Below, piece after piece: positions 1 to 48,613 of a stretch of DNA of 48,613 nt. The translations under genes and the position numbers were made by a program. Below the pieces are notes generated by a model. It saw only the letters and a program-made list of their open reading frames with translations, did no database searches and was not told the DNA's origin. The stretch is from Deltaproteobacteria bacterium (GTDB taxonomy: Bacteria; Desulfobacterota; Desulfobaccia; Desulfobaccales; 0-14-0-80-60-11). The stretch is from positions 1-48,613 of the forward strand of contig JASEFS010000027.1 in NCBI GenBank assembly GCA_030018495.1, written 5' to 3'. Numbering within the stretch: position 1 is the first letter of the stretch; each line of letters opens with the position of its first letter.

Positions 1-158
1 TCCCGGATCTTCAGGCTCGAAGACAACGCCGGCTGCACCAGGAAACAGAGGAGTAGCAGCATCATTAATCCCATAACTTCGGGTTTCCCGATGCAGGGCA
101 GTTCAAAGCCCTTCGCCTGTTTTCCTTCTTCCCAGGTTTTCCGCATATCACTCACCAT
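1..158 (-). CDS. cpaC: CpaC/RcpA-type secretin, N-terminal fragment
   Basis: Only the first 52 codons are in the window; the gene runs off the left edge. After a polar stretch of about 28 residues comes a hydrophobic run (MGLMMLLLLCFLVQPALSSS) that looks like a signal peptide ending in a small-residue cleavage site. No secretin domain is visible, so the call rests on position: cpaC normally follows cpaB directly in Tad pilus operons and encodes the outer-membrane channel for the Flp pilus. Two in-frame starts exist, ATG at 158 and ATG at 146; the second has a better ribosome binding site (GGTGAG, 4 nt away). It lies 92 bp after cpaB on the same strand. Confidence 0.55.
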   Translation of the reverse strand, partial: MVSDMRKTWEEGKQAKGFELPCIGKPEVMGLMMLLLLCFLVQPALSSSLKIR

Positions 159-250
159 TGCTCGTTTAAAATTTTCTAAATTTTTTGCAAAAAGACTTCA
201 TTTATTAAATAGGGCCTGCAATCTTATCGTGAGCTATATGAGTCGAGTTC

Positions 251-1069
251 TTATAAGCTGGCAAAACTCTTTCCCATACCCTTAATCACCTCTACCTTGT
301 TGTCCTTGGAGGCGTCGACTTTCGCCGCATTTTCCGCTTGCGAAGGCTTGGCATAAGCTAAATTTGAAGTCAATACGCCCTTGGTATAGAACAAACCCTG
401 GTTGAGCTGGTTTCTTAGGGCCAAGCGGATTTTGCCCTGATTGGTGGCCAGATTGACAATCTCCGCTTCTTCCGGGGTCACCTCCAGGGTCACGGTGGTC
501 ACAACCTGGGGCTTCTTTTCCGCGGTCTGATCCCAAATCTGCCCTTTGCTCAATACCTTAAGATTCTGCAGGATGATCTTGGAAAAATGCTCCCCTTTTT
601 CTTCAGGGGCCGACATTTCCACCAACAGGTCCACCCGATCCCCCGGATTGATAAAGCCGGCCACGCCGCTCACATCATCGGTGCGCACGGTGACCGCGAG
701 TTTATTGGGATCCAGCAGGCCGCCTAAACCTGCGGCCGTGCCCTCGGGAGCCAGTTTGTTGGGCAGCACCGGCTCACCCCGGCTGATGGGAACCTGGACC
801 ACCCGGCCCTCCAACTCTTTGGCACTCCGAAAAGATTTGGCCGGGATGATTTCTCGGGGCCAGGCCGCGGCTTTTACCATCCTGGCGCTGAGGGCCGTTC
901 CGGGAGCGATGTCCAAATCCGCCACCACCACCTGGTCATGCGGTATAACAGACACTGCGGTTTTCATGGTGATATACCGGTGAATCGTAAAGGTGGCGAT
1001 GAGACCGGCCACCCCTGCCAACACAAGATAAGGAATGCCTTTGGGTAATTTCATGTTCATGGCCCTCAT
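251..1069 (-). CDS. cpaB: Flp pilus assembly protein CpaB/RcpC
   Basis: 272-residue periplasmic Tad-pilus assembly factor. Residues about 10-30 form a single N-terminal membrane anchor. Residues about 44-110 form a SAF domain (VVVADLDIAPGTALSARMV, then VVQVPISRGEPVL), the fold shared by CpaB/RcpC and FlgA. The following segment (LAVTVRTDDVSGVAGFINPGDRVDLL) is the typical RcpC/CpaB C-terminal region. It shares ATGA with the end of the TadE-like gene upstream, which suggests translational coupling. Met6 (1054) is an alternative start. CpaB is thought to work with the CpaC secretin; here it immediately precedes that gene. The family assignment is secure. Confidence 0.93.
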   Translation of the reverse strand: MRAMNMKLPKGIPYLVLAGVAGLIATFTIHRYITMKTAVSVIPHDQVVVADLDIAPGTALSARMVKAAAWPREIIPAKSFRSAKELEGRVVQVPISRGEPVLPNKLAPEGTAAGLGGLLDPNKLAVTVRTDDVSGVAGFINPGDRVDLLVEMSAPEEKGEHFSKIILQNLKVLSKGQIWDQTAEKKPQVVTTVTLEVTPEEAEIVNLATNQGKIRLALRNQLNQGLFYTKGVLTSNLAYAKPSQAENAAKVDASKDNKVEVIKGMGKSFASL

Positions 1070-1533
1070 TCACATTTCATGATTGTTTCAGCCGTAAACG
1101 TCATATTTTTCATGGAAGGGATGAACCCTCCCAAAAGATCCCACGGGTTCTGAGCAGTAACTGTAACAATGAGCTCTGCGCCGGCATTGCCTGTGGTATA
1201 TCCTGAACCGGAAACGTTAACGTTCACCTTATCCTGGCTTAAGCTGGGACAGAATTTTGTAATATAATCCCGCACCACCGCCTCTATGCTGGGGTTGAGG
1301 CTGGCAGGGGCCAAACGGTTGGCGCTGGAAGAGGGGTCCGGTACATAAATCGTGCCGTAGCGGGCGCCTTCCCGAGAGGCGCAGGCTAGGGCATACTTTG
1401 TGTACCACATCAAGCCGAACTGGATGACCCCTAAAACAATTATCAGGAGTACCGTCAAAACCAGAGCAAATTCGACGATTGCGGCTCCCTGTGAATCCCT
1501 CAACAACTGCTTTGCCGGAGATCTTTTACTCAT
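1066..1533 (-). CDS. tadE: TadE-like pseudopilin
   Basis: 155-residue protein with the TadE/TadG signature: a short basic N-terminus, then GAAIVEFALVLTVLLIIVLG, where the Glu at position 5 of the hydrophobic segment is the conserved prepilin-type residue recognised by the prepilin peptidase. The hydrophobic helix covers about residues 20-42; the rest is a soluble domain likely exposed outside the membrane. TadE pseudopilins are processed by the CpaA/TadV peptidase, encoded directly upstream with a 4-bp overlap, and are needed for Flp pilus assembly. The C-terminus overlaps cpaB by 4 bp. Whether it is TadE or TadF cannot be decided from sequence alone, as only one copy is in the window. Confidence 0.9.
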   Translation of the reverse strand: MSKRSPAKQLLRDSQGAAIVEFALVLTVLLIIVLGVIQFGLMWYTKYALACASREGARYGTIYVPDPSSSANRLAPASLNPSIEAVVRDYITKFCPSLSQDKVNVNVSGSGYTTGNAGAELIVTVTAQNPWDLLGGFIPSMKNMTFTAETIMKCE

Positions 1534-2099
1534 AGCACCGGTCCTCTCAAATAGAGAGCTGTCATTCCCAATGCAATTGCCACGCCGTAGGGAATAGTCT
1601 TGGTTTCCATGCTTATCTTGCTTATATTCCTAACCGACACTCCAGCTTGAAAGGGTCGATGTAAAATCCAGTTCAACAGAATAGCCCAGCCCCGGCGGAT
1701 TTTTGTCCACAACTGCCTGTTCCAGCCCAGTGTGGCCAAGCTGATGAGGCCTCCAGCCACGGCCATATAAAAGAATAAAAGAAAGGTCTGCCACGGTCCC
1801 AGCCAGGCCCCCAGCGCGGCCAAGGCTTTTACATCTCCCGCGCCCATGCCGCTCAGCAGATAAGGAATGATTAATAAACCGAAGCCGAGGCCCAGACCCA
1901 TGGCGCTTTGGGCCGCCCCGTGCCAGCCGGAGATGCCGATCTGATAACCGAATCCTGATAAGGCGATAAGAAGATTCAGATAGTTAGGGATGCGGCGGGT
2001 ACGAACATCCCCGACAGCGACCCACAGAGAAAGAAGCAAAGGCCAGAACAAATATCCCAGGCCGTGCAGCCAGTTCGGCAGGTCGCCGGATAAGTTCAT
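1530..2099 (-). CDS. cpaA: Prepilin peptidase CpaA/TadV (A24 family)
   Basis: 189-residue integral-membrane aspartic protease that cleaves Flp prepilin and TadE-type pseudopilins. Both catalytic signatures of the A24 family are visible: the first Asp in AVGDVRTRRIPNYLN (about residue 31) and the GxGD motif in SGMGAGDVKALAALG (Asp about residue 88). About five to six hydrophobic segments are present and the N-terminal cysteine domain of large PilD enzymes is absent, as expected for TadV/CpaA. The start ATG at 2099 has a GAGGG site about 5 nt upstream. It overlaps the TadE gene by 4 bp, so the two are likely translated together. Confidence 0.93.
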   Translation of the reverse strand: MNLSGDLPNWLHGLGYLFWPLLLSLWVAVGDVRTRRIPNYLNLLIALSGFGYQIGISGWHGAAQSAMGLGLGFGLLIIPYLLSGMGAGDVKALAALGAWLGPWQTFLLFFYMAVAGGLISLATLGWNRQLWTKIRRGWAILLNWILHRPFQAGVSVRNISKISMETKTIPYGVAIALGMTALYLRGPVL

Positions 2100-2151
2100 G
2101 TCGCCCTCTTTGCTATGTTCGGTATTTTCGTTGTCAGAGATAGTTAATTAC

Positions 2152-2250
2152 TTAAACCAGTTGAGCCGTGAGGTAGCAGCCAAACAGGGCCATGGCCAGT
2201 CCCGCGACAAGCATCATGGCGATAATTTCGGTCAATTCTTCAAAAGTCAT
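2152..2250 (-). CDS. 32-residue single-span membrane peptide in tad operon
   Basis: A very small ORF between cpaA and the second pilin gene. It starts at ATG 2250 behind an excellent Shine-Dalgarno sequence (GGGAGGA, 5 nt from the ATG) and encodes an acidic N-terminus (MTFEELTE) followed by one hydrophobic helix of about 22 residues ending in YLTAQLV. A longer in-frame reading upstream lacks a comparable ribosome binding site. I do not recognise the family. Its position inside the pilus operon suggests an accessory membrane peptide; the function is unknown. The evidence for translation is the ribosome binding site and the clean hydrophobic segment only. Confidence 0.5.
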   Translation of the reverse strand: MTFEELTEIIAMMLVAGLAMALFGCYLTAQLV

Positions 2251-2402
2251 ATCGTCCTCCCTTGCTACCAAATTCCCACCATGCAATCGGCTCAAAATCC
2301 CATATTTTATTTTCTGCTGGCGCCAAGGGGGCAACAGCAGGCTTGAGAAACTTCGTAAACTAAGCATTCTTCCCTCAAGCCCATAGACTTGATGAGGTTT
2401 AC

Positions 2403-2567
2403 TCAAGATGAGAAAGGCGCGTTGGCTTTGCCAAAGGGGCTGTGAAGGCTATTAAACATTAGACTCACCGCTCCTATGATCGCCATGGCAATAAGCCCCA
2501 CAAGCAGGCCATACTCCACGGCAGTGGCGCCTCCCTCGTCTATGAAAAGACAGAAAAACAAGTTCAT
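2403..2567 (-). CDS. Second, short Flp-type pilin (54 aa)
   Basis: A 54-codon ORF that reads as a second Flp pilin. It has a short leader (MNLFFCLFIDEGG), the Flp processing motif G/ATAVEYG with the conserved Glu-Tyr pair, and a hydrophobic helix (LLVGLIAMAIIGAVSLMF) as in the main pilin 85 bp upstream. The leader is unusual: hydrophobic, with a Cys and no Lys, where the main pilin has basic residues. The tail (HSPFGKANAPFSS) is short and unlike the main pilin. A purine-rich GGGGGG lies 2 nt before the ATG. It could be a minor pilin or a decaying paralogue; the intact frame and motif favour a functional gene. Confidence 0.72.
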   Translation of the reverse strand: MNLFFCLFIDEGGATAVEYGLLVGLIAMAIIGAVSLMFNSLHSPFGKANAPFSS

Positions 2568-2603
2568 TGCCCCCCCTTTTCTATTGAATTTTTAAACCCC
2601 TTT

Positions 2604-2635
2604 ATGCTCGGGCCCTATAATAGGGGCCCGAGCAT
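2604..2635. terminator. Perfect 12-bp hairpin between two flp genes
   Basis: An exact inverted repeat with 12-bp arms (ATGCTCGGGCCC and its complement) around an 8-nt loop, directly after the main flp stop codon on the minus strand. There is no U-run on either side, so it is not a classic intrinsic terminator. A hairpin here would suit attenuation or 3'-end stabilisation, allowing far more main pilin than downstream assembly proteins. The structure is seen in sequence; the role is inferred. Confidence 0.6.
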
Positions 2636-2651
2636 ACTAGGGAATCAGAGT

Positions 2652-2837
2652 TTATCCACCAGCAGCAGGGGCAGTGCTGGCAACTTGATCCGCAGTGTAA
2701 TTAAATGTAGCCTGCAAGTTAAGACCTAAAGCCGCCACCGCAGCGATAATAACCACCGCAATCAAAGCTACCATCAAGCCGTATTCCACTGCAGTCGCAC
2801 CAGATTCATCTTTGAAGAATTTCTTAACCATTTCCAT
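2652..2837 (-). CDS. flp: Major Flp/Fap-type pilin subunit
   Basis: 61-residue type IVb pilin precursor. The leader MEMVKKFFKDESG is followed by ATAVEYGLMVALIAVVIIAA, the canonical Flp motif: cleavage after Gly, with the Glu-Tyr pair at mature positions 5-6. A hydrophobic helix and a small Ala/Gly/Thr-rich tail follow. Length and motif match the Flp family exactly. It would be processed by CpaA and assembled by the Tad machinery into adhesive pili. It is the first gene of the locus, preceded by about 650 bp of AT-rich DNA with a candidate sigma-54 promoter (2998-3013), and has a strong ribosome binding site (GGAGGGAGA). Confidence 0.95.
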   Translation of the reverse strand: MEMVKKFFKDESGATAVEYGLMVALIAVVIIAAVAALGLNLQATFNYTADQVASTAPAAGG

Positions 2838-2997
2838 TCTCCCTCCAGTTTGGTTTGTTTTTTAAAGGCTGTGTTTGAAGTTTGATTAGCTTGGTCCAGC
2901 AATCTCTCGGGCTTAGCCCACCATCACTTCATCCCTACAAGATTTTCCCTGTAATCCCCCCCTTCTGCGTGGATTTTGCGGTTTCGTAATGATTGCT

Positions 2998-3013
2998 AAC
3001 AAGAAGCATGCCA
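2998..3013 (-). promoter_or_regulatory. Candidate sigma-54 promoter for the flp/tad operon
   Basis: On the minus strand the sequence TGGCATGCTTCTTGTT matches the sigma-54 consensus TGGCAYRN4TTGCW at every defined position but one (T instead of C in the -12 GC). It lies about 160 bp upstream of the flp start. A sigma-54-type response regulator is encoded nearby (5117-6535). The match is direct; activity is inferred. Confidence 0.45.
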
Positions 3014-3244
3014 GTTATTGGAACCATCCAAAACCTCTTGTGCCTCTCGCCTATTTTGAGCGCTAAAATCAGATATTTTGCATTGCACCTTGATTTATTA
3101 TGCTTTGCATAAAAATGCTGGACCGAAAGACAAGAGATTCCGACGAAATTAGGGATTTGAAAAAAATTATTCAGTCCCATTTGACCGTCCTGCCATTCGC
3201 CTCGAACTTCCCATAGAAAATTATTGTAGAGATCTGCAATTTAG

Positions 3245-3288
3245 TTCTCACAAGGTGAGAATTTTATTGAAATAGAATAAGTTCTATT
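3245..3288. repeat. Two tandem perfect inverted repeats, possible operator
   Basis: TTCTCAC-aag-GTGAGAA at 3245-3261 and AATAGAA-taag-TTCTATT at 3271-3288, with centres about 26 bp apart. Both have 7-bp perfect arms and sit in the divergent intergenic region about 200 bp upstream of the plus-strand gene. They could bind a dimeric regulator; nothing else supports this. Confidence 0.35.
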
Positions 3289-3486
3289 TTGTCAGGAGAA
3301 CATTTTTTATTGCAAGAAAATTAATATCTTAGCTTCTTGGCATTATTTGAGCGTACCCCGAAACCCTTTTCCCGGGTTTAGTTCGCGGCCCAGTCCTTTA
3401 TGCCTGAAAGGTATGAAATTTGCTTTCTTTAACGATTCAGGGGAGATGTCTTAGGTTCTTCCGATTGAATTATTGTATTCCTAGAG

Positions 3487-5067
3487 ATGAAAGAGTCGAA
3501 AGAATTTATGCCTGAAAAATATTTACGCTTTGTGATGTGGTTCGGACTTGCGGGTATGTTGCTTGGATTGATAAGTCAGCTTAACCGAATCGATCTTGAC
3601 CTATTCCATGAACTCGCATTGATCCGGGAATTAATAAACACTGGCAGTTTTCCGCTGACAGATGTTTTTTCTTATGTGCCAACCAAAAATCCAGTGGTTC
3701 ATCACGAGTGGGGCACCGGCGCAATTGTATACTTAATCACCATTCATCAAGGTCTGGGGGCACCCGGATTGCTGTTACTCAAGTATTTGCTAACAGCTTT
3801 CATTTGCATAGGCGGTTATATATTCACTAAACGACAGGGGGCCAGTGATTATGCTTTTTCTTTTTTTGCATTCTGGGCTATCAGTTTGGGGTGGATAGGG
3901 TTTACCACTATAAGAGCACAATTATTTAGCCTTATGTTCTTGGTGATTTTTCTGTTTTTAATCGAAGAGAATCGTAAGGGAAAAAATTGGCCCTTATTTG
4001 TATGGCTCCCCTTCTACGTCGCTTGGGTGAACATCCATGGCGGATTTCTGATAGGCCTCGGACTATTCCTGATCTATATTGTGGAATTGTTTTTGGGCAA
4101 TTTTTTACAGGAAAAAAAGTTTATTGATTCTTTAAATCACATCAAGTTCCAAATCATAATTTTCGGCCTCATGTGTTTTGCTATCATAATCAATCCCTAT
4201 GGAACCTCCTACCTGCCTTATATTTGGCAAGCCGTTACTTTGGACAGGACCCAATTTATCTCTGAATGGCGCCCTGTATGGCAAATAAACATTACCACCT
4301 TCATAGGTCTCTCTCTTTCGATTATTTTATTGGCTTTTGTAATATGCTATCAAGAAAAAAGATCATTGATAGTACCAGGAACTTTGATGGTGCTTGGAGC
4401 AGCCTGGCTGTCCTTTCGACATTATCGGCATCTTTCCATCTATTCTGTTATCTTGATGTGTTACGCACCGATATTGCTGGAGAATAGTAGCTTATCCCCA
4501 GTACTGAAAAACTTATTGCAAAGACATAAAAAAATTTTATGCTTTTCATTTATTATAGTTGCTATTTTTGGAATAAGTTTGGCCTCGTGGAATAAATTTT
4601 GGCAATTGCGCATCCCTACTGCCGTTGAAGAACATAAAAAAGGCGTTCCGATTTATCCGGCAAGCGCAGTAAAATTCTTGAAGGAGAAGGACTTCACAGG
4701 TAATATGACGGTTCATTTCAATTACGGGGCCTATGTTTCGTGGAATCTATACCCTCAGGTAAAAGTAAGCATGGACAGCCGCTTCGAAGTGGCCTACTCA
4801 GTCGAGCAGGTAGTTGAGAACCTTAATTTCTATGCGGCAAAAGAAGGCTGGCAGGAAACCATTAAGCGGTACCCGACGGATGCTATCTTAGTTCCCAACT
4901 GGAAACCCATCGAAAAGGAGCTCAGCCAGGATGATATCCAAAAATTAATTAATTTTCGAAAAGTTTATGTTGATGATGCCTATACTATTTATATGCGCGC
5001 CGATCTGGCCGAGAAATTTCCCTTCCTTGATAACCGAGGAAAAACTATTGTAGGGACCTTTCCATAA
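3487..5067 (+). CDS. Polytopic membrane protein, GT-C glycosyltransferase-like
   Basis: 526 residues with about 10-11 predicted membrane helices between residues 12 and 365 and a C-terminal soluble part from about residue 380 (a strand-rich segment around HFNYGAYVSWNLYPQVKVSM). The first extracytoplasmic loop has the pattern IDLDLFHELALIRELINTG...TDVFSY, followed by VHHEWG. It resembles the DxDLWWH...TDPFSY / DHEW signature of large uncharacterised GT-C-like bacterial membrane proteins; the acidic residues would be the candidate catalytic pair. A polyprenyl-sugar-dependent transferase of the cell surface is plausible but unproven. The gene is clearly AT-richer than its neighbours, consistent with acquisition. 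It stands alone and converges with the response regulator gene. Confidence 0.6.
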   Translation: MKESKEFMPEKYLRFVMWFGLAGMLLGLISQLNRIDLDLFHELALIRELINTGSFPLTDVFSYVPTKNPVVHHEWGTGAIVYLITIHQGLGAPGLLLLKYLLTAFICIGGYIFTKRQGASDYAFSFFAFWAISLGWIGFTTIRAQLFSLMFLVIFLFLIEENRKGKNWPLFVWLPFYVAWVNIHGGFLIGLGLFLIYIVELFLGNFLQEKKFIDSLNHIKFQIIIFGLMCFAIIINPYGTSYLPYIWQAVTLDRTQFISEWRPVWQINITTFIGLSLSIILLAFVICYQEKRSLIVPGTLMVLGAAWLSFRHYRHLSIYSVILMCYAPILLENSSLSPVLKNLLQRHKKILCFSFIIVAIFGISLASWNKFWQLRIPTAVEEHKKGVPIYPASAVKFLKEKDFTGNMTVHFNYGAYVSWNLYPQVKVSMDSRFEVAYSVEQVVENLNFYAAKEGWQETIKRYPTDAILVPNWKPIEKELSQDDIQKLINFRKVYVDDAYTIYMRADLAEKFPFLDNRGKTIVGTFP

Positions 5068-5116
5068 ACATTGCTGATTTTGATTCTATCCAGTGAAAAT
5101 CTCGTAAAACAAAAAA

Positions 5117-6535
5117 TTATTCTTTTTCGATAGCGGCGTAAGTCCCCCGGTTAATGCGGTGTTTTTTCAGGAGGGCGTACAGGCGGGGCATGGACAGGGC
5201 GGAGACGCGGCAGGCTTCTTTGATGTCGTTGTCGGTCAAGGCCATCAGGTCTTGCAGGTACTGCTTTTCGGCCCGGGCAATGGCGGCCTCGCGAAAATCC
5301 TTGAGCTTGGGAAGCGCGGCGACGCGCGGGGGCTCGTCCGGCTCATGGCTTTCCTTGCTCACCGCGCCTCTGGCCACTTTGATGCGTATATGGCTGGGCA
5401 GATGGCTGGGGTACAGGGTGGGTTCGTGGCGGGCCGCGGCCAGGGCCCGCTCCAGGGTGTTGACCAGTTCCCTGACATTGCCGGGCCAGTCATAGGCCAT
5501 CAAACAATCCAAAAATTCCGGCGCAAACCCCTTGGGACCGATGTCGTAGCTTTCACACAATTTGGCAAGATGGAACATCACCAGGTCGCGGATGTCTTCC
5601 GGCCGCTCCCGCAAGGGCGGCAGCTCGATGGTGATGGAGCGCAGCCGGAACAGCAGGTCCTTGCGGAACAGACCTTCGGCTACCAATTGCTCGAAATCCC
5701 GATTGCTGGCCACCACCAGGCGGAAGTTGCTTTCCACTTCCTGACGGGCGCCCAGGGGCCGGAAGCGCCGCTCCTGGAGGACCCGCAGGAAGGCCTTCTG
5801 CATGATCAGGGGCAGCTCTCCCACTTCATCCAGAAACAGGGTGCCGCCGTCGGCCTGCTTGATGAGCCCCACCTGGGGCCGGTCCGCGCCCGTAAACGCG
5901 CCTTTTTCATACCCGAAGAGAGCGCTTTCCACTAAAGACTCGGGCATGGCGGCGCAGTCCACCACCACAAAAGGCTTGTTGGCCCGGGAGCTGTTGGCGT
6001 GAATGGCCCGGGCGAATAGTTCCTTGCCGGTGCCCGTCTCGCCCACAATCATGACGTTGGCGTCAGTCTCCGCGGCCTGGGCCAGGACGTCATAGCAGGC
6101 CCGCATCTGCGGACTCTTGCCCACGATGCCTTCCAGCTTCAAGGCCACCATAGGGGTCTTGCTCTTTTTTTCCTGGCGATACTGAAGCGCCCGGCTCAAG
6201 GCCAGGGTCATCTTTTTGATGGAAGACTGTTTTTCGATATAGTCCCAGGCGCCGTTTAAAATGGCCAGCTCCGCGCCGTCCGGGTCGCCGGCCCCGGTGA
6301 TGATGATGACTTCAGGAGACGTGGGCAGTTCCCGGAATCTGGGCAAGACTTCCAGGCCGCTGCCGTCGGGCATCCTGACGTCCAGAAAAACTACATCGAA
6401 ATTGCCGGATCCGGCCTCGTGAAGCCCTTCGTCCAGGGTCCTGGCGTATTTAACCCCGTAGCCCATGTCCTGAACCATATCGGACAGCATTTCACAAAAC
6501 ATTTCGTCGTCATCAATGATCAGCACATTGCCCAT
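5117..6535 (-). CDS. Sigma-54-dependent response regulator (NtrC/AtoC type)
   Basis: 472 residues with the full NtrC architecture. The receiver domain covers about 3-115, with phosphoacceptor Asp52 (FLDVRMPDGSG) and the acidic pair Asp8/Asp9. The AAA+ domain covers about 135-370: Walker A GETGTGKE (165-172), the sigma-54 contact loop GAFTGA (212-217), Walker B GGTLFLDE (230-237) and an arginine-finger region (LFRLRSITIELPPLRERPED). The C-terminus (about 428-465) is a Fis-type helix-turn-helix. It follows the hybrid kinase gene on the same strand after 112 bp, so the kinase is the likely partner. Targets are unknown; sigma-54-like sites occur upstream of flp and amtB in this window. Confidence 0.93.
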   Translation of the reverse strand: MGNVLIIDDDEMFCEMLSDMVQDMGYGVKYARTLDEGLHEAGSGNFDVVFLDVRMPDGSGLEVLPRFRELPTSPEVIIITGAGDPDGAELAILNGAWDYIEKQSSIKKMTLALSRALQYRQEKKSKTPMVALKLEGIVGKSPQMRACYDVLAQAAETDANVMIVGETGTGKELFARAIHANSSRANKPFVVVDCAAMPESLVESALFGYEKGAFTGADRPQVGLIKQADGGTLFLDEVGELPLIMQKAFLRVLQERRFRPLGARQEVESNFRLVVASNRDFEQLVAEGLFRKDLLFRLRSITIELPPLRERPEDIRDLVMFHLAKLCESYDIGPKGFAPEFLDCLMAYDWPGNVRELVNTLERALAAARHEPTLYPSHLPSHIRIKVARGAVSKESHEPDEPPRVAALPKLKDFREAAIARAEKQYLQDLMALTDNDIKEACRVSALSMPRLYALLKKHRINRGTYAAIEKE

Positions 6536-6647
6536 GGAGTCGCCCCTAAATCCCCGGTGAGTTTGGCTCCCCCTGCCGCGGGAAAAATCATGCAGCCGGT
6601 GCGCCGCCTCGCCGCCATTGGTTTTTCTTATTAAACAAGCAAGTCTC

Positions 6648-9600
6648 TCAACCCTTTATGGCTGCGCTCTCCGTCCCCAAGGCCCGGCGGATGGCTCCGG
6701 TCAGCTCGGTGATGGACAGAGGCTTCATCACATATTCCCGAATACCCGCCTCTTTTGCCTTTTCCGGCGTGACCAACTCACTGTAGCCGGTACATAAAAT
6801 GATGGGCATATCAGGGCGGAGCTTCAACATTTCCTTGGCCATATCAAAACCGGTCATTTGCGGCATGGTCTGGTCGGTGACGATCAGGTCGTACTTCTCC
6901 GGTTCGGCCCGGAAGGCCTGCAAGGCTTCCTGACTGGACGTGTAGGGGTCCACCTCATAACCCATGTTCTTCAGGATTTCCTCCCACATCTCCACCAGCC
7001 ATTCTTCGTCATCCACAAAGAGGATGCGGCCATGCCCCTTGTCCGGCCGGGAGCGCTCCTTGACGCCGGAAGTCGGGGTATCGTTGATTCTGGGCAGAAA
7101 AACAAGAAATTCCGTACCCACCCCGGGTTTGCTTTGCACGGTGATGGCGCCGCCATGCGCCTTAAGAATGCCATGCACTACGGCCAAGCCCATGCCGGTC
7201 CCTTCGCCCGGAGACTTGGTGGTGAAAAACGGGTCGAAAATACGTTCCATGGTCTCCTTGTCCATGCCGTGGCCCGTATCTTTGACGCTGATTTTAACAA
7301 ACGGCCCCGGGGACAAATCGTGGTATTGCCCCGCTTCTTTTTGATCCAAATTGACCGCTTCCACTGATACTTCCAACAGCCCGCCCTTCTCCCGCATGGC
7401 GTGGGCGGCATTGGCGCACAGGTTCAGCAGAACCTGGTGTATCTGCGTGGGGTCGGCCAGGATGGTGTCGTTTTCCTCATCCGCGCGCCCCACCAGTTCA
7501 ATGGTGGCCGGCACCGTAGCCCGCAGCATTCTCAGCGTCTCTTTGACAATGGGACAAACCTTGACCGGCTTCTGCTCGGGCTTGCCGGGACGGCTGAAAG
7601 CCAGAATCTGGCTGACCAAGTCCTTGCCGCGCTGGCCGGCTTTTAAAATCTGCTGAAGTTTCCGCTTTAGGTCGTTGTCCTCTTTGAGGCTGTAAAGCGC
7701 CATTTCCGCGTAACCCAGCATGACGCCGAGGATGTTGTTGAAATCATGAGCAATGCCTCCGGCCAGCGTGCCTATGGCCTCCATGCGCTGGGCCTGGCGC
7801 AACTGGGCTTCCAGCTTGGGCCCCATCTCTTCATTCAGCTTCCGTTCGGAAATATCGAACAGCACCAGGTCGATGAAATCGATGTCGCCGTCGGCGTTAA
7901 GAGAGATGTGACCTCCCTCCTGAAGCCATAAAGTCTTGCCGGACTTGTGGTTGATGCGGTATTCCACGGTGTAGGAACAATCATCCTGGCAGGCTCTGAT
8001 AATGGCTTCAGACCGCCTTTGCCGGTCTTCCGCGGCGATCAAGTCGGGCCAGCGGACCTTGCGGGAGTCAAAATCTTCCTTGGCATAGCCGGTTACTTTA
8101 GTGATCTTGTCATCAAAGAAATCTATGGCGCCGTCGGCAAAGAACCTGGCCCCGATAAGCGGGATGCTGTCGGCTATGAGGCGGTAGCGCTCTTCAATTT
8201 GCCTGAGCGCTTCTTCCTTGCGATGCTGTTCGGAGACATCCGCGGCGCGCTCAATGATGCCCACGCACGCGCCCGTTTCTTTGTCAATCAGGGGATAGGC
8301 TGAGAGTTCAAGCCTGCCGGTGACTTCTCCTCCGGGGCCTGTTTTGGGAACGATTTCGGAGGTGATTTCTCCGCCGGCCTTAACTTGCGCCGCGGGACAT
8401 TTTTCGCAGGGTTGTTTCCGCCCCAGCAAAACCTGGTAGCATTTTTTCCCAGCCAGGGGCTGCTCATGGGCAAACCACTGCTCCATGAGCTTGTTGGCCT
8501 TAAGGATGGTGAAATCCGGGTCCAGCAAAAAGAAGCCGTTTTGCAAACTGTCGAAGAGGTTGGCCAGTTGGTCATCCCTTTGCCTTAAAGCCTCCTCAGC
8601 CCTTCGCAAGGCGGTGACATTGCGGATTACGATAAGGCCGCCGATAAGTTCGCCGGCATCATTTTTCAGAGGGAAATAGCTGCCTTCAAAATAACCTTCC
8701 GGACTTAACGGCGACAATCTCAAGGGCCGGGAGCCGTCCAGGATGTGTTTGGCGGGAGCAATGCCGAAGCCTCCGAGGCTCTCATGAATTTTCTTGATGG
8801 CCGGGAGAATGCTTAACAAATTTTTTCCCAGCAGCTTTTTGCGATTGAGTCCGGTTATGGACTCCATGCCGGCATTCCACACCGTGATGCGCAGATTCCG
8901 GTCAAACGCGACAATGCCGTCTTCATTCTGAGCGATGAGCTTATCGCTCAGTTCCTTTTCCCGGGCGACCTCCTGCTTGAGGCGGTTGCGCTCCATGGCG
9001 TAGAGCAGCGAGCGGCCTAATTGCTGCTCCACCAAAACGCGGTATTTCTCTTCGGATTTATGGAGTTCCTCTTCCAGCCCCTTGAGGCTGCTTATATCTG
9101 AGACCACTCCCTCGATTTGGCCTTTCGCCATGTGCAGGGTGGCCGACAGCATTATCCAAACAATAGAGCCGTCCTTGCGATAGCAACGGGCCTCGAACCT
9201 GTTCAGCGAGCCGTTTTTAAACGAGGCGAACAGTTTTTGCTGGGTGCCGGGATCTGCAAAGCTTTTCAGGAGGATGAACTCATTAAAGAACTCCTCCAGG
9301 TTGTCATAGCCGAAGATACGGGCCACCCGCGGGCTGGCCTCCTCCATGCGGCCGTCGCCCAGGCGCAAACGGAAAACCCCCAGCTCAGCCTTTTCCAGAA
9401 TACCTTGATAACGCTCTTGCGCCTGCTGGAGCGCTTCGGTGGTCTGCCTGAATTTGCCGGCATCACGCGCCGCGCTGAGAATTTGTTTCTGGCCGTCTCT
9501 TATAATAATACGAGACCGGAGGTGCAGAGGCATAATCGAACTGTCTTTGCGAAAATGCGCGGATTCAAAGACAGCTTCGCCTTTTTCCAGGAGTTCTTTC

Positions 9601-10367
9601 AGTCTTTCTTCCTGGAGTTTGGCGTACTCGGGGGGCTCAAGCTGAAAGCGGTTGAGCAGTCGCAGCTCTTCCGGACTGTAGCCCAGATCCTGATAGGTGG
9701 CCTGATTGAACTCCAGAAACCGCCCGGCCATATCCTGAACGAAGATGGCCTCATCCGCAAAATTCAGCATCTGTTCTTTGAGGGTTAATTGTTCCTGACA
9801 CTGCAGCCGTTCTGTGCGGGTGCGCAAGGCCCTGACGCCATATGCCAGGGTTTGGGCCAAGTTGGAAAAAAGATCCTGTTCGTCCGCGGTAAAGGCATGG
9901 GGCCGGTCGGCAAAAATCGTGAGAACAGCCAAGTGAGGCGTGGCCAGGGGCAGGGCCAGGCAAGAGCCGAAACCCCGGGCCAGGCTTTCTTCCCGCCAGG
10001 GAGCAAAATCCGGCTCCGTATTAAGATCCTGACATAGGGAGGCCTTGCCGGTGCGGATCGCGATGCCGCTGGGCGAGCGGCCCAGTTCCCCCTCATCCCA
10101 GGTGAAAGGGCGGCCGGCCAAATACTGGCCGTCTTCCCCCCAAAAAGCCGCAGGCACAATCTTTTTGTCCCCTTGAGTGGCCGCGTAGCCCACCCAGACA
10201 AAGGGGTAGCCGCCGGTTTCTACAATAATTTTGCAGAATTCCTTAAGGAGGGGTACTTCTTCTGAGACAGTGACCAGGGCAAGGTGCGCCTCCCGCAGCA
10301 TGCCGAGAACCCGCATGAAATCGCGCAATGCTGCTTCTTCCCTGGTGGGTTTACTTGTTTTCCCCAT
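6648..10367 (-). CDS. Multi-PAS hybrid sensor histidine kinase
   Basis: 1239 residues without clear membrane segments, so probably a cytosolic sensor. Order: a GAF-like domain (about 20-190); PAS domains at about 200-315, 320-435, 475-590, 600-715 and 725-845; HisKA with the phosphorylatable His874 (GGIAHDFNN); HATPase with DTGHGMD and GEGTGMGLAVV motifs; and a C-terminal receiver with phosphoacceptor Asp1165 (VTDQTMPQ). The fourth PAS carries C643 and C654-x2-C657, a Cys arrangement often seen in PAS sensors of anaerobes that may bind a metal or cofactor. The receiver suggests a phosphorelay. The downstream regulator gene is the obvious partner. The signal is unknown. Confidence 0.92.
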   Translation of the reverse strand: MGKTSKPTREEAALRDFMRVLGMLREAHLALVTVSEEVPLLKEFCKIIVETGGYPFVWVGYAATQGDKKIVPAAFWGEDGQYLAGRPFTWDEGELGRSPSGIAIRTGKASLCQDLNTEPDFAPWREESLARGFGSCLALPLATPHLAVLTIFADRPHAFTADEQDLFSNLAQTLAYGVRALRTRTERLQCQEQLTLKEQMLNFADEAIFVQDMAGRFLEFNQATYQDLGYSPEELRLLNRFQLEPPEYAKLQEERLKELLEKGEAVFESAHFRKDSSIMPLHLRSRIIIRDGQKQILSAARDAGKFRQTTEALQQAQERYQGILEKAELGVFRLRLGDGRMEEASPRVARIFGYDNLEEFFNEFILLKSFADPGTQQKLFASFKNGSLNRFEARCYRKDGSIVWIMLSATLHMAKGQIEGVVSDISSLKGLEEELHKSEEKYRVLVEQQLGRSLLYAMERNRLKQEVAREKELSDKLIAQNEDGIVAFDRNLRITVWNAGMESITGLNRKKLLGKNLLSILPAIKKIHESLGGFGIAPAKHILDGSRPLRLSPLSPEGYFEGSYFPLKNDAGELIGGLIVIRNVTALRRAEEALRQRDDQLANLFDSLQNGFFLLDPDFTILKANKLMEQWFAHEQPLAGKKCYQVLLGRKQPCEKCPAAQVKAGGEITSEIVPKTGPGGEVTGRLELSAYPLIDKETGACVGIIERAADVSEQHRKEEALRQIEERYRLIADSIPLIGARFFADGAIDFFDDKITKVTGYAKEDFDSRKVRWPDLIAAEDRQRRSEAIIRACQDDCSYTVEYRINHKSGKTLWLQEGGHISLNADGDIDFIDLVLFDISERKLNEEMGPKLEAQLRQAQRMEAIGTLAGGIAHDFNNILGVMLGYAEMALYSLKEDNDLKRKLQQILKAGQRGKDLVSQILAFSRPGKPEQKPVKVCPIVKETLRMLRATVPATIELVGRADEENDTILADPTQIHQVLLNLCANAAHAMREKGGLLEVSVEAVNLDQKEAGQYHDLSPGPFVKISVKDTGHGMDKETMERIFDPFFTTKSPGEGTGMGLAVVHGILKAHGGAITVQSKPGVGTEFLVFLPRINDTPTSGVKERSRPDKGHGRILFVDDEEWLVEMWEEILKNMGYEVDPYTSSQEALQAFRAEPEKYDLIVTDQTMPQMTGFDMAKEMLKLRPDMPIILCTGYSELVTPEKAKEAGIREYVMKPLSITELTGAIRRALGTESAAIKG

Positions 10368-10799
10368 GGAATCCCCAGTTAAGCTGGCCCCCCCAATGCA
10401 GGTTTTGAAGTAGCAAAAGAAATGCCAGACAAATTTCTTGCCACAAAATAATCCTCAGTTGACCTGAATAATTTCAAAAAACAAGCCAGTTGCCTGAATC
10501 TCTGCAAACTCACCCGAAATCCTTATAGCAAACTAATTATCATTTTAAAAGAATATTTTTATTTTTTTATAAGAAATATATCGTCTCTTTTCCGGAAAAC
10601 CTGAAAGCGTGCTCGCTTTTTATTCATGCAGGTCCAGCCCCGGAGCGGTCCGGAGGCAGACCCGCATCCTGGAGTGGTTTCGCTGAGGCGGAGAGGCATT
10701 GCCGACTCTAATTTTTAAAGGGATGACGCCTGAGAGATAATCTTAACGCCGGCCCCCGGGAAGGCCGAGCTTGGTTCTCCAAGCTTCAGGGGAAGCACC
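10368..10799. other. Intergenic region between the TrmO-like gene and the kinase
   Basis: 432 bp without a supportable gene. The half next to the kinase (10368-10590) is AT-rich and likely holds its promoter. The other half is GC-rich and full of short inverted repeats, for example AAAGCG-TGCT-CGCTTT at about 10605-10620 and GCTTGG-TTCT-CCAAGC at about 10770-10787. The first resembles a terminator stem but lacks an independent U-run. I could not match the region to a known riboswitch. Confidence 0.5.
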
Positions 10800-11414
10800 T
10801 TATTCGCTTTTATGGGAAGGGCGCTTCACCCATTCGGGCGAGGTCGCCTGAGGGATGGCATCTTTACCCGGAAGGTATGGCTTTATATCCACAACGGGCG
10901 TATCATCCCAGGCGTCCAAGCCTTCCACTTCCAGGCGCAAGCCTTCCACTTTGAGGAGGCGGCAGGCGGTGAGGCCGATCAAGTTGGGGCGCACCGGAGA
11001 CCGGGTGGCGAAGACTCCGGTCAAGGGATTGGCCGGGTTATTGCGGGGATGAACTTTCAGGATGGCCCGGTTTTCCGGAGTGTCATTGCCATGAAACCAG
11101 AAGAACACCCAGATATGGGAAAACCCCGTCAGGCCGTCCATGGCCGGGGCGAATTCAGGGAAAATCTCGATAAAAGCGCGGTCCCCCTGCCGGACCACCC
11201 GCCCCACCGGGTTCATTATCATGGGCTTGTCGGAGGCTTTTTTACCTTTTGCCGTTTCATCCGCCATGGCTTGGGAAGCAACCTCGGCATTGCTCCGGGC
11301 GCAGACTGAGGTTGTATTTAATGTACCTGCCAGCAAGCATAACATGCCGGCCGCACAAATCCGGAGAAAATTTCCCCGGAAATTTCTCCGCCCGTCCAGG
11401 CATATTTTTTCCAT
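10800..11414 (-). CDS. TsaA/TrmO-family protein with N-terminal signal peptide
   Basis: 204 residues from ATG 11414, which has a GGAGG site 8 nt upstream. Residues about 65-195 match the TsaA/TrmO (YaeB) fold: NPVGRVV, then FAPAMDGLTGFSHIWVFFWF and HPRNNPANPLTGVFATRSP, followed by RPNLIGLTACRLL. TrmO transfers a methyl group from S-adenosylmethionine to t6A at tRNA position 37, a cytosolic job. Here the domain is preceded by a basic N-terminus and a hydrophobic run (ICAAGMLCLLAGTLNTTSVCA) that looks like a secretion signal, with Ala-Arg at a possible cleavage site. If exported it cannot act on tRNA, so the substrate would differ. An in-frame upstream extension to 11567 has no ribosome binding site. 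Confidence 0.8.
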   Translation of the reverse strand: MEKICLDGRRNFRGNFLRICAAGMLCLLAGTLNTTSVCARSNAEVASQAMADETAKGKKASDKPMIMNPVGRVVRQGDRAFIEIFPEFAPAMDGLTGFSHIWVFFWFHGNDTPENRAILKVHPRNNPANPLTGVFATRSPVRPNLIGLTACRLLKVEGLRLEVEGLDAWDDTPVVDIKPYLPGKDAIPQATSPEWVKRPSHKSE

Positions 11415-11637
11415 GACATTTGCCTCCACCCTGAACCCCCGCGGGTTTAAAGCACGGGCGTTTTGCGACCTTGGTGCCTTGCCGTCTTTGCGAGAGGAAA
11501 AATTATTAACATTAAATCGCAAAAACGCCTTAAGGAGAAAAATACATTTAGCGAATTTCTGAACCATTGTACTCAGGCATCCCGGGGGTAAGAGACAACT
11601 CAGGTGGTTTTCAATGCGGCAGGCTGACAGATGAACT

Positions 11638-12372
11638 CTATAAAGGGGTCAGTTCCACCTGCCCCCAGGCCCCCAGTTTGTCTCCGACAATCACTACCGC
11701 TCCCAAAATGTCCGGCACTTCGGCCACCCACTCCAGGGCCTCGTTGACTGCCCCGGCGTCCGGCACCCGGTTGCCCAAGGCCGTGGCGCAGGCATCCGCC
11801 AACGCCGTGGAGGCAGCCAAAACGCAGGCCGCGTCGGCCCGGCCGAAGCTCAAGGAATGCCCCACGGTCCCGGAGGAGGTGCACACCCCCAAGGGACCCA
11901 GCATGGGGTCAATTTTTAACCCGACTTTATGGCTGAGGGGTGAGTCGCCGGCAAACAGCGCCACAACCGCAGGCCGGGTGACTTTCAGGAAGATGTCGCC
12001 GCCGTTTTCCACAATGACCTCGGAGCTCCTGGACATAAGGGCGCGGCCCACCCTTTCGGCCAAAGCTCCGGCCACCGCGGCCATGGGGCCGACCCCGGTT
12101 TTGCGGCCCGCGGTGATCATCTCCCGGACCACCGGCGGCGCAAACGGGTCATCCGGCCAGGGGGCCAGGGCCTTGAGAAAATCGGGGTGAGCTTCGATGT
12201 AGCCTTCCAACTGCTGGCGCTCCCGCACCACCGCGTCCCGCACCTGCCGGCTGAAATCCCGGACCGCCATAATCAGGAGGTCGGTTTCCTTCACCGCCAC
12301 CCGAAAGGAGACCAGGCCCTTCCGGGCCATGCGGGTGCGGTAGGTGCGGGGTTCGGGGCTCAAGGAGGCCAT
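11638..12372 (-). CDS. UPF0280 family protein (ApbE-like fold)
   Basis: 244 residues. The sequence matches the UPF0280/COG2122 family of archaea and anaerobic bacteria, related to the ApbE flavin transferases: PMAAVAGALAERVGRAL, then VENGGDIFLK (the NGGD motif of the ApbE superfamily) and GVCTSSGTVGHSLSFGRADA near the C-terminus. No signal peptide is present, unlike classical ApbE, so it should be cytosolic. The biochemical function is not established; a role in flavin or tetrahydromethanopterin/C1 metabolism has been guessed from genome context in other organisms. It is followed after about 140 bp by poorly structured DNA and sits between a DMT transporter and the TrmO-like gene. Confidence 0.87.
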   Translation of the reverse strand: MASLSPEPRTYRTRMARKGLVSFRVAVKETDLLIMAVRDFSRQVRDAVVRERQQLEGYIEAHPDFLKALAPWPDDPFAPPVVREMITAGRKTGVGPMAAVAGALAERVGRALMSRSSEVIVENGGDIFLKVTRPAVVALFAGDSPLSHKVGLKIDPMLGPLGVCTSSGTVGHSLSFGRADAACVLAASTALADACATALGNRVPDAGAVNEALEWVAEVPDILGAVVIVGDKLGAWGQVELTPL

Positions 12373-12515
12373 ATATCTACTTTAACAAAACACCGGCGAA
12401 AAGGGGCCGGTTAGTTGCGGCTTACGGGCAGTCGATGGTTTTTTTGAAGAGAATGGTTCAACTCGAGGGGAGAACCGGAGGACCGGAGGCCCCCGCCCTC
12501 CCCCAAAACAAATTC

Positions 12516-13394
12516 TCAGCTGCCCTTGAAGGCTATCAGCAACACTCCAAGCGCCATGAGGGCGGCGCCCACCAGGCGCGGCGCGATGGGGCGCTCTTTG
12601 AGCCACACCCCGCCCAGGACCACGCTGAAGAAGACGCTGGTGCGCTTCACCGCGATAAGATAAGCCGCGGGGGCCATCTTGAGCCCGTACACCTGGCTGA
12701 GAATGACGGCGGCCATACACAGGCCGAGCAGCAGACCCCAGCGCCGGCGGGCCAACAGGGCGCGGGCCGGCCTGGGATTGCTCAGCGGATAGCCCGCCAG
12801 CATGACTACTGAAAATATCAAAGGATAGAGCACGCCGTAAAACGCGGGCTCCGAATGCAGAATGGCCAGCTTGCCCAGGGCCGCGGTGCAGGAATAAAGG
12901 ACGGCCACCGCAAGCATACAGCGCGCGCCCGCCTCCCGAAGCAGCGCCCTGATGGGCGCCAGGAAGCCGAACCGGCCGGTGCTCAAACTCAGGACGTAAC
13001 TGCCTCCGGCGATCAGAAACACGGCTGCGACACCCCAGCCGTTCAGGCCCTCGCCCAGGATCAGTTGGCCGGTGACGATGAGAAAAAGCGGGGTAAAGGC
13101 TAGAAACGGGATGCACAGGGAAAGAGGGCAGACTTTGATGGCCCTCATATAAAGCAGCGCCGCGGCCGCCTCCAGCGGCAGGGCCAGCAAAACCGCCAGC
13201 CAAAAGGTGCGGTCCAGGGGCGGCCAGGTGATGGCCAGCCCCACCAGCAGCAGATACGGCAGCGCGAAGAGCCAATAGGCAAGGGCCATGCCGTAGGGGG
13301 AGAGGTCGGTGAAAAAGCGCTTGGTCACCGCGTCCGCGGCCGCGGTGCCCAGCGCCGCGATCAACCCCAAAGGAAGCCAGAGCCAGAAGTCCAT
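12516..13394 (-). CDS. EamA/DMT-family transporter
   Basis: 292 residues, almost entirely hydrophobic, with about ten predicted helices in two repeats of five, the hallmark of the drug/metabolite transporter superfamily. First-half features include a helix break near AADAVTKRFFTDLSPYG. The second half ends in the typical EamA motif KRTSVFFSVVLGGVWLKERP followed by GAALMALGVLLIAFKG, where the Glu-Arg pair closes helix 9. The substrate cannot be read from the sequence; family members export amino acids, purines or drugs. It is monocistronic or loosely linked to UPF0280 (143 bp gap). The start is chosen by homology in length; no strong ribosome binding site is visible. Confidence 0.87.
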   Translation of the reverse strand: MDFWLWLPLGLIAALGTAAADAVTKRFFTDLSPYGMALAYWLFALPYLLLVGLAITWPPLDRTFWLAVLLALPLEAAAALLYMRAIKVCPLSLCIPFLAFTPLFLIVTGQLILGEGLNGWGVAAVFLIAGGSYVLSLSTGRFGFLAPIRALLREAGARCMLAVAVLYSCTAALGKLAILHSEPAFYGVLYPLIFSVVMLAGYPLSNPRPARALLARRRWGLLLGLCMAAVILSQVYGLKMAPAAYLIAVKRTSVFFSVVLGGVWLKERPIAPRLVGAALMALGVLLIAFKGS

Positions 13395-13534
13395 CAGGAA
13401 ATAGTTTACATTCTGAGGCTCTGAAAAAAAGCACTAATGTTATCTTGGGCCTGGGCCTTCGGAGAATTAGGCCAAAAAAAAGAGCAGCTCAGGGCCGCTC
13501 AGAAATAATGGTCGTTATCAGCGAGCGCGTTTGG

Positions 13535-14290
13535 TCAAGGAGAGAAAGTCACGGATTTCAGCTCGTAACAATCCGATTTTATGTCAGATTCTGGGTCTCC
13601 GGGTTCATAATCAGTATAATCAAACCTATTGAATCTAATTAACCCGATATCTTTTAAAAAATCAGCAAAACAAACCACAAGCCCCTGATGATCAGGGTTA
13701 TCGGGATCAAGCCCGACAAGGCCATGCGTGTAAGCGACTGGCCCTAAAGGGGCGGACCTATCGAGGACAGCCACCCTTAACCAGCTTGTTGTCCAAGCTA
13801 AATAGGTTCCCCTATGGAGGGTAAGGTACCAGGCATAACCGGCCGTTACATTATCAACGGGAATGACTGTATCTGTTTTCAAGATGGATGGGGTGAGTTC
13901 CTCTAACGCCCAAAAATCGAAGATTTCCCCTTCCAGGGCCTCTATGATGGTCATGCTTCTTCGCCCGATATCGCAGAAAAGGTAAGGTTCTTCAACTTCT
14001 TCGAATTGATTCGTATTTTTGTTTAATGTAGAATACTTTTTAGAATAATTCCTGTGTTCGCCTAGCTCATCCACCCATCCGGTAAGCTCGACAGTAAATG
14101 TATCCCCAGATTTATCTCCTGCAATATAACGGTAATCCCATTTTGCAGATACTGTTTCCAAGGTTGCCCCTATTTTCCCCGGAGCAAAATAATCAAGCGG
14201 ATTAATGGGCCTGGCAGTTGCCGCCCCGCTACTTAGAAAAAATAAACAAGCCAACGAGAGAAAAATCACCCCAATTTTTTTCCCGTACAT
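13535..14290 (-). CDS. Secreted protein of unknown function
   Basis: 251 residues from ATG 14290, which has GGGAG about 5 nt upstream. The N-terminus is a clear signal peptide (MYGKKIGVIFLSLACLFF, then SSGAATA with cleavage around Ala-Arg). The mature protein is acidic, rich in Tyr, Asp and Thr, with beta-strand-like segments (DTFTVELTGWVDELG; YAWYLTLHRGTYLAWTTSWL). I recognise no domain. It may be a periplasmic or surface lipocalin-like or beta-sandwich protein, but that is a guess. GC content is lower than in the flanking genes, which with the lack of operon partners suggests recent acquisition. Confidence 0.72.
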   Translation of the reverse strand: MYGKKIGVIFLSLACLFFLSSGAATARPINPLDYFAPGKIGATLETVSAKWDYRYIAGDKSGDTFTVELTGWVDELGEHRNYSKKYSTLNKNTNQFEEVEEPYLFCDIGRRSMTIIEALEGEIFDFWALEELTPSILKTDTVIPVDNVTAGYAWYLTLHRGTYLAWTTSWLRVAVLDRSAPLGPVAYTHGLVGLDPDNPDHQGLVVCFADFLKDIGLIRFNRFDYTDYEPGDPESDIKSDCYELKSVTFSP

Positions 14291-14476
14291 AAAGTCTCCC
14301 ACCCATTAATTTTTGAAATTAACCCATTAGAGCTGTTTTTGCCCCTCATGCAAATACTTTGCCACTGAAGCTTGTTTTGTCTCGGAATAGGAACTGGAGG
14401 GAGGCTCAGAAACACGAATGAAGGGGAAAGGCAGGTTTTGCGCGGTTCTCGCGCCATTGGACGAAAAGCTTCTCCC

Positions 14477-15358
14477 CTACCCTGCCCTGTCGGTTTTCAT
14501 CTTCTCGCAGATGCTGTTGCTGAGCTTCACGAACTGGGCTACAGAGAGGCTCTCCGCCCGGCGGCCGGGGTCGATGCCCGCTTCCTTGAGTATATTGAGG
14601 AGGTCGCCGGGAGGGAGGCCAAAGGCCGGCCCCTGGGCCGCGAGGGTGTTTTTCAGGGTCTTGCGGCGTTGGGCAAACGCGGTCTTGACCACCTTGGCGA
14701 AGATTTGCTCATCTTCGGCCCGGAGTTCCGGCGCCGCGGGCTCCAGCTTGAGCACCACGGAGCTCACCTGAGGCGGCGGGTAGAAGTTGCCCGGACCCAG
14801 GGAGAACTGGCGGGTCAGGCGGAAATGGTATTGGGCCATGACGCTTAAGATGCCGTAGTCCTTGCCACCGGGCCGGGCCAAAAGACGGTCCCCCACCTCC
14901 TCCTGGACCATGAGCACCGCCAGGGTCAGGACCCCTTTGTCCTCCATGAGTTTAAAAAGAAGGGGAGAAGTTATGTGATAAGGGAGGTTTCCTGCAATTT
15001 TAACGGGCCGGCCGACTTCCCGGCTGAGCGCCGCGATATCGAAGCGCAGCACATCTTCCCGAATAAGCCGCACCCGAGGTGACCCCGCAAACACCTCCTG
15101 CTCAAGATAATCGGCCAGGGATAGATCCACCTCCAGGGCTATCACCAGAGCAGCGCGTTCGGCCAGGAGCACGGTCAAGGCTCCCAGCCCCGGCCCGATT
15201 TCCAGCACGACATCATGGGGCTGCAGGTCCAGGGCGTCCACAATGCGCCGCGCCTGGTGCGCATGCAGCAGGAAATTTTGGCCCAGCGACTTCTTAGGCC
15301 TCAGACCCAGGCGGCGCAGGATGGTTTGAGGAGACGGCAGGGGCACTGTTAGGCTCAC
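14477..15358 (-). CDS. rsmA: 16S rRNA dimethyladenosine transferase KsgA/RsmA
   Basis: 293 residues. KsgA dimethylates two adjacent adenosines in helix 45 of 16S rRNA during 30S assembly, using S-adenosylmethionine. Visible motifs: KKSLGQNFL at about 22-30, the AdoMet-binding EIGPGLGALT (about 53-62), the acidic EVD after strand 2, and the catalytic NLPYHIT motif IV (about 124-130). The C-terminal helical domain contains the family sequence FAQRRKTLKNTL. Length is close to the usual 260-290. The start is taken as GTG 15358, which lies 65 bp inside the DUF2062 gene on the same strand; no strong ribosome binding site is visible, so translational coupling is likely. Confidence 0.95.
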   Translation of the reverse strand: MSLTVPLPSPQTILRRLGLRPKKSLGQNFLLHAHQARRIVDALDLQPHDVVLEIGPGLGALTVLLAERAALVIALEVDLSLADYLEQEVFAGSPRVRLIREDVLRFDIAALSREVGRPVKIAGNLPYHITSPLLFKLMEDKGVLTLAVLMVQEEVGDRLLARPGGKDYGILSVMAQYHFRLTRQFSLGPGNFYPPPQVSSVVLKLEPAAPELRAEDEQIFAKVVKTAFAQRRKTLKNTLAAQGPAFGLPPGDLLNILKEAGIDPGRRAESLSVAQFVKLSNSICEKMKTDRAG

Positions 15359-15875
15359 ATCGGTGGAATAGCCGGCATCTGACCCGACGGTAGCGCGTCA
15401 CCACCCACAGGGTCAGGAAATAAGCCATGACGGCCGGGGGCAAGGCGATAATCAGGCCCCCCAGTTGCAGGGCCAGGCCGCCGCGCCACAACAGGTTGAG
15501 AATGGAGTAAAAATCCAAAGCTTCGGGAAAATTCAGGGGAGTCTTTTGCAGCATGAGGAATTCGCCGATCTTATAGGCCGCAAAGTACAAGGGGGCCATA
15601 GTGACGGGGTTCATAATGAAGATGCCCATCAGCGCGGTGACCGGCGAAACCCTGAGCAGGGGCGCCAAAAAGAGCACTGCCACGGTATGGAATGGAACAG
15701 TGGGAGTGACACCGATAAAAACGCCCAGGGCCATGCCCCAGGCCAGCTTTTGGGGGCTGTCCTGAAGCCGCTTGAATTTCAGCCAGTAATAGCGGATGGT
15801 CCGCCCTGGGGGCATTTTGCCCGGGACGCGGGATTTATTGTTGCGGCATTTATTGTTGGAATTGCTTGTTTTCAT
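15294..15875 (-). CDS. DUF2062 membrane protein
   Basis: 193 residues with the DUF2062 pattern: a basic N-terminus, then SPQKLAWGMALGVFIGVTPTVPFHT, a helix-turn-helix membrane unit, and GIFIMNPVTMAPLYFAAYKIG. About three membrane segments lie between residues 45 and 165. DUF2062 proteins are uncharacterised inner-membrane proteins, sometimes fused to or next to glycosyltransferases. The gene overlaps the 3' end of the acyl-CoA ligase gene by 26 bp and the 5' end of ksgA by 65 bp, so the three are packed into one minus-strand transcript. The C-terminal tail after residue 165 (Arg-rich then Pro/Ser-rich) is atypical and corresponds to the region shared with ksgA. Confidence 0.85.
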   Translation of the reverse strand: MKTSNSNNKCRNNKSRVPGKMPPGRTIRYYWLKFKRLQDSPQKLAWGMALGVFIGVTPTVPFHTVAVLFLAPLLRVSPVTALMGIFIMNPVTMAPLYFAAYKIGEFLMLQKTPLNFPEALDFYSILNLLWRGGLALQLGGLIIALPPAVMAYFLTLWVVTRYRRVRCRLFHRCEPNSAPAVSSNHPAPPGSEA

Positions 15876-17523
15876 CCTGTTCTCGCAAGATGCGGCGCAG
15901 CACCTTGCCTACCATGCTCTTGGGCAATTCCCGGCGAAATTCTATAATTTTCGGGATCTTGTAAACTGCCAGACGGGCGCGGCAGTACTCCAAAATCTCC
16001 TCTGCTGTTGGATTGCCGCCCTCCCGGGGCACGATCACCGCTTTTACCAATTCTCCCCGATAGGAGTCCGTCACGCCGTAAACCACGGCTTCCTGCACTC
16101 CGGGATGCTGGTAAAGGGCCTCCTCCACCTCACGGGGGAAGATTTTGAAGCCCGCGCTGATGATCATGTCTTTCTTACGGTCGATTATATAAAAATAACC
16201 GTCTTCATCCATCCTGGCAAGATCGCCGGTATAAAGCCAGCCGTCCCGCAGGACCAGCGAGGTCTCGTCGGGCCTGCCCCAGTAGCCCTGCATTACCTGC
16301 GGTCCCCGGATGCACAGTTCCCCCACTTCCCCCACCGGCACCTCCTCAGTCCCGGTCAGGTCGTCCATGATCTTGGCGTCGGTATTCGGAAAGGGCAAAC
16401 CGATGCTTCCCCAGGGACGCCGGCCTTCATAGGGATTGAAATGGGTCACCGGGCTGGCTTCGGTCAGGCCGTAGCCCTCCATGATGCGGCAGTTGGAGAT
16501 GGCTTCAAATTTTTCCCGCACTTCCCGGGGCAGTGGAGCCGAGCCGCTGACGCAGACCCACAGGCTGGACAGATCGATTCCGCCTAATTCCGGGCGGTTG
16601 ATAAGGGCCACAAACAGAGTGGGCACCCCCGGCAGGATGGTGGGCCGATGCTTTTTCAGAATATGCAAAAATTCCTTGACCTCGAAGCGCGGCACCAGAA
16701 TCACTTCGGCTGCCTGGGAGATGCTCCAATTGAGGCACACGGTGAGGCCGAAGACGTGAAAAAAGGGCAGCAAGCCCACCACCCTTTCAGCGCCGTAGCG
16801 CACCCGCGGCATCCAGGCATTGATCTGGTCCACGTTGGCCATAAGATTGGCGTGGCTCAGGATGGCGGCCTTGGGAATGCCGGTGGTGCCGCCGGTGTAC
16901 TGGAGGATGGCGGTGTGGTGATATTCGGCCTGCGCGGACTCGGTTAGGGGCGCGGCGTTCAGGAGCGGAGCCCAGGCCGACCTGCCTGGCCGGGCTGCAA
17001 AACCGCAAGGGAGCCCCTGCCACCTTGCCTTTAAAGGGTAGACCCAGGACAGGGGCCAGGGCAGATAATCGGCCAGCCGCGCCACCAGGACCTGCTCCGG
17101 TTTGGCGTCCGCCGCAATTTCATCAACTTTGGGGAGCAGATGGTCGAGGACCACCAGGAAGCGGGCCCCGGAATCGACAAGCTGCTGCCCGATTTCCTTG
17201 GGGCTGAACAGAGGGTTCATGAGCACCACTATGGCGCCCAGGTGCAGCGCGGCATAGTAGGTCACCACCAGTTGGGGGCAGTTGGGGAGCAGGATGGCCA
17301 AGCGGTCGCCGGGGCGCAAGCCCAAATCCTTGAGGCCCTGTGCAACCCGCAGCACCTGCTCGCGCAGGACGCCGTATGTCAGAGTTTTGCCGAAAAAGAC
17401 CAGGGCGGTTTGGGCGGGAGCGCGGGCCGCGGCCTGCTCCAGGAGCCAGGGGATGGAGCGGGGCGCCAGTTCCACCGTCCGTGGAACGCCGGGATCATAG
17501 TGTCGCAGCCAGGGGGAGGTCAT
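15850..17523 (-). CDS. fadD: Long-chain fatty-acid-CoA ligase (AMP-forming)
   Basis: 557-residue member of the acyl-adenylate-forming superfamily. It activates a fatty acid with ATP and joins it to CoA. Motifs: the P-loop-like YTGGTTGIPKAA (about 210-221), the A5 motif MEGYGLTEASPVTHFNP, the A7 motif GWLYTGDLARMDEDGYFYI with the ribose-binding Asp, and the C-terminal lysine in MVGKVLRR (A10), which is essential for adenylation. Length and the acyl-binding region fit FadD rather than acetyl-CoA synthetase. No N-terminal membrane helix is apparent. It begins at ATG 17523, 36 bp after slyD, and overlaps DUF2062 at its end. In an anaerobe it could serve fatty-acid activation for beta-oxidation or lipid recycling. 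Confidence 0.9.
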   Translation of the reverse strand: MTSPWLRHYDPGVPRTVELAPRSIPWLLEQAAARAPAQTALVFFGKTLTYGVLREQVLRVAQGLKDLGLRPGDRLAILLPNCPQLVVTYYAALHLGAIVVLMNPLFSPKEIGQQLVDSGARFLVVLDHLLPKVDEIAADAKPEQVLVARLADYLPWPLSWVYPLKARWQGLPCGFAARPGRSAWAPLLNAAPLTESAQAEYHHTAILQYTGGTTGIPKAAILSHANLMANVDQINAWMPRVRYGAERVVGLLPFFHVFGLTVCLNWSISQAAEVILVPRFEVKEFLHILKKHRPTILPGVPTLFVALINRPELGGIDLSSLWVCVSGSAPLPREVREKFEAISNCRIMEGYGLTEASPVTHFNPYEGRRPWGSIGLPFPNTDAKIMDDLTGTEEVPVGEVGELCIRGPQVMQGYWGRPDETSLVLRDGWLYTGDLARMDEDGYFYIIDRKKDMIISAGFKIFPREVEEALYQHPGVQEAVVYGVTDSYRGELVKAVIVPREGGNPTAEEILEYCRARLAVYKIPKIIEFRRELPKSMVGKVLRRILREQDENKQFQQ

Positions 17524-17559
17524 CAATTATACCCGCCGGGCGCGGTGGTATGGAAGTTT

Positions 17560-18039
17560 TCAGCTCTGGCAACTGCTGCAGGAGCACTGGCCCTTGAGAT
17601 CGGCCTCCGTGGCTTCTCTAACGTGTTTTACGGTAAAATCGATGTCCACCTCTTTGCCGGCCAAAGGATGGTTGAAGTCGATGACTACCGCGTCCGGCTT
17701 GACCTCGGAAACCACAAAGTAAACCGGATGATTTTCCTCGTCCATGGTTTCAAAGACCAGTCCCGGGCGCAAATCCTCCTGGCCCTCAAAATCAGCCCGG
17801 TCCACTTCCGTGATGAGTTCCTCATCCACCTCGCCGTAAGCCTCTTCGGGGGAGAGATGGACGCTTTTGCCTTCATTCGCCTCCATTCCTATCATGGCTT
17901 CTTCAAAAGCCGGCGGCATAATACCATGTCCGAGGCAAAAGGAGATGGTCTCCGGGGTGCCGTCCTGGGGAAAGGTCTGGCCGTTTTTCAGGCGAATGAG
18001 GTAATCGATGGTGACAAAAGATTTTTCGCTAACCTTCAC
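17560..18039 (-). CDS. slyD: FKBP-type peptidyl-prolyl isomerase, SlyD-like
   Basis: 159 residues. The pattern matches SlyD: an FKBP half-domain (VTIDYLIRLKNGQTF; CLGHGIMPPAFEEAMIGM), an inserted flap (about 70-125) with YGEVDEELI, and the return strand VVIDFNHPLAGKEVDIDFTV. SlyD is a cytosolic prolyl isomerase and chaperone; in E. coli it also delivers nickel for [NiFe]-hydrogenase maturation through a Cys/His-rich tail. Here the tail is short but ends in CSCSSCQS, three Cys that could bind metal. With a [NiFe]-hydrogenase in the same window this is suggestive only. The start is GTG 18039 with GGAGGGAG just upstream. Confidence 0.9.
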   Translation of the reverse strand: MKVSEKSFVTIDYLIRLKNGQTFPQDGTPETISFCLGHGIMPPAFEEAMIGMEANEGKSVHLSPEEAYGEVDEELITEVDRADFEGQEDLRPGLVFETMDEENHPVYFVVSEVKPDAVVIDFNHPLAGKEVDIDFTVKHVREATEADLKGQCSCSSCQS

Positions 18040-18157
18040 GCTCCCTCCGAGCGGCTCTTGGGCCGCGCCAAAGCCTTAAGACGCAAAGGGGGGAAAAGGC
18101 GTCAGGCCAAAGCCGCTTTTCCCCCGATGGATGATTATTTGCAGCAAAAAAGCGGTT

Positions 18158-18793
18158 CTAATCTTTGGTTCCCAAAATAATGCGGCCGGTGTTCAGCAGG
18201 TTGCACCGGATGGCTTTCTCCACCTTGATGCCGGAGTCTTCCATGACTTTGATGACGTCCAAGTCCGTGGTGAAGCCGATGCGGACGAAAATGGGCGCCA
18301 TGAGATCTTCCAGCCGGTTCCAATAGTTGCCGTTTTGGCCGCGGGTGTGGTTGACCACGATGATCTGCCCGCCGGGCTTGGCCACGCGGAGCATTTCCCG
18401 GCAAACCCGATGCGGGTCCTGCACGGTGGTGATGACGTAAGCCGCCATGACCACGTCGAAATTGTTGTCAGGAAATTCCAGGTTCGCGGCGTCCATGACA
18501 TGAAATTCAAATTTGCTGCCGCTGTTGAGCTTTGCCGCTTTTTCCCGAGCCTTCTGGATCATCGGGGCCGAGATGTCAATGCCCACCAATTCCGTCTGCG
18601 GAGGGTAAAACTCCAGGGTGGAGCCGGGGCCCACGCCCACCTCCAGGATCTTCTGATGCGGCCGCTGCTTCAAATATTTGAAGGACTGGCGGCGGCCGGG
18701 AGACAGGAGATGCCCAAAAACATGGTCGTAAAAGGGTGAGTAAAAAGAATATAATTTTTCCATATAACTCGGACAAACTTTACATTTCATCAT
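18158..18793 (-). CDS. Class I AdoMet-dependent methyltransferase (PmtA/UbiE-like)
   Basis: 211 residues with a Rossmann methyltransferase fold: motif I LEVGVGPGST (about 50-59), motif II acidic residue in LVGIDISAPMI, motif III MDAANLEFPDNNFDVV and the post-motif RVAKPGGQIIVVNH. The N-terminus (YSFYSPFYDHVFGHLLSPGR) resembles bacterial phosphatidylethanolamine N-methyltransferases of the PmtA group and UbiE-like enzymes. The substrate may therefore be a lipid or quinone, but this cannot be settled from sequence. The start at 18793 has AGAGGAA upstream. It is followed by slyD on the same strand after about 118 bp that includes an imperfect long inverted repeat (AACCGCTTTT/AAAAGCGGC). Confidence 0.85.
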   Translation of the reverse strand: MMKCKVCPSYMEKLYSFYSPFYDHVFGHLLSPGRRQSFKYLKQRPHQKILEVGVGPGSTLEFYPPQTELVGIDISAPMIQKAREKAAKLNSGSKFEFHVMDAANLEFPDNNFDVVMAAYVITTVQDPHRVCREMLRVAKPGGQIIVVNHTRGQNGNYWNRLEDLMAPIFVRIGFTTDLDVIKVMEDSGIKVEKAIRCNLLNTGRIILGTKD

Positions 18794-18919
18794 GGTTCCT
18801 CTTGTATAGCGATGATTTCCTTGGAAGATATATGGCAGGCCTAAGCTCGAACAGAAGAATTCTATCGCAACTTTGACGAAAAAGTAAATGCATTTTTTCT
18901 CGAAGACACAAAAGACGCC

Positions 18920-19132
18920 TCACCGGGAAATTATCTCCCATGTGTCCGGCAGCGGCTGATAGCGCAGCAGATAAGTAGAGCCGTCGTCAGCGGCCACTTT
19001 AAAAAAGAGGTAATCCGGAGTTTGCCACCTGTCCAGAACCCTTTGCACTTCCCGCCAGCGGCCCTGCCAAAAAAACCTCCGGGGCCGCTCATGAAGCCGG
19101 GAGCCGGAGTATGTTTTCACTTTAACAACCAT
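18920..19132 (-). CDS. Small basic protein of unknown function (70 aa)
   Basis: 70 residues from ATG 19132; a GTG start at 19183 would add 17 residues. The protein is rich in Arg, Trp and Tyr (RPRRFFWQGRWREVQRVLDR, then YLFFKVAADDGSTYLLRYQP and a terminal TWEIISR). Alternating hydrophobic and polar residues suggest a small beta-barrel. I do not assign a family. Codon use and the regular amphipathic pattern make it look like a real gene, but no good ribosome binding site is visible at either start. It lies between fabF, transcribed in the other direction, and the methyltransferase. Confidence 0.55.
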   Translation of the reverse strand: MVVKVKTYSGSRLHERPRRFFWQGRWREVQRVLDRWQTPDYLFFKVAADDGSTYLLRYQPLPDTWEIISR

Positions 19133-19313
19133 GGTAAGGAGAGCAGCAATTTTCTCCGGTATTTTTAAAACAGAGGCAAGCACAGAGGCGGCTCACTTGA
19201 AGCAACCTGGGCCGCCCCCTAACAGCAAAAAGGCACGTGCCATTTCACATGGTTTTTGTTAAGGTAATTCGTACACCTCGCTTCGGCAATACCGAACCGG
19301 GAAGCGCCTGTCT

Positions 19314-19363
19314 GCTGAGGGCCGTAAGGCTCTTGCACCTCCTGCGGAGGCAGAGGCGTCAGC
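19314..19363 (+). other. Potential three-way-junction structure upstream of fabF
   Basis: The outer arms GCTGA/TCAGC (19314-19318/19359-19363) enclose two hairpins: GGGCC-GTAA-GGCTC (19319-19332) and CCTCC-TGC-GGAGG (19338-19350). A further TTCGG/CCGAA hairpin lies just upstream, near 19282-19296. The probable fabF promoter (TATACT near 19410) is downstream of it, so it may not be in the fabF mRNA. No known RNA family is recognised. Confidence 0.3.
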
Positions 19364-19446
19364 TTTATGCAGCGGCAAAAGTTTTAAATATTTTTCAGTT
19401 TTAATATATATATACTTGTTGTATGGCTTGGGGAGGTTCTTCGCAC

Positions 19447-20757
19447 ATGTCTGGAAAGCAACCTGTAGATCTGAGGCGGGTGGTGGTCACCGGCCTGGGC
19501 ATGGTAACTTCCATGGGGCTTGACGTCCCGACTGTCTGGTCCCGACTGTTGGCCGGTGAATCGGGAGTAAGCCGACTCAATATTTATAATGATGAACTGC
19601 TGCAAAGGTTTAAAGCTCCGGATGATTTCCCGGTCATCGGCGGCGAAGTGACGAATTTCGATTTAAGGGAGATCCTGCAGGCGCGCAAGCAAGATGTCAC
19701 CAAGGATGACATGAAACAGGTCAAGTATACCGACCGCTTCACCCAGTTTGCCTTGGCCGCGTCGTTAGAGGCCATACAGGACTCCGGGCTGAACCTGGAG
19801 GAGGAAAACCCGGAGCGGGCCGGGGTGATAATCGCCAGCGGCATGGGCGGGGTAGGCTCCTGGGAAGAGTCCATGTACCGGCTCATTAATGAAGGCGTGC
19901 GCCGGGTGTCGCCTTTTCTGGTGCCCAAGATGATTCCCAACCTGGCCGCAGGCAATGTCTCCATCAGCTTCAAGGCCAAAGGTCCCAACATCGCCCTGTC
20001 CACTGCGTGCGCGGCCGGCTCCCACGCCATCGGCATGGCCCTGCGTTCCATCCAGTTGGGAGAAGCCGAACTCATGGCTGCCGGGGGCAGCGAAGCGGCC
20101 ATCACTCCCTTGACCATCACCGGCTTTTACCGTATGGGCGCCCTGGCTACGGGCTACAACGACAATCCGGCCGCGGCCAGCCGGCCTTTCGACATCCAGC
20201 GCACCGGCTTTGTCATGTCCGAAGGCGCGGGAATCCTGGTGCTGGAGGAACTGGAGCACGCCCTGGCCCGAAAGGCGCGCATCTATGCGGAACTCATCGG
20301 TTTCGGCATGACCGGGGACGCTTACCATATCACCGACCCTCACATGGAGGGGGCCATGCGCTGCATCCAGATTGCTTTGAAAGATGCAGGTATAACCCCC
20401 GATCTCATCGACTACGTCAACCCCCACGCCACCGCCACGCCGGTGGGAGACCGCAACGAAGCCAAGGCCCTGATGCAGATTTTTCGGGACAAGCGCCCCC
20501 TGATCAGCGCCACCAAGTCCATGACCGGCCATCTTCTGGGCGCGGCCGGCGCGGTGGAGGCCATCTTTACGGTGCTCACCTTAAGGGACGGCAAAGTTCC
20601 CCCCACCTTGAACCTCGAGGAAGTGGATCCGGAATGCGAGGGGCTCGATTACGTCCCGGATAAGGCGCGCGCTGCGGACATCCGCTACGCCTTGTCCAAT
20701 TCCTTTGGGTTCGGCGGCACCAACGCCTCCCTGGTGTTCAAGCGGTTTGATGGCTGA
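19447..20757 (+). CDS. fabF: Beta-ketoacyl-ACP synthase II (FabF)
   Basis: 436 residues from ATG 19447, preceded by GGAGG 10 nt upstream; an upstream ATG at 19423 lacks a ribosome binding site. FabF condenses malonyl-ACP with acyl-ACP in fatty-acid elongation. All catalytic motifs are present: the nucleophile Cys188 in STACAAGSHAIG, the first His in NPHATATPVGD, the Lys/second His in KSMTGHLLGAAG, and the C-terminal glycine-rich loop SNSFGFGGTNA. Length is a little above the usual 410-415, owing to the region around residues 50-95. No other fab genes are adjacent, so this is a standalone copy. A TATACT -10-like box sits at about 19410. Confidence 0.94.
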   Translation: MSGKQPVDLRRVVVTGLGMVTSMGLDVPTVWSRLLAGESGVSRLNIYNDELLQRFKAPDDFPVIGGEVTNFDLREILQARKQDVTKDDMKQVKYTDRFTQFALAASLEAIQDSGLNLEEENPERAGVIIASGMGGVGSWEESMYRLINEGVRRVSPFLVPKMIPNLAAGNVSISFKAKGPNIALSTACAAGSHAIGMALRSIQLGEAELMAAGGSEAAITPLTITGFYRMGALATGYNDNPAAASRPFDIQRTGFVMSEGAGILVLEELEHALARKARIYAELIGFGMTGDAYHITDPHMEGAMRCIQIALKDAGITPDLIDYVNPHATATPVGDRNEAKALMQIFRDKRPLISATKSMTGHLLGAAGAVEAIFTVLTLRDGKVPPTLNLEEVDPECEGLDYVPDKARAADIRYALSNSFGFGGTNASLVFKRFDG

Positions 20758-20872
20758 ACGGGATATTTCATCAGACTGTAGGCCGGGCGTTTTCCGACCC
20801 GAATTATTCGGGCCGGAAGGGGGTCAGGATTTAAGCTATCTCCAGTAAAATCTGGAGCCTGTCACAACCGGG

Positions 20873-22336
20873 ATGCCCAAAGAGAACGAGCCAGAAACCA
20901 TTCGCATTGCCGTTATTGTCGACCGCGAGCGCGCCGGCTGCCTGCCCCTTGCCCTGCCCTACTCCGCGCTGGGATATCCCATGACCCAGGTGGATTTTTT
21001 CAAGGGCCCCCATAAGCCTGAAGCCCGCTCCCCGGCCAGATCCTTGCCTGAATGCCGGCCCGAAGCCGTGCTTCTGGGCTTTGTCCCGGACCATCCCGTC
21101 CAGCCGCCCCGGCCCCTGGAGGAATTGGACCCTGATGCCTATGATCTTATTCTGGATTGGCAAAACTGGACCGCCGAGATCCCCGGTTTTCCTCCCGAAG
21201 GCCTGGAGAATCTCATCACCGGGCCCGGTGTTCCGGCCCTGGAACAGGTGTTGTGCCAGTTTCATGAAATCCGCCAGAAAATCGAAATCAATTCGGGCAT
21301 TCTGTTAAACACCACTGACGCCATCGTCACCATCGACGAAAATCACCGCATTATCGGCTACAATTTCGGGGCCGAGAAGATGTTCGGATATCCCAGGAGG
21401 GAGGCCATCGGCCAGGATTTGAAGATTATTATCCCGCCTCCGCACAAAGAAGTGCACCAGGAATACGTACGCCGCTACCTGGCCACCCGGGAGCCCAAGG
21501 TCATCGGCAAACACGTGCAGCTCACGGCGCAGCGCAAGGACGGCTCCGAATTTCCCATGAGCATCTCTTTTTCGGTGGCCGAAATCCGGGGCAACCTGTA
21601 CTTCACCGGCATCGTCCGGGACATCACCGAATACAAGTTGATTGAGGAACGGATGCTTCAATCCGAGCGCCTGGCCGCGGTGGGCAACACCGTCAGCCAC
21701 ATTGCCCACGAAATCAAAAATCCCCTGGCCATCATCGGCGGCTTCGCCCGGCAGCTCCAAAAAGCCGAGAGCCTGGGCAACAGGGACAAGGAAAAACTGA
21801 ACATCATCATTGAAGAGGTAGTGCGCCTGGAGGAAATGATCGCCGAAATGCGGGATTTCGTGCGGCGCCCGGCGGCCAAAAAGCAAACAGGCGATCTGGA
21901 AAAGCTCCTGGAGGAGACCCTGGGCCTCTTCCAAAACGCCTTTAAGGAACAGCGCATCAAAGTGCGGCGGACCCGGAAAAGCCCCCTGCCGCCTCTCAAT
22001 TTCGACCCGCAGCAAATGCACCAGGTCCTGATCAATCTGTTCAAGAATTCCCTGGAGGCCATGCCCAGGGGAGGCGAACTGACGATAGTCACCCGGGTGC
22101 GGGACGGCCAGGCGGAAATAAGCATCTCGGACACCGGCGAAGGCATGACCCCGGAGGTGAAGGCTAAAATTTTCCAGCCGTACTTCACCACCAAAGAGAA
22201 GGGCACCGGGTTGGGCCTGGTCATCTGCCGCAACATCCTGGAGGAGCACGGCGGCCGCCTTCTCGCGGAAAGCACGCCGGGCCAGGGTTCCACCTTTATC
22301 ATGCAACTCCCCTTGGAACAATCCCCGGCCGGGTGA
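20873..22336 (+). CDS. PAS-domain sensor histidine kinase
   Basis: 487 residues without membrane segments. Residues 1-130 form an unrecognised N-terminal region (possibly a degenerate alpha/beta domain, IRIAVIVDRERAG...YDLILDWQNW). A short coiled linker and a PAS domain follow (about 142-255; NTTDAIVTIDENHRIIGYN). The kinase core has His279 in SHIAHEIKNPLAIIGG, the N box FKNSLEAMPRGG, the G1 box ISISDTGEGM and the G2 box GTGLGLVICRNILEEHGG. No receiver domain and no adjacent regulator gene are present, so the partner is elsewhere. It follows fabF after about 115 bp on the same strand; the start ATG 20873 has only a distant GGAG. Confidence 0.9.
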   Translation: MPKENEPETIRIAVIVDRERAGCLPLALPYSALGYPMTQVDFFKGPHKPEARSPARSLPECRPEAVLLGFVPDHPVQPPRPLEELDPDAYDLILDWQNWTAEIPGFPPEGLENLITGPGVPALEQVLCQFHEIRQKIEINSGILLNTTDAIVTIDENHRIIGYNFGAEKMFGYPRREAIGQDLKIIIPPPHKEVHQEYVRRYLATREPKVIGKHVQLTAQRKDGSEFPMSISFSVAEIRGNLYFTGIVRDITEYKLIEERMLQSERLAAVGNTVSHIAHEIKNPLAIIGGFARQLQKAESLGNRDKEKLNIIIEEVVRLEEMIAEMRDFVRRPAAKKQTGDLEKLLEETLGLFQNAFKEQRIKVRRTRKSPLPPLNFDPQQMHQVLINLFKNSLEAMPRGGELTIVTRVRDGQAEISISDTGEGMTPEVKAKIFQPYFTTKEKGTGLGLVICRNILEEHGGRLLAESTPGQGSTFIMQLPLEQSPAG

Positions 22337-22477
22337 AAGACCTTTCAACCTGGTTTATAATATCCATCATCCGGCAGCAGCTTAAAAGGCTTCCCGGTCC
22401 ATCCGCAGCGCGGGGGGCGAACCACCGCTGCAGAAGCTTCCTGGACTGATGACGGGATTTTGGGGGAAAATATTTTG

Positions 22478-22503
22478 TTATCCTGAACGAAAGTGAAGGA
22501 TCT
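22478..22503. repeat. Dispersed-repeat-like sequence over the dppD translation start
   Basis: The stretch TTATCCTGAACGAAAGTGAA followed by GGATCT resembles the short dispersed repeat TGTCATTCTGAGCGAAGCGAAGAATCT seen between genes in many bacterial genomes. Here it supplies the AAGGA that probably serves as ribosome binding site for the ABC ATPase gene. Only one copy is in the window, so repeat status relies on recall of the general pattern. Confidence 0.35.
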
Positions 22504-22513
22504 AGAATCAAGA

Positions 22514-23563
22514 ATGGACTTATCGACCTTGCTTGTTGACTCTTCAGGAGTGCCAGCCGGTCACGCCCCTGACCACAAAGCGTCGACGCCTTTAAGTTCC
22601 GCGCTTTTGGAAATCCGCGATCTTCAGGTCCACTTCCACCTACCCGCCGGCCGCCTCCGGGCCGTGGGCGGCGTCAATCTGACGCTGTCGCCCGGTGAAA
22701 CCCTGGGCCTGGTGGGGGAATCCGGTTGCGGCAAAACCGTCACCGCCTTGTCCATCCTGCGCCTCATCCCCTGCCCGCCGGGGGAGATAAACGGGAAAAT
22801 TCTTTTTGCCGGGAAAGACTTGCTCAGGCTGCCGGAGGCGCGTCTCAGGGATATCCGCGGCGACCGCATTGCCATGGTCTTCCAGGAGCCGATGACTGCG
22901 CTCAACCCGGTGTTCACCATCGGGGAGCAGGTGGCCGAAGGCCTCAGGCAGCATCGGGCCCTCTCCCATCGGGAGGCCATGACCGAAGCCGCCTGGATTC
23001 TGGCTAAGGTGGGCCTGCCCGAGCCTTCCCGGCGCCTGTCGCAGTATCCCCACCAGCTCTCCGGGGGTCTGCGCCAGAGGGTCCTGATCGCCATGGCCTT
23101 GGCCTGCGATCCGGAACTGCTGATCGCCGACGAACCCACCACCGCCCTGGATGTCACCATTCAGGCCCAGATCCTGGCGTTGCTCAAATCTCTCAGGCAG
23201 GAGCTGGGGCTGGCCGTGCTCTTCATCACCCACAACCTGGGAATAGTGGCCCAGACCGCGGACCGGGTGGCGGTGATGTACGCCGGCCTCATCGTGGAGG
23301 AGGCCCCCACCCGGGAACTTTTCAGGAATACGGCACACCCCTACACCCAGGGGTTGTTAACCTCCGTGCCCAAATTGGACTTCCATCACCCTCCGGGAGC
23401 GGCCCTGGCCACCATAGCCGGCCAGGTCCCCAACCTATACGAACCGCCCCCGGGCTGCCTGTTTGCAGCCCGTTGTCCCAGCGCCATGCCCCGGTGCGCC
23501 GAGGAGCCCCCCTGGCTGGAGATCGCCCCCGGCCACCGGGTGCGCTGCTGGCTGTATGCCTGA
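22514..23563 (+). CDS. dppD: Oligopeptide/dipeptide ABC transporter ATPase (DppD/OppD)
   Basis: 349 residues from ATG 22514; GTG 22493 in the same frame is an alternative. It is a nucleotide-binding subunit of a peptide/nickel-type importer. Motifs: Walker A GESGCGKT, Q-loop VFQEPMTALNPVF, signature LSGGLRQRVLIAMAL, Walker B LLIADEPTTALDV and the H-loop ITHNLG. The C-terminus has the oligopeptide-transporter extension with paired Cys (GCLFAARCPSAMPRC), typical of DppD/OppD. The N-terminal 35 residues before LLEIRDLQVHF are longer than usual. Its normal partner DppF is at 27041, separated by kimA and a membrane protein, and no permease or binding-protein gene is in the window. Confidence 0.92.
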   Translation: MDLSTLLVDSSGVPAGHAPDHKASTPLSSALLEIRDLQVHFHLPAGRLRAVGGVNLTLSPGETLGLVGESGCGKTVTALSILRLIPCPPGEINGKILFAGKDLLRLPEARLRDIRGDRIAMVFQEPMTALNPVFTIGEQVAEGLRQHRALSHREAMTEAAWILAKVGLPEPSRRLSQYPHQLSGGLRQRVLIAMALACDPELLIADEPTTALDVTIQAQILALLKSLRQELGLAVLFITHNLGIVAQTADRVAVMYAGLIVEEAPTRELFRNTAHPYTQGLLTSVPKLDFHHPPGAALATIAGQVPNLYEPPPGCLFAARCPSAMPRCAEEPPWLEIAPGHRVRCWLYA

Positions 23564-23662
23564 TATTGGCTCCGACATTTCCCGGTCTAAGGCTGCCCGA
23601 AGAAAATGGTATAAAGGGGCGGCGCCACAGCAATTTAATTTCAGTAATTCGGCTTTCATCCC

Positions 23663-25489
23663 CTAAGTTCTGACGCAGTATCTCATCACGAATTCCATCT
23701 GCGGAAAAAGCCGGGGCAGCCGCATAAGGTTGAAAACCATCACCCCCACTGCCAGACGGTCAAGCCAGGAAGACATGGGCCAACCGAAGTGCACCACTAT
23801 TTCGCGGTCCGGGAATTCGTACTCCACCACTTTCAGAAGACTGACGATGCGGTGATAGAGACTGATTTTGGTGAGCGGGAAGCAAAAGTGATGTTCCCCC
23901 ATTTTCGTAGGGGTCCCCAAACGCGGTGAGTAAAAGGTGATATAGGCCGCATTTCGCTCCGGAAATTCCAGGCCTGCTTCCGGAGTCCGGCGAAACAGCA
24001 GGTGCAGCTTTTTGGCCGGTGATTGGGCTAAATAGAGGATCATGCTCATTTCAGAGTCGGCTTTGGCGATTTCTCTGAGTTCCGGGGCGCGCTTTTGGAC
24101 CAGAAAGCCCCCGGCCAGAACCACCAGGGTGACCGTAGCCCACATCAACGTGGCATAGTGCTTCTCCAAAGCCAGGAAGACGAAGCAGCTTACCAGAATC
24201 ACCCACAGGGCCAGCGTGCCCAGGCGGCTGGTGGAGTAGTCGAGTTCCTTGGTGCCCATGAAGTAGCGGTACAGGATGAGGGAACCCATATTGATGCAGA
24301 AGGTGGCCAGAATGCCCATGGCGTACATATCAGCCAATAGCGATTGGCTGCCTTTGGTGAGGAAGATGATTACGGAGAAAAACGTGGCGCTGATCAGGTG
24401 GATGCGGTAAAGGGACTGCCTCCGGTTGGTGACGATGAGCCATTGAAAGCCGTAGCGGTGGGCCACCCGCTCCATCAGTTCGCTGGACGCGACAAACGCG
24501 GTGTTCACCGCCATCATTAGAGTAATGCTGGCCAGCGCCGCCACCGCGACGCCGAAGGGGGCGCCGTTGAGCAGGGCAGCATAATATGTGATGAGATCGC
24601 CTTCGTGCTGTTTGAAATCAATAGGTGCGGATAAAGCCAGCACTGACACCAGCGGCGTCACCACGCCTACGGTGAGGGCCAAAAAGAGGTAGGCCTTGCG
24701 AATCTCCCGCCAACTGCGGACCAGGCCCGCGGTTTGCAGCACTGATTCCACCCCGGAGTAAGCCAGGATGCAGAAAGCGATCTTGGAAATGAAGCGGCCG
24801 TAACTGGAGATCCAGGAGTCGGTTTGCAGGTGGGTCAACGATTCACCTGCGGCTTGGTGGATTCGCCCCAAGGAGGCCTGGTCCAAGGCCAGCAGGCCCG
24901 AGACAATGAGGTTGAGGATAATGACCGCGGCCAGGATGAAAATACTGAACGTAAAGCGGGCGTTGTCCCGGATGCCCAGGATGTTCAAACCCGCCACCGC
25001 CCAGATGATGCCCAGCACCCCGGCCATCTTCATCGGGTCGGAAATGGCGAAGAAAGACGTGGCATTCGCCACCGCGCTGACAGATGAGATGCAGGCGGTG
25101 AGGATATAATCCACCATAATGGAGGCCACGGCCACAAATGAAACCATGGGCCCCAGCACCAGGTAGGAGAAAGAATAAACCCCGCCGCCGATCAGGCCGT
25201 TGTGCTCCAGGATTTCGGCGATTTCCGTCAGCCTGGTGCTGAAAAAACGGATCAGCAGGCTGGTGAGGACGATATAGACAATAGCGCTGGCGCCGATAAA
25301 CCGATAGGCTTCCGCGGGCACATAAAAGATGGAAGTGAACTCATCCATCAAGGTGATGATGCCAACAGCAAAAAAGGTGAGCCACACCCGCCCCTGGTGG
25401 AAGTGAGTGAGCAGCCCCTTTTGCCGCAGCAAAACGACAAACACAATTATCAGCCCTGCATTGAGGGCCAGCAAAACCGTGGTTTTCAT
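23663..25489 (-). CDS. kimA: KimA-like potassium importer (APC superfamily)
   Basis: 608 residues with about 12 membrane helices (residues about 5-470) and a C-terminal soluble domain (about 475-608). It belongs to the amino acid-polyamine-organocation superfamily, but length and details match KimA (formerly YdaO), the high-affinity K+/H+ symporter of Bacillus subtilis. Residues aligned with the known K+ site appear conserved by spacing: Asp49-x6-Tyr56 in helix 1 (compare Asp36/Tyr43) and Asp127-x3-Thr131 in helix 3 (compare Asp117/Thr121). A c-di-AMP riboswitch of the class that controls kimA lies upstream on the same strand, which strongly supports the call. The start has GGAGGGG 8 nt upstream. 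An amino-acid permease is the alternative. Confidence 0.82.
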   Translation of the reverse strand: MKTTVLLALNAGLIIVFVVLLRQKGLLTHFHQGRVWLTFFAVGIITLMDEFTSIFYVPAEAYRFIGASAIVYIVLTSLLIRFFSTRLTEIAEILEHNGLIGGGVYSFSYLVLGPMVSFVAVASIMVDYILTACISSVSAVANATSFFAISDPMKMAGVLGIIWAVAGLNILGIRDNARFTFSIFILAAVIILNLIVSGLLALDQASLGRIHQAAGESLTHLQTDSWISSYGRFISKIAFCILAYSGVESVLQTAGLVRSWREIRKAYLFLALTVGVVTPLVSVLALSAPIDFKQHEGDLITYYAALLNGAPFGVAVAALASITLMMAVNTAFVASSELMERVAHRYGFQWLIVTNRRQSLYRIHLISATFFSVIIFLTKGSQSLLADMYAMGILATFCINMGSLILYRYFMGTKELDYSTSRLGTLALWVILVSCFVFLALEKHYATLMWATVTLVVLAGGFLVQKRAPELREIAKADSEMSMILYLAQSPAKKLHLLFRRTPEAGLEFPERNAAYITFYSPRLGTPTKMGEHHFCFPLTKISLYHRIVSLLKVVEYEFPDREIVVHFGWPMSSWLDRLAVGVMVFNLMRLPRLFPQMEFVMRYCVRT

Positions 25490-25804
25490 CGGTCAGACCC
25501 CTCCGGCGCGCCGCCTGGCAAAGCCGCGCCAAAGCCGAGCGCGCCTGATTAAAACGCACCTATCAATGGGAATAACCTTAAAATACGCGGCTTTCAGCCC
25601 TGGCTCAGGGTCCGTGAATTTGGAGGAGTCTCAGACGGAGAACCGACCTCTCCGTAGAGGTGTTATACGGCTGGGAGCGGGTTCTGATCCTGAAAATCGG
25701 CGATAAGGGGCGAATATCGCCCGAAAGAGGAATGATATCCATCATAAACCTCCGAATCGGATTTCCGGGAGAGTGACGCTCCCGGACCCGGTCCGGAAGG
25801 TTTC
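25490..25804 (-). other. Long kimA leader between riboswitch aptamer and start codon
   Basis: About 315 nt of transcribed leader on the minus strand. It contains two strong hairpins next to the aptamer (CCGGGAG/CTCCCGG at 25765-25785, and GGACC/GGTCC just before it), a small ORF with a good ribosome binding site (25605-25745), competing hairpins near 25643-25668 (CCTCT-ACGG-AGAGG against ACGGAGA/TCTCCGT) and a GC-rich inverted repeat near 25503-25545. No U-run terminator was found, so the control mechanism is not obvious. Confidence 0.5.
25605..25745 (-). CDS. Possible leader peptide (46 aa) upstream of kimA
   Basis: A 46-codon ORF starting with two Met codons, with GGAGG 3 nt upstream of the first. 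It begins MMDIIPLSGDIRPLSPIF and continues as an Arg-, Ser- and Thr-rich sequence ending LLQIHGP. No family is recognised. It lies within the leader between the c-di-AMP aptamer and kimA. The sequence AAACCTTCC just after the aptamer is complementary, with one bulge, to its ribosome binding site GGAGGTTT, so its translation could be structure-controlled. It could equally be a chance ORF. Confidence 0.35.
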   Translation of the reverse strand: MMDIIPLSGDIRPLSPIFRIRTRSQPYNTSTERSVLRLRLLQIHGP

Positions 25805-25930
25805 TCCCCATCGACGCCTACGAGGTTAGCTGGCGGGCTCGGACCGATGAGGTTGTCCTACGCTTGGAAGCGATGCGCCCCAAAAACTCGGGTCCCCCGT
25901 TCCCGCATCTCAATGCGGGATTCGGCGTAT
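25805..25930 (-). promoter_or_regulatory. Cyclic di-AMP riboswitch (ydaO-yuaA class)
   Basis: Read on the minus strand the region follows the ydaO-yuaA consensus closely. The P1 arm ACGCC-GAATCC opens it; a CCCGCAT-TGAG-ATGCGGG hairpin follows; then GAACGGGGGACCCGA, TTTTTGGGG, GTAGGACAACC and the diagnostic segment GAGCCCGCCAGCTAACCTCG; TAGGCGTC closes P1. This class binds c-di-AMP and normally switches genes off when the messenger is high; osmolyte and potassium transporters such as kimA are its typical targets, as here. A -10 box TATAAT (25937-25942), preceded by TG, puts the transcript start right at the aptamer. Identification is from recall of the consensus, without a covariance search. 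Confidence 0.88.
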
Positions 25931-25936
25931 GGTCTG

Positions 25937-25964
25937 ATTATATCACGACAGGGGAATGCACAAT
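25937..25964 (-). promoter_or_regulatory. Promoter of the riboswitch-kimA transcript
   Basis: Minus-strand extended -10 element TGATATAAT, with the hexamer TATAAT at 25937-25942. A weak -35 (TATTGT at 17 bp spacing) lies upstream. Transcription would begin near 25930, at the first base of the riboswitch. Confidence 0.6.
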
Positions 25965-25999
25965 ATTTTTTAAAAAAATTGATTTGACCGACAGCAGGT

Positions 26000-26770
26000 C
26001 TATGGTTCGGCATCGGCTGCCCCGGCGCTCTCAGGCGCATCTAGAGAAGGCGGCCCGCAGGTCGGGCAGGCATTGGGATGAGTCTTGCGAGCCTCCGCGA
26101 CCGAGGTGAAAGTCAGCAAACGTTCAGGGCGTATAAGCTTGACCCACTTACAGCCGGGGAAATGGTATTTATCGGAGGTCTTGGATCCTACATACCGGAC
26201 GGCGGGTTTCGCCTCAATGGGCTGGGCAGCGCCCTCAGATTGAACCGCGCCCTCGGGAACGGCGGCACCGGAATCCGCCGGAGTCAAAGCAGCAGCTCCC
26301 GGATTATGGTCGGCCCCGCCGGCCTTATCCGACTCCTCAGGCTTGACCTGTTCCCTGAAGTTGACGCTGATAACCGGAATCGCTTCGGCGTCAGGGGCCG
26401 GCATGGCCTTGGAGGCGCTGCTCTGAGCAGGGGCTTTCGGAAGATCTGCGTCATTTTCTCCTTCAGGCGACCTGGTCGCCTCTGTTCCAGCAAAAGGGAG
26501 GGGGGAGCGCAAAAATGACGACCAGCCTTTCAGCTCCGCGGCCCCGGCTGCCCTGTCGCTCATATGGATACTGTGGTGCAGATACCCTGACAGCGCTGTC
26601 GCCGCCAGCAAAAACAGAGAGAGAAGGGTTACCGCGGCTTTTAGGCGGCGGTTTTGTTTTTCCAGGGCAATCAGCCTAAGTTGTTGGAATATCGCCTGTT
26701 TTTCCTGGGCTTTAAGGGATGTAAACAGAGAATCGCTCTCGTCCTCCTTTAACCTTCTGGCAGGCACCAT
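26000..26770 (-). CDS. Membrane-anchored protein with Ada-type zinc-binding domain
   Basis: 256 residues from ATG 26770 with an ideal ribosome binding site (GGAGGAATAAA). Residues about 1-40 are charged and probably coiled; residues about 47-68 form one membrane helix (AVTLLSLFLLAATALSGYL). Residues about 70-190 are a Pro/Ala/Glu-rich linker. The C-terminal 60 residues (YVGSKTSDKYHFPGCKWVKL...AEARKTHPNACPTC) match the small Ada metal-binding module, with Cys at the FPGC and CPTC positions expected to bind zinc. Similar modules occur fused to secreted nucleases or to membrane anchors. The orientation would put the zinc domain outside the cytoplasm. Function unknown. Transcribed away from dppF. 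Confidence 0.7.
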   Translation of the reverse strand: MVPARRLKEDESDSLFTSLKAQEKQAIFQQLRLIALEKQNRRLKAAVTLLSLFLLAATALSGYLHHSIHMSDRAAGAAELKGWSSFLRSPLPFAGTEATRSPEGENDADLPKAPAQSSASKAMPAPDAEAIPVISVNFREQVKPEESDKAGGADHNPGAAALTPADSGAAVPEGAVQSEGAAQPIEAKPAVRYVGSKTSDKYHFPGCKWVKLIRPERLLTFTSVAEARKTHPNACPTCGPPSLDAPESAGAADAEP

Positions 26771-27040
26771 TTTATTCCTCCAGCTAAATCGGCAAATGCT
26801 TTTTGAAAAGAATTCCTTGCCGACACCCTCAAAAGAGAGGACTCTTCGAGGCTTTGCCGGATTTATTGAGTTATCCCCCGGATATGACAATTCCAAAAAT
26901 TGTGCCAAAGCTCATAAGAGTCGCCTCTGCATGCTTTTCCATTTTGTCTGCCGGTAATGGAAAAACTGCCCATGGGCCTGGGCCTGCAGCTTCTTGCACT
27001 CGCAATATTCCCGCGATTTTGCCATCTGGTATAATAAGGC

Positions 27041-28003
27041 ATGTCTGAACCTCTCCTGGAAGCGCGCCACCTGAAGCGCCATTTCCATTTGACCGGGGCT
27101 TGGGGCAAGGGACCTCTTTTGAAGGCCGTGGACGGAGTGAACTTTACCCTGTATGAAGGGGAGACTCTCGGGCTGGTGGGGGAATCGGGCTGCGGCAAAT
27201 CCACCCTGGCCCGGGTGATCCTGGCCCTGCTGCCTCCCAGTCAAGGGGAAGTTTGGTTCGCCGGAGAGAATATTTTCCGGCTGTCCTCCCAGCGTCTCAA
27301 AAAACTCCGCCGCAAAATGCAAATCATCTTTCAGGACCCGTATTCGTCCCTCAACCCCCGCATGACCGTGGGCCGCATTTTAGAGGAGCCATACCTCATC
27401 CACGGCATGGGGAGCAGGAGCGAACGGCGCAATTGGACGGAAGAACTCCTCACCGAAGTGGGCCTCAGCGCCGAGCACCTGGACCGCTATCCCCACGAGT
27501 TCTCAGGCGGCCAGCGCCAGAGGATCGGCATCGCCCGGGCTCTGGCTTTGCGGCCCCGCCTCATTGTGGCCGACGAGCCGGTGAGCGCTCTGGATGTGTC
27601 CATCCAGGCCCAGATTTTAAATCTTCTGTCCCAACTCCAGAGCAAGCATCACCTAACTTATCTCTTCATCTCCCATGATCTAAGCGTCATCTCCCAGGTC
27701 TGTACCCGGGTGGCGGTGATGTACCTGGGGAAAATCGTCAACCTGGCGCCCCGGAAAGTCTTTGATACAGGCCGCCTGCACCCCTATACCGAGGCCCTGC
27801 TCAAGGCCGTGCCCCTGCCGGACCCGGAGCGACCCTTCACTCCGCCGGCCCTCAAGGGCGACCCCCCCTCCCCTGTCCATGTTCCTGAGGGCTGCCCCTT
27901 CCACCCCCGCTGCCCTGAGGCTCAATTGCCCCTTTGCCGGGATGCCGTGCCGGAATTTCGGGAAACCGCGCCGGACCACTGGGTGTCCTGCCATTTCCGC
28001 TAA
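27041..28003 (+). CDS. dppF: Oligopeptide/dipeptide ABC transporter ATPase (DppF/OppF)
   Basis: 320 residues, the second nucleotide-binding subunit of a DppDF/OppDF pair. Motifs: Walker A GESGCGKST, Q-loop IFQDPYSSLNPRMT, signature FSGGQRQRIGIARAL, Walker B LIVADEPVSALDV, H-loop ISHDLSV, and the C-terminal Cys-containing oligopeptide extension (GCPFHPRCPEAQLPLC). A perfect TATAAT with an upstream TG (extended -10, 27029-27034) lies only 6 bp before the ATG, so the mRNA may have almost no leader. DppD lies 3.5 kb upstream on the same strand but is separated by two opposite-strand genes, an unusual split. No permease genes are in view. Confidence 0.92.
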   Translation: MSEPLLEARHLKRHFHLTGAWGKGPLLKAVDGVNFTLYEGETLGLVGESGCGKSTLARVILALLPPSQGEVWFAGENIFRLSSQRLKKLRRKMQIIFQDPYSSLNPRMTVGRILEEPYLIHGMGSRSERRNWTEELLTEVGLSAEHLDRYPHEFSGGQRQRIGIARALALRPRLIVADEPVSALDVSIQAQILNLLSQLQSKHHLTYLFISHDLSVISQVCTRVAVMYLGKIVNLAPRKVFDTGRLHPYTEALLKAVPLPDPERPFTPPALKGDPPSPVHVPEGCPFHPRCPEAQLPLCRDAVPEFRETAPDHWVSCHFR

Positions 28004-28050
28004 GCGCAGGAACTTCCTTTTTCCGCAAAAATCTATACAGTTGTTAGAGT

Positions 28051-28290
28051 ATGAAAGCTTACGCGGCGGATATCCTGACGCTGGTGCTGGGCCTGCTGGT
28101 CATGGCGCTGTTGCTGCTGCTGGGGGCCTTAAGCGAAAGCTGGATTGCCCTTCCATGCTTCCTGGCGGTGGCGGTGGTATACCACACCTGGTTCCGGCAT
28201 CTCGTTCTGTTTGTGCAGCGCCTCTCAGATATCGACCTGGAAGTGGAAGACAAAGACGATGATGACGAGGACATTTTTCCGACGGCTTGA
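28051..28290 (+). CDS. Small two-helix membrane protein with acidic tail
   Basis: 79 residues. Two hydrophobic helices (about 6-28, LTLVLGLLVMALLLLLGAL, and about 30-45) are followed by an amphipathic stretch and a strongly acidic tail (EVEDKDDDDEDIFPTA). No family is recognised. It follows dppF after 47 bp and overlaps the methyltransferase gene by 29 bp, so the three form one transcription unit. The reading frame beats the overlapping alternative frame because it gives a clean membrane topology and its codon pattern fits the neighbours. The function cannot be stated. Confidence 0.65.
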   Translation: MKAYAADILTLVLGLLVMALLLLLGALSESWIALPCFLAVAVVYHTWFRHLVLFVQRLSDIDLEVEDKDDDDEDIFPTA

Positions 28291-28945
28291 GCTGGAACCC
28301 CCTGCCTGGTTTTATGTGCTCATGGCCAGGGGCCCGCTCTTCCGGCGCGTCTATCGCCGCTTTGTGGCCGATCTGGCCGCCGGTGTTCCTCAGGAAGCCC
28401 ATCTCCTGGACGTGGGGACCGGCCCGGGTTATCTCCTGGCGTACCTGGCCCGGCAGCGTCCGGACCTCAGACTTTTCGGCCTCGACCTGTCCCACCGCAT
28501 GGTGGCCGGCGGGCGCCGTCGCCTGGCGCAGTTGGCGCCGGAAGCCAGGATCAACGGCCTGGTGGGAAATTCTCAGGCGCTGCCGGTGCGGAGCGAAAGC
28601 TTTGAGCAGGTCACGTCCACCTTCAGCTTCCATATCTGGCAGGAGCCGGCCCAAGCCGTAACAGAGATGGTAAGGATTTTAAAGCCGGGTGGGCGGGCCT
28701 GGATTTATGAAATGAACCGGGACGCTGACCGCAGCCACATCCGGGAGTTCGCCCGGGAGGAGCATTTTCCCTTCCCTTTCGTATATCTCGGCTTCCACTC
28801 CCTGGCCTGGAACCATGCCCTGAGGTCCGAAGAATTTACTGCCGTCTTTCAACAGGCGGGCATCTCTTCCTGGAACCTGGCCCGAGTTCACCATATTTTT
28901 TGGCGGCTGGAAATCAGAAGGAAAGTTGACTTGTCAAGAGAGTGA
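28262..28945 (+). CDS. Class I AdoMet-dependent methyltransferase
   Basis: 227 residues from ATG 28262 (28259 is an adjacent in-frame ATG). Methyltransferase motifs: motif I LLDVGTGPGYLLAYLA, motif II FGLDLSHRMV with the ribose-binding Asp, motif III VGNSQALPVRSESFEQVTS and the post-motif RILKPGGRAWIYEMN. It resembles the UbiE/Methyltransf_11 group; the substrate is unknown. The C-terminal third (LGFHSLAWNHALRSEEF) probably forms the substrate cap. Its start lies inside the small membrane protein gene, so translation is probably coupled. A membrane-associated small molecule or lipid substrate would fit the neighbour, but this is only context. Confidence 0.8.
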   Translation: MTRTFFRRLELEPPAWFYVLMARGPLFRRVYRRFVADLAAGVPQEAHLLDVGTGPGYLLAYLARQRPDLRLFGLDLSHRMVAGGRRRLAQLAPEARINGLVGNSQALPVRSESFEQVTSTFSFHIWQEPAQAVTEMVRILKPGGRAWIYEMNRDADRSHIREFAREEHFPFPFVYLGFHSLAWNHALRSEEFTAVFQQAGISSWNLARVHHIFWRLEIRRKVDLSRE

Positions 28946-29211
28946 GCTTCTCAGGTCGGCACCATGGCCAATGCATTCATAAACTAAAGTCTTCTGCCGA
29001 ATGGATAAGTTGCCGGCGTCGGTTGCACGGTTCCGGAAATTACCCGGAATGATTTATTTTGGGTTGAGCCAAAGAGCGCCGGGCCTCAACCGATTTGCCA
29101 CGCAAAGAAAGTCTTTGAAAAAAAAGGGGGGTGAAGGAAGGTTGGAAGTGGAAGTGAAGCTCGCGGCCTTTTATCCCTCAGGCATCCATTAAAACTTTTT
29201 TGCTCTTTTCT

Positions 29212-30582
29212 TTAAAACCCCGCGGCTTTTTTCAGCGTGTCCGGATGCACATCTTTCTCAGGCTGAACCTGCCGGTCCGCGGCCTGGCCTGTCATTACCT
29301 TGAAAATCTCGGTGTTATCCAGATACGGCCCGCGTTTGGGGTCAATTTCATCGGCATAGGCGGCGAACAGGTTCGCACCCGCGCCTTTGGCGAACAGAGG
29401 AACCAAGGTGTTGGTATGTTCCGTGGAATAGAAGGCCGCGCCCGGCAGATTTCCGGGGCCTTTATCCTCCAAGGGTTTAAAGATTCCAGGCGGGCCGGAG
29501 CCCGGGCCCCAAAGGCATCCGGTCTCGTGGTCACTGGTGACGATAACCAGGGTTCGGTCCCACCCTCCGTGGGATTCGACCCATTCCACCACCGCGGCCG
29601 CGGCCTCGTTGAACTCCAGTTGCTCTTCGATCATGCGCCCCAACTGGTTCTCATGGCCGGCCCAATCAATGGCGCCGCCTTCCACCATGAGGAAAAAACC
29701 TTTCTCTTCTTGGCTCAAAACTTTCAGGGCACCCTTGGTCATCGTTGCCAGAGTGGGAACAGCATCGTTGAGGGGTTCCACATACGGCGGTGCCGCGGGG
29801 TCGATGCCCCGCTTTTGTTGGAGGGTTTTGCCCACCTGGGCCACGCCTAGGATTTTGTTCCCGAGGGGCGCGCCGTTTTTTGCCAGGTCTTCGAATTCCT
29901 GCCTGGTTTGGATCAGCTTCCAGCCTAGGGCGCCGTTCTTGAGCGCCTCCCAGGTTGAGGCTCCGCCGACATATTTATATTGCCGCGGCATCAGGGAGTT
30001 TTCCCTGGTGCCATTATGGTCGAATTCCGGGTGCCCGGCGCCCATGATCACATCCAGGTGGCCCGTCAGCATCTCACGCGCAATAGCTTCGTAATTGCCC
30101 CGGTCATCGTTATGAGCCACCATGGCCGCGGGCGTGGCGTGGCTGAACGGCACGCTGGTGACCACACCCGTAGCTTTGCCCTGGGCCGCGGCAATATCCC
30201 CGATGGTTTGAAGACGTTCTTTGGCGTTGTTCTTGCCGATGGTGCCGTTTGAAGTCTTCACCCCGGTGGCCATGCCGGTAGCCGCACCCGCGGAATCCAC
30301 TGCCCCGGATTTCACATAGCGGAAATTTGCCCAGGCTGCCTGGGGGTCGTAGCCGCCCCCATGCGGGTAGGTGCTAACACCATAACGCACGGGAAAATCC
30401 TCATAAACGGGCGACTTCCCCTTATAGTAGGCGGCGGCGCGCACGGTGTTATACCCCATCCCGTCCCCGATCATCAGGATGACATTGTGGGGCATCTGAG
30501 CCAAAGCCAGGCTGACCCAGAGGCTCAAGCAGGCCAGAAAACAGAAGGCCCCGAAGTTAAATTTATGCCGGTTAATTTTCAT
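29212..30582 (-). CDS. phoA: Alkaline phosphatase (PhoA family)
   Basis: 456 residues from ATG 30582. A signal peptide (NFGAFCFLACLSLWVSLALA) is followed at once by the first metal-binding motif VILMIGDGMG. The nucleophile Ser is in GAVDSAGAATGMATG, and further zinc/magnesium ligands lie in GGAIDWAGHENQ and VTSDHETG, all hallmarks of the alkaline phosphatase superfamily. The enzyme would hydrolyse phosphomonoesters in the periplasm and supply phosphate. Length is within the usual 430-480. No Pho box was recognised upstream. An in-frame extension to 30675 would bury the signal peptide and has no better ribosome binding site. It is a single gene downstream of the DegT gene on the same strand. 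Confidence 0.93.
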   Translation of the reverse strand: MKINRHKFNFGAFCFLACLSLWVSLALAQMPHNVILMIGDGMGYNTVRAAAYYKGKSPVYEDFPVRYGVSTYPHGGGYDPQAAWANFRYVKSGAVDSAGAATGMATGVKTSNGTIGKNNAKERLQTIGDIAAAQGKATGVVTSVPFSHATPAAMVAHNDDRGNYEAIAREMLTGHLDVIMGAGHPEFDHNGTRENSLMPRQYKYVGGASTWEALKNGALGWKLIQTRQEFEDLAKNGAPLGNKILGVAQVGKTLQQKRGIDPAAPPYVEPLNDAVPTLATMTKGALKVLSQEEKGFFLMVEGGAIDWAGHENQLGRMIEEQLEFNEAAAAVVEWVESHGGWDRTLVIVTSDHETGCLWGPGSGPPGIFKPLEDKGPGNLPGAAFYSTEHTNTLVPLFAKGAGANLFAAYADEIDPKRGPYLDNTEIFKVMTGQAADRQVQPEKDVHPDTLKKAAGF

Positions 30583-30697
30583 GCGGGTTTCTCGAAGCCT
30601 GCTTAAAATATAAAGGCAAGGAAGGATAGAGCGCGGCCTTGTCCATAGTTTAACCATTTCGACCGCAGTTTGCACCGGTTGATTTCACCTGGGGGTA

Positions 30698-31840
30698 TCA
30701 GAAATCTGAATTCAGCAAGGTATGAATAATGAAGTCCTGATCCTCCCCAGCCAGGTAAGGGTGCATGGGCAGGCTGAAAATCCGCGCCGCGGCTGCTTCG
30801 CTCCTGGGGAAATCTCCGGCTTGGTAACCCAGGTGGGCAAAGGCCGGCTGCAGGTGCAAAGGCTTGGGATAATAAATCGCGGTAGGGATGCCGGCCTCCT
30901 TGAGCCTGGCCTGAAGCTCGTCCCGCCGGTCGCTGAGCACCGAGTATTGGGCCCAAACCGAGGTGCGGTCAGGAAAAACCACGGGCACTTCCACCACATC
31001 CTTTAAGGCCTCGCTATAGCGCCGTGCCACCCGCTCCCGGGCAACCAGCTCCTGGTCGAAAATACCCAGCTTTTCCAACAGCACTGCGGCCTGGATACTG
31101 TCAAAGCGCCCGTTGATGCCGATCCTGACGTGGTCGTAGCGGTGCGCTCCCTGGCCGTGCACCCGAATGCTGCGCAGCACCTCGGCCAGGTTGTCGTCGT
31201 CGGTGAAAATCGCCCCGCCGTCGCCATAGCAGCCCAGGGGTTTGGCGGGAAAAAAGGAGGTGGCCGCAACCTCGGCCAAGGAACCGGCTCGCCGGCCCTT
31301 GTAGGTGGCGCCGAATGATTGGGCCGCGTCTTCCAACACCAGGAGGCCATGCCGACCGGCGATGGCGTTGATCTCGTCATAATCCGCGGGCTGGCCGAAC
31401 AGATCCACCGGGATAACGCCTTTTGGCTTCAGCGGCGCGGTGCGGGGGTTTTTCTCCCAAGCATTTAAGGCTTCCTGCAAAAGTGCCGGCTCGAGGTTAA
31501 AAGTGCGGGGATTGATATCAACAAACACCGGGGTCGCGCCCACCAATTCAATGACCTCTGCGGTGGCGATAAAGGTGAAAGGGGTGGTGAGAACCGCATC
31601 CCCCGGACCCACGCCTTTGGCCAGGAGCACCATGAGCAGGGCGTCCGTGCCGGAGGCGCAGGTGATGGCGTGTTTGACCCCTGTATATGCGGCCAGTTGT
31701 GCTTCGGCCTCCGCCACCTCCGGGCCCATGATGTACTGCCCGTGGGCCAAAACCCGCTCAAGCCGCGTTATCAGCGAGGGGTAAATGAGCTTTTGCTGAG
31801 CCTTGAGATCAATAAAAGCGATGCTTTTCTTTTCTGTCAT
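30698..31840 (-). CDS. DegT/DnrJ/EryC1/StrS-family PLP aminotransferase
   Basis: 380-residue sugar aminotransferase of fold type I. Signatures: FIDLKAQQ at the N-terminus, GPEVAEAEAQLAAYTGVKHA, ACSGT-like CASGTDALLMVL, the PLP-binding Asp in VLEDAAQSFGA, and the Schiff-base lysine in SFFPAKPLGCYGDGGAI. Such enzymes transfer an amino group to keto-sugar nucleotides for surface polysaccharides; the closest pattern (YKGRRAGSLAEVAATSFFPAKPLG) is of the kind acting on UDP-linked keto-sugars. No other sugar-nucleotide genes are adjacent. A second, diverged copy with an insertion lies at 42223. It is transcribed divergently from the DUF523/DUF1722 gene. Confidence 0.92.
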   Translation of the reverse strand: MTEKKSIAFIDLKAQQKLIYPSLITRLERVLAHGQYIMGPEVAEAEAQLAAYTGVKHAITCASGTDALLMVLLAKGVGPGDAVLTTPFTFIATAEVIELVGATPVFVDINPRTFNLEPALLQEALNAWEKNPRTAPLKPKGVIPVDLFGQPADYDEINAIAGRHGLLVLEDAAQSFGATYKGRRAGSLAEVAATSFFPAKPLGCYGDGGAIFTDDDNLAEVLRSIRVHGQGAHRYDHVRIGINGRFDSIQAAVLLEKLGIFDQELVARERVARRYSEALKDVVEVPVVFPDRTSVWAQYSVLSDRRDELQARLKEAGIPTAIYYPKPLHLQPAFAHLGYQAGDFPRSEAAAARIFSLPMHPYLAGEDQDFIIHTLLNSDF

Positions 31841-32005
31841 GTTTTCACGCAGCCAATGCAGGGAACGAGATGTATTACTTCTGGCCAGGCCGAAGCCTGC
31901 GATCTTAAGAAAAAATTTGCTATACTCATATCATCAAAGAACATATCTGCGCAAGGAACAAGGGGCCGACTCCAGACCGCGCCGGACCCTCTGCCTTTAG
32001 ACATT

Positions 32006-32956
32006 ATGGAAGCAAAAATCAAGTTAGGGATCAGCGCCTGCCTTTTGGGGCAGGAAGTCCGCTATGACGGCGGCCACAAGCTGGACCGCTTCATTACCGG
32101 CACCTTGGGCAAGTTCGTTGATTTCGTGCCGGTATGTCCGGAAGTGGAGTGCGGCCTCAGCATCCCCCGAGAGGCCATGCGCCTGGTGGGCGACCCGGAA
32201 AATCCCCGCCTGATCACCGTCCGCAGCGGCCTGGATCATACCGACCGCATGCTCGCCTGGGCCAGGCAGCGCGTGGCGGAGCTGGAGCGGGAAGACCTCA
32301 CCGGCTTCATCTTTAAAAGCGACTCCCCTTCCAGCGGCATGGAGCGGGTCAAGGTCTACAACGACCAGGGCATGCCGCTGAAAACCGGGGTGGGCCTGTT
32401 CGCCCGGGCCTTCATGGAGCACTTTCCCCTTCTGCCCGTGGAGGAGGAGGGCCGCCTCCACGACCCCAAGCTGCGGGAGAATTTCATTGAAGCCATTTTC
32501 ACCCTGAAAAGGTGGCGGGATAACCTGGCCCAGGGACTGACTCGGCGCGGCCTGGTGAACTTTCACAGCCGCCACAAGCTCCTGCTTATGGCCCACAGCC
32601 CCAAGCACCTGCGGGACCTGGGCAAGCTCACGGCGCAACCGGACAGGCAGCCCCTGCCGGAACTTTATGAGGCGTACCAGAGACTTCTTTTGGAGGCGCT
32701 GCGCCTCAAGACCACGGTGGCCAAGAACACCAACGTGCTCCACCATCTCATGGGCTATTTCAAAAAGGACCTCAGCGCGGACGAAAAACAGGAACTTTTG
32801 GAAATTATCGAAAACTACCGGAAGGGCTACGTGCCTTTGATTGTGCCGCTGACCTTAATCAACCACTATGTGCGCAAGTACGACCAGCCTTACCTTAAAG
32901 AACAATACTATTTAAACCCCCACCCCGTTGAACTGCAATTACGCAACCACGCCTGA
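32006..32956 (+). CDS. DUF523 and DUF1722 (YbgA-like) fusion protein
   Basis: 316 residues from ATG 32006; the frame stays open upstream to 31670 but the added residues overlap the divergent gene and look non-coding. Residues about 1-145 are DUF523, with ISACLLGQEVRYDGGHK and VCPEVECGLSIPREAMRL, two Cys that may bind a metal. Residues about 165-310 are DUF1722 (YbgA): FHSRHKLLLMAHSPKHLRDLG and LMGYFKKDLSADEKQELLEII. In other bacteria DUF1722 is next to photolyase genes and the fusion is thought to have a DNA-repair or thiol role; the function is not established. A TATACT -10 box lies at about 31921-31926. Confidence 0.88.
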   Translation: MEAKIKLGISACLLGQEVRYDGGHKLDRFITGTLGKFVDFVPVCPEVECGLSIPREAMRLVGDPENPRLITVRSGLDHTDRMLAWARQRVAELEREDLTGFIFKSDSPSSGMERVKVYNDQGMPLKTGVGLFARAFMEHFPLLPVEEEGRLHDPKLRENFIEAIFTLKRWRDNLAQGLTRRGLVNFHSRHKLLLMAHSPKHLRDLGKLTAQPDRQPLPELYEAYQRLLLEALRLKTTVAKNTNVLHHLMGYFKKDLSADEKQELLEIIENYRKGYVPLIVPLTLINHYVRKYDQPYLKEQYYLNPHPVELQLRNHA

Positions 32957-32994
32957 ACCCTTGGCGCCCTTTGCACCTTGGCGAGAGGCATTTA

Positions 32995-33834
32995 TTAACT
33001 CCGCTTCTCATCAAGCAATCGGCCCAAGGCCGCCAGGTGCGCCTTCTCCTCTTCGGCAATGGCAAAGAGAGTTTCCCTGGTCTCTTCCTCCCGGCTTTTG
33101 GACGCGAAGCGCAGATACAAATCCAGCGCCTGGGTCTCCACCATCATGGCCACTTCCAGGATCTGGGGCGCGGTCTGCATATACGGCTCGTTCTTGGTCA
33201 GAAATTCTTTTACATTATAGCCGCCTTCCATAACGTCCGCGTTAACCTCCGCCTCCAGCGCGGCCATGTCCTTAGTATCAGGATTCAAGGCTTGGTAGCG
33301 CTCGAAGACCTGGCGCTGGTGGGCTGCCTCAATATGGCCCAGCCTGGTGAGGAGATTTGTCAGCTCCTGGTCCTGGGATTTCCCGGCCATGGTTTCATAA
33401 AACTTTTGAAGGGCCTTTTCCATACCGAAAGCCAAGGCCAGCATTTCGGAGGGGGTTTCATCCCCCCGCACCAGATCCAGGCTCAGCTCATAGGGTCCGG
33501 CGGCTTTGGCCCCGCGGTAGGCTTTGATGCCGCCTGCCAGGTTATAGACTTCTTTAAATCCCAGGCCGCTCATGAGTTGGGCCGCCACCCGGCTGCGCCC
33601 GCCCACCGCGCAATACACCAGGGTGGGCTTGTCTTTGTCCAATTCGTTAATTGAATCCTTAAGCTGCCCAAGAGGGATCAACCTGGCCCCGGGAATGTGG
33701 TCTTTCTCGTACTCCCAGGGCTGACGCACATCCAGCAGGGTGTAGGCGCCTTCACGATGTTCGGCGAGGTATTTTTGGGCTTCTTCCGCGTCTATGGCTT
33801 CCACAGGCGTAAAGAGCTGGCGCAATTCGATCAT
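32995..33834 (-). CDS. Rhodanese-rubrerythrin fusion protein
   Basis: 279 residues from ATG 33834 (AAGGAG 4 nt upstream). Residues about 15-110 are a rhodanese domain: LLDVRQPWEYEKDHIPGA and the active-site loop YCAVGGRSR with the persulfide-forming Cys. Residues about 130-275 are a ferritin-like rubrerythrin diiron domain: Glu in EMLALAFGMEKALQKFYE, EAAHQRQVFERY, then EVAMMVETQALDLYLRFA and EEEKAHLAALG, giving the ExxH-type ligands. No C-terminal rubredoxin is present. Rubrerythrins detoxify peroxide in anaerobes and rhodaneses handle sulfane sulfur. It sits 56 bp after the hydrogenase large-subunit gene, so it probably protects or serves that enzyme. Confidence 0.88.
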   Translation of the reverse strand: MIELRQLFTPVEAIDAEEAQKYLAEHREGAYTLLDVRQPWEYEKDHIPGARLIPLGQLKDSINELDKDKPTLVYCAVGGRSRVAAQLMSGLGFKEVYNLAGGIKAYRGAKAAGPYELSLDLVRGDETPSEMLALAFGMEKALQKFYETMAGKSQDQELTNLLTRLGHIEAAHQRQVFERYQALNPDTKDMAALEAEVNADVMEGGYNVKEFLTKNEPYMQTAPQILEVAMMVETQALDLYLRFASKSREEETRETLFAIAEEEKAHLAALGRLLDEKRS

Positions 33835-33890
33835 GGGGCTCCTTCGAATTTTTTTTGCGAAGTTTCCAAGTGTCGTCGGCAAAGTGGCAG

Positions 33891-35180
33891 CTACCGTTCG
33901 ATCTCCAGCCGCAGACAATGGGTGGCGCAGGAGATGCACGGGTCATAATTGCGGATCACCTGCTCGCACTGCCAGGTGAGGCGGTCGGTGGGCTCTTCCA
34001 GGTTCTGTGAGACATACTGCACCAGGTCCGCCTCAATGGCTTTCTGGTTTTGGGAGGTGGGCGGAACGATTTTGGCCTCTTCAATGAGCCCCTGGCCGTT
34101 CAGCCTGTAGCGATGGTAGAGGGTCCCCCGGGGCGCTTCCGTGGCGCCATGGCCCACCCCGTCCCTGGGCTCTGCCGTTATATAAGGAGCCTCGGGCCGC
34201 TCATAGTTCTCAATGAGTCGCAGCGCCTCCTCCACGGCATAAAGGATTTCCACGCTGCGCGCGATGATGCTCTTGAAAGGATTTAAGCAGGGCGGCGCGA
34301 TGCCGGCTTCCCGGGCCGCGTCCCGGGCCAGGGGCGTGAGCCGCTCGAAATTGAGATTATAGCGGGCCAGAGGGCCGACAAAGTAAGGACCCCGGTCTTT
34401 AAGGCGGGAGTGCAGGGCATGGGAATGAGGCGACTGCTCCTCGATAAAGTGCTCCTCGTATGCCGCCGCGGCGATATCCAGTCCCCGGTTAGACTTTAGT
34501 CGGCCTTTATTCATGGGATATTCTTCGGAGTGGGAGACGGAGACGAACTCGTAATCCCGTTCAAAGTCCGGGAAGGGCAGTTGCGCGGTCCAGCGCACGG
34601 TTTTAAGGGCCGCGTCCCGGGCCCACTTGAGGTCTTCGGCCAGAGGCGCGAGTTCCGCTTTTGTGGGCGTCCGGTAAAAGCCGCCCACCCGCACGTTGAT
34701 GGGATGCACCTCCCGGCCGCCGATCTTGGCCAACAGTTCATTGCCCGTTTTCTTCAACCTGAGGCCCATTTTCACCACGTCCGGGTGGTCTTTGGCCATC
34801 TTAAAGCCGTCCTGGTAGCCCAGAAAGTCCGGAGCATGGAGCAGAAAGACGTGCAGGGCGTGCGATTCCATCCACTCCCCGCAGTAAATCAGGCGGCGCA
34901 GGTCCCGGAGCGGCCCTTTAACCTTAACCCCCAGGGCGTCTTCCATGGCGTGCACCGCGCTCATCTGGTAGGCCACGGGGCAGATGCCGCAGATGCGGGC
35001 GGTGATATCCGGGGCCTCGGTGTAATGGCGCCCCTTCAGGAAAGCCTCGAAAAACCGGGGCGGCTCGAAAATGTTGAACCGGGACTCCGCCACCCGGCCG
35101 TCCTTGATGCGCAGATACAGGCGGCCTTCCCCTTCCACCCGGGCCAGGTAATCAACCTTAATGGTTCTATTCTTCGCCAT
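33891..35180 (-). CDS. hydA: [NiFe]-hydrogenase large subunit, group 3b-like (HydA)
   Basis: 429 residues from ATG 35180 (a TTG start at 35201 would add 7). The catalytic subunit holds the Ni-Fe(CN)2CO centre. The N-terminal ligand pair is Cys64/Cys67 in RICGICP, and the C-terminal pair Cys415/Cys418 in DPCISCATH. After His421 an 8-residue tail (CLRLEIER) remains, which a maturation endopeptidase would remove; no such protease gene is in the window. Length and the DPCISCATH form fit cytosolic bidirectional group 3b enzymes (HydA of sulfhydrogenase). It is the last hydrogenase gene of hydB-cNMP-hydG-hydD-hydA, separated from hydD by a 175-bp repeat-rich spacer. Confidence 0.94.
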
Positions 35181-35355
35181 TGAATTAAGTTCAAGGTTCA
35201 AGGTTCAAAGTTCAAGGTTATTGCCTATTCATTAACTGCTGACTGCTTTGCAAAGTTCCTCAGGGCATCACCCTAAATCATAAAGCCGTAGGGCGGGAAA
35301 GCGAAGCGCATCCCGCCTTGGGCATGGCCTCTGCTTACTGCTCGCTGTTCACTGC
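35181..35355. repeat. Repeat-rich spacer between hydD and hydA
   Basis: Three repeat types lie in 175 bp. Four tandem TTCAAGGT/TTCAAAGT units sit next to hydA (35190-35220). A palindromic 30-nt sequence at 35292-35321 (GGCGGGAAAGCG...CCCGCCTTGG) recurs exactly at 39262-39291. Tandem ACTGCTC/ACTGCTT units at 35332-35365 run into the hydD stop codon and share 22 nt with 44360-44381. Such a spacer inside an operon may affect relative expression. Confidence 0.7.
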
Positions 35356-36135
35356 TCACTGCTCAAGCGTCTCCGATTGCTGACGAAAGGCTTCGGCGTT
35401 GGCGTAGAACCGGCGGTAGGCCCGGACCAGATCAGCTTCGGATTTGCCCAACCGTTCGCTGAACCAGCGCGTCAGCGACGCGGTGTTGGGCGTCTCTTTG
35501 GGCCCGAAGCAGCCGTAGCAGCCCCGGTGATAGGTGGGGCACAAGGCCCCGCAGCCGGCATGGGTTACCGGACCCAGGCACGGAACGCCGTGAGCCACCA
35601 GCACGCAGATATTGCCCCGGCGCTTGCATTCCAGGCAAACGCTGGCGCTCTCCACGTGCGGCCGCCGTCCGTGCAAAAACGCGTTAACCACTTCCAGCAA
35701 CTGGTATTTGTTCGGCGGACAGCCCTGCAGCTCCAAATCCACTTTGACGTGCTGCGCCACCGGGGTGGATTCGGCCAGGGCCTCCAAAAGCTCCGGCCTC
35801 TCGTATACCGTGGCGAGATAATCCTCGACGTCGGCAAAATTCCTGAGGGCCTGAATGCCCCCGGACGTGGCGCAGGTGCCGATGGGCAAGAGAAATTTGG
35901 ACACCAGGCGCACCTGTTTGATTTGCTCCAAATGCTCCGGGACGCTCATGGAGCCTTCCACAATGGAGAGGTCATAAGGTCCTTTGACCTTCGCCCGGGT
36001 GGCTTCCATAAAGTAGGCGATTTCCAGCCGGTCGGCCAGGGCCAGAAGTTCGTCCTCCAGGTCCAGGATGCAGAGCTGACAGCCGTCGCAGGAGGTAAAC
36101 TTCCATACCGCGAGCTTGGGTCTGGCACGAGCCAT
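35356..36135 (-). CDS. hydD: [NiFe]-hydrogenase small subunit, group 3b-like (HydD)
   Basis: 259 residues, the iron-sulfur subunit that passes electrons between HydA and the flavin subunit. The proximal cluster ligands are in [11 protein letters not shown] (about 15-24), [14 protein letters not shown] and the QGCPPNKYQ region. A Cys-rich C-terminal part ([20 protein letters not shown]-like [22 protein letters not shown]) would hold additional [4Fe-4S] clusters, as in group 3b and Mvh-type small subunits. No Tat signal is present, so the enzyme is cytosolic. It starts 1 nt after the hydG stop codon. Its own last codons (GAG CAG TGA) are part of a dispersed repeat. Confidence 0.93.
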
Positions 36136-36136
36136 A

Positions 36137-36994
36137 TCAAACTTCCCGTTTTTCGAACCAGTCTTTAATTAGGGCGTAGGAGTATACCGGCCCGTCTTTA
36201 CAGATAAAATGCGGCCCCAACTGGCAGTGGCCGCAAAACCCGATGCCGCACTTCATGGCGCGTTCCATGGAGATAAAGATGTTTTCCTCCTTCACCCCCC
36301 GTTTCAGGAATTCCTGCACCACATAGCGCATCATGACGCCCGGCCCGCATACGAGCGCGGTGGTGTGGTAGGGGTCGAACCTGGCCCGGGGGATGATGTT
36401 GGTGACCACGCCCACATTGCTCCGCCATTCCGGGGTGGCGCTGTCCACGGTGACGCGCACCCGCAGGTCGAAGCGCCCCCGCCAAATCATCAATTCCTGC
36501 TGGTAAAGCATATCGTACGGCGTCCGGGCGCCGTAAATGACCTCCACATTGCCGTAGGCGGTTCGGTTGTTCATGACATGGTAGATAGCCGGCCTTAGCG
36601 GGGCCAGCCCCAGGCCGCCGGCCACAATAATCACGTCATTGCCTTCCGCCCGGCTGACCGGCCAGGAGGTGCCGAAGGGGCCGCGTACCCCGATCTGCCC
36701 CCCTTTGCGCAGCCCGCATAACGCCTTGGTCACCGCGCCTACGGCCCTGATGGTGTGCACCAGAGGGAGAGGCGCGGCCGGATCGCCGCTGATGGAAATG
36801 GGCACCTCCCCCACCCCGAAAGCGGTCAGCATATTGAACTGGCCCGGAGCAAAAGCAAAGTCTTCGTCTCCCGCGAGAGGCATCATGGTCAGGGTGAAAG
36901 TGTCAGCGGTTTCCTTAACCCGCTTCTCCACCCGGAACACGCGGGGAAGCATGGGCTCGGCGCCGACGGCAAATTGTCGGGAATTAGACGCCAT
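36137..36994 (-). CDS. hydG: Hydrogenase FAD/NAD(P)-binding subunit (HydG)
   Basis: 285 residues of the ferredoxin-NADP reductase fold related to sulfhydrogenase gamma and anaerobic sulfite reductase B. The FAD domain (about 15-110) includes [23 protein letters not shown]; the NAD(P) domain (about 115-240) includes [20 protein letters not shown] and [12 protein letters not shown]-terminal Cys motif ([15 protein letters not shown], then [10 protein letters not shown]) binds a [2Fe-2S] cluster. It would carry electrons between NAD(P)H and the hydrogenase. It overlaps the preceding cyclic-nucleotide-binding gene by 11 bp and runs into hydD with a 1-nt gap, so they are co-translated. Confidence 0.92.
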
Positions 36995-37442
36995 GGATGA
37001 TGTCCAGCAATTGCAGCTTCAGCGACCTGAAATGGCGCGCCATGCAGCCGGTGAAACGTTTGAGCAGTTCATAGCCCAGTTCATGGTCTTCTTCACAGGC
37101 CCGCCTCAGACAATCAACGTTTAAGGCGATGGTGCGGACGATCACCATGGCCCGGGCGTCGAAATTCCATTGATAGGGCGGCGGCAGGCCGACCCAACCC
37201 AGGACGTCGCCTTCCTGCCGGGTTTGGATGGTTATCGGTCCCCGCCTGGAGGTGTAAATCTCCATAGCCACCTGACCTGATCTGATCAGGAAAAACTCCT
37301 TGGCTTCTTCGCCCTCCCGGAAAAGAAACTGACCCGCGGTGAACTGCCTCACTTGGGCGCATGCGGCCAGCGTCTTGAGATGATGGGGCGCCAGCCCTTC
37401 CAAAAAAGGATGTTCTGCCAGGAGCTGCTCCAGGGATTCCAT
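36984..37442 (-). CDS. Cyclic-nucleotide-binding domain protein in hydrogenase operon
   Basis: 152 residues consisting of one CRP-type cNMP-binding domain (about 10-130): FLEGLAPHHLKTLAACAQVRQF, GQFLFREGEEAKEFFLIRSG and GDVLGWVGLPPPY. No helix-turn-helix follows, so it is not a transcription factor of the usual CRP kind. The canonical phosphate-cassette Arg is not clear: the cassette reads GDVLGWVGL rather than GExFGExALL...R, so ligand binding may be altered or lost. Similar stand-alone domains occur in group 3b hydrogenase operons of other anaerobes. It lies between hydB and hydG, overlapping hydG by 11 bp; an allosteric or scaffolding role is inferred. Confidence 0.87.
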   Translation of the reverse strand: MESLEQLLAEHPFLEGLAPHHLKTLAACAQVRQFTAGQFLFREGEEAKEFFLIRSGQVAMEIYTSRRGPITIQTRQEGDVLGWVGLPPPYQWNFDARAMVIVRTIALNVDCLRRACEEDHELGYELLKRFTGCMARHFRSLKLQLLDIIHGV

Positions 37443-37498
37443 CTTGTCATCCTCTTTCTTTATAGTGCTCTAATCTAAACCCGGCGAAGACGCTCAGC

Positions 37499-38641
37499 TT
37501 ATCCGCCGCTGCCCCGCTTCTCTCCGTCCCTTTCCCGAATGGCCGCGGCCTCCTCGGTTATATCGATGGCCACCGGGCACCAGGTGATGCAGCGCCCGCA
37601 GCCCACGCAGCCGAAGCAGCCGAACTGGTCCAGCCAGGTGGCCAACTTGTGGGTCAGCCACTGGCGGTAGCGGGACAGGGGACTGGAGCGGACGCTGCCG
37701 CCGTGAATGTAGGAAAAATCCAGGGTGAAACAGACCTGCATATGGCGGCGGCGTTCGGCCGACTCCCCGTTTAAATCAAAAAAGTCTTGATAAGTGTGGC
37801 AAAAGCAGGTGGGGCAAACCATGGTGCAGTTGCCGCAGGTGAGGCAGCGGCTCGCCACATCATCCCAGCGCGGGTGTTCATAATTGCGGTACAAAAGCTC
37901 CTTGAGCCCGTCTGTGTCCAGCTGCCGCCCCATGCTTGAAGCCGCCTTATCCATCGCCCGGTCGGCCGCGGTAATCTCCGCCTGCTCCGCAAGACGGTGG
38001 GCCACCCCGGCCAGCAGTTCCGCACCCCTGGGAGTTCCCGTTTCCGCTACGAAATAATGGCTGCCGTTGTCCAGGACTTCCGTGAGAGCCAGGTCAAAGC
38101 CGAAGGTGGCCCGGGGGCCGGTGCCCATCGAAGCGCAGAAGCAGGTCCCTCCCGGCTGGGTGCAGTTAACCGCGACAACCAGGGCCTGGGAGCGACGGGC
38201 CGCATAGGTGGGATCAACATAATTCCCTCTCAGGAATACCCGGTCCAGAACTTCGATGGCCTGGATATCACAGGCGCGCACTCCGATAAAGGCAAAGGGA
38301 GGGGAATCCGCCGGAATTATGGCCAAATCCCAGGCATCCCCCCGGCGCCGGGACTTCCAGACGCGTTGGTTGGGGGGGAAGAGAAACTGTTTCCAGGAGT
38401 GCTGCCCCACGCCGTAGCCGAAAAACGCGTCATCGCCGCGCTTCTCCAGGCGATAGACGCCGCCCTCCTGCCTGTCGGTCCAGCCGACGGGGAGATCGGC
38501 CGCGGACGCCAGGGGAGCATAGACGAACTCCCCCTCCACGATTCTCGGGCCGATGACGTTGTAATTCTGCTCTTTCAGGCGGGCCAACAGGGAATGAAAA
38601 CCCTGAGGGGAAAGGAAATATTTTTCGGTTGCTTTTGCCAT
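37499..38641 (-). CDS. hydB: Hydrogenase iron-sulfur subunit (HydB, sulfhydrogenase beta-like)
   Basis: 380 residues. The N-terminal 250 residues match the HydB / anaerobic sulfite reductase A family ([39 protein letters not shown]). Two [4Fe-4S] ferredoxin motifs follow: [16 protein letters not shown] and [15 protein letters not shown]. It transfers electrons between the flavin subunit and further acceptors and may reduce polysulfide in group 3b enzymes. It is the first gene of the operon; a very good sigma-70 promoter (TTGACA-N17-TATATT) lies 66-94 bp upstream of the ATG. It is followed after 56 bp by the cNMP-binding gene. Confidence 0.92.
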
Positions 38642-38706
38642 TATTGGCCCGATTTGAATTTGTGGGAAAAGTTCTAGCGAAAAAAAAGAGGGCTGGAACT
38701 GCCGTC

Positions 38707-38735
38707 AATATAAGGCCGGCCCTTACCCCTGTCAA
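38707..38735 (-). promoter_or_regulatory. Sigma-70 promoter of the hydrogenase operon
   Basis: On the minus strand TTGACA (38730-38735) and TATATT (38707-38712) are separated by exactly 17 bp. Transcription would start near 38700, leaving a leader of about 60 nt before hydB. The near-consensus boxes suggest strong basal expression. Confidence 0.7.
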
Positions 38736-38802
38736 GCTAAAGGCCTAGACGGTCCCCAGGTGATTTCTTTAAATAATAAACTGAATTACTTAAGGTTTTT
38801 CC

Positions 38803-38836
38803 AAAAAAAAAGCCCCCCGCAGCGGGCGAGAGGCTT
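38803..38836 (-). terminator. Rho-independent terminator after the amtB operon
   Basis: Read on the minus strand: a GC-rich hairpin (AAGCC...GGCTT outer stem, CCCGC-T-GCGGG core) followed by nine Ts at 38803-38811. It ends the amtB-glnK-porin-small protein transcript and insulates the hydrogenase promoter just downstream. Confidence 0.8.
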
Positions 38837-38886
38837 GCCGTTTTCAGCGAATTCAAATCAGGGGTGAACTCTGTCGCTCTCAGATG

Positions 38887-39216
38887 CTATTGGTATTTCT
38901 TGGGAATGGCATGGTGCGGCAGCTTGGGCACCGGCGGCGCTTCCGGCTCGTACTTGAGGCCGTAGGCCGGCAGGTCATAAACCTTGGGGTTAAGCTTGCC
39001 CATCAGCTCCATTTCCTCTTTGCTCAAAATCCGCACCGCGCCGTACTCATCCACGATGGCGAATTTTTCTCCCCGGGCCAGACAGCTCTTCACGGTTTCC
39101 TGGCCCCGCAACTCTTCCTTGGAGATGCAGATGAGTTTTTCCGCCCAGGCTCCCGAGGCGCAGAAAACCAGGACCATTGCCGCCAACATCAGGCCTGCCG
39201 CTGCTTTTGCCTTCAT
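38887..39216 (-). CDS. Small secreted protein at the end of the amtB operon
   Basis: 109 residues from ATG 39216, with GGAGG 7 nt upstream; the frame extends to 39306 but only this start gives a signal peptide (MKAKAAAGLMLAAMVLVFCA, then SGAWA cleavage site). The mature protein of about 84 residues has two Cys (LICISKEELRGQETVKSC) and a proline-rich tail (APPVPKLPHHAIPKKYQ). I do not recognise a domain. It follows the porin gene by 114 bp and precedes the terminator, so it belongs to the ammonium-transport operon. A periplasmic or outer-membrane partner of the porin is conceivable. Confidence 0.7.
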   Translation of the reverse strand: MKAKAAAGLMLAAMVLVFCASGAWAEKLICISKEELRGQETVKSCLARGEKFAIVDEYGAVRILSKEEMELMGKLNPKVYDLPAYGLKYEPEAPPVPKLPHHAIPKKYQ

Positions 39217-39261
39217 TTGGTTTCCTCCATATTCCTTGCTTTTAAAGATGATTTCTTTGTA

Positions 39262-39291
39262 GGCGGGAAAGCGAAGCGCATCCCGCCTTGG
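39262..39291. repeat. 30-nt palindromic dispersed repeat, second copy
   Basis: Identical over 30 nt to 35292-35321. The ends GGCGGG and CCCGCC pair around a core containing AGCGAAGCGC. This copy lies in the 114-bp gap between the porin and the small secreted protein gene, as the other lies between hydD and hydA. Both copies are in the same orientation, inside operons. Confidence 0.75.
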
Positions 39292-39330
39292 TTGCATATG
39301 AACCATGGGAACTGCTTAAAAGATAATCCA

Positions 39331-40212
39331 TCAGAATGACGCCGCCACGGTGACCCCGCCCAGCACGTGGTTATGGTTGTTGTCCCAAGACAGGTTGCGG
39401 ATGACAAAGGTCGAGTCGCCGCCCAAGGCATACCAGTAAATGATCTTGGGCGAGACGGTGATGTGCTTGGTCACCGGGAAATTCACTGCGGCCCTGAGTT
39501 GGCCGGCATGGAGCCCCCGGTATTTGCCGCCGTCCGGAGTCGGGAAAACCGCGGTGTCGTCAGACAACTCCGCACTCCAACTGGCGTACAGGTCCAGAGA
39601 GGCCCCGGCAAAGGGCAGATTGAAGCTCCGGGTCAGGTACCATTCCAGATACCAGCCGGGAAAATGCGACACCTCCCGGAACGCCGCGAAGCCCACGCCC
39701 ACGTCGATCTTGGGAATCTTGTAGCCGACGGCCCCGAAAATCTCGAAGGAATCATCGGTGGAGTTGTTGCCGTCCAGGGCATAATAGATCATGCCTCCGG
39801 TCACCGAGAAGTCCTTGAACAACTCCCGGCTGTACGATACGGTAAAATCCGTTTCATTCCACTTGGGGTTATTGCGGTTGGCGACGATGCCGAAGGGATT
39901 TTTTTCATTTGTGTCGAAATTGCCCCAGATGTTGGCGGCAAAGCCCTTATAGCTCACCGTCACCGACGGCTGAAACACCGCGCTGTCCCGGCTGAAGGCT
40001 ATACCCCGAAATACGTACTGGCTCAAAACGTCCATGGATAAATTGAAGCTCGGCCTCTCTTCAGCCTTGGCCGCTTCAGCTTCCTTAATTTTTGCAGCCT
40101 CTTCAGGGGTCACCTCTTCAGCCTGAGCCGCGAGCGGGAATAATGTCATTGTCAGCCCCAGAATCAGTCCGAGCAAGAGAGCTCGTGGGGTATTTGCAAT
40201 TGTCCTGGCCAT
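39331..40212 (-). CDS. TorF-family putative porin (Gcw_chp type)
   Basis: 293 residues. A signal peptide (LLLGLILGLTMTLFPLAAQA) precedes a short helical stretch rich in Ala/Glu/Lys (about 32-52). Residues 53-293 are alternating beta strands ending in Phe, typical of an outer-membrane barrel. The segment VLSQYVFRGIAFSRDSAVFQP is the hallmark of the TorF/Gcw_chp putative-porin family, and YLEWYLTRSFNLPFAG fits its middle part. These porins are often encoded beside amtB and glnK, as here, so a role in passage of small nitrogenous solutes is inferred. It is 124 bp downstream of glnK and shares its transcript. Confidence 0.85.
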   Translation of the reverse strand: MARTIANTPRALLLGLILGLTMTLFPLAAQAEEVTPEEAAKIKEAEAAKAEERPSFNLSMDVLSQYVFRGIAFSRDSAVFQPSVTVSYKGFAANIWGNFDTNEKNPFGIVANRNNPKWNETDFTVSYSRELFKDFSVTGGMIYYALDGNNSTDDSFEIFGAVGYKIPKIDVGVGFAAFREVSHFPGWYLEWYLTRSFNLPFAGASLDLYASWSAELSDDTAVFPTPDGGKYRGLHAGQLRAAVNFPVTKHITVSPKIIYWYALGGDSTFVIRNLSWDNNHNHVLGGVTVAASF

Positions 40213-40336
40213 ACCGACTTCTCCTTTGTAGATTTAGCCGATCTTGTTACGAATCAGTTCAAGTGTCTGCTGGACGAGCGGCTTCGCAGTTCCTGCCGGA
40301 AGGCTTAACCAATCAGGTTTCTTCTGCGAAGCATGA

Positions 40337-41906
<1,570 letters not shown>

Positions 41907-42222
41907 GAATCATCCCTCCCTGTGAGGAAAAAAAATTAGATAAATACTCCTCATAGAGAAGGCAATCTGTGTGCCATTTAATATAATGAAATATTACAAT
42001 GACTTATAAAATATGGCAATATAATATATTTACATTATTGTATATTTTATCTTTCACATTATTACAAATATGTTATTTAGAAAATTTTGCCTTCAGATTT
42101 ATAATATTGTTTTACAATTATGTATTAATGAGCAGTAAGACGCTTTTCAGCAGGCAGGAGAACGCTTGGACCGGAGCGGCAAGGCTCATCTGTTAGCGGC
42201 GATGGACATTATTGTCGTTTGC
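41907..42222. other. AT-rich intergenic region upstream of amtB
   Basis: 316 bp. The minus-strand sigma-54 promoter of amtB is at 41961-41976. The stretch 41977-42140 is extremely AT-rich and could be a bendable segment between promoter and upstream activator sites; no clear NtrC-type dyad was found. A hydrophobic 65-codon reading (41999-42196, plus strand) is most likely an artefact of composition. No terminator is evident for the DegT gene ending at 42223. Confidence 0.55.
41961..41976 (-). promoter_or_regulatory. Sigma-54 promoter of amtB
   Basis: Minus strand TGGCACACAGATTGCC: it matches TGGCAYRN4TTGCW at every defined position but the last (C for A/T), with GG and GC exactly 10 bp apart. 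Transcription would start near 41950, about 44 nt before the ATG. This is the expected promoter class for amtB-glnK under nitrogen limitation. Confidence 0.85.
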
Positions 42223-43518
42223 TTATTGACCTAGCGAGTCCAGCAGGGCGGCAACAACCCGCTCCTGCTCCGGCTCGGTCATATCCGGATATAACGGCAG
42301 GATGATGCTGCGGTCCCGGAGCATCTCGCTCACCGGCAGGGGAAAACGCGGCGGCAGGTCCTGATAGGCCGGCTCCCGGTGGGCGCACATCACCCCCCGG
42401 CGGGTGTCGATGCCTAAGGCCTTCAAGGATTGCAAAACCTCAATTTGGGAAACGGGGCATTGTGGCGCAAGGGTAATCCAGAAACTCTGCCAGTTGCTTC
42501 TGGCCCAGGGGGGCTCCTGAGGCAGGAGGATGTAAGGATGGTTCGCCAGTTCCTCCAGGTAGCGGGCCGCCAGCCGCCGCCTGGCCGCCACCATGCCCGG
42601 CAGGCGCTTTAACTGCTCCCGGCCCACCGCAGCCTGAATGTCGCTTAAGCGGTAATTGCAGCCCAGCTCCTGATACTCTTCAAACACCACCCCCTTGGCC
42701 CGGTGCCGCTCCGCGGTTGACACCGACATGCTGTGGGTGCGCAATCGGGCAATCCGGGCCATGATCTCCGGGTCAGTCCCGGTAACCATCCCCCCGTCCC
42801 CCGTGGTGATCACCTTGCGGGGATGAAAGGAAAACGTGGCCAACAGCCCATGCGGCCTGCCGATGGGGACGAACCCGGTTGAAGATGTGGGGGGAGGGCC
42901 GGGGAGCGCGGCTCCCTGCCCTCCCCCCATGCCCCCCTCCCAACCCTTTAAGGGGTTGGGGGAAGGGGTTTGGGGGAGGGGGAAGGAGCTCTCTGGCCCC
43001 TTGCCCCTTCCCCTATATTCTTCTATGGCCCTTATCTCCGAACCCACCGCGCAGGCGGCGTCTTCTATGACCGGGAGGCCGTTGTTGTTCGCGATTTTGA
43101 GGATGCGGGCCAGGTCGCAGGGCATCCCCAGTTGGTGCACGGCCAGGATGGCTTTGGTTTTGGCGGTGATGGCGGGTTCAATGAGATCCGGGTTGATATT
43201 GCCCGTTTGGGGCTCCACGTCCACGAATACCGGGGTGGCGCCTACGTAGCGCACCGCGTTGGCCGTGGCGATGAAGGAGTGGCTGACGGTGATAATTTCG
43301 TCGCCCGGACCGATGTCCATGGCCAAGAGGGCCAGGTGCAGGGCTGCGGTGCCGCTGGAGCAGGCCACCGCGTGGCCGGCCCCCACCGCCGCGGCGAATT
43401 CCTTTTCAAAGGCCGCAACTTCCGGGCCTTGCACCACCCAGCCCGACAGGATGGCCCGCCGGGCCGCCGCGGCTTCCTCCTCGCCCAATATCGGCCGGGC
43501 CACCGGGATGGCTTTCAT
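42223..43518 (-). CDS. DegT-family PLP aminotransferase with in-frame insertion
   Basis: 431 residues, about 50 more than the paralogue at 30698. Motifs are intact: GPEVAAFEKEFAAAVGAGHA, CSSGTAALHLALL, the PLP Asp in VIEDAACAVGSE and the Schiff-base Lys235 in FSFHPRKVITTGDGG. Between VGSE (residue 161) and GRPHGLLATFSFHPRK lies a Gly/Pro/Ser-rich stretch (about 162-216: GKGPESSFPLPQTPSPNPLK, then GWEGGMGGGQGAALPGPPP) with no counterpart in the family. Its DNA (42871-43035) is a purine/pyrimidine-biased, partly palindromic sequence like intergenic repeats. The frame is open throughout, so a full-length enzyme may be made with a surface loop. It overlaps the upstream hydrolase gene by 4 bp. Confidence 0.88.
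   Translation of the reverse strand: MKAIPVARPILGEEEAAAARRAILSGWVVQGPEVAAFEKEFAAAVGAGHAVACSSGTAALHLALLAMDIGPGDEIITVSHSFIATANAVRYVGATPVFVDVEPQTGNINPDLIEPAITAKTKAILAVHQLGMPCDLARILKIANNNGLPVIEDAACAVGSEIRAIEEYRGRGKGPESSFPLPQTPSPNPLKGWEGGMGGGQGAALPGPPPTSSTGFVPIGRPHGLLATFSFHPRKVITTGDGGMVTGTDPEIMARIARLRTHSMSVSTAERHRAKGVVFEEYQELGCNYRLSDIQAAVGREQLKRLPGMVAARRRLAARYLEELANHPYILLPQEPPWARSNWQSFWITLAPQCPVSQIEVLQSLKALGIDTRRGVMCAHREPAYQDLPPRFPLPVSEMLRDRSIILPLYPDMTEPEQERVVAALLDSLGQ
42871..43035. repeat. Palindromic low-complexity insertion inside the DegT gene
   Basis: About 165 bp of G/C-skewed sequence with nested inverted repeats: GGGGAGC-GCG-GCTCCC near 42902-42918 and CCCAACCC-TTTAA-GGGGTTGGG near 42949-42970, plus repeated GGGGAAGGGGTTTGGGGG runs. 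It keeps the reading frame of the aminotransferase. Its composition recalls palindromic elements usually found between genes. Boundaries are approximate, set by the break in family similarity. Confidence 0.65.
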
Positions 43519-44321
43519 CCGTCTAGGCCCATCTTATTTTGAAAAATCTCTTGCAGGGAAAGCTGCATATGCTGCCAGGAGCGGGCCGCGGCCTTGGGGT
43601 CGTAGGCCACCCCGCTGCTCTTGTCGCGGCCGGCTTCGGGGTTGGCGAAGCTGTGCACCGCGCCGCCGTAGTAAATCATCTGCCAGTCGGCCCCGGCCTG
43701 GCGCATGGCCTCCTGAAAGGCCTTGATTTCCTCCGCCTTGACATGGGGGTCTTCAGCGCCGTGCAGAATAAGAATCTTGGCCTTGAGGCGCTTCCTGTCC
43801 TCGGGCTTGGGTGCGGTCAGGCCGCCGTGGAAGCTTACCACTCCTTTTACGTCCGCGCCGCTGTAGGCCAGCTCCAGGACCGTGGTGCCGCCGAAGCAGA
43901 AGCCGATGGCCGCCAGCCGCTGGGGATCAACCAGGTTGTGCTTCCGCAAAACCTTCAGCCCCGCCTGGGCCCGCTCCCGCATCAGCGGCGTGCTTCTCAC
44001 GTGGCCGGCCAGCTTGGTCGCTTCGGCGCGGTCCCGGGTCACCTTGCCCTCGCCGTACATGTCCACGGCCAGGGCCGTGTAGCCCATTTCAGCCAGCTTG
44101 TCGGCCCGTTGCCTGGCAAAATCGTTGAGTCCCCAAAACTCGTGCACCACCAGCACCCCGGGGCGCCTGCCCTTCACTGCATCATCATAGGCCAGATACC
44201 CTTTCAAGAGCGTGCCATTCTGACGGTACTCCACCGTCTGGCCCACCACTTTGGCCGGTGCCGGTCCGTCGAGGACCAGGAGCGAAAGTATTGCCAGGCA
44301 AAGCGCCATGGTCCATTTCAT
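43515..44321 (-). CDS. Dienelactone hydrolase family protein, exported
   Basis: 268 residues from ATG 44321 (GGAGG 7 nt upstream); the longer frame to 44447 would add a non-coding-looking repeat-derived tail. A signal peptide (MKWTMALCLAILSLLVLDGP, then APAKV) precedes an alpha/beta-hydrolase domain. Catalytic triad: nucleophile Cys in GFCFGGTTVLE, Asp in HGAEDPHVKAE, His in YGGAVHSFANPEAG, the pattern of dienelactone hydrolases. VLVVHEFWGLND is the typical oxyanion segment. The substrate is unknown; exported members often have esterase activity. It overlaps the DegT gene by ATGA and follows the ROK kinase by 49 bp of repeat sequence. Confidence 0.88.
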   Translation of the reverse strand: MKWTMALCLAILSLLVLDGPAPAKVVGQTVEYRQNGTLLKGYLAYDDAVKGRRPGVLVVHEFWGLNDFARQRADKLAEMGYTALAVDMYGEGKVTRDRAEATKLAGHVRSTPLMRERAQAGLKVLRKHNLVDPQRLAAIGFCFGGTTVLELAYSGADVKGVVSFHGGLTAPKPEDRKRLKAKILILHGAEDPHVKAEEIKAFQEAMRQAGADWQMIYYGGAVHSFANPEAGRDKSSGVAYDPKAAARSWQHMQLSLQEIFQNKMGLDG

Positions 44322-44340
44322 GAGAAACCTCCGATCTCTC

Positions 44341-44385
44341 GCTGGCTGCTGGCTGCTGGCTGCTCGCTGTTCACTGCTCACCCGC
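44341..44385. repeat. GCTGGCT/CACTGCTC tandem repeats at the ROK kinase stop codon
   Basis: Three GCTGGCT-type units are followed by a 22-nt stretch (44360-44381) identical to 35338-35359 beside hydD. The repeat supplies the last codons (GAG CAG TGA) of the ROK kinase gene, as it does for hydD. Confidence 0.65.
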
Positions 44386-45369
44386 CGCCTTCTGCCCTCT
44401 GTCCACCGCCTCCCAAGCCAGCCGGGCCGCTCCCAAAAGGCCGGCATCGTCGCCCAGCCTGGCCGGCATGATGGAGACTTTGGCGGGCGGAAAAAGAGTC
44501 AGGCGCCGATGCATTTCCTCTTTCATGTGAAGGTGAAAGAGGTCCCAGGCCAACGCGAACCGGCCGCCGATCACGATGCGGTTAAGACCCAGGATGTGCA
44601 CCACATCGGCGATGGCTATGCCCAAGGCCCGGCCCACGCGTTCGAAGGCCCTGAGGGCCAGGGGATCGTTCATCTTTGCCGCCACTTCCAGGATTTCCCC
44701 GTCGATGGCGTCCGGGTCCCTTTCCCAGAGTTCCACCAGCCAGGAAGGCTCTTTTTGGGCCAACCGGTCCTTGACCCAATACACCGCCCAGGAGGCGGAG
44801 GCCATGGTCTCCAGGCAGCCGCGGTTGCCGCAGTTGCATTTATAGCCTTCCGGCTCAATGGTGATATGCCCGATTTCGCCGGATGTCCCTGCGGTTCCGG
44901 GCCAGATGCGACTGTTCAGGATTAGCCCGCCGCCCACACCGGTGCCCAGGGTTATGCCCAGCATATGGACGTAACCGGTGCCGCCGCCCAGCCAGTTTTC
45001 GCCGAACGCGAAGAGATTGGCGTCATTTTCCATAACCAGGGGCCAGGGAATGTTGTTTTTCAGGCTGGCCGCCAGCGGAAAGTTGTTGAGAAAGGGGATA
45101 TTGGGCGAAAACGCCACTATGCCTTCCTCCGGCAGGATACGGCCCGGCGCGCCCAGACCCACCGCCTTAACTTCGGCCTGAAGGTTTTCGGCTGCAAGTC
45201 CCGCGGCGGTAAACTCCGACGCCAGGACGTTGACCAGGGCTTCCTGATCCGGCATGCTGGCGGTGGCGCGCTCCCAGCGGCCCATCATTTTCCCCTGACG
45301 GTCCACCAGAGCCCAGCGCAGGTTGGTTCCTCCCAGGTCCACTGCGATCACTACCGGTTGTTTAGCCAT
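44371..45369 (-). CDS. ROK-family sugar kinase (glucokinase-like)
   Basis: 332 residues from ATG 45369. Residues about 5-20 have the phosphate-1 motif VIAVDLGGTNLRWALVD. The catalytic Asp is in MENDANLFAFGE, followed by GITLGTGVGGGLILN. The ROK zinc motif is present as HITIEPEGYKCNCGNRGCLE with three Cys and one His. These features match ROK glucokinases that phosphorylate glucose with ATP; N-acetylmannosamine or fructose kinase activity cannot be excluded. The start overlaps the upstream tsaC stop by 8 bp. The terminal residues AAGEQ and the stop codon fall in a dispersed repeat, so the true ancestral C-terminus may have been altered. Confidence 0.9.
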   Translation of the reverse strand: MAKQPVVIAVDLGGTNLRWALVDRQGKMMGRWERATASMPDQEALVNVLASEFTAAGLAAENLQAEVKAVGLGAPGRILPEEGIVAFSPNIPFLNNFPLAASLKNNIPWPLVMENDANLFAFGENWLGGGTGYVHMLGITLGTGVGGGLILNSRIWPGTAGTSGEIGHITIEPEGYKCNCGNRGCLETMASASWAVYWVKDRLAQKEPSWLVELWERDPDAIDGEILEVAAKMNDPLALRAFERVGRALGIAIADVVHILGLNRIVIGGRFALAWDLFHLHMKEEMHRRLTLFPPAKVSIMPARLGDDAGLLGAARLAWEAVDRGQKAAGEQ

Positions 45370-46027
45370 ACGTCTCCACGGGAACGAGGATCTCAGGGAT
45401 GACATCGCGCAGTCTCGCCAGCTCTATGGCGCCCGGCCGCACCAGTCGGGGCGGCTGCCGGGACAAGTCCACAATCGTGGACGGCAGCCCGCCGGGGCAG
45501 GGTCCGGCATCCAGGATCAAGTCCACCTCCTCACCGAATTCCTCTTCCACTTCCAGAGCCGACGCCAAAGAAGGCCGCCCCGAACGGTTGGCGCTGGTGC
45601 CGGTGACCGGATGGCCCAAGAAATGAATCAGGCGGCCGGTAACCGATTGGCGGGGCTGCCTCACCCCCACCGTCCCGGTGCCGCCGGTGAGCCGTCCGGA
45701 TAGTTCGGGTCTGGCCGACAGGATCAGGGTCAGCGGCCCGGGCCAGAAATTTTTTATGAGCGCGGCCCCAGGCTCCGGAAGTCCGGTCGCCACCAGCGTT
45801 AACATCGCCGGGTTCGCTATCAAGAGGAGCACCGGCTTCTCCGGCGGTCGCTCTTTGATATCAAAGAGCCTTTCCAAGGCTTTTTCCTGGAAGGGATGAG
45901 CCGCCAAGGCGTAGAACGTCTCAGTGGGAAGAGCGATAATGCGGCCGGAGCTTATCAGGCGATTCGCCTCCTCAAAGAGAGCATCGGCCTCGGCTTCACG
46001 CCATTTCCAAATGCGGCTCATGGACAA
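45362..46027 (-). CDS. tsaC: L-threonylcarbamoyladenylate synthase (TsaC/Sua5/YwlC)
   Basis: 221 residues if the TTG at 46027 is used (GGGAGAG about 7 nt upstream); ATG 46021 is the alternative. The enzyme makes threonylcarbamoyl-AMP from Thr, bicarbonate and ATP for the t6A37 modification of ANN-decoding tRNAs. Motifs: SSGRIIALPTETFYALAAHP, the KxR-like DIKERPPEKPVLLLI, FWPGPLTLILSA, and TSANRSGRPS for ATP/Thr binding. The C-terminal Sua5 domain is absent, as in TsaC. It is the first gene of the tsaC-ROK-hydrolase-DegT set and overlaps the ROK gene. TrmO-type enzymes methylate t6A, which links it in theme to the protein at 10800. Confidence 0.92.
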   Translation of the reverse strand: MSMSRIWKWREAEADALFEEANRLISSGRIIALPTETFYALAAHPFQEKALERLFDIKERPPEKPVLLLIANPAMLTLVATGLPEPGAALIKNFWPGPLTLILSARPELSGRLTGGTGTVGVRQPRQSVTGRLIHFLGHPVTGTSANRSGRPSLASALEVEEEFGEEVDLILDAGPCPGGLPSTIVDLSRQPPRLVRPGAIELARLRDVIPEILVPVETYG

Positions 46028-46059
46028 ATGATACTCTCCCTCCCCTGCCGTGGCAAGGC

Positions 46060-46089
46060 TTGACGGAAATTTCTAAGACCGGATATCAT
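46060..46089 (+). promoter_or_regulatory. Candidate sigma-70 promoter of the DUF89 gene
   Basis: TTGACG (46060-46065), an 18-bp spacer, and TATCAT (46084-46089). It lies in the short divergent region between tsaC and the DUF89 gene, about 70 bp before that start codon. Confidence 0.5.
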
Positions 46090-46159
46090 TATTTTGTCAG
46101 GACATACCGGAATTCATGCAGGAGCAGCTAAATGCAATTTTTTTCCAGGAGAGCCACTC

Positions 46160-47026
46160 ATGCCGCGGCCTTATAAAATATTTCCCCAATGCCGCGCCTG
46201 TCTGGAGCTCCTGGTGGACCTGGCCGTGGGTCTGGCCACCGCGGACCCGGCCCTGCAAGAAAAGGCCCGGCGGCAGGCCTTGGCCATCATTGAAGAGGAT
46301 TTTCACCCTGAGGCCATCTCCGCGGTTATCGCCAACCGCTTTCACCTGGCCATCCAGGAGATCACCGGCAATCCGGATCCTTTTCTGGCCCGCAAGCAAG
46401 CGGAAACCGCGGAGCTTGCCGCGCTCTTCAGGCAGCTTTCCCCCGCGTTCAACGACGACTTGGAATCCCTTCTGCAACTGGCCGTAACCGGCAATGCCAT
46501 TGATTTTTTCCGCGACAAAACGGAGGTGCAGCGGGATATGCGCGCCGGCGCGGTTCTGAGGCTGTCCCACCTGCCCCGGTTTCGGCAAATTCTGCAAAAA
46601 CCCCCTGGTCTTATCCTGTACCTGGCTGACAACGCCGGGGAGCAGTTCTTCGATGAGCCGCTGGTCTCGCATCTCCGCACCTCGGGATGGCAGGTCGTTT
46701 ATGCGGTAAAGGCCGGCCCTATCCAGAATGACGTAACCCGGGAGGACCTGACCGCTTCGGGTATGGAAGAGCGCTTGCAGCCCGTGGCCGATACCGGCGC
46801 CAGGACCGTGGGCTTGCTGCTGGACGAAATCAGTCCTGCCTTCCGGGAGCTTTATGATGCCGCGGACATTATCATCGCCAAAGGCATGGGCCATTTTGAA
46901 ACCATGAGCCGCCTTGCCGACCCCCGCCTTTTCTTTCTCCTGCAAGCCAAGTGCGCCCCTGTGGCCGCAGCTCTCAAAGTGCCCGAGGGAAGCTTCGTTT
47001 TCTGCCAGACAAACGCGCCCTATTGA
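46160..47026 (+). CDS. DUF89 damage-control phosphatase family protein
   Basis: 288 residues from ATG 46160 (AGGAGAG 6 nt upstream). It belongs to the bacterial/archaeal DUF89 branch (COG1578). The N-terminal CRAC motif (two Cys) and a helical region precede the metal-dependent phosphatase core: LILYLADNAGEQFFDEPL with the metal-binding Asp and Asn, then VYAVKAGPIQNDVTRED and ADIIIAKGMGHFETMS. Related enzymes remove phosphate from damaged or surplus phosphometabolites, with Mg, Mn or Ni/Co. The true substrate here is unknown. Its stop codon overlaps the -35 box of the cobalamin-riboswitch promoter, so the two units are tightly packed but separately started. Confidence 0.87.
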   Translation: MPRPYKIFPQCRACLELLVDLAVGLATADPALQEKARRQALAIIEEDFHPEAISAVIANRFHLAIQEITGNPDPFLARKQAETAELAALFRQLSPAFNDDLESLLQLAVTGNAIDFFRDKTEVQRDMRAGAVLRLSHLPRFRQILQKPPGLILYLADNAGEQFFDEPLVSHLRTSGWQVVYAVKAGPIQNDVTREDLTASGMEERLQPVADTGARTVGLLLDEISPAFRELYDAADIIIAKGMGHFETMSRLADPRLFFLLQAKCAPVAAALKVPEGSFVFCQTNAPY

Positions 47027-47051
47027 CAACCTCGGCAAGCAGGATTATAAT
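47023..47051 (+). promoter_or_regulatory. Consensus sigma-70 promoter for the cobalamin-riboswitch transcript
   Basis: TTGACA (47023-47028), a 17-bp spacer, and TATAAT (47046-47051): both boxes match consensus exactly. The DUF89 stop codon lies within the -35 hexamer. Transcription would begin near 47058, just before the riboswitch. Confidence 0.9.
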
Positions 47052-47062
47052 ATGTTCACCAT

Positions 47063-47221
47063 TAAGGTCCCGATAGGGGCAAAAGGGAAGCCGGTGAAAA
47101 TCCGGCGCGGTCCCGCCGCTGTGATTGGGGACGAAACCGGCAGGAAAGCCACTGAGACGGCAAGACTGACTCGGGAAGGCGCCGGGAGTAGGATGAGCCA
47201 AGAGCCAGAAGACCTGCCTTA
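47063..47221 (+). promoter_or_regulatory. Cobalamin (AdoCbl) riboswitch
   Basis: Classic B12-element order: P1 arm AAGGTC, then GGGAAGCCGGTGAAAATCCG, GCGCGGTCCCGCCGCTGTGA, the B12-box-type sequence CCGGCAGGAAAGCCACTGAGAC, CGGGAAGGCGCCGGGAGTAG, and AAGACCTGCCTT closing P1. It binds adenosylcobalamin and turns down the downstream uptake gene when B12 is plentiful. It lies right after a consensus promoter and before an intrinsic terminator and the BtuF-like gene. Confidence 0.95.
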
Positions 47222-47228
47222 ATGCGAC

Positions 47229-47326
47229 AAACGCCGGGCTGCGCGGCAACGGTCCGGCGTTTCCCTGAGGACCAAGAAAACTGGGTGCAATCCTCAACTC
47301 TTCGAACGGGTTGAGGATTTTTTTTT
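47229..47326 (+). terminator. Riboswitch expression platform and intrinsic terminator
   Basis: A 9-bp stem (AAACGCCGG at 47229-47237 with CCGGCGTTT at 47254-47262) is followed by a terminator: ATCCTCAAC (47290-47298) pairs with GTTGAGGAT (47310-47318), then nine Ts (47318-47326). Bound cobalamin would favour termination ahead of the BtuF-like gene. Which antiterminator pairing competes was not resolved. Confidence 0.85.
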
Positions 47327-47383
47327 GCGGGTCAAGGAACCGGCATCGGTTCCACGACCCTGGTTCTCTGCCCCGCACGAGTT

Positions 47384-48304
47384 ATGCGCAAATCGACTTT
47401 ATTGGTGGGCCTGATTGCCCTTTTTCTTATCCATGGCGCCCTGGCGGCCCTGGTTCTCCTGGCCCGGCAGACTCCGGAATCCCGTGCCCGCGTGGACCAG
47501 GGCCGGCAGGTTTTACCCGCCCGCCCGCCTCAGCGCCTCGTTTCTCTGGCGCCCAGCATCACGGAAATCCTTTATTTTTTGGAGCAGGGCGACAAGGTGG
47601 TGGGAGTCACCGCGTTTTGCAATTATCCCTCTGAGGTAAAGAATAAACCCCGTATCGGCACTTATTGGGATTTTAACCTGGAGGCCATTCTGGCCCTGAA
47701 GCCCGACTTGGCCCTGGGCATGGCGCACCAGGGAGAAGGCCAGGGCGCCTATGAGATTCTCAAGGAATGGGGGGTGCCTCTCTATTTGGCCAAGGCTGAC
47801 ACTTTGGCTGAATTGTTCCATCAGGTTCAGGAAATCGCCCGTCTGACAGGGTCTGAAGAAACGGCGCACCGCAAACTCCCTGGCCTGGAAGACAGGGTGC
47901 GGCGCATCGAAAATGGCGTGCACGGCCTGCCCAAGCCCAAAGTTTTTTTGCAGATCGACCAGGAGCCCCTGATTACCGTAGGCCGCCTCTCCATCCATAA
48001 CGACCTGATTGAGAGGGCCGGCGGGGAAAACATCGCGGGCCACATCGACCAGCGCTATCCTGTCTACAGCCTGGAAGAAGTGCTGCGGGCCCGGCCCGAA
48101 GTCATCCTGTTCACCGGCATGGTGGGCGAGAAGGTGCTGCCGCTGCGGCTTAAATTCTGGCGTCCCTGGAGCATGCTGCCCGCGGTGGAGAATAAACGCC
48201 TTTCCTGGGTGGACCCGGACCTCATCGACCGCCCCGGCCCCCGCCTGGTGGACGGCCTGGAGTTCCTGGCCCGGTTTTTTCACCCCGGGGTTATCCGGAA
48301 CTGA
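47384..48304 (+). CDS. btuF: BtuF-like cobalamin/iron-siderophore ABC substrate-binding protein
   Basis: 306 residues. An N-terminal membrane/signal segment (TLLVGLIALFLIHGALAALV) precedes the helical-backbone binding-protein fold of cluster A-II: RLVSLAPSITEILYFLEQGD, VVGVTAFCNYPSEVKNKPRIG and NLEAILALKPDLALG in the first lobe, and NDLIERAGGENIAG and YSLEEVLRARPEVILF in the second. These features match BtuF/FhuD-type proteins; the cobalamin riboswitch upstream makes corrinoid the probable ligand. The first segment has no obvious lipobox, so it may be membrane-anchored. Permease and ATPase genes (btuCD) would be expected beyond the right edge. Confidence 0.9.
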   Translation: MRKSTLLVGLIALFLIHGALAALVLLARQTPESRARVDQGRQVLPARPPQRLVSLAPSITEILYFLEQGDKVVGVTAFCNYPSEVKNKPRIGTYWDFNLEAILALKPDLALGMAHQGEGQGAYEILKEWGVPLYLAKADTLAELFHQVQEIARLTGSEETAHRKLPGLEDRVRRIENGVHGLPKPKVFLQIDQEPLITVGRLSIHNDLIERAGGENIAGHIDQRYPVYSLEEVLRARPEVILFTGMVGEKVLPLRLKFWRPWSMLPAVENKRLSWVDPDLIDRPGPRLVDGLEFLARFFHPGVIRN

Positions 48305-48613
48305 CCCGCGTTCCGGCATCAGTTTTTGATATGAATTGTTAATTTGGTTATTTAACTAATTGCCGTAACTTGCAAATTTCGTTTGAGGCAAAACCGCAGC
48401 CCCCGCCCTCCCCTCTTCCTCGCTCCCAAGTTCCTGACACGAAAATTTCCTCAGGCAGGGAAATCGCTGTAATAACCAACAAACATTCAATGATTCCACG
48501 AGTTCTCTCCTTAAGCAGCCGCCGTGTTCTAGAAGCTATTTCAAAACCTTGTATCAGTGGAGATTGTTGGTCATTTACTCCCCCTCACCCTGCCCTCTCC
48601 CCAAAGGGGAGAG
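48305..48613. other. Intergenic tail with repeat-like ends
   Basis: 309 bp to the window edge with no supportable gene. It contains an AT-rich stretch (48325-48385), a pyrimidine-rich stretch (48400-48430) and, at the edge, CCCCCTCACCCTGCCCTCTC followed by CCCAAAGGGG, the left half of a common palindromic intergenic repeat that is cut by the window end. Confidence 0.5.

Follow-up and report, generated by a model that had tools for sequence, protein, structure and literature searches.

A c-di-AMP riboswitch ahead of a KimA-like transporter gene in a Deltaproteobacteria genome

The locus and the c-di-AMP genes of the same genome

We analysed a stretch of 48,613 nt (the window) that had been thought, from its letters, to come from a Desulfobacterota genome, and its relatives are indeed Desulfobacca and Syntrophobacteraceae MAGs. 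On its minus strand a riboswitch, a leader with a putative upstream ORF (uORF) and a transporter gene follow one another:

25937 to 25945, minus strand: extended -10 promoter element TGATATAAT, read directly from the letters
25800 to 25937, minus strand: c-di-AMP (ydaO/yuaA) riboswitch aptamer RF00379, full model
25845 to 25852, minus strand: 5' strand of a pseudoknot, in the aptamer loop, CCUCAUCG (8 bp with 25813-25806)
25806 to 25813, minus strand: 3' strand of the pseudoknot, CGAUGGGG, just 3' of P1 (8-bp helix and covariation)
25746 to 25803, minus strand: Shine-Dalgarno-sequestering hairpin (AAACCUUCCGG...CGGAGGUUU), likely expression platform (-36.5 kcal/mol, z -2.7)
25749 to 25753, minus strand: Shine-Dalgarno GGAGG of the putative uORF, a place occupied by the kup/kimA Shine-Dalgarno in relatives
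25605 to 25745, minus strand: putative uORF of 46 codons (MMDIIPLSGDIRPLSPIFRIRTRSQPYNTSTERSVLRLRLLQIHGP), its start position homologous to kup starts
25498 to 25504, minus strand: transporter Shine-Dalgarno GGAGGGG, read directly (local fold ordinary, z -0.5)
23663 to 25489, minus strand: KimA-like APC-superfamily transporter of 608 aa, putative H+-coupled K+ importer (Pfam, KimA matches, site residues)

The original prediction had recognised a ydaO-yuaA core, and the motifs that it quoted, GGGGGACCC, TTTTTGGGG and CAGCTAACCTCGTAGGCG with ACGCC, are present in the aptamer. The Rfam scan matched RF00379 at 25937-25800 of the minus strand with 98.8 bits against a gathering score of 38 (E 2.5e-22, model positions 1-134); the aptamer is full-length and no non-standard pairs are marked in it. 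It is the single c-di-AMP riboswitch of the 3.46-Mb genome (E 4.1e-24 there). The extended -10 box, also predicted to lie directly before the aptamer, is found at 25945-25937, its 3' end coinciding with the first position of the aptamer model. TGnTATAAT occurs twice in the 48.6-kb window, both strands counted. No good -35 lies before TGATATAAT, and because of this poor -35 a strict sigma-70 scan lists no promoter there. The aptamer end is 310 nt from the transporter ATG, which corrects the 316 nt first given. We expect the riboswitch to bind c-di-AMP and to alter expression. In related loci of the family (L005-L009, L063, L066, L081) a short hairpin, absent from the window, stands directly 5' of the aptamer, with arms that vary (GGCC/GGCC, GGTC/GACC, GTCAGCC/GGCTGAC).

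A search of the genome for a diadenylate cyclase found CdaA (TIGR00159, 231 bits against a cut-off of 188.8), flanked in the usual folP-cdaA-ybbR order by dihydropteroate-synthase-like (folP) and ybbR-like genes, both named by eye. A PgpH-type 7TM-HD hydrolase is encoded as well. DAC enzymes are known in Deltaproteobacteria (PMC5575661). The same genome holds two short stand-alone DAC-domain proteins (L002:1399-1992 and L003:1405-1920; G000:C24, C44), putative cyclases that are nearest to archaeal-type DacZ, below its cut-off, and that keep DGA while GSRHM replaces the RHR motif; one of them has a Na+/H+ exchanger on one side and a MutS-domain protein on the other. As to K+ genes, TrkA_C proteins are present, and neither Kup nor KdpA was found in the genome. 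Elsewhere in the window, a cobalamin riboswitch (RF00174, 118 bits) lies at 47048-47235 on the plus strand, upstream of an ORF at 47384-48301 whose product resembles, by eye, a BtuF-type substrate-binding protein. Upstream of the c-di-AMP riboswitch on the same strand, 26000-26908 (minus) encodes a membrane-anchored protein of 302 aa; the motif at its C terminus, YVGSKTSDKYHFPGCKWVKLI, looks sunset/Ada-metal-binding-like by eye.

Identity of the transporter

The predicted 608-aa APC transporter is the ORF at 25489-23663 (minus strand). Its only Pfam match is AA_permease_2 (84 bits against a cut-off of 27), the K_trans profile of Kup (PF02705) being absent among its Pfam matches. Taken by itself, this match would favour an APC permease for amino acids or organic solutes, placed under c-di-AMP control as an osmolyte importer. 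However, AA_permease_2 also matches a canonical KimA relative (G038:C60), so it does not separate KimA from amino-acid permeases. B. subtilis KimA is the only solved relative by sequence and gives the best PDB match (6s3k; E 4e-6 with the single sequence, 1e-6 with a profile). The predicted structure, of moderate confidence (pLDDT 70), has KimA as its top fold matches (8b70/8b71/6s3k; Foldseek E 3e-14; Z 38.6), with an rmsd of 14.1 over 531 residues that is high because the two domains are set differently in the model and in KimA. LeuT-fold amino-acid carriers score only slightly below KimA in the transmembrane part, which again speaks for a permease, as does the position of E248 within an SGVES motif, presumably one common to many APC carriers. 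Against it, TM1 lacks a GxGIF-type motif and has the KimA pattern D-x2-[TS]-S-x2-Y instead. Profile-profile comparison also sets the transporter apart from amino-acid permeases, with a match of 96.5% to KimA of the same phylum, 1.4-1.6% to two amino-acid permease groups and 0.9% to Kup. Finally, the partners of the riboswitch in relatives are K+ importers. Altogether we regard the permease reading as improbable.

In the tree the clade of the window transporter forms its own deep branch (SH-aLRT 99), outside the KimA group (94) and the Kup branch (100), and 25 ordinary permeases from this phylum group at 100% on a branch that excludes it; the tree does not settle the order of the deep branches. 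The earlier label is apt as "KimA-like" on the profile match, whereas plain "KimA" would go beyond what the tree gives; the transporter is a KimA-like member of an uncharacterised Desulfobacterota clade. Like KimA, it is about 608 aa long and carries a cytosolic domain at its C terminus. It also holds equivalents of the KimA K+/H+ site residues D36, Y43, T121, S125, E233 and Y377 (PMC6994465): D49, Y56, T131, S135, E248 and Y389 do not vary among 17 members of the clade, which share 61-75% identity, a conservation beyond chance. The last three of these residues had not been named in the original prediction. D127 is kept in 16 of the 17, and the predicted spacing of Asp49/Tyr56 and Asp127/Thr131 is that of D36/Y43 and D117/T121 in KimA. 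Unlike KimA, the clade has Gln at the position of N237 and Ser245, in all 17 members, at that of T230. Thr230 also coordinates K+ in KimA, where T230A is near wild type (PMC6994465). Arg337, which contacts c-di-AMP in KimA and is reported not to be essential for inhibition (PMC10284832), is replaced by Q, H, L or F. Modelled alone (pLDDT 76), the C-terminal domain had no confident PDB match (best Z 5.6, an unrelated fold); KimA is not among the matches listed, and the domain is not recognisably the PPAT-like c-di-AMP-binding domain of KimA. With Arg337 not conserved and this domain lacking a confident fold match, the idea that c-di-AMP also inhibits the protein directly finds no support here.

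Another uncharacterised APC family, with proteins of about 600 aa (L086, G000:C44:36177-37028, and L136), has a KimA-like D-x2-S-S-x2-Y in TM1, a cytosolic C-terminal domain and a 96.3% profile match to the window clade; L086, its copy in the genome of the window, is cut short. Moreover, ORFs of 144-204 aa in two genomes (G069:C364, C240, C380; G104:C36, C311) match only the C-terminal cytosolic domain of the transporter, as if this domain also existed there as a free protein.

The company that the riboswitch keeps bears on the substrate. RF00379 is carried by 34 of 148 related genomes, where it precedes the window transporter type (13 genomes), Kup, canonical KimA, KdpA or secreted cell-wall-type proteins; in G117 it stands before an RlpA-like DPBB protein. 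In another collection, with loci found via the transporter, 15 of 21 have RF00379 directly upstream, and several clade members come without it. Given that the riboswitch is shared with K+ importers in relatives, our strongest reason, and given the site residues, the clade would import K+ together with H+. In two loci (L005:5998-7881, L009:5953-7818) the transporter occurs in tandem pairs behind one riboswitch. A 1080-aa frame in G117 that resembled a fusion protein was discarded, its extra part being another-frame reading of the upstream radA-like gene. Behind a weaker riboswitch (61-64 bits) in three genomes (L110, L112, L114; G022, G024, G026) lies a 118-aa secreted protein (TAYxxxGRTASG...) without a Pfam match, by eye like 3D-domain proteins and possibly a cell-wall enzyme.

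The leader between aptamer and transporter

A loop of the aptamer pairs with the flank just 3' of P1, a pseudoknot that we take to belong to the known ydaO-class architecture. Among 33 distinct aptamers, pairing of each loop with its own flank scored 16.9, against 13.0 +/- 0.46 when flanks were re-dealt, and none of 5000 permutations reached as high. The letters differ between loci (CCUCUUCG with CGAAGGGG in L011, CUUCCAA with UUGGAAG in L010 and others), and the pseudoknot holds in the aptamers of this group. The closest members of the family have AGGAGG as this flank, and their pseudoknot strand doubles as the Shine-Dalgarno of a short ORF; in L063 and L066, alone in the present set and unlike the window, the stop of that ORF overlaps the transporter start, an arrangement for translational coupling.

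Downstream of the pseudoknot, the hairpin of the window hides a Shine-Dalgarno. The unpaired probability of this site is 0.00, against 0.31 with the 5' part shuffled, and 1.5% of shuffles are as low. Sequestration likewise occurs in most kup and kimA leaders bearing this platform, and the hiding exceeds shuffled controls in nine of 12 leaders; for two of the remaining three (L111, L039) the scan may have taken a neighbouring GGAG rather than the true site. A ACCUUCCGG segment pairs with CGGAGGU in the window, in L011 and in those kup and kimA leaders that belong to the other type. The distance from the start codon to the reference point is 71-84 nt in kup and kimA leaders and 75/78 nt in the window. 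What differs is the gene: the hidden site starts the importer itself in kup and kimA leaders and the putative uORF in the window and L011, whose importer start lies 230-270 nt beyond. An extended P1 as the element that hides the Shine-Dalgarno was ruled out in close relatives, where a separate hairpin occupies the 5' side.

We call the uORF putative because, L065 apart, no leader ORF taken singly has an improbable length (P 0.07-0.34; 0.18 for the window by length alone) and because Ka/Ks among four f1 uORFs is only 0.37-0.74; as a proven gene it was rejected. In L065 (G007), the 196-codon ORF of the leader, between riboswitch and gene, continues in the same frame into what is left of a C-terminal transporter domain, which records an earlier deletion or duplication at that locus.

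This geometry invites the thought that the riboswitch was left over from a lost kup and controls the uORF only, the transporter being served by a promoter of its own in the leader. In favour of this, both aptamer and platform are of the type seen at kup, the hidden start is that of the uORF, and 115 nt separate the uORF stop from the transporter. Yet no sigma-70-like site is found in the leader, the aptamer is fully intact at 98.8 bits, and the linkage of riboswitch and transporter is conserved across many genera, all of which makes a relic unlikely.

Transcription attenuation, by the post-aptamer hairpin or by Rho on the C-rich untranslated leader, would leave riboswitch and importer as they are and change the platform only: transcription would stop once c-di-AMP is bound. 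The transporter Shine-Dalgarno is not near the aptamer, the leader being 310 nt long; the hairpin is strong; a 78-nt stretch of the leader is C-rich and G-poor (C/G 2.2); and in the relative L010 a hairpin plus T8 terminator, recognised by eye, stands at the corresponding place. On the other side, the terminator scan found no intrinsic terminator in the window leader, where only three T follow the hairpin, and where kup or kimA leaders contain this hairpin, the start codon follows it directly. We give attenuation a real but minor share of the probability. The platform is probably not an intrinsic terminator such as those reported from Bacillus, and the leader looks translational. For the Bacillus-like circuit first proposed, this leaves the c-di-AMP riboswitch in place and changes the probable way in which it turns the gene off.

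In our preferred reading, which we consider likely, a monocistronic mRNA that encodes a KimA-like proton-coupled K+ importer begins with an OFF riboswitch responding to c-di-AMP. At high cell K+, CdaA would make c-di-AMP, which would stabilise the aptamer and the loop-flank pseudoknot, so that the leader is kept closed and expression is blocked. At low K+, with c-di-AMP removed by PgpH, the leader would open and the importer would be made. Control would run via ribosome access at the leader, directly in the kup and kimA relatives and through the uORF in the window. From the uORF to the importer the step may consist in exposing the mRNA to Rho or shielding it, in reinitiation, or in something else. 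Against this reading, the hidden Shine-Dalgarno of the window serves the uORF and not the transporter. We also count against it the tree position, the changes at T230, N237 and Arg337, the C-terminal domain, the pLDDT of 70, the close scores of amino-acid carriers in the transmembrane part and the riboswitch-less clade members. Moreover, the predicted fold hides the Shine-Dalgarno with or without the aptamer forced, and no opening is predicted without ligand.

Probable exchange of importers behind the riboswitch

In a tree of aptamers built with short flanks, the window aptamer nests among the kup riboswitches from its own family and order (98/80, 97/83). Grouping it with the remaining f1 leaders of this transporter lowers the log-likelihood by 14.7, but the AU test does not reject that grouping (p 0.084). 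The nesting fits the pseudoknot letters and the platform held in common: the Desulfobaccales-like kup leaders (G003, G004, G006, G022, G024, G026) have the pairing CCUCAUCG with CGAUGGGG, the anti-Shine-Dalgarno and the start-codon spacing of the window, unlike which they precede kup; in the window a KimA-like transporter follows and the old start position begins the uORF. The window is thus probably a kup-type riboswitch on a KimA-like transporter. The reverse case is firm, as the G002 kup riboswitch nests inside riboswitches of the window transporter type (AU p 1.8e-5), and aptamers of other types also accompany more than one importer. Label changes on the aptamer tree number seven for the window clade, five for Kup and seven for KimA. 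Gene neighbourhoods are suggestive only: three homologs of window genes in G004 (41%, 33-59% and 71% identical) and one in G003 are found no more than a few kb from the kup riboswitch, but in the window those genes are about 11-20 kb from the riboswitch. Tentatively, and with less confidence than in the circuit itself, we propose that in Desulfobacterota the riboswitch is an exchangeable module, repeatedly re-paired among Kup, KimA, Kdp and the window clade, and that in the window the start of a lost kup became a uORF that relays the switch to the replacement importer.

Much of this has counterparts elsewhere. The riboswitch class, its K+ targets and its occurrence in Proteobacteria were already known or predicted (PMC6488665), and a review names ydaO as a case in which docking occludes the ribosome-binding site (PMC10907184). 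In B. subtilis, the kimA (ydaO) leader likewise places a c-di-AMP riboswitch before a KimA-type importer, the K+/H+ symporter KimA; the window leader differs in having no intrinsic terminator and in its Gram-negative host. The kdpFABC riboswitch of B. thuringiensis shares the aptamer class, a K+ importer as target and OFF logic, but this Firmicutes system uses an intrinsic terminator (PMC6488665). B12 riboswitches of M. tuberculosis also have a short ORF in the leader whose translation affects the downstream gene; their ligand is another, and uORF translation was shown there, whereas that of the window is predicted (PMC11260477). The control circuit is real but mostly of known type. New, as far as the literature searched goes, are the importer clade, the reciprocal re-pairing and the reuse of a kup start by a putative uORF. 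To the first remark that c-di-AMP signalling is little studied in this group it should be added that c-di-AMP riboswitches on K+ genes had already been predicted in Proteobacteria (PMC6488665).

For the sulfate-reducer relatives, where the literature searched had almost nothing of the kind, the locus offers a concrete c-di-AMP/potassium circuit. It also draws attention to a clade of probable K+ importers, so far uncharacterised, whose members family libraries name only as amino-acid permeases. The pairing of one riboswitch with different importers serves as natural evidence for a common function of these proteins, and shows regulation being kept while the regulated gene is replaced.
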